Source: Thermoleophilia bacterium
GTDB taxonomy: Bacteria; Actinomycetota; Thermoleophilia; Miltoncostaeales; Miltoncostaeaceae
Assembly (NCBI GenBank): GCA_020438485.1
Contig: JAGQUM010000054.1
Location: forward strand, 1-34,998
Direction of reading: 5' to 3'
Length of the DNA: 34,998 nt
Under the pieces are notes generated by a model, which did no database searches, had not been told where the DNA came from, and saw only the letters and a list, made by a program, of their open reading frames with translations. Positions within the stretch are counted from its first letter, which is position 1. Each line of letters opens with the position of its first letter. The translations under genes were made by a program, and so were the position numbers. Of this stretch, positions 1 through 34,998 are shown piece by piece.

Positions 1-340
1 GCGCCGCCGACGCCGGGCCGCGGGCGGCCAGGCCTGCGACCGCCCGGGTGACGTCCGCCGCGCGGGCCGCGGCGTCGTCGCCGCGCACCACGATGATGGC
101 AGGGAGGGCGTCTGACCCCGGGAACTCCCGCCGCAGCGTCCGCTCGGCAACCTGCGACGGTGCTCCCGACGGCGGGTCGTTGCCGCCCGCGTTGTCGCGC
201 ACCGAGTCGGGCGCCGGGGCGACGAACGCCATGACGCCCGCCAGCGCGATCCACGCCAGCACGGTCGCCGCGGCGCGGCGGCGCGTGCCGATGGTGAACG
301 TCACGAACGACTCGAGCGCGCGGTGAACGGCCGTACCCAT
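1..340 (-). CDS. MMPL/RND-family exporter, N-terminal part (gene runs off the window)
   Basis: Reading the minus strand from the ATG at 338-340 gives an open frame to the window edge, 113 codons. The start is a short basic N-terminus, followed by a hydrophobic first membrane helix (about residues 26-42, ending AGVMAFVAP). Next comes the typical start of the first periplasmic domain: Asn/Asp-rich turn, PPSGAPS, a Phe-Pro in LRREFPGSD, then PAIIVV. This order (TM1, FP motif, strand with IVV) is that of actinobacterial MMPL transporters, which export lipids or hydrophobic compounds by proton-motive force. The rest, including the Asp-Tyr proton relay, lies outside the window. The substrate cannot be said. 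It is a different gene from the complete MMPL gene at 19368. Confidence 0.72.
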   Translation of the reverse strand, partial: MGTAVHRALESFVTFTIGTRRRAAATVLAWIALAGVMAFVAPAPDSVRDNAGGNDPPSGAPSQVAERTLRREFPGSDALPAIIVVRGDDAAARAADVTRAVAGLAARGPASAA

Positions 341-409
341 GACGGCACCGTACCCGCACGCGGCGCGCGGGGCGGCGACCGACGGTGCGCCTCCAGGCCT
401 GAGCTGTGG

Positions 410-535
410 GTGACCCACGGCGCCGACGCCGCGGTGGTGTTCACGCGGCTCGCCGGGCACGCCGCTGCCGGCGTGCGGCACCACCTGCGCCGCCGCGAGG
501 AACCGATCGCCGCCGCGTCGACGTGTTCGGGGTGA
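410..535 (+). pseudogene. truncated 5' fragment of a paralogue of the unknown gene at 5442
   Basis: Bases 440-516 align without gaps to 5472-5548, the beginning of the unknown gene at 5442; I count 65 identities in 77. The frame is the same: here [20 protein letters not shown], there TRIAEHATAGVKHHMRCREE. A GTG at 410 lies exactly where the ATG of the 5442 gene would fall (10 codons upstream in both). Similarity ends abruptly after IAAA, and the frame closes 6 codons later at 535. The full-length gene has about 213 codons, so this is the first fifth of a second copy. It could be a remnant of a duplication, or a separate short gene sharing an N-terminal helix; the abrupt loss of similarity favours a remnant. 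Confidence 0.5.
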
Positions 536-1115
536 GCGGCCCGGCGGGGCCAGGGGGTGGGGTCGTGAGCGTCACCGTCGACGGCGGGCCGCATCGGGCC
601 GACGCGATGGCGCCCCTGGCCGACGACGGGGCCATCACCGCGTGGTGGAGGTGGAGCCGGCGAGCCGTGGCTCGCCCGTCGCCCGCGGCGTGGTCAGTTC
701 ACCTCGAACACGCCCCCGAGGTGCTCGACCCGCGTCTCCCGGGTTTCCCCGACCGGAGAGCGGGGAAAGCAGACCGCATGCCCGGATCACCCTCCGGCCC
801 GGGTCCCCGCGGGTCCCGCCGGCCGGCCCGACGCACTCCCTCCGGACGACCACGCAACGCAAGACGCCGGCCCGCCGCCCGCGCCCGCGGACGCTTCGGC
901 GGCCAGCGCGGCGTGGCGCCGCCCCGCGGCGGGTCACCCGATCGCCGCCGAGCACGGATGCCGTGGGGCGGCGAGGGAGGCCGCGCGCTCGGCCCGGCGT
1001 CACCGCGGCGCGTGGAGGGCCGGTGCCGGACGCGGTGACGGCCCGCCGGCGACGGATCGCCCGCTACATGGCCCGCCGGCGGGCGGCCAACGCCCTGCCG
1101 GCCCGCAGGATAGAG
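536..1115. other. 580-nt stretch with no supported gene
   Basis: Open frames occur on both strands, but their products are Arg/Pro/Ala-rich shadows with no recognisable motif. A short G/C-ending stretch on the minus strand (stop at 694-696, product ending GGVFEVN) looks protein-like but has no start and fades within about 25 codons. It may be the tail of an old gene. A tight inverted repeat GGCGAGCC/GGCTCGCC sits at 659-676. Together with the truncated paralogue just upstream, the stretch looks like eroded former coding DNA. Confidence 0.4.
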
Positions 1116-2348
1116 ATGGGCGAGGTGGGCGCGGGCGTCCCGCACGTCCCCCGGTCGCTGGTGATCTCCGCCGACATCGCGTGGCGCGCCATCGTGGTGG
1201 CGGCTGCTGCGTGGGGCGTGCTGTGGCTGGGATCACGCATGTCCGCGGTCATCATCCCGGTGGCCGTCGCGATCCTCCTCACCGCCCTGCTCACCCCCGT
1301 CGTCGTGGCCATGCAGCGGTGGCTGCGCCTGCCGCGGGGCCTGGCGGCCGGGTTGGCGCTGCTGGGCACGGTGGCTACGGTGGCGGGCCTGCTCACCGTC
1401 GCGGGCAATGAGGCCGTCAACGGGTTCTCGGAACTGCGCGCGCAGGCCGAGGATGGCCTGCGGGAGGTCGAGCGATGGCTCACAACGGGACCGTTCGATC
1501 TTGAGGGAGAGCCCCTGCAGGACCTGTACGCGGAGGCCCAGCGCTGGCTGGACCGCAACCGGGGCACGGTGACATCGGGGGCGGTGTCGACGGCGGACCG
1601 GGCCACGGGGATCCTGGCGGGGGGCATGATCTGCCTGGTCGTGACGTTCTTCCTGCTGGCCGACGGCGACCGGGTGTGGCGGTGGCACATGCGCCTGCTT
1701 CCCCGCGACGTGCGCCAGCGAGTGCACCAGGCGTTTCGCCGCGGCTGGGTGACCGTCGGCTCGTACGTGCGCGCACAGCTGCTCATGGCGGCCATCGACG
1801 CGGTGGGAATCGGCGCGGGGGCGTGGGCGCTGGGCCTACCGCTGGTGGTGCCCCTCGCGCTTCTGACGTTCTTCGCGGCGGCCATCCCGATCGTGGGCGC
1901 CGTGGTCGCCGGCCTCGTCGCGGTGCTGTTGGCCTTGGTCACGAAGGGCGTGGCGGCGGCCGTCGTCATGGCCGTCATCGTCCTGGCGGTCCAGCAGATC
2001 GAGGGCAACGTCATCGGCCCCCTGCTGATGAGCCGGGCGGTGTCCATCCACCCCATCGCGGTGATCATCGGCGTCGCGGTCGGCAGCTACGCCTGGGGAA
2101 TCCCCGGCGCGATCTTCGCGGTTCCGTTCATGGGGATCGTCAACACCGTGACGCTCTACCTGCGCGGATACGACGCGTACCCGGGCCTGGCGGAGGGCGG
2201 TGATGCCGAGATCGACTTCGGCCCCGAGGTCGACGACGGGGCGCGGATGCCCGAGGACGAGGACCCCCCCGGGGGCGAGCCGGCGCGGGCCGGGGGGCAG
2301 GACGGCTCCACGGCGCCCGGGGCGACCGACGTGCCGCCTGCATCGTAA
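1116..2348 (+). CDS. AI-2E/UPF0118-family membrane permease
   Basis: Polytopic inner-membrane protein of 410 residues in the family that includes TqsA/YdiK/PerM, whose members have been linked to export of autoinducer-2 or small ions; the substrate here is unknown. Membrane segments are visible near residues 22-39, 43-66 and 76-96. A soluble loop with helical, charged sequence follows, then further segments from about 170 onward. The family hallmark is present: a Q-Q-I-E-G-N segment followed by [14 protein letters not shown] just before the penultimate helices. The C-terminal 55 residues are acidic and Pro/Gly-rich, probably disordered and cytoplasmic. The frame is open far upstream; I chose the ATG at 1116 because AGGA at 1107-1110 lies 5 nt before it, while the ATG at 1068 has no ribosome-binding site. 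It has no operon partner. Confidence 0.85.
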
Positions 2349-2743
2349 GGGCCTCCGGGCCGTCTGACGCGGAGCGGACGAGGGAGGAGGGGATGCGGTC
2401 GGCCGATCGGGGCCGTGACGAGGCCCTCCTCGGGAATGGGTCGCGCCATCGTTGCTCGTTCACTCCGCGGGGGGCCATCATAGCCGCCGACGGCTCCCGT
2501 TCCGGGAGGCGATCGATCATTCCCCGAACGGCGGCAGCCGGGACTCAGCCTCCCGATGGCGGCGAGGCCGTCGTGCCCGGCGCCCGCTCGATCGCCACGA
2601 TCATTCGCGCCCACCCGCACCACCTCCGTGACGACGAGCGTGCCGGAAGTGGTGCGAGTGGATCGTGGCCGGCATCGCGGGCCGCCCGCTCCGTGGCAGG
2701 GGCCCCCGACCCGCGGCCCGCCATCGGCGAGCCGATGATGGAT
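2349..2743. other. 395-nt intergenic stretch, possible eroded small gene
   Basis: A 117-codon plus-strand frame (2393-2746) starts at an ATG with a strong purine-rich Shine-Dalgarno (2381-2390), but its codon use is much less G/C-ending than the neighbours and the product has no recognisable feature. It contains the 61-nt repeat also found at 5327. It is therefore not called as a gene here. The stretch is less GC-rich than its surroundings, which fits an accessory or decaying segment upstream of the Fic gene. Confidence 0.35.
2578..2638 (+). repeat. copy A of a 61-nt dispersed repeat
   Basis: Aligns without gaps to 5327-5387; I count 47 of 61 identical. Differences are not biased to third codon positions in any frame, so a conserved coding segment is unlikely. 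In the other copy it lies just upstream of the unknown gene at 5442, the same gene whose 5' end is duplicated at 410. Confidence 0.55.
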
Positions 2744-2762
2744 TGACAGAAACAATCTGTCA
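2744..2762. promoter_or_regulatory. operator-like palindrome 1 upstream of the Fic gene
   Basis: TGACAGAAACAATCTGTCA is a perfect 7-bp inverted repeat (TGACAGA/TCTGTCA) with a 5-nt centre. It stands out as AT-rich in a very GC-rich genome. A second, related site lies 138 nt downstream over the Fic start codon, so this is probably a repressor or activator site controlling the Fic gene. Confidence 0.55.
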
Positions 2763-2881
2763 TCGTCGTGGCGACGGCTGCTGGTGGGTTTCCGCCGAGC
2801 GCCGAACGCGTGTGCCCACGGCCACCGGCCTCCCGAGGCTCGTGGTCGGGCCGGCCCGCGATTCGTCCCACCGACGCGTAA

Positions 2882-2900
2882 TGATAGATAATAACTGTCA
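2882..2900. promoter_or_regulatory. operator-like palindrome 2 and -10 box over the Fic start codon
   Basis: TGATAGATAATAACTGTCA matches the upstream palindrome at 14 of 19 positions and has the same TGA-AGA/CTGTCA arms. Its last base is the A of the ATG at 2900. It also contains GATAAT (2887-2892), a good -10 sequence placed so that transcription would begin at or very near the start codon. A leaderless message under direct operator control is the simplest reading. No clear -35 is seen. Confidence 0.55.
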
Positions 2901-4090
2901 TGCCCCCCGTCGATCCGATCTACCCGCCCCCCCTGCTCGACGAACACGAGCGTGGCGTGGTCGCGGCCATCGAGGATCTACGCGAGCGGATGCATGGGTC
3001 GCTCGCCGTGCCCCGCCGCTGGGTCGGGGGGCTTCGGCGCGTCCAGTTCGCCCGCGGGGTCCGGGCCTCCAACAGCATCGAGGGCATCCACGCCTCGCTC
3101 GACGACGTGGTCGACGCGGTCGATGGGCGAGAACCCCTCGAGGCCGGCGAAGAGACCGCCGCCGCCCTGCTCGGCTACCGCCAGGCCATGACCTACGTGC
3201 TGCAGATGGCGGCCGACCCCGCGGCCAGGGTCGACGACGGCATCATTCGCTCGCTTCACTTCATGATGCTGGGACACGAACTGGACAAGAGCCCCGGCGC
3301 ATGGCGCAGGGGGCCGATCTGGGTGCGTGACGGCGCGTCGGGGGCGGAGGTCTACGAGGGGCCGCCCGCCACCGACGTCCCGCGTCTGGTCGACGCGCTT
3401 GTGCTCGCCTTGGCCGACGACGGATCACCACCGATGGTGGCGGGGGCGATGGCCCATCTCAACCTGGTGATGATCCATCCGTTTCGAGACGGGAACGGGC
3501 GGATGGCCCGCTGCCTGCAGACGCTGGTGCTGGCCCGGCGGTCGGTGGTCTCGCCCGTGTTCTCAAGCATCGAGGAGTACCTCGGCCGCAACACCCGCGC
3601 GTACTACGACGTCCTCTCCGAGGTCGGGCGGGGACGATGGAACCCGGGTGCCGACTCGCGCCCATGGGTGCGCTTCTGCCTGACCGCCCACTACCGCCAG
3701 GCGCACACGCACCTGCGCCGCATCCGCGCGACGGAGCAGCTATGGGTGCGCTGCGAGGAGCTCGCGCGCGAGCACCGGCTGCCCGAGCGTGCGGTGCCCG
3801 GGCTGATGGACGCGGCTCGTGGGATGCGGCTGCGAAACGCCGCGTACCGGGCGGCGGTCGCGACGGGAGACGGCGGGGAGATCAACGAGCTCATGGCCAG
3901 CCGCGATCTGAGGGCGATGGTGGGGAGTGGCCTGCTGGTCGCGCACGGCGAACGGCGCGGCCGCCGGTACTCGGCCTCGCCACGGCTGCGCGACGTGGCC
4001 GCCGAGGTGCACGCGGCCCGCCCTGTGCGCAGCGATGTCGACCCGTTCGCCGTGAGCCCCGATCAACTGGTGCGCGACGTCGGGCGCTGA
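2900..4090 (+). CDS. Fic-domain protein adenylyltransferase (class II, self-inhibited)
   Basis: Fic enzymes transfer AMP (or related groups) from a nucleotide to a hydroxyl side chain of a target protein. The core motif HPFRDGNGRMAR is intact at residues 193-204 (catalytic H193, anion-hole GNGR). An inhibitory motif SNSIEG lies at 57-62, N-terminal to the core, which makes it class II: the Glu blocks productive ATP binding until relieved. The C-terminal ~120 residues are basic and helical, ending in a winged-helix-like part (INELMASRDLRAMVGSGLL), as in many Fic-HTH proteins. At 396 residues it is typical of the Fic/HTH family. There is no antitoxin gene beside it, consistent with cis inhibition. 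The two palindromes upstream suggest tight, perhaps autogenous, control. The start is supported by the -10 box and the first residues; no ribosome-binding site is visible. The target is unknown. Confidence 0.9.
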   Translation: MPPVDPIYPPPLLDEHERGVVAAIEDLRERMHGSLAVPRRWVGGLRRVQFARGVRASNSIEGIHASLDDVVDAVDGREPLEAGEETAAALLGYRQAMTYVLQMAADPAARVDDGIIRSLHFMMLGHELDKSPGAWRRGPIWVRDGASGAEVYEGPPATDVPRLVDALVLALADDGSPPMVAGAMAHLNLVMIHPFRDGNGRMARCLQTLVLARRSVVSPVFSSIEEYLGRNTRAYYDVLSEVGRGRWNPGADSRPWVRFCLTAHYRQAHTHLRRIRATEQLWVRCEELAREHRLPERAVPGLMDAARGMRLRNAAYRAAVATGDGGEINELMASRDLRAMVGSGLLVAHGERRGRRYSASPRLRDVAAEVHAARPVRSDVDPFAVSPDQLVRDVGR

Positions 4091-4136
4091 CCGGCCGGCG
4101 GGCACGGATCACGCGGGCTGACCCCGGCGTCGCGCC

Positions 4137-5198
4137 TCACCACAGGCCCCGCGACACGAGTTCCTGCTCGAGGTCGGGGCCACCCGGGGTGAGCGAGAAG
4201 TGCGGCGCGACGGCACTGCCGTACTCGGGCCCCTCCCAGCCACACAGCTCCGCGTCGATGGCCCACGGCACGGCCGACGGCACGAGGTCCCGGGCGTCCT
4301 CGTCCCGGCCGGTGGGGGTCCACCTCACGCGGCGGCCGCCGTGCTCGCTGACGAGGACCACCCGGAACGCGGGCCCCTCCTTGTCGTGCACGTGCCGGTT
4401 CTTCACGCTGAGCGCCACGGGCAGCACGTAGAGGGTGTCACCCACCTTGACGATGCCCTCGTCGAGCAGCACCTTCAGGGCGCTGGGCCGCTTCTGGCGC
4501 GACCGGTTCTCGGCGCTCACACGCTCGGCCTGGATGCGCCGGGTGAGGTCGAACTCCTCCTGCGCGGGCAGCGGCAGCAGCCGGTTGACCGTGAGGTGCG
4601 TGTGGTGCTCCTCGTCGCGGTAAAGGCGGGCCTCGATGGCCTCAATGGGCATGCCGTAGACGTCGCCCAGGTATCGCACGTTGTGGAGCACGCGCCGCGG
4701 AAAGCCGGGGGCGATCAGCTTGATGCGCACCTTCTCGCTGGGCTCCCAATCGTCGAAGCCGTCGAGTCCGGCGAACTCGGTGATCTCCTCGCGCGCCGCC
4801 TCGTGGGCGCGCGTACCGTCCTCGTAGCCCTGGCGGCCGCGCCGCATCGACCACTGCGCCAGCGTGTCGGCTAGGTCGTCGGTGGGACGCTGCGAGTACG
4901 CACCCGCGTACGCGATGGCCTGGAGGTCGGTGGTGCGGAAGTCGTCGCTGACCTTCAACTCGATCAGCACCAGCTCGCCGTCGCGATCCACCGCGAGCAC
5001 GTCGAGCCGGTCGCGGTCCTCGTCGAACTCGGCCAGCTGATTGCCCAGAACCAGCAGATCCTCGCCGGCCAGCGCCGGGGTTTCGATGAGCAACCGCTCG
5101 AGCCGCGCTTCGGAGATGAGCCCGCCGAACGGCACCCGCGTGAGGCGCACCGACGCGTCGTCGGTAAGGGTGAGTACCACCGGGTCGAACGTGTTCAT
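4137..5198 (-). CDS. NucS-like (DUF91-type) PD-(D/E)XK nuclease
   Basis: 353 residues. The N-terminal half carries a PD-(D/E)XK nuclease core: Glu-rich helix with LIETPALAG, then D66 in RLDVLAVDRDG, E80-L-K82 in VLIELK, and Q93/Y97 in LQAIAY, the QxxxY element. This order is typical of the NucS/EndoMS and DUF91 families that cut DNA, in some actinobacteria at mismatches. The C-terminal half differs from NucS. It holds a segment (SALKVLLDEGIVKVGDTL, about 239-256) that resembles small domains attached to restriction or modification enzymes, so its DNA target may differ. The start ATG at 5196-5198 has GGAGGG 7 nt upstream, better than the longer frame to 5372. It is convergent with the Fic gene (46 nt apart). 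It is not confidently the housekeeping NucS; a restriction or defence role is possible. Confidence 0.75.
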   Translation of the reverse strand: MNTFDPVVLTLTDDASVRLTRVPFGGLISEARLERLLIETPALAGEDLLVLGNQLAEFDEDRDRLDVLAVDRDGELVLIELKVSDDFRTTDLQAIAYAGAYSQRPTDDLADTLAQWSMRRGRQGYEDGTRAHEAAREEITEFAGLDGFDDWEPSEKVRIKLIAPGFPRRVLHNVRYLGDVYGMPIEAIEARLYRDEEHHTHLTVNRLLPLPAQEEFDLTRRIQAERVSAENRSRQKRPSALKVLLDEGIVKVGDTLYVLPVALSVKNRHVHDKEGPAFRVVLVSEHGGRRVRWTPTGRDEDARDLVPSAVPWAIDAELCGWEGPEYGSAVAPHFSLTPGGPDLEQELVSRGLW

Positions 5199-5326
5199 GT
5201 GTGGACCCTCCCACGGCCGGCCGTGACAGCCAAGACCACGATTGCCGCCGAGGCTGGGCGGCGCGTGGGTGTTCCGCGTCGTCGGCCGGGCGGGCCAGGG
5301 CGACTGCGGCAGGCAGTCGTCCCGCT

Positions 5327-5387
5327 CGGCGCCGACTCGATCGACACGATCGGGCACAGCCACTCGCGCCACTTACGCGACGACGAG
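5327..5387 (+). repeat. copy B of the 61-nt dispersed repeat
   Basis: Matches 2578-2638 (47/61). It lies in the 243-nt gap between the divergent nuclease gene (start 5198) and the unknown gene at 5442, so it may be a control element. No further gene is seen in the gap. Confidence 0.55.
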
Positions 5388-5441
5388 GGACCCGACCTGA
5401 GCGCCGTAAGACCGCACAACGGGCGGGGTGATGTCCGGGTG

Positions 5442-6083
5442 ATGAACGACGACGTCGACACCACCGAGGCGCTCACCCGGATCGCCGAGCACGCCACCGC
5501 CGGCGTGAAGCACCACATGCGCTGCCGCGAGGAACTCATCGCCGCCGCCCTCCAGGGGTTCGCGGCCACGGCGTGGGGTGCGGCGCACGGCGACGTGGAC
5601 ACCGTCGAACTGGTGGCCGACGCCGAGCGCGCGCACGGGCTGCTGCTGCACGTGTCCGGCGCCGACACCCCGCGACGTTTCCTGCGGGACGCTGTCGCCC
5701 GCGTGCGTGCGCTCCACACGTCTCGTCACCCGCCCCCCTTCGGGTTCGTCACGCTGGACGAGCTCGACCACCTGGTGCGTGACCGCGGCATCCAGTCGGT
5801 GCGCGCAGGGGCCCTGCGCGACGCCGTCGGCGGCCGTCGCCTGGACGCGGCCACCCGCGCACTGCTGGAGGTCGAGCTCGACCGGCGCGACCTGGGAGTG
5901 CTGCCCGCGGGGATTCCCCCCGATGCCCGGCGCTGGGTGCGCGTCTACTCACACCACCACCCCGCGGGCCTGCTGGTGGCCGCCCTCGGCCTTCCCGGGC
6001 CCGACGGCGACCGCCTGGCGCGCGCCGCCCTGGCCGCCCACGCCCACCTCGAGGGGGATCCGGACCGACCGCGACGACCGTGA
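5442..6083 (+). CDS. unknown helical protein with a truncated paralogue at 410
   Basis: 213 residues; I do not recognise the family. There is no signal peptide or membrane segment. The N-terminal half is helical with many His/Arg (HATAGVKHHMRCREE, residues 17-31). The middle has a strand-helix pattern (FGFVTLDELDHLV) and a segment rich in His near 168-170 (YSHHH). The ATG at 5442 is preferred over the longer frame from 5199 because the truncated paralogue at 410 aligns from exactly this position; GGGG at 5425-5428 is a weak ribosome-binding site. After residue 205 the sequence becomes Arg/Pro-rich and stops at 6083. In the +1 frame a protein-like stretch continues to 6285 (DELVAFSLHTPPPGLRF...), so the 3' end may be frameshifted. 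Confidence 0.55.
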   Translation: MNDDVDTTEALTRIAEHATAGVKHHMRCREELIAAALQGFAATAWGAAHGDVDTVELVADAERAHGLLLHVSGADTPRRFLRDAVARVRALHTSRHPPPFGFVTLDELDHLVRDRGIQSVRAGALRDAVGGRRLDAATRALLEVELDRRDLGVLPAGIPPDARRWVRVYSHHHPAGLLVAALGLPGPDGDRLARAALAAHAHLEGDPDRPRRP

Positions 6084-6245
6084 CGCTCGCGACGAAGACG
6101 AGCTCGTCGCGTTCTCTCTGCACACTCCCCCACCGGGCTTACGGTTCAACGGTCTGTGGGACACGAGGACGACCCCGCCCGAGCAGATCGCGGCGGAGAT
6201 GAACGCCGCCGGAGCGGGCCCGCGCGTCGAGCGCGGCACGCGAAC

Positions 6246-6755
6246 TCAGCCCCGCGACGGTTCCGGACCCAAACCCAGGTTGTAGAGCCGCCAGGCCATC
6301 GCGACGCCGGACACGTCGTACGCCCGCGCCAGGTCGTCCGGCGTCGCCCCTTCGGCCACCGCGGCCGTCAAACCCGCGCGGGGCATCAGCAGCGTGGCCG
6401 CGAACACGTTCGCCTCGCGCTCGCGCGCGTCGGCGGCGCCCGTGGTCTCGTCGCTGCGGCACAGGATCCGCGGCGGCACCGAGGCCCCGGCGCAGTGCAC
6501 CACCCAGTGGCCCAGCTCGTGCGCCAGCGTGAACCGCCGCCGCGCGGGCGGCTCGTCGGCGTTCAGGTAGACGACCCGGCGGGAGGGCACCAGCATCCCC
6601 GATACGTCGAGGCCCGGGCGGACGTGCACCCGCAGGCCCAGCAGGTCCTCCGCGATGTCCAGCACCGGCACCGGCGCCGAGGCACCGGAGAAGGCGGCCA
6701 GGTGGTCGGCCAGCAGGCGTTCGGCCCGCTCGTCGCCGGGACGCGGCGGGCTCAC
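6246..6755 (-). CDS. ImmA/IrrE-family zinc metallopeptidase
   Basis: 169 residues. Zinc-protease motif HELGH at 79-83 (FTLAHELGHWVVH), with the expected downstream Glu in EREANVFAATLLMP (E114) as third metal ligand. The N-terminal region (LLADHLAAFSG..PVPVLDIAEDLLGLRV) is the usual ImmA/IrrE lead-in, and VVYLNADEPPARRRF is the strand-helix before the active site. Characterised relatives (ImmA of ICEBs1, IrrE of Deinococcus) cleave an XRE-type repressor after DNA damage. The GTG at 6753-6755 overlaps the TGA of the preceding gene (GTGA), so the two are translationally coupled. That neighbour carries an XRE-like domain and is the likely substrate. The longer frame extending upstream would read through the neighbour and is rejected. 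Confidence 0.87.
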   Translation of the reverse strand: MSPPRPGDERAERLLADHLAAFSGASAPVPVLDIAEDLLGLRVHVRPGLDVSGMLVPSRRVVYLNADEPPARRRFTLAHELGHWVVHCAGASVPPRILCRSDETTGAADAREREANVFAATLLMPRAGLTAAVAEGATPDDLARAYDVSGVAMAWRLYNLGLGPEPSRG

Positions 6756-7327
6756 GACAGCCCGAACAACCGGTCGAGCTCGGCGGCCTCGGGATCGGGG
6801 GGCGGGGAGTGGCCCGCCACGTCCGGCACGTCGAACCGCTCCACGGGCAGCGCCGACCGCGCCATGGCGTACTCGGCCTGCTCGCCGGCCGGGCCGAGCC
6901 GCCACGCGGGCAGGTCGGACGCCGCCATACCCAGGGCACCCGCGACGGCGTCGATCACGCGCCGGTCCACGGCGCGCACGTCCACGAGGCCCGCCTCCAG
7001 GTCGTGGTAGCGGTCGCGCAGCCGGTCCCGCAGCCGCTCCGGCGTGCCGAGGGCGCGCCGCAGCCGGTCCACCACGGCCTCGCGCCGCACGCCCTTCGCG
7101 GCGCGCAACGCCTGGATGGGAGGCTGGCCGGCCAGCAGCGCCCGCACGATCACGGCGTCCTCGGGCGCGGGTGCCGGCGTCGGCGCCGACATCAGCAGCC
7201 CCTCGATGAGGTCGGCCAGCTCCGCGGCCGCGTCGCCGGCCCGGTCGAGGTAGTCGTCGATGTCCGGACGCTCGCCGCGGGCGCGGCGGATCGCGAACTC
7301 GTCGAACAGGGCGTTGACGTCAGCCAT
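6752..7327 (-). CDS. XRE-like regulator, probable partner/substrate of the ImmA protease
   Basis: 191 residues. Residues about 70-140 (IQALRAAKGVRREAVVDRLRRALG, then YHDLEAGLVDVRAVDRRVIDAVAGALGM) have the spacing of an XRE/Cro-type helix-turn-helix as seen in actinobacterial ImmA-linked regulators; the match is by pattern, not a search. The N-terminal 45 residues (DEFAIRRARGERPDIDDYL, then AELADLIEGLL) form a separate small acidic helical module, resembling segments at the start of some kinase or sigma-associated regulators. A Pro/Ala linker (49-57) joins the two, and the tail is acidic and Pro-rich. It starts 8 nt inside the sigma-factor gene and ends in a GTGA overlap with the protease gene. 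It could also be the anti-sigma factor of the operon; both roles could be combined. Confidence 0.65.
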   Translation of the reverse strand: MADVNALFDEFAIRRARGERPDIDDYLDRAGDAAAELADLIEGLLMSAPTPAPAPEDAVIVRALLAGQPPIQALRAAKGVRREAVVDRLRRALGTPERLRDRLRDRYHDLEAGLVDVRAVDRRVIDAVAGALGMAASDLPAWRLGPAGEQAEYAMARSALPVERFDVPDVAGHSPPPDPEAAELDRLFGLS

Positions 7328-7841
7328 CCCAACTCGCCTTCAGTCGCGTGCGGGCGCGGAACAGTGCCTGGTCGACGGCGTTGCGGGTCATGCCCAGCCT
7401 CTCGGCCACCTGATCGTGCTCCAGGCCCGTGCCGTACAACAGGCAGGCGGCCCTGCGCTGCACGACGGGCAGCCCCGCCAGGCGGCGGCACAGGTCCCAC
7501 AGCTCCACGCCAGGGCGCCGGTCCCACACCGGCACGTCGAACCCGCGCTCGGGGTGCGTCTCGCGCTCGCCGCGGCGCGCGCTGTCGCCGAAGTAGTCCA
7601 GCGCTGCGTAGTGCACCAACTGGCGGGCCACCGCCTTCAGCGGTACGCCCGCGTAGTCCTTGCCGTCGCGGACCTCCTTGCAGTGGCGCACGAACGCGTC
7701 GTGGAGCACGTCGTCGCGGGCATCCCGCGACAGGCCCCGCTCGAGCTTCACGAACTCGGCCATGCGCGAGTACTGGAGCGTGAAGAGCTTCTCGAGGTCC
7801 TCCCGCATCATGCGGCGCTCGCGTGCGTCCTCGTCGTCCAT
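7320..7841 (-). CDS. ECF-type RNA polymerase sigma factor
   Basis: 173 residues. A sigma-2 domain covers about 15-90 (DLEKLFTLQYSRMAEFVKL, then DDVLHDAFVRHC and the basic helix around LVHYAALDYFGD). A sigma-4 domain covers about 113-170, with LAGLPVVQRRAACLLYGTGL and the recognition helix ERLGMTRNAVDQALFRARTRL. There is no sigma-3 domain, so it is ECF-like, directing polymerase to a small regulon. It is the first gene of a three-gene operon with an XRE-like protein and an ImmA/IrrE protease; no transmembrane anti-sigma factor is present, so control is probably through those two. ATG at 7839-7841 follows a weak Shine-Dalgarno. The upstream 106 nt hold the GTAAG repeats, a possible autoregulated promoter. 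Confidence 0.88.
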   Translation of the reverse strand: MDDEDARERRMMREDLEKLFTLQYSRMAEFVKLERGLSRDARDDVLHDAFVRHCKEVRDGKDYAGVPLKAVARQLVHYAALDYFGDSARRGERETHPERGFDVPVWDRRPGVELWDLCRRLAGLPVVQRRAACLLYGTGLEHDQVAERLGMTRNAVDQALFRARTRLKASWDG

Positions 7842-7873
7842 ATGCCTGTGGGTCTCGTCTCCGGCGCTGCCGT

Positions 7874-7891
7874 CTTACCCGTAAGCGTAAG
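7874..7891. promoter_or_regulatory. GTAAG repeat/inverted repeat between sigma operon and Cys-rich gene
   Basis: CTTAC-CC-GTAAG-C-GTAAG: an inverted repeat plus a direct repeat, AT-rich against the background, centred in the 106 nt between the divergent sigma-factor gene and the Cys-rich micro-gene. A further GTAAGAAT occurs at 8181-8188 upstream of recC. It could be a shared promoter element or regulator site; no promoter consensus could be fixed. Confidence 0.35.
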
Positions 7892-7947
7892 AAATCCCCG
7901 CCGGGACCGCGAGTGGTGGGCGTCGATCCCCTCCCCGACGAGGCCAC

Positions 7948-8080
7948 GTGACCCCCACCGCGGTCGAGAAGCGGCAGCCCGGCGGAGACCCCGTGCTCGT
8001 GCGGCGGGGCCTGCCCTCCTTGTGTCGCCGGCTACCAGCTGTGCTTCGACGAGGGCGGGCTGACCTCGAAGCACGCGTAA
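7948..8080 (+). pseudogene. putative small Cys-rich protein, frame broken near 7996-8000
   Basis: From GTG 7948 (GAGG at 7940-7943) the codons are almost all G/C-ending for about 17 residues (VTPTAVEKRQPGGDPVL). The signal then moves to the +1 frame, which reads CGGACPPCVAGYQLC and runs to a TAA-TGA double stop at 8078-8083. The join implies one surplus base near 7996-8000. The joined product would be about 43 residues with cysteines spaced C-x3-C-x2-C-x6-C, which suggests a small metal-binding or redox peptide. A perfect 11-bp hairpin begins 14 nt after the first stop, as expected for a real transcription unit. Alternatively the second frame is used alone with an unusual start. I do not recognise a family. 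It lies between the divergent sigma operon and recC. Confidence 0.4.
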
Positions 8081-8093
8081 TGACCAACGACCT

Positions 8094-8128
8094 CCGGCGG
8101 GGCGTTCACTCCCCTTGCGCCCCGCCGG
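8094..8128 (+). terminator. hairpin after the Cys-rich micro-gene
   Basis: CCGGCGGGGCG (8094-8104) and CGCCCCGCCGG (8118-8128) are perfectly complementary, with a 13-nt loop. No T-run follows, as is common for high-GC actinobacterial terminators. It separates the micro-gene from recC. Confidence 0.5.
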
Positions 8129-8240
8129 GCAGGCCCACCAAACCCCCCCGACCGACCGGCGAAAGACCGCGGCCCCGCGCGTAAGAATGCGGATACGTCC
8201 CGACGGCGCCTCCCCACATGACCCCTCCCCCTCCCCCGCC

Positions 8241-11200
8241 ATGCTGACCGTCCACCGGGCCACGCGGGCCGACACGCTGGCCGACGCGCTCGCCGAGCTT
8301 CTGGCGAGACCCCAGACCGACCCGTTCGCCCCCGAGGCGGTGAGCGTGCCCAGCCGCGGCGTCGAGCGCTGGCTGTCGCAGACGCTGGCCGCCCGCTTGG
8401 GCGCCGCCTCCGGCGACGGCGTGTGCGCCAACGTGACGTTCCCGTTCCCCGGCGGCATCGTGGGCACGGCGCTGGCCGCCGCCGGCGACGCGGATCCCGC
8501 CGGGGACCCGTGGGATCCCGACCGGCTCGCCTGGCCCCTCATCGAGGTCTCCGAGGGCCTCATGGGGGAGGCGTGGCTGTCGGCCCTGGCGCGCCACGTC
8601 GGCCACGGCCGCTCGGGTGAGCGCCACCCCGACCGCCGCGCCCGCCGGTTCGCCACGCTGCGCCACCTCGCCGACCTGTACGACCGGTACGCGGTCCACC
8701 GGCCCGACATGCTGTTGGCCTGGGCCGGTCGCGACGACACCGACGGCAACGGCGCGCCCCTGCACGAGGACCTGGCGTGGCAGGCCGAGTTGTGGCGCCA
8801 CGTGCGCGCCCACCTGGGGGTCCCCAGCCCCGCCGAGCGCCTTGAGCCGGCGTGCGCGCGCCTCGCCGCCGATCCCACCGTCGTGGACCTCCCGGAGCGC
8901 CTGGCGATGTTCGGCCTGACCCGTCTTCCCGCCGCGCACGTGCGGGTGTTGCACGCGCTCGCCCGGGCCCGCGACGTGCACCTGTTCCTGCTGCATCCCT
9001 CCCCCGGGCTGTGGACGCGGGTGGATGCCGCCCGCCTCCCGGCGCCCACGACCCGGCGCGACGACCCCACGCCCGCCATGGTCGCGGATCCGCTGCTTGC
9101 CTCGTGGGGCCGCGACGCCCGCGAGATGCAGCTCACGCTGGGCGCCGGGGCCGACGCCGACGTGCCGCACGCCGACCCCGAGCCCGCCGCGACGCTGCTG
9201 GGACGGTTGCAGACGGCCATCCGGCTCAACGCCGGACCGCCTTCGCCCGCCGAGCGCCCCTCTTCGACCGGGCAGACCGCTCTGTGCAGATCCACGCGTG
9301 CCACGGGCGCGCCCGTCAGGTGGAGGTGGCCCGGGACGCCGTGCTTCACCTCATGGCCGACGACCCGACGCTGGAACCCCGGGACGTGCTGGTGATGTGC
9401 CCCGACGTGGAGGAGTTCGCCCCCCTGGTGAACGCGGTGTTCTCCGCGGACGGCGATCGGGCGGAAGAGGGCGTTCCCGACATCCGGGTGCGCCTGGCCG
9501 ACCGCTCGCTGCGGCAGACCAACCCGGTGCTGGGCGTGGTCGCCGGCCTGCTGGAGCTGCCCGGCTCGCGCGTCACGGCGTCTCAGGTGCTGGACCTGGC
9601 GGCCCGCACACCGGTCGCCCGTCGCTTCCACATGGACGACGACGACCTGGAGCATGTCGACGCGTGGGTGCGCGAGGCGGGGATCCGGTGGGGCCTGGAC
9701 GCGGCCGGGCGCGAGCCGTTCGGGCTGGGCACGCTCGACGCCAACACGTGGCGCTTCGGCCTGGATCGCATCCTCACCGGCGTCGCCGTGGCCGACGATG
9801 GCGCGCTGGTGTCCGGGGTGCTGCCCCTGGACGACGTCGGAGCCCAGGGCATCGACCTCGCCGGCCGCCTCGCGGAGTTCGCCGACCGGCTGGGCCGCTG
9901 CGTCGACGCGCTCACGGGGCCGCAGCGCCTCGGGGAGTGGTGCGCGGCGCTCGGGCGCGCGGCCGACCTGCTGACCGACGTCCCGCCGTCGCAGGCGTGG
10001 CAACGGCGCGAGCTCGACGCCCTGCTTGACGAGCTGGCGGGGCAGGTGCCCGACGGGCGGGGCCCGGCGCTCGAACGCGCCGAGCTGGTCTCACTGATGG
10101 CCGACAGGCTGCGCGGGCGCCCCACGCGGGCCAGCTTCCGCACGGGCGGCCTCACCGTCTGCACGCTGGTGCCCATGCGCTCGGTGCCCCACCGCGTGGT
10201 GGTGGTGATGGGACTCGACGACGGCGCCTTCCCCCGCCGAGGCCACGTCGACGGTGACGACATCCTGGCCCGCGACCCGCGCGTGGGCGACCAGGACGTG
10301 CGCGGCGAGGACCGGCAGTTGCTGCTGGACGCCCTGATGGCCGCCGGCGATCACCTGGTGATCGTGTACACGGGCAGCGACGCCCGCACCAACGCCGCGC
10401 TGCCGCCCGCCGTGCCCGTGCTGGAGCTGTGCGACGCCGTGGACGCCGCGGTGGCGACGCCCGACGGCGGCCGCGCCAGCGGCGCGATCACCGTGCGGCA
10501 TCCCCTGCAGCCGTTCGACGCCCGCAACTTCATGGACGGCGGCCTCGGCGTACCCGGCCCGTGGGGGTTCGACCCCGTCTGCCTGGCGGGCGCCCAGGCC
10601 CTCCAGGCCGGCGCGGTTTCCGTGCCCCCGTTCCTCGACGGGCCGCTCGAGCCCGAACCCGCCGAGGTGATCGAGCTGGATGCGCTGGTGAGTTTTCTGG
10701 GCGCACCCATGAGGGCGTTCCTCGCCCGCCGGCTGGGCGTGTACGCCGAGTGGTCGGCCCAGGGCCCGGGCGACGCCCTGCCCATGCAGCTCAACGCTCT
10801 GGAGAAGTGGACGGTGCGCGACAGGATGCTGAGCGCGCGGCTGGGGGGGTCCAGCGCCGAGGACGCGGAATTGGCCGAGCGGCGGCGCGGTTTCCTGCCC
10901 CCGGGCGACCTGGCGGACGGCGTGATGGGCGACGTGCGCGGCGACGTCGAGGCGATCCTCGGCGCGTGCGGGACGGTGCGCGACGTTCCCCCCCGCACGG
11001 TCGAGGTGGACGTGACGCTGCCGGACGGCCGCCGGGTCGTGGGGGCCGTGGGTGGGGTGCGGGGGGATGTGTTGCTCGACGCCAGCGCGTCGAGCGTGAA
11101 GCCCAAGCGGCGCCTGGCCGCGTGGGCCCGCCTGGCGGCCCTGACCGCCCACGATCCGTCGCACCCGTGGCAGGCGCTGATCGTGGGCAAGGGCAGCCGG

Positions 11201-11584
11201 GCGGCGCTGGCGCCGCTGGACCCGGCCGACGGCGACCGACGGCGCGCGGCGACCGAGGCGCTGGGCACGCTGGTCGACCTGTACGACCGCGGTATGCGCG
11301 AACCGCTGCCGATGGCCGAGAGGACGTCGGAGGCGCTGGCCAGGGGCAAGAACGACGAGGCACGAGGCGCGTGGGAGGGCGACCGCTTCGCCGGCGAGAA
11401 CGCCGAGCCGGAGGCGACGACGGTGTTCGGCGGCCTCGCCGGCCTGGATGAGCTCCTGGACCCCGGCCCCGCCGCGTCCGAGTCCGGCCCCGGGTGGGAC
11501 GCGGCGGCCGGCTCGCGCGCCGAGCGACTCGCCCACCGCCTGTGGGACCCCCTGCTCGCCCACGAGGCGGGGGGCGACGCGTGA
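8241..11584 (+). pseudogene. recC: RecC subunit of exonuclease V, frameshifted by one missing base
   Basis: RecC holds the RecBCD complex together and scans for Chi. Codons from ATG 8241 give 340 residues of a typical start (MLTVHRATRADTLADALAELL, then VPSRGVERWLSQTLA). The frame then fails at the C4 run 9257-9260; one more C would read straight on (PSPAERPLFDRADRSVQ) into the second frame, which gives about 775 residues to TGA 11582-11584 (HACHGRARQVEVARDAVL, VLVMCPDVEEFAPLV, VVVMGLDDGAFPRR). Joined length is about 1115 residues, normal for RecC. All conserved blocks are intact on both sides, which favours a homopolymer sequencing error over a dead gene, but a real phase change is possible. 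The stop overlaps the recB GTG (GTGA). Start chosen by family N-terminus; no clear ribosome-binding site. Confidence 0.85.
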
Positions 11585-14500
11585 CCACTCCGCCGCCGTT
11601 CGACCTGGGCGGCCCGCTGCCCACCGGCATCACGCTGCTCGAGGCCAGCGCCGGCACCGGCAAGACCCACGCGATCGCGTCGCTGGTGGCCCGCTACGTG
11701 GCGGAGGGCACGCCCATCGACCGCATGCTCGTGGTGACATTCACCCGCCTGGCCACGGGTGAGCTGCGCGAGCGCGTGCGGGCGCGGCTGGTGGAGGCCC
11801 GCGACGTGCTCGAGGCCCACGCGGCCGGGGCGCCGGTCGACGCGACCGACCCCTGGACCGCGCGGCTGGTGGAGGGGGGCGACGCCGCGGTGCGTACCCG
11901 GCGCGCGCGCATCGGCGCGGCCCTGTCGGGGTTCGACGCGGCCGCCGTCGAGACCACGCACGGGTTCTGCCAGCGCGTGCTGGACGGCCTGGGCGTGGCG
12001 GGTGACGCGCCGCGCGGCGTCGAGGTCACCGACGACCTCGACGGCGTGGTGGCCGACGTCGTGGACGACATGTTCCTCCGCGGCCGCGGGTCCCCCGGCG
12101 GTCTCCCGTTCGGCGTGACGGCCGCGGCGACCATCGGGCGCCTCGCGGCGTACCACCCGGACGCACCGGTCGTCCCCCCCGACGACCCCGACCCGGGGGT
12201 GGCGGCGCGCGTGCGGTTCGCCCAGGCGTGCCGCGCCGAGTTCGATCGCCGCAAGCGCGCGATGGGCCTGATGGGGTTCGACGACCTGCAGGGACGGCTG
12301 GCCGACACGCTGGGCGACCCCGAGGCGGGCGACGCGTGCCGCCGCGCGCTGGAGTCGCGCTTCGACGTGGTGCTCATCGACGAGTTCCAGGACACCGACC
12401 CCGTGCAGTGGCGCATCATCAGCCAGGGCCTTTCCGGGGCGACGGTGGTGTTGATCGGCGACCCCAAGCAGGCGATCTACGCGTTTCGCGGCGCCGACGT
12501 GCACACGTACCTGCACGCCCGCGGCCACGCCCACACGCACTTCACGCTGCCGGTGAACTGGCGCAGCGACGGGCCGTTCCTGCGCGCGCTCGAGGCGCTG
12601 CTGGGCGGGGCCCGGCTGGGAGACGAGGGCATCGCGGTGGGGCCGGTGAAGCCCGCCCCGGGTCGCCACGGCACCGCGCTGGAGGGCGCGGGTCCCGCGC
12701 TGCGGGTGCGGGTGGTGCGCCGCGACCGCACCGGCGCCGGGCTCACCCTCCAGGGGCACGCGACGGCGGACTGGGCGCGCCGCGAGGTGTGCGACGACCT
12801 CGCCCGGCAGGTGGCCGCCCTGGTGTCCGGATCCGTGCGCATCGGCACGCGGAGCGTGCGCCCGAGCGACATCGGCGTGCTGACCCGCACCAACGGCCAG
12901 GCCGTCATGGTGCGCGATGCCCTGGCCGCCGCCGACGTGCCCGCGGTCATCGCGGGCACGGGCAGCGTGTTCGCCACGCCGGAGGCCGTCGACTGGGCCC
13001 GCCTGCTGGCGGCCCTGGAGCGCCCCGCCGACCACGCCGCGGCCGCCGCGGCCGCGCTCACGCCGTTCGTCGGGTGGGACGCCCGCCGCCTGGCCGAGTG
13101 CCCCGAGGACGACCGCGAGGAGCTGCACGAGCTGCTCCACGGCTGGCGGGACGTCATGACGGGGAACGGCGTCGCGGCCCTCCTTCGCACCATCACCCGC
13201 GACCGCGGCATGTACGCCCGCGTGCTGGCCCTGCCCGGCGGTGAACGGCGCCTCACCGACCTGCGCCATGTCGGCCAGCTGCTGCACCAGGCGGCCGTCG
13301 ACGAGGGGCTCGGCCCGGCCGCGCTTGCCGGGTGGCTCGCGGACATGCGGTCGGTCGCCGAGAACGATCAGAGCGAGGAACGCAGCCGGCTGCTGGAGTC
13401 CGACGGGGAGGCCGTGCGGGTGCTCACGGTGCACCGCAGCAAGGGCCTCGAGTTCCCCATCGTCTGCGCGCCGTTCCTGTGGGAGCAGGGCCTCACCCCC
13501 AAGAGGGAGTCGGTCTTCGTGGTGCACGACCCGGCCGACGGCCGCCGCGTGCTGGATGTTGGCGGGTCGGCCGGAGCGGGGGCGGCCGCCCGGCTCCGGG
13601 CCGCCGTCGCCGAAGCGCGTGGCGAGGAGTTGCGCCTGGCGTACGTCGCCCTCACCCGCGCCTGCCATCAGGCGATCGTGTGGTGGGCGGGCTACCGCGA
13701 CGCTCGCCGCGGACCGCTGACGCGGCTCGCCGCCGACCGCGGCGCGGACGGGGCGGTGCCCGACGACGCCGGCCCCGTTCCCCGCGACGACGACATGATG
13801 GCGCGCCTGCGCGCGATCGCCGAGGCCAGCCCCGGGTGCGTGAGCGTGGAGGCCGCCGAGGACGCGGCCCCGCCGGGCGAACCCCCGTCGGCGGGTACCG
13901 GCTCCGGCCCCCTGGACGCCGCGCGGTTCGGCCGCGACATCGACCGGGACTGGGGCCGCCACAGCTACAGCCGCATCACCGAGGGCGCATACGAGGCCCT
14001 GGTGGCGAGCGAGCCCGAGACGCCCCACACGGTGGACGAGCCGGACCCGGCCGCCGAGGATCCCGGCGAGCCGCTGCCCATGGACGACCTGCCCGCGGGC
14101 ACGGCGTTCGGCTCGCGCGTGCACGGCATCCTGGAGGTCACGGACTTCGCGGCAGGCGACCTCGCCGGCGAGCTCGACCGCGCCGCCCGGGCGCAGCCAG
14201 GCGACCAGGACGCCACCGAGCGCGCGGTGCTGACGGGCTGGCTGGCCCAGGCCATCCTCACCCCACTCGGCCCCGCCCTGGGGGAGGCCCGCCTGCGCGA
14301 CGTCACCCCCGCCGACCGCCTCAACGAGCTGGACTTCGAGATGCCGCTCACCGGCGGCGAGCGCCCCCGCGGCACGCTGCGCGCGTCCCACCTGGCCGAC
14401 CTGCTCGACGCGCACCTGCCGGCCGGGGACCCTCTCGCCACGTACCCCGACGCGCTGCGCGCCCTGGGCGCGGAGGGCCTCCTGAGGGGATTCATGGTGG

Positions 14501-14883
14501 GCTCGCTCGACCTGGTGGTGCGCCTGCCCGGCCCGCGGTTCGCCGTGATCGACCACAAGACCAACCTGCTGGGCACCGGGGGCCGCCCGCGCGTGGCCGA
14601 TTACCACCCCGACGCGCTGGCGGTGCAGATGCAGTCGCACCACTACGTGCTGCAGGCGCTGATCTACCAGGTGGTGCTACACCGCTACCTGCGCTGGCGC
14701 CTGCCGGGCTACGACCCGGGGCGCCACCTGGCCGGCGCGCACTACCTGTTCCTGCGTGGCCTGTCCGGCGCCGCCACGCGCGCCGCGGCCGATGGCCGCC
14801 GCCACGGCGTGTTCTCCTGGACCCCGGCGTCGGCCCTGGTGACGGCCGCGGACGCCCTGTTCCACCGGGGGGGCGCCACGTGA
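11581..14883 (+). CDS. recB: RecB subunit of exonuclease V (helicase-nuclease)
   Basis: 1100 residues; 3'-5' UvrD-type helicase and the single nuclease of RecBCD, used in double-strand-break repair. Walker A EASAGTGKTH at 21-30 (K28), motif Ia VVTFTRLATGELRER, Walker B LIDEFQDTD (from 265), GDPKQAIYAFRGAD, VLTVHRSKGLEFPIV and LAYVALTRA are all present. The C-terminal RecB nuclease domain has H848 (SRVHGIL), D977 (GSLDLVV), D991-H-K993 and the QALIYQ helix, so the nuclease looks active. GTG at 11581 overlaps the recC stop, and the gene's own TGA overlaps the recD GTG, so the three subunits are translationally coupled in equal amounts. The longer frame from 11494 lies inside recC and is rejected. 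Confidence 0.95.
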   Translation: MTTPPPFDLGGPLPTGITLLEASAGTGKTHAIASLVARYVAEGTPIDRMLVVTFTRLATGELRERVRARLVEARDVLEAHAAGAPVDATDPWTARLVEGGDAAVRTRRARIGAALSGFDAAAVETTHGFCQRVLDGLGVAGDAPRGVEVTDDLDGVVADVVDDMFLRGRGSPGGLPFGVTAAATIGRLAAYHPDAPVVPPDDPDPGVAARVRFAQACRAEFDRRKRAMGLMGFDDLQGRLADTLGDPEAGDACRRALESRFDVVLIDEFQDTDPVQWRIISQGLSGATVVLIGDPKQAIYAFRGADVHTYLHARGHAHTHFTLPVNWRSDGPFLRALEALLGGARLGDEGIAVGPVKPAPGRHGTALEGAGPALRVRVVRRDRTGAGLTLQGHATADWARREVCDDLARQVAALVSGSVRIGTRSVRPSDIGVLTRTNGQAVMVRDALAAADVPAVIAGTGSVFATPEAVDWARLLAALERPADHAAAAAAALTPFVGWDARRLAECPEDDREELHELLHGWRDVMTGNGVAALLRTITRDRGMYARVLALPGGERRLTDLRHVGQLLHQAAVDEGLGPAALAGWLADMRSVAENDQSEERSRLLESDGEAVRVLTVHRSKGLEFPIVCAPFLWEQGLTPKRESVFVVHDPADGRRVLDVGGSAGAGAAARLRAAVAEARGEELRLAYVALTRACHQAIVWWAGYRDARRGPLTRLAADRGADGAVPDDAGPVPRDDDMMARLRAIAEASPGCVSVEAAEDAAPPGEPPSAGTGSGPLDAARFGRDIDRDWGRHSYSRITEGAYEALVASEPETPHTVDEPDPAAEDPGEPLPMDDLPAGTAFGSRVHGILEVTDFAAGDLAGELDRAARAQPGDQDATERAVLTGWLAQAILTPLGPALGEARLRDVTPADRLNELDFEMPLTGGERPRGTLRASHLADLLDAHLPAGDPLATYPDALRALGAEGLLRGFMVGSLDLVVRLPGPRFAVIDHKTNLLGTGGRPRVADYHPDALAVQMQSHHYVLQALIYQVVLHRYLRWRLPGYDPGRHLAGAHYLFLRGLSGAATRAAADGRRHGVFSWTPASALVTAADALFHRGGAT

Positions 14884-16850
14884 CGACTGCCGCCGGGTGC
14901 GACGGGCGCGTGGCCGCCCATCCGCCTCCCGCCCTCGCCGCCCTCGCGAGTGCCGGGGTGCTGGCCGCCGGCGACGTCCAGATCGCGTCCCGCCTGTGCG
15001 CGCTGGCGGGCGAGGACCGCGACGACGTGCTGCGGGCAGCGGCCCTGGCGGCGAGGGCGCCACGGCTGGGTCACGTGTGCGTCGACCTCGCCGACGTGGG
15101 GGCGATGGTCGTGGCCGAGGCCGCGACGGCGGGGGCGGATGTACCCGCTCTCCCGCACCCCTCCGCGTGGCGCGACGCCCTGGCCGCCAGCCCGCTCGTG
15201 GCCGTGGGCAACGCCGACGACGGCCCGCGCCGGGCCCTGCGGCTGGACGGCAACCTGCTGTACCTCGACCGCTACTGGCGCGACGAACGCGAGCTGGCTG
15301 CCGCGCTGCGCGCGCGCTCCCATCCCGCGCCGGGCGTGGACTTCGATCTCCTCGGCCGCGGACTGACCGTTCTGTGGAGAGAGGATCTGGACGATCAGCG
15401 CGAGGCGGCCGCGCTGGGAGTGATGCGGCGGCTCACCGTGATCGGTGGAGGCCCCGGCACCGGCAAGACGACCACCATCGCCCGCATGCTGGCGCTGCTC
15501 GACGCCCAGCTGGGCGGCGTCTCGCCGCGGACGGTGGCGCTGGCGGCCCCCACGGGCAAGGCCGCCCAGCGCATGCAGGAGGCGGTGCACGACGCGGCCC
15601 GCGAGATGCCCGTGGCGCCTGCCGTCCGGGGCCGGCTGATGGCGCTCGAGGGCCGCACTGTGCATCGCCTGCTGCGCTCGCGGTGGGGGTCGCAGACCCG
15701 CTTTCGCCACGACGCCGGCAACCCGCTGCCGCACGACGTCGTGATCGTGGACGAGGCGTCGATGATGTCCCTGCCGCTGATGGCCCGCCTCGTGGATGCC
15801 CTGCGCGCCGATGCGCGCCTGGTGCTGGTGGGCGACCCCGACCAGCTCGCCTCGGTGGAGGCCGGCTCCGTCCTGGGCGACATCATGGGCCCCGCCCGGG
15901 AGCGCCCCGTGCGGAGCGCCGCCACGCTGCTGGCGCTGCGCGCGGCGGGGGCCGTCGACGCCGACCGTGGGGAGGCCGGGGAGCCGGCCGACGCCTCCAC
16001 CACGGCCGACGGCGTGGCCATCCTGCGTCGCGTGTACCGGTTCGGCGGCGGCATCGCCGGCCTGGCCGACGCGATCCGCCGGGGAGACGCCGACGCGGCC
16101 ATCGCCGTCCTTGCGGCCGGCCGCACCGACGTGTTGTGGATCGACGCGGACGCCGCGGACGTACCGGTGGGCGACCTGGGTGCGGTCCGCGACCCGGCGG
16201 TTGCCTGGGGCGCCGCACTCGCCGCCCACGGCCGTGCCGGCGAGGCCACGGCGGCGCTCGCCCGGCTCGACGGCTTCCGCCTGCTGTGCGCGCACCGCCG
16301 CGGTCCCTACGGGGCGCGCCACTGGGGAGAGCTCGTGGAGCGTTGGGCCTCACCCGCGGGCACCGCCCCCGGCATGTGGCTGCCCGGCACCCCGGTGATG
16401 ATCACGCGCAACGACCACGCGCTTCGCCTGTTCAACGGCGACACGGGCGTGACCGTGCGCCGCGGCGACGTCAGGGAGGTGGCGTTCCCCCGCGGCGACG
16501 GCCTCGTGGGCGTGCGGCCCGGCCGCCTGGCCGACGCGGAGCCCGTGTACGCCATGACAGCCCACAAGAGCCAGGGATCCCAGTTCGGGACCGTGGCGGT
16601 GATCGTGCCGCCCGTCGAGTCCCGCATCGCATCGCGGGAGTTGCTCTACACCGCGGTCACCCGGGCCCGCGAGCGGGTCATCGTGGTGGGCGCCGCCGAC
16701 CAGGTGCGGGCCGCCATCGCCCGTCCCATCGTGCGGGCGTCGGGCCTGCGGCGGAGGCTGTGGGGGGACGATGCCGGCGTTGACGAAGCGAGGGTGTGGC
16801 CGGGCGCGGACGACGGTCGTCCGCCGCGGTGGAACGACCGTCGCTGCTGA
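14880..16850 (+). CDS. recD: RecD subunit of exonuclease V (5'-3' helicase)
   Basis: 656 residues, the fast 5'-3' superfamily 1B motor of RecBCD. A helical N-terminal domain (1-110) contacts RecB in relatives. Walker A GGGPGTGKTTTIARM (K196), motif Ia APTGKAAQRMQEAV, Walker B DEASMMSLPLM (D291-E292), GDPDQLASVEAGSVL, and the C-terminal motifs AHKSQGSQFGTVAVIVP and LLYTAVTRARE are all intact. The segment between motifs III and IV carries an Ala/Asp-rich insertion as in actinobacterial RecD. The GTG at 14880 overlaps the recB TGA. The C-terminal 25 residues are variable. It is the last gene of the recCBD operon. Confidence 0.95.
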   Translation: MTTAAGCDGRVAAHPPPALAALASAGVLAAGDVQIASRLCALAGEDRDDVLRAAALAARAPRLGHVCVDLADVGAMVVAEAATAGADVPALPHPSAWRDALAASPLVAVGNADDGPRRALRLDGNLLYLDRYWRDERELAAALRARSHPAPGVDFDLLGRGLTVLWREDLDDQREAAALGVMRRLTVIGGGPGTGKTTTIARMLALLDAQLGGVSPRTVALAAPTGKAAQRMQEAVHDAAREMPVAPAVRGRLMALEGRTVHRLLRSRWGSQTRFRHDAGNPLPHDVVIVDEASMMSLPLMARLVDALRADARLVLVGDPDQLASVEAGSVLGDIMGPARERPVRSAATLLALRAAGAVDADRGEAGEPADASTTADGVAILRRVYRFGGGIAGLADAIRRGDADAAIAVLAAGRTDVLWIDADAADVPVGDLGAVRDPAVAWGAALAAHGRAGEATAALARLDGFRLLCAHRRGPYGARHWGELVERWASPAGTAPGMWLPGTPVMITRNDHALRLFNGDTGVTVRRGDVREVAFPRGDGLVGVRPGRLADAEPVYAMTAHKSQGSQFGTVAVIVPPVESRIASRELLYTAVTRARERVIVVGAADQVRAAIARPIVRASGLRRRLWGDDAGVDEARVWPGADDGRPPRWNDRRC

Positions 16851-17020
16851 GGTACGTGGCCGACGCGACGCGGGCCGTGGGCGCCGGCGCGGGTGCACGA
16901 GGGCGGCGGGTGGCGTTTCGCCCGCCCGGCACGCGGACGTCCGGCGCAAAGCCACGACGCCCGCGGATCACATTCCGCCGGGGTGGGTACGGAGTGCCCA
17001 GGTCGAGAAAAGGAGACGAC

Positions 17021-17200
17021 GTGTCCGACACGCCGAAGAAGAACCGGGAAGGGATCTCGCAGGAGGAGTTCATCCGCCGCCGCCCCGAGGAGAGCCAGGA
17101 CCAGGGCGGCGGCGCGGGCCCCGGCTCCCCCGAGACGCTGGAGCCCACCCAGGGCGAGAAGCCGTCCGCCGACGACCGCGACGAGAGCGCGGACGACTGA
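17021..17200 (+). CDS. small acidic hydrophilic protein, unknown
   Basis: 59 residues starting at GTG 17021, with a clear Shine-Dalgarno (AGGAG, 17011-17015) 5 nt before it. Product begins MSDTPKKNREGISQEEFIRRR and is then rich in Glu, Asp, Gly and Pro. It has no Cys, no membrane segment and no hydrophobic core, so it is probably disordered or binds a partner. The strong ribosome-binding site and G/C-ending codons support it as real. It follows recD by 170 nt, which hold no gene, and is likely a separate unit. I do not recognise a family. Confidence 0.6.
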   Translation: MSDTPKKNREGISQEEFIRRRPEESQDQGGGAGPGSPETLEPTQGEKPSADDRDESADD

Positions 17201-17282
17201 CACGCCCGGGGCCCCGGGCTCGCAACCGGCGCCGTGGCAGAGTGGTCGGGCACCACACCGCAGCTCCCGAAGGCGGACCCAG

Positions 17283-17849
17283 ATGGTTTCCCGGCACGAA
17301 CCCGCACCCGACGCCCGCGTCCGCCTCGCGACGCCGGGGGGTGCGGGCGCGTTGTTCGTCGCCGCCGACGAGGACGCACCCGCCCGGGTGTGGGGCGGCG
17401 CGTTCGGCTCCGACGCGTTCCCGCGCGAGGGCGCGTGCCTTGACGACGCGGTGGGCGCCCACCGCGTGTGGCGCCTCCCGAGGGGCGCGGCGTTCGCCGC
17501 CCGCAGCCTGCGCGACGTCGCCGGCGGCCGCGCGCGCCGCCGCGGGGGCGTCGGCGCGCTTGACGACGCGCGCTGGCGCGCGCACCTGCACCTCAACGTG
17601 ACCCCCGCTGCCCGCGGCGCCGGGGCCGGATGCGCCCTGGTGGACGAGAACGTGCGGCTGGCCGACGAGGGCGCGCCCAGCCGCCACGCCCGGCCCCTGG
17701 TCGAGAGCCCCCGCGCGGTGCGTTTCCCGGCCGAGCATGGCGGCCGGCAACGGGGAAGCCCTGTGCGGACGCTCCGCGTGTGCCCGGGCGGGCGGCGCGC
17801 GCGGCGGTTGACCATGGTCCACGCGATCGGCGGCGCCACGAGTGGCTGA
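17283..17849 (+). CDS. divergent or decaying GNAT-family acetyltransferase
   Basis: 188 residues. The central part keeps the outline of a GNAT acetyl-CoA fold: strand HLHLNVTP (about 102-109), the RGAGAG loop fitting R-x-x-G-x-G for acetyl-CoA pyrophosphate binding, an alpha-helix, then ESPRAVRFPAEHG where relatives have an Asn-x-x-A-x-x-F-Y-E-x-x-G-F segment. The Tyr of that last motif is missing and the C-terminal part (RTLRVCPGGRRARRL) is unusually basic. It may be a degraded acyltransferase, or its frame may be damaged. The stop lies 8 nt inside the hydrolase gene, so the two appear coupled. The start at 17283 has only a weak ribosome-binding site. Confidence 0.45.
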   Translation: MVSRHEPAPDARVRLATPGGAGALFVAADEDAPARVWGGAFGSDAFPREGACLDDAVGAHRVWRLPRGAAFAARSLRDVAGGRARRRGGVGALDDARWRAHLHLNVTPAARGAGAGCALVDENVRLADEGAPSRHARPLVESPRAVRFPAEHGGRQRGSPVRTLRVCPGGRRARRLTMVHAIGGATSG

Positions 17850-18546
17850 GCCCTCACCCGAGCTGTGGTGGGCACGCGGCCCCGCCGACCCGCGCGCGGT
17901 GGTGCTGATGCTCCACGGCGGGGCAGAGAACGGGACACGGCGGCCGCGCCGCTACGACCCGGCCGTTCTGCGGGCCCGGGTGGTCGGCGAAGCGGTCGCC
18001 CGTGCCGGAAGCGACGATGGCCTACGGGTGGAGATGCTGCGTTACCGGATGCTCGGCTGGAACGAGGGCAGCTCGGTGAGCGACGCCCGTTGGGCCCTGG
18101 ACGACCTGGCCCGGCGGTTTCCCGGCACGCCCATCGGCGTGTTCGGCCACTCCATGGGCGGGCGCACGGCGCTGTTGGTACTGGACGATCCCCGCCTACG
18201 CGCCGTGGTGACGGCGGCCACGTGGGTGGAGCTGCGGGACCTGCCCGCCATCCGCCCCCACGCCGGGCTGGACGCCCTGCTGCTGCACGGCGCCTGGGAC
18301 CGCATCACCAGCCGCCGGGGAAGTCTGCTCGCGGCCGACCACCTGCGCGCGCTGGGCGCGCGCGTGGCGTTGATCGACGACATCCGCGACGGGCACGGGA
18401 TGCTCCTGCGTGCGCGTACGTGGCATCGCACCGCGAGCGAGTTCCTGCGCGACGCGCTCGGGCCCGCCGCGGCGCGCCCCCCGATGGCCCCAGAGCCCGG
18501 CCCCCGGGGTGGCAGGAAAAGCCGACGAGCGGACTCGAACCGCTGA
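17842..18546 (+). CDS. alpha/beta hydrolase (esterase-like)
   Basis: 234 residues with the alpha/beta-hydrolase order: VVLMLHGGAEN (oxyanion region, 21-30), nucleophile elbow GHSMGG with S104, acid D153 in LLLHGAWDRIT, and H185 in RDGHGMLL, a full catalytic triad. No signal peptide, so it is cytoplasmic. The natural substrate is unknown; size and motifs fit small carboxylesterases or lysophospholipase-like enzymes. GTG 17842 overlaps the preceding gene by 8 nt. The frame runs 27 nt into the opposite-strand tRNA-Thr gene before stopping, giving a basic tail (GGRKSRRADSNR) that is unlikely to be conserved. Confidence 0.8.
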   Translation: MAEPSPELWWARGPADPRAVVLMLHGGAENGTRRPRRYDPAVLRARVVGEAVARAGSDDGLRVEMLRYRMLGWNEGSSVSDARWALDDLARRFPGTPIGVFGHSMGGRTALLVLDDPRLRAVVTAATWVELRDLPAIRPHAGLDALLLHGAWDRITSRRGSLLAADHLRALGARVALIDDIRDGHGMLLRARTWHRTASEFLRDALGPAAARPPMAPEPGPRGGRKSRRADSNR

Positions 18547-18592
18547 CCCCTTCATTACGAGTGAAGTGCTCTACCAACTGAGCTACGTCGGC
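18520..18592 (-). tRNA. tRNA-Thr (anticodon CGT)
   Basis: Full cloverleaf on the minus strand: acceptor GCCGACG/CGTCGGC perfectly paired, D-arm GCTCAGTTGGTAGAGC, anticodon stem CTTCA/TGAAG with loop CTCGTAA (CGT, reads ACG), and T-arm GGTTCGAGTCC. CCA is not encoded; TTTT follows directly. A -10 sequence TATGCT lies at 18620-18625 (minus), 28 nt before the mature 5' end. Confidence 0.96.
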
Positions 18593-18619
18593 GCGCCGCG
18601 CACGCGCGGGCGGCACGGA

Positions 18620-18625
18620 AGCATA
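18620..18625 (-). promoter_or_regulatory. -10 box of the tRNA-Thr gene
   Basis: TATGCT on the minus strand, 28 nt before the mature tRNA. No recognisable -35. It shares the 18593-18743 gap with the divergent TetR promoter. Confidence 0.45.
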
Positions 18626-18680
18626 GCGCCTTTCGGCCCGGGCTCCCAGCCGCGACCCGAGCCTTTGACGCGGACGCACC

Positions 18681-18708
18681 TTGCGGGGCGGACGAACCCT
18701 GCTACGGT
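18681..18708 (+). promoter_or_regulatory. promoter of the TetR-MMPL operon
   Basis: TTGCGG (18681-18686) and TACGGT (18703-18708) with 16-nt spacing. The -10 runs into the palindromic operator, so a bound repressor would block polymerase directly. Start of transcription would fall within the palindrome, giving a leader of about 30 nt. Confidence 0.5.
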
Positions 18709-18725
18709 ACGAAACCGTTTCGTAC
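18707..18725. promoter_or_regulatory. perfect 19-bp palindromic operator of the TetR-MMPL operon
   Basis: GTACGAAACCGTTTCGTAC: nine perfectly paired positions on each side of a central C. It overlaps the -10 box and the presumed transcription start, 19 nt before the TetR start codon. Position and symmetry are those of an autoregulating TetR repressor site. Confidence 0.75.
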
Positions 18726-18743
18726 ACCGCACCGATTGGACCT

Positions 18744-19367
18744 GTGTCCACGCCGCCTCCCCACGCGCCCCGCGGCCGCCTTACGGCCGAACGCACCGCC
18801 GAGATCTACGCCGCCGTCATCGCCGAGCTCGCCGAGAGCGGCTACGAGCGCCTGAGCTTCGACAACGTCGCCGAATCCGCCCGGTGCAGCAAGGCCACGC
18901 TGTACCGGCAGTGGGACGGCAAGCTCGACCTCGTGGTGTCGGCGCTGGAGTGCGAAAAGGGCCCGGCCGAGCACCCCGACGCGCCCGACACGGGCTCGCT
19001 GCGCGGTGACCTGCGCGGGTGGGCCGACGCGTTCGTGGCCGACCACAGCCCGGACATCGCGCTGGTGCTGGGCCTCGCCCGGGCGTGCCGCGAGCAGCCC
19101 GAGCTGGCGCAGGCGCTGCACCGGCGCGTGGTGTCCGACGAGGCCGGACGCCTGGGGGCCGCGCTCCGACGTGCCGTCGACCGCGGCGAGGTGCGTGGCG
19201 CCCCGCCCGCGGTCGCCCACGTGGTCTCGGCCATGGCCGGGCCCGCCCTGCTGCACGACATCCTCACCGGCGAGGCCGTGACCGCGGCGTCGCTGCACCA
19301 GTTCATCGACGCCGTGGTGCTCCCCGCGCTCGGCGTGCCCGCAACCGACCAGGGGGACACCGCGTAG
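18744..19367 (+). CDS. TetR/AcrR-family repressor of the adjacent exporter
   Basis: 207 residues. N-terminal DNA-binding domain at about 15-60 (IYAAVIAELAESGYERLSF, then the helix-turn-helix NVAESARCSKATLYRQW). The C-terminal ligand-binding domain is all helical, with residues HQFIDAVVLPAL at the dimer interface. The GTG at 18744 is chosen because an earlier in-frame start would translate the operator palindrome. Its TAG is directly followed by the ATG of the MMPL exporter, so the two genes form one operon that the protein probably represses through the 18707-18725 palindrome until a hydrophobic ligand binds. Confidence 0.9.
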   Translation: MSTPPPHAPRGRLTAERTAEIYAAVIAELAESGYERLSFDNVAESARCSKATLYRQWDGKLDLVVSALECEKGPAEHPDAPDTGSLRGDLRGWADAFVADHSPDIALVLGLARACREQPELAQALHRRVVSDEAGRLGAALRRAVDRGEVRGAPPAVAHVVSAMAGPALLHDILTGEAVTAASLHQFIDAVVLPALGVPATDQGDTA

Positions 19368-21662
19368 ATGGCTTGGCAATTGTTCCGGCTCGGCCGCATG
19401 GCCTACCGCAAGAAGTGGCTGTTCATCGTGGCCTGGGTGGCCATCATTGGCGTCGCGGTGACCAGCGCCGTGTCCTTCAAGGGCACCACGTCCGACAAGT
19501 TCACGCTGCCCGGGCTGGAGTCGACCGACGCGTTCGCCCTCATCAAGGAGCGCACCCCCGACGCGGCGCCCGACGGCGCCAACGGCCAGATCGTGTTCGT
19601 GGCCCCCGAGGGCCAGCGGGTTGACTCCCCCGCCAACAGGGCGGCCATCGCCGAGACGATCAGGATCGTGAAGTCGCCGCACGTCACCAACGTCACCGAC
19701 CCGTTCACCACGGGCGCCGTGTCGAAGGACGGCACCATCGCGTACTCCACGGTGCACTACGACGTGCAGGGCTTCTCGCTTCCCGAGGAGGACACCGAGG
19801 CGCTGAAGTCGGCCGCGGGACCCGGTGAGAAGGCCGGCATGCGGGTGGAGATCGGCGGCAACGCGCTGCAGGAGATCCCCGAGGAGGGCGCCAGCGGCCT
19901 CATCGGCCTGCTGGTGGCCGCGTTCATCCTCAGCATCACGTTCGGCTCGCTGGTGGCCGCCGGCATGCCGGTGGTGACCGCGATCATCGGCGTCGCGGTG
20001 GGCAACATGGGCATCATCGCCGCGTCCGGGTTCGTCGACCTGGGCTCGTCCGCACCCATCCTCGCTTCCATGCTCGGCCTCGCGGTCGGCATCGACTACG
20101 CACTGTTCATCGTGTCGCGGTACCGGCACGAGGTGAAGATCGGCAAGCCGCAGGACGAGGCCGCCGGCATCGCCATCGGCACCGCCGGCAGCGCGGTGGT
20201 GTTCGCGGGCCTCACCGTGATCATCGCGCTGGTCGGCCTGTCGGTGGTCAACATCCGCTTCCTCACCGAGATGGGCATCGCGGCCGCCGCCACGGTGGCC
20301 ATCGCCGTGCTCATCGCCCTCACGCTGCTGCCCGCGCTGTTCGGCGTGGTGGGCAGGTGGATCGTGGGCCTGCGCCTGCCGGGCCTGAAGGAGCAGGATC
20401 CCGACGCGGAGGGCCGCGTCAACACGATGGGCCGCCGCTGGGGCGAGCTGGTCACGCGCAACAAGGCCGCCACGGTGGTGGGCGCGCTGCTGCTGGCGGC
20501 GGTGCTCGCCGTGCCCGCGCTGAGCCTGCGCCTGGCGTTCCCCGACGACGGCAGCCAGCCCGCGGGCAGCGGCCCGCGCGAGGCCTACGACCTCATTACC
20601 GAGGGCTTCGGCGCCGGCGCCAACGGCCCCCTGATGGTGGTGGTCGACGTGAAGGACGCCCCGGACAAGGGCGCCGCGGTGCAGGCCGTGGTCCGGAGCC
20701 TCGACGGCATCAGGACCGACGTCGCGGCGGTCGTGTCGCCCATCCCCGACCCGCCCGACCCCAACGATGCCAAGGCCGTCGCGGAGTACCGCAAGGCCAT
20801 CGCCGACGGCGCCGCGCAGCTCGACAAGAACGGCTACGCCGTGATCACCGTGGTACCCAAGAGCGCGCCGTCCGACGCGGCCACCGAGGACCTGGTGGGC
20901 ACCATCCGCGACACCGCCAAGCCGGTCGCCGAACGCGCCGGCGGCGAGGTGTACGTCACGGGCCAGACCGCCCTGGGCGTGGACGTCTCACACAAGCTGG
21001 CTGCGGTCTTCCCGCTGTACCTGGCGATCGTCGTGGGCCTGGCGTTCGTGCTGCTGACGCTGGTGTTCCGGTCGCTGTTGGTGCCGCTCAAGGCCGTGCT
21101 CGGCTTCCTGGTGTCGGTCGCCGTGGCGCTGGGCGTCACGGTGGCGATCTTCCAGTGGGGCTGGCTGGCCGGCCTGTTCGGCGTCGACAAGGCGGGGCCG
21201 ATCATGGCCATGCTGCCCATCCTGCTGATCGGCATCCTGTTCGGCCTGGCGATGGACTATGAGGTGTTCCTGGTCTCGCGCATGCGCGAGGAGCACGTCC
21301 ACGGGGCGACGCCTCTGGACGCCATCGTCGACGGTTTCCAGCACGGCGCCCGGGTGGTGACCGCGGCGGCGCTGATCATGATCGGGGTGTTCGTGAGCTT
21401 CGCCGTCCTGGGCCCCAACGCCATCGTCAAGACCATCGGCTTCGGGCTGGCGGCGGGCATCATCGCCGACGCGTTCCTGGTGCGGATGACGCTGGTGCCG
21501 GCCGTGCTGGCCATGATGGGCGACCGGGCGTGGGCGCTGCCGAGGTGGCTCGACCGGGTCCTGCCCAACCTCGACATCGAGGGTGAGAGCCTCCGGCGTC
21601 ACCTGGAGGCCGGCGAGGGCGAGCGCCCCCCGGCGTCGCCGCCGGCCCCGGCCGCGGGTTAG
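19368..21662 (+). CDS. MMPL/RND-family exporter
   Basis: 764 residues, full length. TM1 at about 17-36; first periplasmic domain with TTSDKFTLPGLES; a block of helices at about 180-330 holding GIDYALFIVSRYRHE (Asp-Tyr pair of the proton relay); a cytoplasmic loop; the second half repeating the plan with FGLAMDYEVFLVSRMREEH near 630. This is the usual duplicated RND architecture. The C-terminal 40 residues are Pro/Ala-rich. It probably pumps hydrophobic or toxic compounds out of the membrane under control of the adjacent TetR protein. The ATG abuts the TetR stop. Its stop overlaps by 4 nt the stop of the opposite-strand gene. Confidence 0.93.
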   Translation: MAWQLFRLGRMAYRKKWLFIVAWVAIIGVAVTSAVSFKGTTSDKFTLPGLESTDAFALIKERTPDAAPDGANGQIVFVAPEGQRVDSPANRAAIAETIRIVKSPHVTNVTDPFTTGAVSKDGTIAYSTVHYDVQGFSLPEEDTEALKSAAGPGEKAGMRVEIGGNALQEIPEEGASGLIGLLVAAFILSITFGSLVAAGMPVVTAIIGVAVGNMGIIAASGFVDLGSSAPILASMLGLAVGIDYALFIVSRYRHEVKIGKPQDEAAGIAIGTAGSAVVFAGLTVIIALVGLSVVNIRFLTEMGIAAAATVAIAVLIALTLLPALFGVVGRWIVGLRLPGLKEQDPDAEGRVNTMGRRWGELVTRNKAATVVGALLLAAVLAVPALSLRLAFPDDGSQPAGSGPREAYDLITEGFGAGANGPLMVVVDVKDAPDKGAAVQAVVRSLDGIRTDVAAVVSPIPDPPDPNDAKAVAEYRKAIADGAAQLDKNGYAVITVVPKSAPSDAATEDLVGTIRDTAKPVAERAGGEVYVTGQTALGVDVSHKLAAVFPLYLAIVVGLAFVLLTLVFRSLLVPLKAVLGFLVSVAVALGVTVAIFQWGWLAGLFGVDKAGPIMAMLPILLIGILFGLAMDYEVFLVSRMREEHVHGATPLDAIVDGFQHGARVVTAAALIMIGVFVSFAVLGPNAIVKTIGFGLAAGIIADAFLVRMTLVPAVLAMMGDRAWALPRWLDRVLPNLDIEGESLRRHLEAGEGERPPASPPAPAAG

Positions 21663-22351
21663 GTCAGGGAGCAGTCCGCGGGGCGCCCACGACGGGCGCC
21701 CCGCGCGAACGCCGCGTCGAGGCCGGTGTCGCGTGTCCCGCGCACCAGCCCCAGGTCCAGAAGGGCCCTGACCCGGGACGGTGTCAGCACGTCTGCCCCG
21801 TAGGCGGCGGCCAGGTCGACGCCGGCCAGGCACACCTGCTGGCGCCGCAGCGCCGACGCCAGGTCCACCCGCTCGGCGGCCGAGGCCCCGGACGCCCGGG
21901 CCGACACCGCGTCGCGGATGCCGAGCACGTCCTGCACGCGCGACGCGTTCGTCATGGCGATGCCGTACGCATACGCCATCCCACGCGGGGCGGGGGATTC
22001 CGCGAGGATCGCCAGGGCCTCACGCGGCAGGGGCTGAGGCAGGCCCTCCCAGCGCGTGGTCGCCTGGGAGAGCGCCGTCTCCCAACGGGCGTCGCTCGCC
22101 CGCTGTGCGCGCTCGGCCGCCGCCGCAGGCGTGGCCCCGGAGAGGTCGGGCCCCCGGTCCGCGGCGGCGGCGCGAGGCATGGCCGACACCAGCGCGAGCG
22201 CCGCTTCGGCCTCAACGATCGTCGGCGCGTTGTCGCGCCGCGACGTGCCCACCACCAGCGCGATTGCCACCAGGACGGCCACACCCGCCACGCCGAACCA
22301 CACGCCCCGGGAGCCGGGCACCAGCGGCGTGCGCGCGTCGCCGCCGGTCAT
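21659..22351 (-). CDS. unknown protein with one N-terminal membrane anchor
   Basis: 230 residues. A single hydrophobic helix (about 19-35, FGVAGVAVLVAIALVVG) follows a short N-terminus. The rest is a soluble Ala-rich helical domain, probably outside the cytoplasm, with Cys near 169 and 227. No family recognised. It is the last gene of the tmk-holB operon: ATG overlaps the holB TGA (ATGA). The two cysteines could form a disulphide outside the cell. Confidence 0.7.
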   Translation of the reverse strand: MTGGDARTPLVPGSRGVWFGVAGVAVLVAIALVVGTSRRDNAPTIVEAEAALALVSAMPRAAAADRGPDLSGATPAAAAERAQRASDARWETALSQATTRWEGLPQPLPREALAILAESPAPRGMAYAYGIAMTNASRVQDVLGIRDAVSARASGASAAERVDLASALRRQQVCLAGVDLAAAYGADVLTPSRVRALLDLGLVRGTRDTGLDAAFARGARRGRPADCSLT

Positions 22352-23466
22352 ACGTACGGGATACGTCCGGGCACGGGGGCCGGGCGCGCCCCCGCGCGCA
22401 GCAGGTCGATGCGCGCCATCAGCGCCCGGGCCGCCACGTCGACGGTGGGGTTCAGCCGCAGCTCCCCGCGGGTGTGCTCGAGGTCCTCCAGTGCGGCGGC
22501 GCAGAACGCGGCGGGCGCCCCCGCCCCCGCCAGACGGGCCGCCAGGTGCGGGTGCCGGGAGGGTGTCTCGAGGCCCAGCGCCGACGCCATTCCGTCGGCG
22601 ACCACGCCGGCGGCAGCCGCCAGCACGTAGCCCCAGCCGTCCGTGATGGCGCGGCGCCGTTCGCGCTTGGCCTGGTCGTCAGCCTTCTTCGCCGCCGTCT
22701 TGCCGCCGCGCTTACCCTCCATCTCGGCGGCCGTGGCGCGCAGGGCTTCCAGCTCGGCAGAGGGATTGCGGTCGGCGGCGCCCTCCATGGCCGTCTGGGC
22801 CGCCGCGATCACGCGTCCGCCGGGCCGCCTGCCCTCGAGGATGTCGAACCCCACCTCGACGCCGATCTCGTGCATCGCCAGGAAGAACGGGTCCGCCGAC
22901 AGCGCCCGGGTGCCCACGGAGCGCGCCAGCCCCTCGGCGGTGTCTCCCGGCAGGCCGGCCTCGTCGGCGGCGCGGCGCGCCACGGCCCGCCAGCCGGGGT
23001 GCCGGAACGGCACGGGCACGCAGCGCGAGCGCAGCGTCGACAGCAGGTCCTCGGCACGGTCGGTCACCAGGATCACGCGCGAACCCGGCGGGGGCTCCTC
23101 CAGGGGCTTCAGCAGCCGGTTGCCGACCGTGGGGTTGTTGAGCCGTTCGGCGCCCTCCACGATCACGACCCGGCACGCTGCGCCCACGGGACGGGCGGCC
23201 AGGTCGCGCAGCGCCTCCTCCAGGTCCTCCAGCAGGATCTGCTGGCCCGACGCGCGCACCACCGACAGGTCCAGGTGCGGGCGGCCCCGCTCGTCGGCGG
23301 GCGTGCCCATCAGGTGGTGCGCCAGCGCCAGCGCGGCGGCACGCTTGCCCGTGCCGGGCGGCCCGAACATCAGGAACTGCTGCGGCACATGGGGGCGCGA
23401 CACCACGCCGCGCAGGACGCGCGTGGCGAGGGGCTGGTCGGGGACGTCCACGTCCATCGACGTCAC
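22348..23466 (-). CDS. holB: DNA polymerase III delta' subunit
   Basis: 372 residues. Clamp-loader AAA+ subunit: FGPPGTGKRAAALALAHHL (28-53 region), a Walker-B-like strand RVVIVEGAERLNNPTVGNRLLKPLEEPP, and LSTLRSRC with the sensor-type SRC. A helical collar domain follows, with a Lys-rich segment (about 247-270). Usual delta' proteins have a four-Cys zinc module after the first helix; here it is absent (HHLMGTPADERGRPHLDLS). GTG 23466 overlaps the tmk TGA. The tmk-holB order is common. An internal ATG four codons later is an alternative start. Confidence 0.87.
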   Translation of the reverse strand: MTSMDVDVPDQPLATRVLRGVVSRPHVPQQFLMFGPPGTGKRAAALALAHHLMGTPADERGRPHLDLSVVRASGQQILLEDLEEALRDLAARPVGAACRVVIVEGAERLNNPTVGNRLLKPLEEPPPGSRVILVTDRAEDLLSTLRSRCVPVPFRHPGWRAVARRAADEAGLPGDTAEGLARSVGTRALSADPFFLAMHEIGVEVGFDILEGRRPGGRVIAAAQTAMEGAADRNPSAELEALRATAAEMEGKRGGKTAAKKADDQAKRERRRAITDGWGYVLAAAAGVVADGMASALGLETPSRHPHLAARLAGAGAPAAFCAAALEDLEHTRGELRLNPTVDVAARALMARIDLLRAGARPAPVPGRIPYV

Positions 23467-24080
23467 CCGAGCGCCCGCCGCACGGCCCGCATCACCCGCG
23501 CGTGTACCTCGTCGGGCCCCGCGTCGCCGTCAACCGCGACGATGCGCCCGGCCGCGTCGCCCATCAGCGTCCGGTAGCCGCCGGCCACCCGCCGCTGGAA
23601 CTCGTCGCCCTCGGCCTCGATGCGGTCGGGTCCCGCGCAGCGCCGTGCCGCGGCGACGTCCACGGGCACGTCCACCAGCACCGTCAGGTCGGGGGCGCAC
23701 CCGTCGACGGACGCCGCGTTGATGGCCCGCACGACGTCGAGCCCCACGCCGCGGCCCGCCCCCTGGTAGGCCAGCGACGACTCGAGGTAGCGGTCGCACA
23801 CCACCCACGCGCCGTCGGCCAGGGCGGGCCGCACCACCCGGCGCACCAACTCGGCGCGGGACGCCGCGAACAGGCAGGCCTCGGCCACGGCGCCCATCGC
23901 CCCCGGCGGGGTCTCCAGCAGCAGCGCGCGCACCTGCTCGCCCAGCGGGGTGCCACCGGGCTCCCGGGTCCTCACCACCCTGACGCCGCCGGCCTCGAGT
24001 GCGTCGGCCAGGAGCGCGGCCTGCGTGCTCTTGCCGGATCCGTCCACGCCCTCCAAGGTGATGAACCGCCCTACTCCCAC
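23463..24080 (-). CDS. tmk: thymidylate kinase
   Basis: 205 residues; phosphorylates dTMP to dTDP for DNA synthesis. P-loop GVDGSGKST, then REPGGTPLGEQVR, DRYLESSLAYQGAGRG (the DRY motif and dTMP-binding region), and a lid segment PDRIEAEGDEFQRRV. GTG at 24078-24080 is chosen from the family N-terminus (GRFITLEGVDG). The start lies 10 nt inside the end of the small membrane-protein gene, so it is translationally coupled to it; the TGA overlaps the holB GTG. Confidence 0.95.
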   Translation of the reverse strand: MGVGRFITLEGVDGSGKSTQAALLADALEAGGVRVVRTREPGGTPLGEQVRALLLETPPGAMGAVAEACLFAASRAELVRRVVRPALADGAWVVCDRYLESSLAYQGAGRGVGLDVVRAINAASVDGCAPDLTVLVDVPVDVAAARRCAGPDRIEAEGDEFQRRVAGGYRTLMGDAAGRIVAVDGDAGPDEVHARVMRAVRRALG

Positions 24081-24304
24081 GGCCGTACCACGCCCGCCAC
24101 GTACATCACGAGCACGAACGTCGCGACCGCCATCAGCCACCCCGCGACGCGGACCCACCCGGGGGCGACCAACGTGGATTCCTTGCGCTGCGCGTCGCTC
24201 GCCAGGCGGGCGAACACCCGCGGCCGGGGGCCGCCGTGGTAGGGTTCGGTGGGCGTGACCGCTCCTTTCGGGGCGCGGGGTGGCCGAGGGGGGCCGCCAG
24301 ACAC
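24071..24304 (-). CDS. small single-pass membrane protein upstream of tmk
   Basis: The C-terminal part has a clear membrane helix (WLMAVATFVLVMYVAGVV) after a basic, hydrophilic N-terminal half, so it is a tail-anchored-type small protein. The start is unclear. The only in-frame GTG nearby is at 24304, used here, but it has a poor ribosome-binding site and overlaps a possible -10 box (TAGTGT, minus strand 24306-24301). A strong AAAGGAG (24268-24262) lies 5 nt before an in-frame ACG at 24256, which would give about 61 residues. It precedes tmk with a 10-nt overlap. Function unknown. Confidence 0.5.
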   Translation of the reverse strand: MSGGPPRPPRAPKGAVTPTEPYHGGPRPRVFARLASDAQRKESTLVAPGWVRVAGWLMAVATFVLVMYVAGVVRPWE

Positions 24305-24411
24305 TATCCCTTCGTACGTTGCCACCCCGCCGGCGATTCGGCACCCTGCGATGGGTGCGCGGGACGCGCGCCCACAGACGAGTGTCCGGTTTCCGAGTGC
24401 GTGGAGGGCGT

Positions 24412-25365
24412 GTGTCGACAGCAATCGTGACGGGTGGCGCGGGGTTCATCGGATCGAACCTCACCGACGCGCTGATCGCCGAGGGGGCCACGGTCCACGT
24501 GGTCGACAACCTCTCCAACGGCACCCGCGACAAGCTGCACCCGGACGCCGTGTTCCACGAGATGGACATCCGCGACGCCGACGCACTGAAGGCGCTGGCC
24601 GCGGAGATCCGCCCCGACACGGTCTTCCACCTGGCCGCCCAGGCCGACGTGCGCAAGGCACTGGAGAACCCGGGCTACGACGCCGACGTGAACGTCATCG
24701 GCACCGTCAACGTCCTGGAGGCCGCCCGCGCGGCCGGAGCACGGGTCGTGTTCGCGTCCACGGGCGGCGCGGGGTATGGCGAGTACCCGGAGTTGCCGGT
24801 GCCCTCACCCGAGACCTCCGATACGCGGCCCATGTCGCACTACGGCATGAGCAAGATGGCCGGCGAGGGCTACTGCCGGCTCTACGCCCGGCTGTACGGC
24901 TCCGACGCGGTCGTTCTGCGGCTGGGCAACGTGTACGGCCCCCGCCAAGACCCTCACGGCGAGGCCGGGGTGGTGGCGATCTTCGCGGGCCGCATGCTCG
25001 ACGGCGTGGCCCCCACCGTGTTCGGCGACGGCCGGCAGACCCGCGACTACGTCTACGTCGGCGACGTCGTGCGCGCGTTCCTGGCGGCCCGCACCGCCCC
25101 CAGCGGCGAGGCCTTCAACGTGGGGTGCGGCGAGGAGGTGACCGTGCTGGACCTCATCGAGGGCCTCGGCGCCGGCGAGCCCCAGTTCGCCCCCGCACGG
25201 CTGGGCGAACTCCAGCGCAGCGCCCTGGCCGTGGGCAAGGCGGCCGACGTCATGGGCTGGACGCCGCGGATGCCGTTGGGCGACGGCCTCAAGGCCACGC
25301 TGCGATCGGTGGAGGCGCGCCGCGCCAACCCGGACCAGCGTCCCGCGGGCTACCTGGACGTCTGA
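24412..25365 (+). CDS. NAD-dependent sugar-nucleotide epimerase/dehydratase (GalE-like)
   Basis: 317 residues, extended short-chain dehydrogenase. Rossmann motif GGAGFIGSN at 8-16, VVDNLSNG for NAD ribose, HLAAQADVR, catalytic Y144-x3-K148 (HYGMSK), and GNVYGPRQDPHG plus GRQTRDYVYVGDV in the sugar-binding part. This fits a UDP-glucose or related 4-epimerase making cell-wall or capsule precursors; the exact substrate cannot be read off. GTG at 24412 follows GGAGGG closely (24403-24408). Its end overlaps by 16 nt the opposite-strand gene for a CpsB-type phosphatase, another polysaccharide-linked function. Confidence 0.88.
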   Translation: MSTAIVTGGAGFIGSNLTDALIAEGATVHVVDNLSNGTRDKLHPDAVFHEMDIRDADALKALAAEIRPDTVFHLAAQADVRKALENPGYDADVNVIGTVNVLEAARAAGARVVFASTGGAGYGEYPELPVPSPETSDTRPMSHYGMSKMAGEGYCRLYARLYGSDAVVLRLGNVYGPRQDPHGEAGVVAIFAGRMLDGVAPTVFGDGRQTRDYVYVGDVVRAFLAARTAPSGEAFNVGCGEEVTVLDLIEGLGAGEPQFAPARLGELQRSALAVGKAADVMGWTPRMPLGDGLKATLRSVEARRANPDQRPAGYLDV

Positions 25366-26219
25366 CGACGGCGCGGTTCGGGCGGTCGCCCGGGACGCCC
25401 CGGGCGGGCGTCCCGCGGCGGGCGGCCCGGCCGCTCGTCGCGAACCTCGGGCCGCGGCGCGGGACGCGGGTCGGGACCGACGCCCAGGCGGGGGGGCCGC
25501 ACCGGCTTCCCCGCGAGCACCGCCCGGGGACCATCCGTCACCATCCACCCCAGCTCCGCCGGCTCGGCGCGCATCCACCGCGCCGCCTGTTCGAGGGCCG
25601 GGTAGAGGCCCGGTGGCCGCCTGGTGGGGGAGTGCGCGTCCGACGCGATGAGGTGGGCCAGACCGTTCGTAACCAGCGTGCGCGCCACCTGCCGGGTCAG
25701 CGGGCCGAACTCCCCCGTGACGGCCTCGGCGGTGATCTGCGTCAGTGCCCCCCGGCCCACGAGATCGCGAAGGCGGTCGACGCTCAGCTGCACCGACCGT
25801 GCCCGCTCCGGGTGGGCCAGCACCGCGCGAAATCCCCGCATCTCCAGGTCCGCCAGGAACTGCGGCAGCCGCAGCGGCCACCCCTCGAACGGCATCTCGA
25901 GAAGCACCCACACGCCGCCGCCGCCGAGGCTGTAGCCCCGCAGCGCGTCGTCGTCGAGCTCGAACGCCACGTCCACGGCGATCTCGGCGCCCGTGTCGAT
26001 CTGAAGCGCGATGCCGGCGGCGTCGAGCTCGCCGCGCAGCGCGGCGACGGCCTGGGCGATTTGTTGCGGGGTGGGCGCCGCGTCGGGCAGCACGTGCGGG
26101 GTGCAGACCATGCGGGTGATCCCGGCGGCGACGGCGAGGCGGGCCATCGCCAGCGAGTCGGCCAGGGTGCGGGGGCCGTCATCGATGCCCGGCAGCAGGT
26201 GGTTGTGGAGATCGATCAC
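25350..26219 (-). CDS. CpsB/YwqE-type PHP-family tyrosine-protein phosphatase
   Basis: 289 residues. PHP metal motifs in order: DLHNHLLPGIDDGP at the N-terminus, TPHVLPD, the middle His in LAHPERA, and ASDAHSPTRRPP near the end. Relatives (CpsB, CapC, YwqE) remove phosphate from the tyrosine-kinase regulators of capsule export and so control polysaccharide chain length. The last ~50 residues are Pro/Arg-rich and look like a poorly conserved extension; they also overlap the epimerase gene. No partner tyrosine kinase is in the window. Confidence 0.88.
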   Translation of the reverse strand: MIDLHNHLLPGIDDGPRTLADSLAMARLAVAAGITRMVCTPHVLPDAAPTPQQIAQAVAALRGELDAAGIALQIDTGAEIAVDVAFELDDDALRGYSLGGGGVWVLLEMPFEGWPLRLPQFLADLEMRGFRAVLAHPERARSVQLSVDRLRDLVGRGALTQITAEAVTGEFGPLTRQVARTLVTNGLAHLIASDAHSPTRRPPGLYPALEQAARWMRAEPAELGWMVTDGPRAVLAGKPVRPPRLGVGPDPRPAPRPEVRDERPGRPPRDARPGRPGRPPEPRRRQTSR

Positions 26220-26260
26220 GCCCCCACGTTAGCGGCCGCGGCCGTGACAACGACGTCACC

Positions 26261-26289
26261 GCGACAACCCGGCGAAGGTCCGCTAGGAT
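26261..26289 (+). promoter_or_regulatory. promoter of tRNA-Ala
   Basis: -35 GCGACA (26261-26266) and -10 TAGGAT (26284-26289) with 17-nt spacing; the mature tRNA begins 14 nt after the -10. Confidence 0.55.
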
Positions 26290-26302
26290 GCGTGGACCGC
26301 GA

Positions 26303-26375
26303 GGGGCTATAGCTCAGCTGGGAGAGCGCCTGGATCGCACCCAGGAGGTCAGCGGTTCGAATCCGCTTAGCTCCA
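26303..26375 (+). tRNA. tRNA-Ala (anticodon CGC)
   Basis: Full cloverleaf: acceptor GGGGCTA/TAGCTCC including the G3-U70 wobble pair that identifies alanine tRNAs, D-arm GCTCAGCTGGGAGAGC, anticodon stem CCTGG/CCAGG with loop ATCGCAC (CGC, reads GCG), T-arm GGTTCGAATCC, discriminator A. CCA is not encoded. Confidence 0.97.
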
Positions 26376-26379
26376 CTCC

Positions 26380-26407
26380 GTGAACCCCCGCCGGCGCGGG
26401 GGTTCAC
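26380..26407 (+). terminator. terminator of tRNA-Ala
   Basis: Perfect 12-bp stem GTGAACCCCCGC/GCGGGGGTTCAC with a 4-nt loop, starting 5 nt after the tRNA and followed by CCTTTCC. The 26408-26621 stretch after it holds no supported gene. Confidence 0.85.
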
Positions 26408-26621
26408 GCCTTTCCGGGGGTCTCGCGCGTCCCTGCGGCGCGTCGGGTCGATGCCGCAGCCGCGCGGCACCCCGAGTGGTTGGGCGCGTTCGTGCACGAC
26501 ACGTCCAGGCCCCGCGCGCGTGGCGTCGGCCATCGCCCGGCCGAGCCGGACGGCGTCCACGGGGAGGTCACCGGTCGGCGTGCGGTGCCCGAGCGCCTCA
26601 CGCTGACCAACGGCCTGCCAG

Positions 26622-27017
26622 CTACGCGGGCGTGAGGCGGAACACCGGGTGGTCCTTGTCGTCCGGCAGCCGCTCGTACAACGACTTGACGGCCCTGCCG
26701 GCCTTTGCCTTGTAGGCCACCGAGATCGGCCCGCGCTCGGCAACGGGCACCTCGACGGCGGTGTAGTCGCGCTCACGACCGTGCCTGCCCACGCGGCACC
26801 TGCCCGCCGCGCGCAGGTTGCGCACCCACTGTGTTTCCCCGCGCGGGCACACCAGGTAGTCCACGCCCTCGACGGTCACGGGGATGACGGGTACCCGCTG
26901 CACGCCGCCGGAGCGCCGCCGGGTGACCTCCAGCGCCTCCGAGCCGCCCAGGCCGAAGCGCATGGCGATGGGGTTGAACACGTTGCGCACGAACAGGGGC
27001 GGGCGCAGGTACGGCAT
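26622..27017 (-). CDS. deazaflavin (F420)-dependent nitroreductase-family protein
   Basis: 131 residues, the usual size of the DDN-like split-barrel family. The N-terminus (NVFNPIAMRFGLGGSEALEV) and the strands VPVIPVTVEGVDYLVCPRG and ETQWVRNLRAAGRCRV match the cofactor-binding pattern of F420-dependent oxidoreductases, which reduce quinones or nitro compounds. The ATG is preceded by AGGAGGTG, a strong ribosome-binding site. It is divergent from the RNB gene. F420 use is typical of actinomycetes. Confidence 0.85.
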   Translation of the reverse strand: MPYLRPPLFVRNVFNPIAMRFGLGGSEALEVTRRRSGGVQRVPVIPVTVEGVDYLVCPRGETQWVRNLRAAGRCRVGRHGRERDYTAVEVPVAERGPISVAYKAKAGRAVKSLYERLPDDKDHPVFRLTPA

Positions 27018-27118
27018 TCGGGCACCTCCTCGGTTTCTCGCCCCATTCTCGCCCCGGGCGACGCCTCGCGCGCGAATGCTTTACCGACCCGTCACGCTCG
27101 TGAGGTCCGCCCCGCCGC

Positions 27119-27124
27119 TAGCCT
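27119..27124 (+). promoter_or_regulatory. -10 box of the RNB ribonuclease gene (possibly leaderless)
   Basis: TAGCCT ends 9 nt before the ATG at 27134, and no Shine-Dalgarno is present, so the message may start at the ATG. No -35 seen. Confidence 0.4.
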
Positions 27125-27133
27125 GCCGCGCGT

Positions 27134-28522
27134 ATGAGGACGCCACGGATCGCCGGCACCGCCCCCGCCACCCTCGCCCAGGGGTTCGACGCCATCCGGG
27201 CCGAGCTGGAGCTGCCCGGCGTGTTCCCCCCCGACGTCGAGGACGCTGCCGAGCGGGCCGCGGCGGTCCCCGTGCCGCCCGGCCGCGCCGACCGGCGCGA
27301 CCTGCCGTTCATCACCATCGACCCGCCCGGCAGCACGGACCTCGACCAGGCGCTCCACATCGCACCCGACGGTGACGGGTGGGTGTTGTCGTACGCCATC
27401 GCGGACATCGGCCTGTACGCGCCCGCGGGCGGCCCGGTGGACGCCGAGGCCCGCTCACGGGGCGAGACGATCTACCTACCCGACCGGCGCACGCTCCTGT
27501 ACCCGGCGGTGCTGACCGAGGGCGCCGCGAGCCTGCTGCCGGACGTCGACCGACCGTGCGTGCTGTTCACCATCCCGGTCGGCGCCGACGGCGAGATCGG
27601 CGAGGGCCGGGTGGAGCCCGCCCTGATGCGCTCCACCGACAAGCTCGCCTACCAGGACGTGGGACCGCGCACCGTGCCGCACCTGCGGGCGATGGGCGAG
27701 GCCCTCGCGGCCGCAGGCGAGCGGCGAGGTACGACGCGCATCGACCTGCCGGAGGCCACCGTCGCTCCGGACCCCGCCGCCCCGTCGGGGTACCGGCTGG
27801 ACGTACGCGAGCGGCTTCCCTCGGAGGAGTGGAACGAGCAGGTGTCGCTGGCCGCCAATATCGTCGCGGCGCGGAAGCTGGTGGCCGCCCGCACCGGGCT
27901 CTTCCGCGACATGGGCCCCGCCGATCCGGAGCGCATCGCGGGCCTGCGGGCGGCGGCGGTCGCGCTGGGGTTCACGGTGCCGGACGAGGAGGGGCCCGCC
28001 GCGCTGGCGCACGCCCACGCCCCGTCGCCGGAGGCCGCGGCCGAGCTACGCCGGGGTGCGCGGGCGGCGGCGGGCGCCGGCTACGCGCCGTTCGACCCCG
28101 AACGCCCGCCCTTCCACGCGGCGGTGGCGGCCGCGTACTCCCACGCCACGGCGCCGATGCGACGCATGGCCGACCGCCACGTCCTGGACGCGCTGGTCGC
28201 GCTGGACGCCGGGGCGCCGGCCCCCGTCACGGCGTGGGGCGAGCTGGCGAAGGCCATGAACGCTGCCGACTCGCGCGCCGCGCGGGCCGACGCCGCCGCC
28301 CTTGACCTGGTGGAGGCGTTCCTGCTGGCCCCGCGCGTGGGCGCGGAGTTCGACGCGGTGGTGACCGGCGCCACCGAGGACGGCGTGCGGATCCAGCTCC
28401 GCGACCCGCCGGCCCGGGCCGCGATGGGCATGCGGCCCCCCGCCGCCCCGGGCACGGCGCTGCGGGTGCGGCTGACCGCCGCCGACCTCGCGAAACGCCG
28501 CCTGACGTTCGCCCCGGTCTAG
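27134..28522 (+). CDS. short RNB-domain exoribonuclease (RNase II/R family)
   Basis: 462 residues, an RNB catalytic domain without clear cold-shock or S1 domains. The active-site segment is [14 protein letters not shown] (D63, D69, D71), and [15 protein letters not shown] is the later RNB motif with its paired Arg. E. coli RNase II has four Asp here; the last is Gln-72 in this protein. RNB enzymes degrade RNA from the 3' end. The short single-domain form is common in actinobacteria in my recollection. Stop overlaps the opposite-strand transducer gene by 4 nt. Confidence 0.85.
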
Positions 28523-29760
28523 GCGGAGGCCCGCAGCCGGTCGGCCAGCGACGCGAGCTCCTCGGCCAGCGACGCCACGACGTTGCTGGACGCGGCGCCC
28601 TCCTGCGACGCCGCGGCCATCTCCTGGCCGGCCCGTGCGATCTGTTCGATGCCGGTGGTGCTGGCCTGGACGGCGTCGCGGATGCTGGTGAAGCTCACGG
28701 CCACCGCCTCGGTGCTCTGGGCCAGGGCGCTCACGCGCTCACCGGTCTCGCCCGCCGCCACGCGCACGTCGTCCACGTGGCCCCGGCTGTCACGCACCTT
28801 CTGGTCGACGTCGCCCAGCGAGTGCTGCGTGTTCTCGGCGAGTCGGCGCACCTCGTCGGCGACGACCGCGAAGCCGCGGCCCGCCTCGCCGGCGCGCGCG
28901 GCCTCGATCGCCGCGTTCAGCGCGAGCAGGTTGGTCTGGTCGGAGATGCCGCGGATGAGGTCCACGATGCGCGCGATCTCCTCGGAACCGCGCTCCAGGC
29001 CCACGGTGGCGTCGCCGACGCGCACCACCCCGCCCCGGGTCTCCTCGGTCATCGCGACCGCCTGGCGCACCGTGTCGGCGCCGGAACCCGCGGCCTCGTC
29101 GGCGATGGACACCTGCTGGCCGACGGACTCGATCTCGGCGCTCAGGTCGATCGCGGCTCGCCCGATGCCTTCCGCCTGCGCCCGCGCGGCCTGCGCGGCC
29201 TCGGCCAGCTCACGCGACAGCCGCGCCGTCTCGGCCTGTACCTCGGCCTCCCGCTCGCGGATCTCGGCGAGTTCCTGCCGGATGCTGGACTCCTGCGCGT
29301 CGAACTGGGCGTTCAGGACCACGGTGCTGTCGAGCTGCACGGCCTTCTGAAACGCGACGAGCGCGGCGACGTCCGGGGTGCCGCGGACGATCAGCCGGTC
29401 GATGGCCGTCTCCAGGTACGACTGGTACGCCAGGAGGTGGTACTCCGGCGGGAAGCCCATCTTCACGTACGCCTTGCCCAGGCGCTCGCGGCGGTGCAGC
29501 ACCTTCTCGCCGAACTCGCCCGTCGCGAGGTCGGTGAAGTGCCGGCGTACGGCCTCGCCCCGCGCCGCGGCGTCCGTGGTGCGCTCGAGGGCGCTGCGCT
29601 GGGCGGGCGCACGCTCCAGGCGCGCCTCGAACTGCGCCACCAGGTCGTCGAGCCCCGCCAGCAGGCGCTCGCCGGCGGCGGCAAGGGCGGCGCGGTCCGC
29701 CGCCGTGAGGTCCAGGAACTGCGTGCGCTGCTCGATAGAGAGCCGGACGTCGTCAACCAT
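28519..29760 (-). CDS. soluble globin-coupled chemotaxis transducer (HemAT-like)
   Basis: 413 residues, no membrane helix. The N-terminal ~155 residues are a protoglobin-type sensor ([37 protein letters not shown], then [19 protein letters not shown]). A coiled linker (155-200) leads to a chemotaxis signalling domain with the conserved hairpin tip [18 protein letters not shown] and [15 protein letters not shown]. In HemAT-type sensors the segment after the E helix reads roughly I-G-x-x-H; here Tyr-98 takes the place of the proximal His. It may bind haem differently or not at all. Start ATG at 29758-29760 has a weak GGGGA; the longer frame to 29898 is basic and unlikely. It is divergent from the ETF-QO gene. 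No che genes are in the window. Confidence 0.87.
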
Positions 29761-29883
29761 GGGGTTCCCCGGGGGTCGTTGGTGCCGCCCGTTTCGGCAG
29801 GATGGGCCCGGACTTGAGCGCCGCGACGGCGCGCATGGCGAAAACCGGGTCTCGTGTCCCGCCCGCGCGCTATTCGGGCGGGC

Positions 29884-29889
29884 TACACT
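29884..29889 (+). promoter_or_regulatory. -10 box of the ETF-QO gene
   Basis: TACACT, 57 nt before the ATG; no clear -35. The ATG has AGG 4 nt upstream. Confidence 0.45.
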
Positions 29890-29946
29890 GGCCAGCAACC
29901 CGTAGGGGGCACGCCGCGTGCCCGTCCCGCGACCTCACGAGGCCCC

Positions 29947-31635
29947 ATGAGCATCACGCCTGCCGACTATCCGCCGCTCTTCGAGACCGCGTCCCACATC
30001 GCCCTGCCGACGGCGGGCGAGGACGAGCGCATCGAGGTCGGCGTCCTCATCGTGGGCGGCGGCCCCGCGGGCCTCGCCACCGCGATCCGCCTCGGGCAGC
30101 TGCTGGAAGGCGACCCCGAGCTGGCCGAGAGCCTCGGCGAGGTACCGATCGCGCTGGCCGAGAAGGGCAAGACCACCGGCTCGCACCTGCTCTCGGGTGC
30201 CGTGATGAAGCCCCAGCCCATCAAGGACCTGTTCCCCGACCTCGACCCGTCGGAGATCCCGCACTACTGGGAGGTTTCCAAGGAGGCGGTGTACTTCCTC
30301 ACCCGCAGCGCGAAGCTGCGCGTGCCGCCCCCACCGCAGATGAAGAACCACCACAACTGGGTGGTGTCGGTGTCGCAGCTGGCGCGCTGGATGAGCGAGA
30401 AGGCCGAGGAGGCGGGTGTCTACCTGCTGCCCGAGACCGACTGCCAGAAGGTGCTCATCGATCAGGGCACCGTCAAGGGCGTGGTCACCGGCGACAAGGG
30501 GCGCGGCCGGGAGGGCGAGGAGCTGGGCACGTTCGAGCCCGGCATGGAGCTGCACGCCCAGGTGACGGTGCTGGCCGAGGGCACGCCGGGCCACCTCACG
30601 GGCGTCCTGCGCCGCCACTACGAGCTCAACCAGGACTCCGTGCAGACGTGGGAGCTGGGCGTCAAGGAGGTGTGGGAGGTCGAGAAGCCGCTCGACGTCC
30701 TCATCCACACCACCGGCTTCCCGCTGCGTCTGGGCAAGAAGTACCGTGAGTATGGCGGGTCGTGGCTCTACCCCATGGGCGACAACATGGTGTCCCTCGG
30801 CTTCGTGACCGGGCTCGACTACGCGGACGCGACGCTGTCGGTGCACGACCTGCTGCAGGAGTTCAAGACGCACCCCCTCATCCGCGGCATCCTCGAGGGC
30901 GGCAAGCGCGTGGCGTGGGGCGCCAAGACCATTCCCGGCAGCGGCCTGTACGGGCTGCCCAGTCGCCTGCACGTTCCGGGCGCCGTGTTCGTCGGCGACT
31001 CCGCCGGCTTCGTGGACATGGCCGCGCTGAAGGGCGTGAACTACGCCATCCGGTCGGGCATGCTGGCTGCCGAGGCCATCTTCGAGTCCCTCAAGGCCGG
31101 CACCGCACGCGAGGCGACGGGCCTGTGGGGCTACGACAAGCGCATCAAGGACTCGGAGGTCTGGAAGGACCTCTGGAAGGTGCGCAACATCCGGCCGGGC
31201 TTCCAGCGCGGGTTCCTGATCGGCGGCGCGATCCACGGCATGGCGACGGCCTCGATGGGCCACCTGCCGAAGAAGATCACCCCTGTCGCCGACGCGAAGG
31301 AGCCCATGTTCCTGGGCGACAAGGCGTACCCGAAGCCCGACGGCAAGCTCATCTTCGACAAGCTCTCGAGCGTGTTCGCCAGCGGCAACAAGACCCGCGA
31401 CGACCAGCCCAGCCACATCCGGGTGCGCACGGAGGTGCCGCGCACGCTGGGCGTCGCGTGGGAGTACATGTGCCCGGCCAAGGTGTACGAGGTGGACGAG
31501 GACGCGTCCTCCGACGGCACGGTCACCGTGCGGGTGAACCCGTCGAACTGCGTGCAGTGCGGCGCCATCACCGCCAAGGGCGGTCGCCTGACCCCGCCGG
31601 AGGGCGGCTCGGGTCCCGAGTACACGCTCACGTAA
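29947..31635 (+). CDS. electron transfer flavoprotein-quinone oxidoreductase
   Basis: 562 residues. Passes electrons from reduced ETF (fatty-acid and amino-acid oxidation) to membrane quinone. FAD-binding VLIVGGGPAGLATAIRL (33-49), TGSHLLSGAVM, the GDSAGFVDMAALKGVNYAI segment, and the C-terminal cluster domain with C509 (YMCPAKVYEV) and C535-x2-C538 (NCVQC). The usual C-x2-C-x2-C has Ile-541 in place of the third Cys, so only three of four cluster ligands remain. The ending PPEGGSGPEYTLT is typical. Start ATG 29947 chosen by family N-terminus and spacing from AGG. ETF subunit genes are not in this window. Confidence 0.92.
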   Translation: MSITPADYPPLFETASHIALPTAGEDERIEVGVLIVGGGPAGLATAIRLGQLLEGDPELAESLGEVPIALAEKGKTTGSHLLSGAVMKPQPIKDLFPDLDPSEIPHYWEVSKEAVYFLTRSAKLRVPPPPQMKNHHNWVVSVSQLARWMSEKAEEAGVYLLPETDCQKVLIDQGTVKGVVTGDKGRGREGEELGTFEPGMELHAQVTVLAEGTPGHLTGVLRRHYELNQDSVQTWELGVKEVWEVEKPLDVLIHTTGFPLRLGKKYREYGGSWLYPMGDNMVSLGFVTGLDYADATLSVHDLLQEFKTHPLIRGILEGGKRVAWGAKTIPGSGLYGLPSRLHVPGAVFVGDSAGFVDMAALKGVNYAIRSGMLAAEAIFESLKAGTAREATGLWGYDKRIKDSEVWKDLWKVRNIRPGFQRGFLIGGAIHGMATASMGHLPKKITPVADAKEPMFLGDKAYPKPDGKLIFDKLSSVFASGNKTRDDQPSHIRVRTEVPRTLGVAWEYMCPAKVYEVDEDASSDGTVTVRVNPSNCVQCGAITAKGGRLTPPEGGSGPEYTLT

Positions 31636-31687
31636 CGAACGAGCGCGGGCGCGGTCCCACGCAGCGTGAAGAAGTGTCACGCCACGG

Positions 31688-31717
31688 GCCGCGGGGCTTC
31701 GGACGAAGCCCCGCGGC
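31688..31717. terminator. perfect 13-bp hairpin between ETF-QO and diguanylate cyclase genes
   Basis: GCCGCGGGGCTTC (31688-31700) pairs perfectly with GAAGCCCCGCGGC (31705-31717) around a GGAC loop. It lies 53 nt after the ETF-QO stop and 15 nt before the next start. No T-run follows. It is either a terminator or a structure at the start of the next message. Confidence 0.6.
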
Positions 31718-31732
31718 ACCGATGATGATGTG

Positions 31733-32734
31733 ATGGCCATCGTCCGGAAGCTCCTCGCGGTACCCGAGCACGCCCACACCGCCGCGCGGGCGGCGGGGGC
31801 GTTCCTGCTGGCGGGCGCCGGCTTCCTGACGCTGTTCAGCGTCGTGTTCAGCGACTTCGACTCGGATCGTCCCCTGCTGATGGCCGGGGTCGTCACACTG
31901 CTGTCGGCGCTCGGCGCGCGTGCCCTGTGGCTGCCCCGCACGGTGACATCCACCGAGATGGCCCTTGCCCCGGCCTCCATCGCGGGCGTCGTCGCGTTCC
32001 AGAACTACGCGACGCACGACGCGTCCGCCGGGGCCCAGTTGTTCCTGCTGTGGCCGGTGGTGTACGCCGCGCTCTTCCTCAACCCGGTGCAGACCCTCGC
32101 CGCCCTCGCGGCCACCGTAACCTTCAACGCCCTCGCGCTGGCGAACATCCCCACCGGCGACGGCTGGGTCATCGACAGCGCCAGCATGGCCATCGCGTTC
32201 AGCATGGCGTGCGCGGTCATCCACCACCTGCGGCGCACCAACGCCGCCATCATGCGCAACGTCGAGAGGCTCGCCCACGAGGACCAGCTCACAGGGCTGG
32301 CCAACCGCCGCGCGTTCGCGGTGGCGCTGGAGCAGGCCTGCGCCCGCGGCGACCGTTCCGGGGAACCGCTGTCGGTGCTGAGCGTCGACGTCGACCACTT
32401 CAAACAGGTCAACGACACCCGCGGCCACGAGGGGGGCGACGCCGTCCTCCAGGGAATCGCCGCCGCCCTGCGGGCCGGCGTCCGCCGGGGCGACACTGTC
32501 GCCCGCCTCGGCGGCGACGAGTTCGTCGTACTGATGCCGGCGTGCACGCCCTCGGATGCGATGACGGTGGCCGAGGGCGTGCGCACGCGCGTCGCCCGCG
32601 AGGTGACCGGCGTGACGGTCAGCATCGGGATCGGCAGCGCGACGTGCGGCGGAGACCCCGGCGTCGTGATGCGCGCGAGCGACGCGGCCCTCTACCGGGC
32701 GAAGAGCGCCGGACGCGACGGGGTCGCCGCGTAA
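31733..32734 (+). CDS. membrane-bound diguanylate cyclase (GGDEF)
   Basis: 333 residues. About six membrane helices in the first 165 residues (for example 22-39, 48-66, 101-117, 119-138, 147-164), then a GGDEF domain: DQLTGLANRRAF, DVDHFKQVND, the inhibitory RRGD at 251-254 and GGDEF at 260-264, five residues apart as in product-inhibited enzymes. It makes c-di-GMP. The sensor part is of the small-helix MASE kind, signal unknown. The ATG at 31733 has no Shine-Dalgarno; a GTG at 31730 is alternative. The stop is 7 nt from that of the convergent gene. Confidence 0.9.
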   Translation: MAIVRKLLAVPEHAHTAARAAGAFLLAGAGFLTLFSVVFSDFDSDRPLLMAGVVTLLSALGARALWLPRTVTSTEMALAPASIAGVVAFQNYATHDASAGAQLFLLWPVVYAALFLNPVQTLAALAATVTFNALALANIPTGDGWVIDSASMAIAFSMACAVIHHLRRTNAAIMRNVERLAHEDQLTGLANRRAFAVALEQACARGDRSGEPLSVLSVDVDHFKQVNDTRGHEGGDAVLQGIAAALRAGVRRGDTVARLGGDEFVVLMPACTPSDAMTVAEGVRTRVAREVTGVTVSIGIGSATCGGDPGVVMRASDAALYRAKSAGRDGVAA

Positions 32735-32741
32735 CCGGCGC

Positions 32742-33284
32742 TCAGCTTTCGTGGCGGGCGATCATCGACACGTAGTGGTCGGCCGAGCGGGCGATGCCGG
32801 CGCGCTCGGCCTCGGTGGTGGCACGTCGCACCCGCCCGGGGACGCCCACGACCAGGGAGCCGGGCGGGACGCGCGTGCCCTCCGCCACCACGGCGCCGGC
32901 GGCGACGATGCTGCCCGCGCCCACGTGGACGTGGTTCATGAGGATGGCGCCCATCCCCACCAGGCACCCGTCCTCCACGGTGCACCCATGGACGATCGCG
33001 CGGTGGCCGATGGTCACCCCCGCCCCCACGCGGCACGGCACGCCCGCGTCGGCGTGGAGCACCGCCCCATCCTGCACGTTGGAGCGGTCGCCGACGCTGA
33101 TCGTCTCCGTGTCGCCCCGGATCACCGCCGTGGGCCACACCGACACGTCGCGTCCCAGCACGACGCGGCCGATGACCACCGCGGTCTCGTCCACGCGAGA
33201 GCCCTCCCCGCGGGCCGGCGCGTCCCCCGCCAGCGCGCGGATCACGGGGCGCTCGGCGCCCGGGTTGGGCGGGTCATTCGGCAC
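32742..33284 (-). CDS. gamma-carbonic anhydrase-family hexapeptide protein
   Basis: 180 residues of left-handed beta-helix (VGDRSNVQDGAVLHADAG, then VGAGVTIGHRAIVHG). The three metal-binding His of gamma-carbonic anhydrases are present: one in VLHAD and two in TIGHRAIVHG. The family hydrates CO2 or acts in related roles; many members are inactive or act as acetyltransferases. GTG at 33284 is used; a GTG at 33245 (VIRAL) is also possible. No clear ribosome-binding site for either. It is divergent from the cytochrome gene. Confidence 0.87.
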   Translation of the reverse strand: MPNDPPNPGAERPVIRALAGDAPARGEGSRVDETAVVIGRVVLGRDVSVWPTAVIRGDTETISVGDRSNVQDGAVLHADAGVPCRVGAGVTIGHRAIVHGCTVEDGCLVGMGAILMNHVHVGAGSIVAAGAVVAEGTRVPPGSLVVGVPGRVRRATTEAERAGIARSADHYVSMIARHES

Positions 33285-33345
33285 GACTGCTCGGGCATGA
33301 CACCCATATTGCCTTCACCCGCTCGCGACCGCCGGATTCTGTGGG

Positions 33346-33351
33346 TAGGAT
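33346..33351 (+). promoter_or_regulatory. -10 box of the cytochrome c gene
   Basis: TAGGAT, the same hexamer as in the tRNA-Ala promoter, 37 nt before the ATG. GAGGAG (33375-33380) lies 8 nt before the ATG. Confidence 0.5.
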
Positions 33352-33388
33352 GCCTGCACCTGTCCGCGGTACCCGAGGAGTAATCGGA

Positions 33389-33859
33389 ATGCGCAAGACC
33401 AAGAAGACGGCGGCACTCCTGGCCATCATGGCTATCGCCGGCACGGGCGCCCTTGCGGGTTGCAACGACTCGAAGGGTGCCGACGCGTCGACCCCGGCCG
33501 GGTCGGAGACGATGGCCAACACGGCCGTCCAGACCGACCAGGACGGCAAGACCAGCACGGCGTCGGTCGACACGACGGCCGCCCCGGCCGGCACCGACAC
33601 GGCGGCCAGCACCGACGCCGGCGCCTCGGGCGGCGACGCCGCGGCTGGCAAGACCCTGTTCGAGGGCACGTGCCAGGGCTGCCACCCCAACGGCGGCAAC
33701 GACGCCGGCGTGGGCCCGAAGCTGGCCGGCGTGGCCGGCCTCGACGCCGCCCTCGTGAAGGACCGCATCGTCAACGGCAAGGGCGCGATGCCCCCCGGCC
33801 TGGTGACCGACCCCACCGACGAGGCCAACGTCATCGCGTACGTGATGAGCCTGCAGTAG
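33389..33859 (+). CDS. lipoprotein c-type cytochrome
   Basis: 156 residues. A Lys-rich start, hydrophobic stretch and lipobox ALAGC (C25 would be the lipidated Cys) anchor it on the outside of the membrane. A 60-residue Thr/Ala/Asp linker, low in complexity, leads to a class I cytochrome c: haem motif CQGCH, and Met in GAMPPG as the other axial ligand, then VIAYVMSLQ as the final helix. It carries electrons outside the cytoplasmic membrane, probably to or from a respiratory complex. The start at 33389 is fixed by GAGGAG 8 nt upstream and by the signal sequence. Confidence 0.93.
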   Translation: MRKTKKTAALLAIMAIAGTGALAGCNDSKGADASTPAGSETMANTAVQTDQDGKTSTASVDTTAAPAGTDTAASTDAGASGGDAAAGKTLFEGTCQGCHPNGGNDAGVGPKLAGVAGLDAALVKDRIVNGKGAMPPGLVTDPTDEANVIAYVMSLQ

Positions 33860-33892
33860 GCCGTCTCGCCCACGCTTCACCCCCACGGTGAG

Positions 33893-34998
33893 CTGATCAC
33901 CGAGGAGCGTCGCCTCCTCGAGATTCGTTCGCAATGGGATGCTCTTGCGGCCGCCCTCGGGCGGCCGCTCGCGTTGTCGGGTTGGCTGCTGGCGTGGTGG
34001 CACCACATGGCGCCGCCCGGCGGGCGGCTGCACGTCACGACCGCGTGGCGGGGATCCCGCCTGGTCGCCATCGTTCCCGCCGTCTCGCACCGGCGGGGCC
34101 CGTTTGACCGCCTCTCGACGATGGGAGCGGGTATGGCCGTGCGCGGCGTCGCGCTGGCCGACCGCGCCGCGGGACCCGATGACCTCGCCTGTCTGGCGGC
34201 CTGCGCCCCTGGGCGGCGTACCGCGCGGCTCGACCTGGCCGCCGTACAGGACGACGACCCGCTCCCCGACGCGCTGCGGGAGGCGTGGCCGGGGCGCACG
34301 CAGCCCCTCCGGGCGGCCGGAGTAACGGAGAGGGTGCCCGTGGTGCGCCTTCACCGGGGGTACACCCCGTGGTGGGAGCTGCGCAGCGGGGCTTTTCGCC
34401 AACGCATCGCGCGCGCGGAACGACGCCTCGCCGCAGACGGCGCCGAGGCGTGGATGGCCGGACCCGAACGCCACGGGTGGGCCCTTGAGGAGTTCCTGCG
34501 CCTGCACGCGTCCCGCTGGGGTTCGCGGTCCCCGCTGGCGGGCGACGCGGGCCGGCGGATGATGCGCGAGGCGGCGGCGTCCCTGGGCCCTCAGGCCATG
34601 CGGATCCACGTGCTGGCGCGCGACAACCGGGCCATCGCGGTCCACGTCGCGGTGCGGGCCGGCAACGCGGCGGCCTACTGGAACGGCGGCTGGGATCCGG
34701 CGTGGGCACGCCACTCCCCCGGCCTGGTGAGTCTCACCGGCCTCGTGCGCGACGCCGCCGCCAACGGGGTGGCGGCAGTGGACCTCGGCGTCGGCTCCGG
34801 CTACAAGGATCACTTCACCCGCGACGCGGTGGGGGTGCGGGACGTGTCGCTGATCCCGTGGGGCCTCGCGATGCCCGCCGCGCTGGCGGCGGAGTTGCCC
34901 GTCGTGGCCCGCGCCGCGGCCGGCCGTGGCCTGCGCAGGCTGCCCGCGGGAGGGCAGGCGCGGGTACGCGCCGCGCGGCGCCGGCTGCGCCGCCGCTA
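33893..34998 (+). CDS. CelD/FemAB-like GNAT acyltransferase (runs off the window; start unclear)
   Basis: About 368 codons of open frame to the window edge. The order is that of the CelD/BcsL acyltransferases: ELITEERRLLEIRSQWDALA at the start, then LSGWLLAWWHHM, a divergent middle part, FLRLHASRWG, the strands IHVLARDNRAIAVHVAV, AYWNGGWDPAW and VDLGVGSGYKDHF, which form the second GNAT-like half. These enzymes are often linked to cell-surface polysaccharide work. No ATG, GTG or TTG lies in frame between the cytochrome stop (33859) and the conserved N-terminus; CTG 33893 and ATC 33896 are the nearest. The 3' end is missing. Confidence 0.75.
   Translation, partial: MITEERRLLEIRSQWDALAAALGRPLALSGWLLAWWHHMAPPGGRLHVTTAWRGSRLVAIVPAVSHRRGPFDRLSTMGAGMAVRGVALADRAAGPDDLACLAACAPGRRTARLDLAAVQDDDPLPDALREAWPGRTQPLRAAGVTERVPVVRLHRGYTPWWELRSGAFRQRIARAERRLAADGAEAWMAGPERHGWALEEFLRLHASRWGSRSPLAGDAGRRMMREAAASLGPQAMRIHVLARDNRAIAVHVAVRAGNAAAYWNGGWDPAWARHSPGLVSLTGLVRDAAANGVAAVDLGVGSGYKDHFTRDAVGVRDVSLIPWGLAMPAALAAELPVVARAAAGRGLRRLPAGGQARVRAARRRLRRR

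What the first reader, a model, noticed from the sequence alone, without database searches (positions are those of the whole stretch)
2744..2902. Two matching AT-rich operators flank the Fic promoter, one covering the start codon
TGACAGAAACAATCTGTCA and TGATAGATAATAACTGTCA share 14 of 19 bases and the same dyad, in a genome where AT-rich palindromes are rare. The second contains the -10 box and ends at the ATG. The pair, 138 nt apart, suggests looping or cooperative repression of a toxin-like Fic gene with a probably leaderless message.
Basis: partly seen in the sequence, partly recalled or inferred. Interest (0 to 1): 0.6.

Follow-up and report, generated by a model that had tools for sequence, protein, structure and literature searches.

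The report
Self-repressing Fic gene with twin operators
Two matching short DNA sites sit in front of a toxin-like Fic enzyme gene, one right on its start codon, and comparison with about a hundred related genes suggests that the enzyme's own tail binds such sites to keep its gene nearly silent.

Summary
The two sites are real: S1 2744-2762 and S2 2882-2900, 14 of 19 bases alike, S2's last A being the A of the Fic ATG. TGAYAG-N7-CTRTCA occurs at only these two places in the 2.58-Mb genome. Among 96 close Fic homologs, 41 (10 of 45 clusters at 70% identity) carry the general 19-bp form TGAY-N11-RTCA between -60 and +5, against 0.8 in shuffles and 0-1 in six other stretches of the same loci. Two same-class orthologs have it abutting or covering the ATG, as here; other clades have other palindromes there. 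Operator sequence follows the protein's recognition helix beyond overall relatedness, though weakly. AlphaFold puts a C-terminal winged helix there. No Shine-Dalgarno and a -10 hexamer ending 7 nt before the ATG fit a leaderless message. Best reading: negative autoregulation of a class II, SoFic-like Fic protein by its own winged helix, in the manner of Yersinia CccR but with a compact operator on the -10 and start codon. Looping is untested; S1 is less secure, since an S1-like site occurs in a genome without Fic. No binding was shown.

The parts
2882..2900 (+). S2, proximal operator TGATAGATAATAACTGTCA; contains the -10 hexamer GATAAT (2887-2892) and ends on the A of the Fic start codon
2744..2762 (+). 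S1, distal operator-like site TGACAGAAACAATCTGTCA, 138 nt upstream of S2 (start to start)
   Evidence: caveat
2900..4090 (+). Fic gene, 396 aa: class II pattern (S57-NSI-E61-G62 inhibitory motif, HPFRDGNGRMAR Fic motif), Pfam Fic PF02661, PADLOC SoFic
3785..3979 (+). codons 296-360: C-terminal winged helix-turn-helix (helices 296-306, 313-321, 330-342; wing strands 346-349 and 356-359); recognition helix 330-342
   Evidence: AlphaFold2, mean pLDDT 83.5
2887..2892 (+). putative -10 hexamer GATAAT, 7 nt between its last base and the ATG, so transcription would start at about the ATG
   Evidence: start site inferred, not mapped

Best explanation
The Fic gene is negatively autoregulated. A dimer of the Fic protein binds, through its C-terminal winged helix, the 19-bp dyad TGAYAG-N7-CTGTCA. 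The proximal copy S2 overlays the -10 element, the probable transcription start and the first base of the start codon of a leaderless message, so bound protein blocks RNA polymerase and keeps a toxin-like AMP-transferase at a low level. S1 is probably a second, auxiliary site. Shown here: the sites, their uniqueness in the genome, their recurrence in homologs, the winged-helix fold prediction. Inferred: binding, dimerisation, repression, start of transcription. Not known: what lifts the repression.
For: Pattern at only two places in the genome, both at this gene. General form TGAY-N11-RTCA at -60..+5 in 41 of 96 homologs with tblastn bits >=190 (10 of 45 clusters), shuffle mean 0.8, max 3; other stretches 1 and 1 of 96, 0 and 0 of 95, and 0 and 0 of 96 inside the gene. 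Dyads of any sequence are strongest at centres -40..-20 (mean z 1.43, t 5.8, 55 clusters). Same-class orthologs: L062 TGATAGAAACTATCTATCA directly before ATG, L006 TGATAGAATCTTTCCATCA ending on the A of ATG. Operator similarity follows the recognition helix given Fic-domain similarity (partial Mantel r 0.137, p 0.0005, 45 clusters), not in a control stretch (p 0.15); Fic-domain similarity given the whole winged helix adds nothing (p 0.18). Winged helix predicted. Precedent CccR: footprinted autorepression by a Fic-HTH protein (section read). No Shine-Dalgarno-like string in any of the 25 homologs whose operator centre lies within 22 nt of the start, against 19 of 96 overall.
Against: No binding or expression data. 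55 of 96 homologs do not match the general pattern, and 64 of 116 have no dyad at p<=0.05 in a scan of -100..+6. The helix-operator correlation is small, nearly gone in pairs below the median of Fic similarity (rank r 0.046, 495 pairs; significance not tested), and Fic-domain similarity still correlates given the recognition helix alone (p 0.0005). An S1-like site occurs in a genome without Fic. No + strand promoter with a -35 partner passed the consensus scan.
Confidence: 0.72

Rival explanations
1. The sites bind a different, unlinked regulator (a host repressor of another family), and Fic is only one target or the sole target.
For: A site very like S1 (agreeing from GATTGA to ATCG but for three bases) lies upstream of a NucS-like ORF in G634, a genome with no Fic match at E<=1e-8. 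In 199 same-class genomes 3 of the 5 genomes with TGAYAGA-N5-TCTRTCA have it away from Fic.
Against: In the window's genome the pattern is at no other gene. The site changes sequence from clade to clade of the Fic protein while staying at the Fic promoter, including on plasmids. No regulator gene is adjacent in the window.
Confidence: 0.15
2. S2 is only a promoter with a fortuitous dyad, and S1 a chance or relic copy; no operator function.
For: -10 elements are A+T-rich and can look symmetric; many homologs show no significant dyad.
Against: Recurrence in homologs far above shuffles and confined to -60..+5; the S1-S2 match beats all 30 shuffles; uniqueness in the genome.
Confidence: 0.07
3. 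S1 and S2 together form a repression loop (138 nt), Fic dimers joining as a tetramer (a sub-case of the best explanation).
For: Two matching sites 138 nt apart; 138 nt is about 13 helical turns (own arithmetic at 10.5 bp per turn). L087 also has a second like site 293 nt upstream; 15 of 106 homologs have a homotypic second site at the lowest p, 3.4 expected.
Against: 10 of those 15 second sites lie only 21-47 nt away; TGAY-N11-RTCA at -190..-125 is in 1 of 96 homologs, the window itself; S1-like site in a genome without Fic. Tetramers were not tested.
Confidence: 0.15

Closest known systems
CccR of Yersinia pseudotuberculosis (Fic + HTH; PMC9755527, sections 9 and 10 read (section 10 part 1 of 2), PDB 7XUX)
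   Same: Class II Fic domain plus C-terminal HTH; represses its own gene by binding inverted repeats near the -35 and -10 boxes; found by Foldseek with the window model (7xux, rank 11).
   Different: CccR's footprint is two 10-bp arms 26 bp apart (46 nt); the window's arms are 7 nt apart (19 bp). CccR is a T6SS effector; nothing of the kind was tested here. About 18% identity in the structural alignment.
SoFic / EcSofic single-gene anti-phage defence (PADLOC SoFic; PMC12249575, abstract and passages seen)
   Same: PADLOC SoFic profile E 3.7e-45 over residues 48-363; 3eqx/3zcn are among the best structural matches.
   Different: Below NCBI's SoFic cut-off (49.9 of 550 bits). EcSofic has a small antitoxin gene AS1 downstream; here only 46 nt separate the Fic stop from the end of the convergent ORF. 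The passages seen report no operator for Sofic.
Coxiella burnetii CbFic2 (PMC10628234, passages seen, PDB 8CIL)
   Same: Class II Fic with a two-stranded winged helix that binds DNA.
   Different: Only random DNA was tested there; no operator known.
Type II toxin-antitoxin autoregulation (Phd-Doc and others; recalled)
   Same: Toxin gene repressed by a protein of its own locus bound at the promoter.
   Different: Here toxin-like enzyme and putative repressor domain are one polypeptide; no antitoxin gene seen.

Membership tests
[quoted passage not shown]
   HPFRDGNGRMAR at 193-204; Pfam Fic 49.6 bits, cut-off 24
Class II Fic proteins | Inhibitory motif (S/T)xxxE(G/N) N-terminal to the Fic motif | tested here: met
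   S57-NSI-E61-G62; S57, N58, I60, E61 and G62 invariant in 9 homologs; definition from PMC9755527
SoFic equivalog (NCBI NF046030) | Score above NCBI's curated cut-off | tested here: not met
   49.9 bits, cut-off 550
SoFic defence family (PADLOC) | Profile match over most of the protein | tested here: met
   E 3.7e-45, residues 48-363 on profile 55-355 of 361; no curated cut-off given
SoFic defence family (PADLOC) | Protects against phage | not testable with these tools
   needs plaque assays
CccR-type self-repressing Fic | C-terminal HTH DNA-binding domain on a Fic protein | tested here: met
   predicted winged helix 296-360; 7xux matched
CccR-type self-repressing Fic | Inverted repeats at the promoter of its own gene | tested here: met
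CccR-type self-repressing Fic | Arms 10 bp long and 26 bp apart | tested here: not met
   arms 7 nt apart in S1 and S2; CccR operator
CccR-type self-repressing Fic | Binds and represses its own promoter | not testable with these tools
   needs footprint and reporter
CccR-type self-repressing Fic | Secreted by a type VI system | not tested
   no search made

The most novel reading that the evidence does not exclude
A large, mostly actinobacterial clade of Fic proteins acts as one-polypeptide toxin-plus-repressor modules: each protein recognises a private operator set on its own promoter, often on the -10 and start codon of a leaderless message, and operator and recognition helix diversify together so that the many paralogs do not cross-talk. 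Release of the DNA, for instance during phage infection, would both switch the gene on and free the enzyme.
Probability: 0.3. Interest if true: 0.65.

Novelty: new variant of a known kind. Interest (0 to 1): 0.48.

Why it matters
Self-repression by a Fic-HTH protein is in print for one case that I found, CccR (searches; open-licence papers only). The comparison here suggests that it is common among SoFic-like Fic genes of Actinomycetota and occurs in Gemmatimonadota and other phyla, with short operators that can be read straight from the sequence. This gives a direct, cheap test of how a stand-alone Fic defence or toxin gene is kept quiet without an antitoxin, and hands over natural protein-operator pairs for studying specificity.

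Tried and rejected
Exact reader pattern as the general motif: rejected, it misses S2; a slightly looser form was found at no locus fetched up to other than the window's own. A single conserved operator sequence for all homologs: rejected, half-sites differ by clade. A small antitoxin ORF: the 2349-2899 gap shows no gene-like GC-by-frame pattern (0.69/0.75/0.69 against 0.77/0.51/0.89 in Fic), the ORFs 2393-2746 and 2545-2901 match no Pfam family, and 46 nt lie downstream before the convergent ORF ends. Divergent promoter under S1: one weak minus-strand match at 2763-2735, no convincing gene. Distal second sites as a general rule: rejected. Viral contigs: 2 relatives, not analysed further. Control not made: upstream regions of unrelated genes; the controls were shuffles and other stretches of the same loci.

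Rows dropped: 141 loci (L005-L145) were given to tblastn, 138 got a start; 116 were kept after leaving out 16 named loci with partial matches or unsupported starts, starts within 120 nt of a locus end, and identical 60-nt upstreams; 96 of these have bits >=190; the dyad profile and second-site test used those with bits >=120 and enough sequence (106 tested in the latter); the Mantel tests used 45 cluster representatives, 44 in the control. Loci returned were capped at 30 per search, so one search listed more matches than were fetched, as did. Closely related Streptomycetaceae dominate the 41 loci, hence the cluster counts.

Full report
The observation. The window has TGACAGAAACAATCTGTCA at 2744-2762 (S1) and TGATAGATAATAACTGTCA at 2882-2900 (S2). 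They agree at 14 of 19 positions and each has 14 of 19 self-dyad matches; they are reported as a direct repeat with spacing 138. S2 ends on the A of the ATG of a 396-codon ORF, 2900-4090 +. With CTRTCA it occurs at exactly these two places in the 2,577,976-base genome, and the reversed pattern nowhere. With two mismatches allowed the count is 34 places against 23 for the reversed control, so near misses are mostly background.

The gene. Pfam calls the protein Fic. It has the Fic motif HPFRDGNGRMAR and the class II inhibitory motif S-NSI-EG. PADLOC's SoFic profile matches residues 48-363 at E 3.7e-45, but the NCBI SoFic equivalog cut-off is missed by far. AlphaFold2 on the window protein with eight relatives (mean pLDDT 83.5) gives helices 296-306, 313-321, 330-342 and a two-stranded wing 346-349/356-359, that is, a C-terminal winged helix-turn-helix. 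Foldseek finds Fic structures, some with such tails: 4rgl, SoFic 3eqx/3zcn, CbFic2 8cil, CccR 7xux. The gene is accessory: in 299 genomes of the class, six including the window's own have a match of at least 50% identity over most of the protein, and the one other genome of the genus listed has none.

The sites in relatives. I located starts in 138 of 141 homolog loci and kept 116 with supported starts and distinct upstreams. The general form TGAY-N11-RTCA lies at -60..+5 in 41 of 96 homologs with bits >=190, in 10 of 45 clusters at 70% identity; 30 rounds of dinucleotide shuffling gave a mean of 0.8 and a maximum of 3 loci. The stretches -125..-60 and -190..-125 had 1 of 96 each (S1 itself lies in the latter), -255..-190 and -320..-255 none of 95, and two stretches inside the gene none of 96. 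Examples: L062 (54% identical, same class) TGATAGAAACTATCTATCA directly before ATG; L006 (57%, same class) TGATAGAATCTTTCCATCA ending on the A of ATG; L133 TGACAGGATGATCCTGTCA, with the same arms as here, centre -25; L109 TGACGTAATGATTACGTCA. Other clades have other dyads in the same place: L035 GGAGCAGATATTATCTGCTCC running into ATG, L082 TCTAGACGTTTATTCGAATAAACGTCTAGA, a GTCTC-type set in L089, L092 and others. Over all sequences, dyads are strongest at centres -40..-20 (mean z 1.43, t 5.8 over 55 clusters), weaker at -60..-40 (0.61) and -20..0 (0.45), and at most 0.31 elsewhere, where some bins still reach t 2.6. By a plain scan 52 of 116 have a best dyad at p<=0.05, 64 do not.

Who binds. 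If the Fic tail binds, operator and recognition helix should change together. Over 45 cluster representatives the similarity of the 65-nt promoter stretches correlates with that of residues 329-342 after allowing for the Fic domain (partial Mantel r 0.137, p 0.0005), not in the stretch -250..-185 (p 0.15). The whole winged helix given Fic is also significant (r 0.11, p 0.002), the wing alone is not (p 0.12), and Fic given the winged helix adds nothing (p 0.18). Against this: Fic given the recognition helix alone remains significant (p 0.0005), and in pairs below the median of Fic similarity the correlation is 0.046. I read this as modest support. No regulator gene is adjacent: the upstream neighbour is an AI-2E family transporter, and the convergent downstream ORF has no Pfam match.

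Leaderless start. GATAAT lies at 2887-2892, 7 nt before the ATG, as do TATTAT in L035 and L012 before their starts. Among the 96 homologs a Shine-Dalgarno-like string at -18..-4 is seen in 19 (1 of 96 in a control stretch at -60..-46), but in 0 of 25 with an operator centre closer than 22 nt to the start, 2 of 17 with a more distant one and 17 of 54 with none. So the operator covers the start codon probably because the message begins there.

The second site. Of 106 homologs, 15 have a second copy of their own operator upstream at the lowest p reached (3.4 expected). In 10 of the 15 it lies 21-47 nt away; in 5 it lies further than 100 nt: the window (138), L087 (293, 16 of 19 bases) and L047, L120, L137 with 13-14 matches. 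In a scan of 199 same-class genomes TGAYAGA-N5-TCTRTCA was found in 5: at Fic in the window's genome and in G653 (L062), and in G634, G640 and G664, which have no Fic match at E<=1e-8. The G634 site resembles S1 beyond the pattern and lies upstream of a NucS-like ORF (my reading of the protein, no family search). The form with N7 was searched in eight genomes that carry Fic homologs: G653 and G1261 have it once, at Fic; G218 has it twice, on other contigs than its Fic gene (L153, L154); the other five not at all. S1 is therefore the less secure of the two sites, and looping is conjecture.

Comparison with the known. CccR represses its own gene 3.3-fold through AGATAATCAT-N26-ATGATAATCT near the -35 and -10 boxes, needs its dimer interface for it, and represses independently of toxicity (section 10 part 1 read, section 9 read). 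The window resembles CccR by anatomy, but its operator is compact and sits on the -10 and start codon, so I call it a variant, not a copy. EcSofic was reported to have a downstream antitoxin AS1 (abstract, passages); none is visible here. CbFic2 binds DNA, but only random DNA was tried (passages). Literature searches for Fic operators or self-repression (listings seen) returned CccR as the only direct case; the library holds open-licence papers only.

Verdict. Observation confirmed; interpretation right on operators, start codon and leaderless message as far as comparison can show, open on looping. Negative autoregulation by the protein's own winged helix is the best explanation (0.72).

Noticed in passing
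window 18707-18725: GTACGAAACCGTTTCGTAC, 18 of 19 dyad matches, at the head of a TetR-like ORF (18681-19367 +, true start probably further in) followed by an MMPL-type transporter ORF (19368-21662 +); looks like an ordinary TetR operator (family names are mine by reading, no family search made).
   Followed up: partly
L151 1501-1519 (genome G634): An S1-like site upstream of a NucS-like ORF in a same-class genome without Fic; it shares with S1 the overlapping dyad GATTG-N7-CAATC.
   Followed up: partly
L118, L122, L129, L131, L046 upstream of Fic: Overlapping operator matches at -34 and -26: TGAY/RTCA half-sites repeated every 8 bp, which may allow alternative dimer registers.
   Followed up: no
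L044 2980-4158 (Mycobacterium phage prophiGD12-2, gene 82): A 53% identical Fic gene on a M. abscessus prophage, a few genes from a polymorphic toxin gene (gene 86).
   Followed up: no
L016, L017, L018 upstream of Fic: More distant Fic homologs share a string close to ATCGCTAGCGTTTGAGTGA near the start; L016 and L017 have two copies.
   Followed up: no
window 4137-5372 -: Convergent neighbour of Fic matches PADLOC candidate-defence profiles PDC-S11 (best E 2.9e-30), no Pfam family.
   Followed up: no

Follow-up and report, generated by a model that had tools for sequence, protein, structure and literature searches.

The locus examined here raises the question of what a sigma factor, an XRE-like protein and a zinc protease, encoded by three overlapping genes next to recCBD, might do together. 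M78 protease/XRE pairs are familiar as repressor-based switches, and most of what is known about ECF sigma factors concerns envelope signals relayed by membrane anti-sigma factors. The locus lies in a window of 34,998 nucleotides (i.e., the whole stretch of DNA that was analyzed) from the 2.58-Mb draft genome (91 contigs) of a Thermoleophilia bacterium. The initial annotation of this window had proposed a sigma switch for DNA repair that is relieved by proteolysis. We consider it probable that the three genes (hereafter, the triad) form a cytoplasmic, protease-gated ECF sigma switch that drives a regulon of repair and immunity genes. Each part of the triad has known relatives, and their combination appears to be new; we found no published description of it in the literature searched, and an ECF group number for it may exist.

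The triad and its XRE-like protein

The triad genes are all on the minus strand and comprise an ECF-type sigma factor gene (7320-7841; 173 aa), a gene for an XRE-like protein of 191 aa that we call X (6752-7327; defined by the family alignments A1/A2 and an AlphaFold model), and a gene for an ImmA/IrrE (M78) zinc protease consisting of the peptidase domain only (6246-6755; 169 aa). The sigma and X genes overlap by 8 bp, and the stop codon of X overlaps the protease start by 4 bp, the likely start being the GTG at 6755 and not that of the 219-aa ORF. The sigma factor matched TIGR02937 (E=8.7e-12, residues 15-168) and Sigma70_r4_2 (E=1e-8, residues 119-167); it contains sigma-2 and sigma-4 regions without sigma-3, which places it among the ECF (group 4) factors. 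This layout agrees with the initial annotation, as do the orientation of the triad, which points away from the divergently transcribed recC, recB, and recD (8241-16850), and the operon's lack of a membrane anti-sigma gene, none of which was seen there.

The protease matched Peptidase_M78 (PF06114, E=1.9e-19). Its zinc-binding motif HELGH (6507-6521, minus strand) is intact, as had been annotated, and is followed by a glutamate region (EREANVFA), both features of M78 proteases being conserved across loci. The HExxH motif is intact in 73 of 76 homologous protease fragments, the remaining three being pieces of split genes. The best PADLOC match was capP (E=1.8e-27), and the nearest PDB structures were CapP (7t5t) and IrrE (3dte). 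At 169 aa, compared with 291-301 aa for the solved CapP/IrrE chains, the protease departs from the full-length CapP/PprI architecture: the match stops at the peptidase domain, and the C-terminal sensor (GAF-like) domain of CapP/PprI is absent. PprI and CapP are activated by ssDNA and cut the XRE-type repressors DdrO and CapH, respectively (PMC10904395, PMC13373217). Because the triad protease lacks the sensor domain, its activating signal may differ from theirs.

The AlphaFold model of X (mean pLDDT, 89.7; alignment of 68 sequences) starts with a helical module (residues 1-65; 7133-7327, minus strand) made of helices 4-16, 23-47, and 55-65. This module is followed by a five-helix XRE helix-turn-helix (HTH) domain (residues 66-147; 6887-7132), a low-confidence linker (about residues 141-170), and a C-terminal helix (residues 179-188; 6764-6793; pLDDT of about 97) with a D-x-L-F tail, in which D, L, and F are conserved in 94%, 97%, and 99% of the homologs, respectively. 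Structural matches to the HTH domain were 6jq1, 6rnz, 6rnx, 3f52, and 7t5u (VIA Z 6.4-7.2); model residues 63-149 aligned with DdrO (6jq1) at Z 7.2 with an rmsd of 2.4 over 67 residues. The likeness of the predicted structure to DdrO, ClgR, and CapH (7t5u) indicates nothing beyond a shared XRE fold. The XRE-like nature that the initial annotation had assigned to X is thus borne out by the model, whereas sequence profiles gave only subthreshold matches: HTH_31 matched X alone at E=0.59 and matched 10 of 18 family members with a best value of 4.9e-4, which is below the curated cut-off. A profile of X searched against the PDB retrieved mainly designed helical proteins plus one HTH protein. When the N-terminal module alone was searched with Foldseek, there was no match with an E value below 1, and no anti-sigma fold was matched.

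Within the low-confidence linker, Arg157 (6857-6859, minus strand) is kept in 91% of the homologs and defines a candidate cleavage region. In DdrO, the cleavage-site region lies in a loop around Leu117-Arg118 (PMC10904395), and by analogy with this Leu-Arg pair, Arg157 may mark the site at which X is cut. The fold of X also bears on the way in which it might act. Its closest structural relatives are DdrO, ClgR, and CapH, the substrates known for such proteases are XRE repressors, and the promoter in the window contains an inverted repeat (CTTAC-CC-GTAAG). These features would suit a DNA-binding repressor of the CapH/DdrO type that sits on the promoter of the sigma operon and is stripped off by the protease, after which the sigma factor amplifies its own expression and never contacts X. 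We regard this reading as rather unlikely, since the YYHxLE sequence in the recognition-helix region of X is kept across families whose promoters differ, which is unusual for a helix that reads an operator. Moreover, apart from the promoter itself, we saw no conserved operator, and a repressor would have no need of the extra N-terminal module or the DxLF tail. Conservation of the recognition-helix region despite differing promoters, together with the presence of two further conserved parts in X, tilts us mildly toward an anti-sigma role over that of a pure repressor.

Occurrence of the triad and of a shared promoter signature

Of 101 relatives, 23 were found to encode X; an 18-sequence profile detected it in 77 of the 299 class genomes and, outside the class, in two further genomes of the phylum sample, one of them marginal. 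In about 70 loci of this one Actinomycetota class, X is immediately preceded by a sigma gene and has a protease gene nearby, in the same or in convergent orientation; a sigma homolog holds its position before X in nearly all loci. The recurrence of this gene order at about 70 loci puts the layout far beyond chance. No relatives of X were found in viral contigs, phages, or plasmids, and the triad is a gene set common in the class and not a mobile cassette. Second, partial copies of X and sigma occur beside an intact triad at two loci (L037, G048, 7731-8236; L043, G005, 10599-11322), and in genus g9, seven genomes carry a DUF1996 gene downstream of the triad (L030, L031, L033, L035, L036, L040, and L041).

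The recCBD neighborhood did not hold up in this survey. The gene recC is present in 43 of the 299 class genomes and adjoins the triad only in the window; no other triad locus has recBCD alongside. No recC was detected in a same-genus relative, which has genes for CtaG, histidinol dehydrogenase, and a DUF1326 protein at that place, and we therefore dropped the idea of a conserved recCBD neighborhood. An AddB-like gene adjoins the triad in two genomes.

The regions upstream of the sigma genes share a bipartite ECF-type signature, GT[A/C]AG-N18/19-GAC. GTAAG was found 39 times there (2.65 expected), and GT[AC]AG-Nk-GAC was found 24 times for k=18 (1.41 expected) and 11 times for k=19 (0.82 expected). 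Across 998 kb of loci, selected independently of the motif, the signature with an ATG 6-12 nt downstream occurred 39 times at k=18 and 22 times at k=19, compared with 0-7 times (mean, 2.75) at other spacings. This sharp spacing preference before sigma genes accords with ECF promoters, which combine short -35 and -10 elements and are often autoregulated, and the short distance to the start codon is consistent with leaderless or near-leaderless transcripts. The signature varies by family: the sigma promoters are of the GTAAG-19 type in f1 and f3, GTAAG-18 in f8 and f11, and GTCAG-18 in f5, f7, and f9. Judged from these sequence patterns, the triad sigma factor probably reads GT[A/C]AG-N18/19-GAC. 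A housekeeping -10 element (TAAGAT read as TANNNT) was dropped as an explanation because a second element lies at a fixed distance and a GTCAG variant exists.

The signature also precedes genes for recombination and repair. It was found at k=18 or 19 in 9 of 32 recC upstream regions, mostly unlinked to the triad, and six of the nine sites are 38-43 nt before the gene. In a spacing control, these 9 sites compared with 5 at 16 other spacings together; this control superseded a first, gene-based version (p=0.046), which was weak because the flanking "other" genes are targets themselves and some starts were miscalled. AddB-like genes carry the signature in all three genomes with intact 5' ends, and RecB-like nuclease genes carry it in three occurrences. 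A motif search of nine genomes gave 77 matches versus 4 in a reversed control, which is unfair for codon bias. From these matches we picked by eye rmuC (Pfam RmuC, 1.4e-92), sbcD (SbcD), AddB (AddB_N), and cas3 (Cas3), each confirmed by Pfam and each in a single genome, as leads and not as counts. The sigma switch tied to DNA repair that the initial annotation had proposed gains strong, though indirect, support from the signatures before recC, AddB-like, and RecB-like nuclease genes and before the single rmuC, sbcD, and cas3 genes, and not from the recCBD adjacency. At the cas3 gene (L309, G129 C49:21200-23700), GTCAG-N18-GAC ends about nine nucleotides before the ATG. One contig (L305-L307, G122 C171) has at least six signature sites, around recC, and its sites also precede genes for a TPR-PP2C protein, small zinc-ribbon proteins, and uncharacterized proteins.

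Genes for ARPP-1 (PF20208) frequently lie apart from the triad. In triad-bearing families, 22 of 24 of them are preceded by the signature, compared with 0 of 6 in the triad-less families f2 and f4 (Fisher p=4.7e-5, for sequences that are not independent). In all 22 positive cases, the variant is that of the sigma promoter of the same family. ARPP and TY-Chap3 proteins have been described in conflict systems centered on ADP-ribosylglycohydrolases (PMC9503650), and a TY-Chap3 protein is among the products of signature-bearing genes. A zinc-ribbon family (DUF2225-like, one member with TY-Chap3) carries the signature in three genomes (L207, L212, and L214).

Two further explanations can be weighed against these distributions. 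The signature may belong to another regulator or sigma factor (e.g., a PafBC-like activator) that controls both the triad and the repair genes. PafBC and the RecA-NDp element of mycobacteria likewise provide LexA-independent control of repair genes in Actinomycetota, with a GTC(A/G)G core, and GTCAG resembles part of the element tTGTCRgtg-N8-TannnT (PMC5656591). In addition, four of the nine signature-bearing recC genes are in genomes without a detected X (G243, G259, G055, and G247; L240, L242, L247, and L248). PafBC differs in being a WYL activator that acts with a TANNNT -10 element, and TANNNT at the RecA-NDp spacing was found in 0 of 61 signature sites, on which ground the element was rejected as a candidate. 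The sites are instead ECF-like in layout (a -35-like pentamer, a -10-like GAC, and a start codon 6-12 nt downstream), the motif is missing at ARPP-1 in triad-less families, and its variant tracks the family together with the sigma promoters; control by another regulator is accordingly improbable. The other explanation takes X and the protease as a toxin-antitoxin or defense pair of the RosmerTA/CBASS-control type, for which the sigma factor is merely a local driver. The protease does match PADLOC RmrA models (6.8e-16), and a Fic-domain gene (SoFic, 3.7e-45) and a PDC-S11 candidate defense gene (2.9e-30) adjoin the triad (window positions 2900-5198). We give this explanation very little credence, since the motif recurs at many unlinked genes and the triad is common in the class, with no match in phage or plasmid collections.

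A proposed switch and its known relatives

In the switch that we favor, X, which shares an operon and is co-conserved with the sigma factor, would silence it at rest, most likely through direct contact in the manner of a soluble anti-sigma factor; the XRE domain of X may in addition occupy DNA. Upon stress, the signal most likely being ssDNA that arises from DNA damage or phage attack, the M78 protease would cut X in the disordered linker near Arg157. The cut would detach the C-terminal DxLF helix, which is docked in the model, from the HTH body, so that X fails. The freed or derepressed sigma factor would then direct RNA polymerase to GT[A/C]AG-N18/19-GAC promoters. Among these would be the promoter of its own operon, which would generate positive feedback, and those of targets that vary by lineage, i.e., genes for RecBCD or AddB-like proteins, RecB-like nucleases, and ARPP-1 and, in some genomes, rmuC, sbcD, and cas3. 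In this scheme, we infer that the triad sigma factor reads these promoters, that X inhibits it, that and where X is cleaved, which signal acts, and that repair is activated. More tentatively, the triad may underlie a class-wide, LexA-independent response to DNA damage and phages, in which a CapP-like protease destroys a soluble XRE-derived anti-sigma factor and the freed ECF sigma factor turns on helicase-nucleases, recombination genes, ARPP-1, and sometimes CRISPR.

Several known systems share parts of this scheme. CapP-CapH, a module that controls CBASS and other immune operons, also pairs an M78 protease with an HTH protein of the XRE type and CapH-like fold and is likewise tied to DNA repair and immunity genes. 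The triad differs from it in that its output would be a dedicated ECF sigma factor with targets scattered over the genome, in the extra N-terminal module and DxLF tail of X, and in the missing C-terminal sensor domain of its protease. PprI (IrrE)-DdrO of Deinococcus resembles the triad in the M78 protease and XRE protein, in a hydrophobic/arginine site in the C-terminal linker as a possible cut point, and in the LexA-independent damage response proposed for the triad. DdrO represses each target directly, whereas the triad would control a positive sigma regulon and has a single-domain protease. Like ECF sigma factors with soluble or proteolyzed anti-sigma factors, the triad combines a sigma factor and a presumed inhibitor in an overlapping operon with positive autoregulation and a bipartite promoter, but it has no membrane anchor, and we recognized no known anti-sigma fold in it. 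Of the five modes of ECF control that have been reviewed, none consists of an XRE-like inhibitor and an M78 protease (PMC8103513). SigN of the Bacillus subtilis plasmid pBS32 also activates itself and has a link to DNA damage (PMC6751061); unlike the triad, this sigma factor is LexA repressed, leads to cell death, and lacks an XRE/M78 pair. If the proposed switch is real, a sigma factor under the control of an M78 protease in the cytoplasm would unite M78/XRE and ECF sigma control and would represent a further bacterial answer to DNA damage besides LexA and PafBC-like activators. The signature defines a testable regulon and offers a handle on uncharacterized genes, among them those for ARPP-1 and the small zinc-ribbon proteins, in an actinobacterial class that has received little study.

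Signature sites and neighboring genes in the window

The window contains GTAAG-N19-GAC before the sigma gene (7852-7878, minus strand), which may serve autoregulation, and, back-to-back with it, a second GTAAG-N19-GAC that points toward recC (7881-7907, plus strand) and lies 360 nt before its ATG. A GTAAG-N16-GAC 60 nt before recC (8181-8204, plus strand) is doubtful in view of its noncanonical spacing. A further site, GTAAG-N19-GATGT (5406-5434, plus strand), has a weak -10 element and precedes an uncharacterized gene (5439-6083, plus strand), a homolog of which in G025 carries GTAAG-N19-GAC. Across the genome from which the window is derived, GTAAG-N18/19-GAC showed no excess (20 matches versus 20 in the reversed control), so the proposed regulon of this genome is small or degenerate. 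One match in this search was at a glgC-like gene and may be due to chance.

In this assembly, a frameshift at about 9.25 kb interrupts the recC gene (8241-11584, plus strand), with matches to Exonuc_V_gamma (7.4e-71) and RecC_C (1.8e-42) in different frames. The two frames are 8115-9395 and 8852-11584, and the break near 9250 reflects either a genuine mutation or misassembly; most other recC genes of the class consist of a single open frame. It is followed on the same strand by recB (11581-14883; UvrD-helicase, 2.6e-44) and recD (14880-16850; RecD_N, 5.3e-13, and AAA_19, 1.2e-33). Between the divergent promoter and recC, there is a short, stop-interrupted, cysteine-rich frame ending in LTSKHA (about 7900-8080, plus strand); at the corresponding place in the same-genus relative, a frame ends in LTSKNAC. 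Farther along the window, a minus-strand gene (28522-29760) encodes a protoglobin fused to a chemotaxis (MCP) signaling domain.
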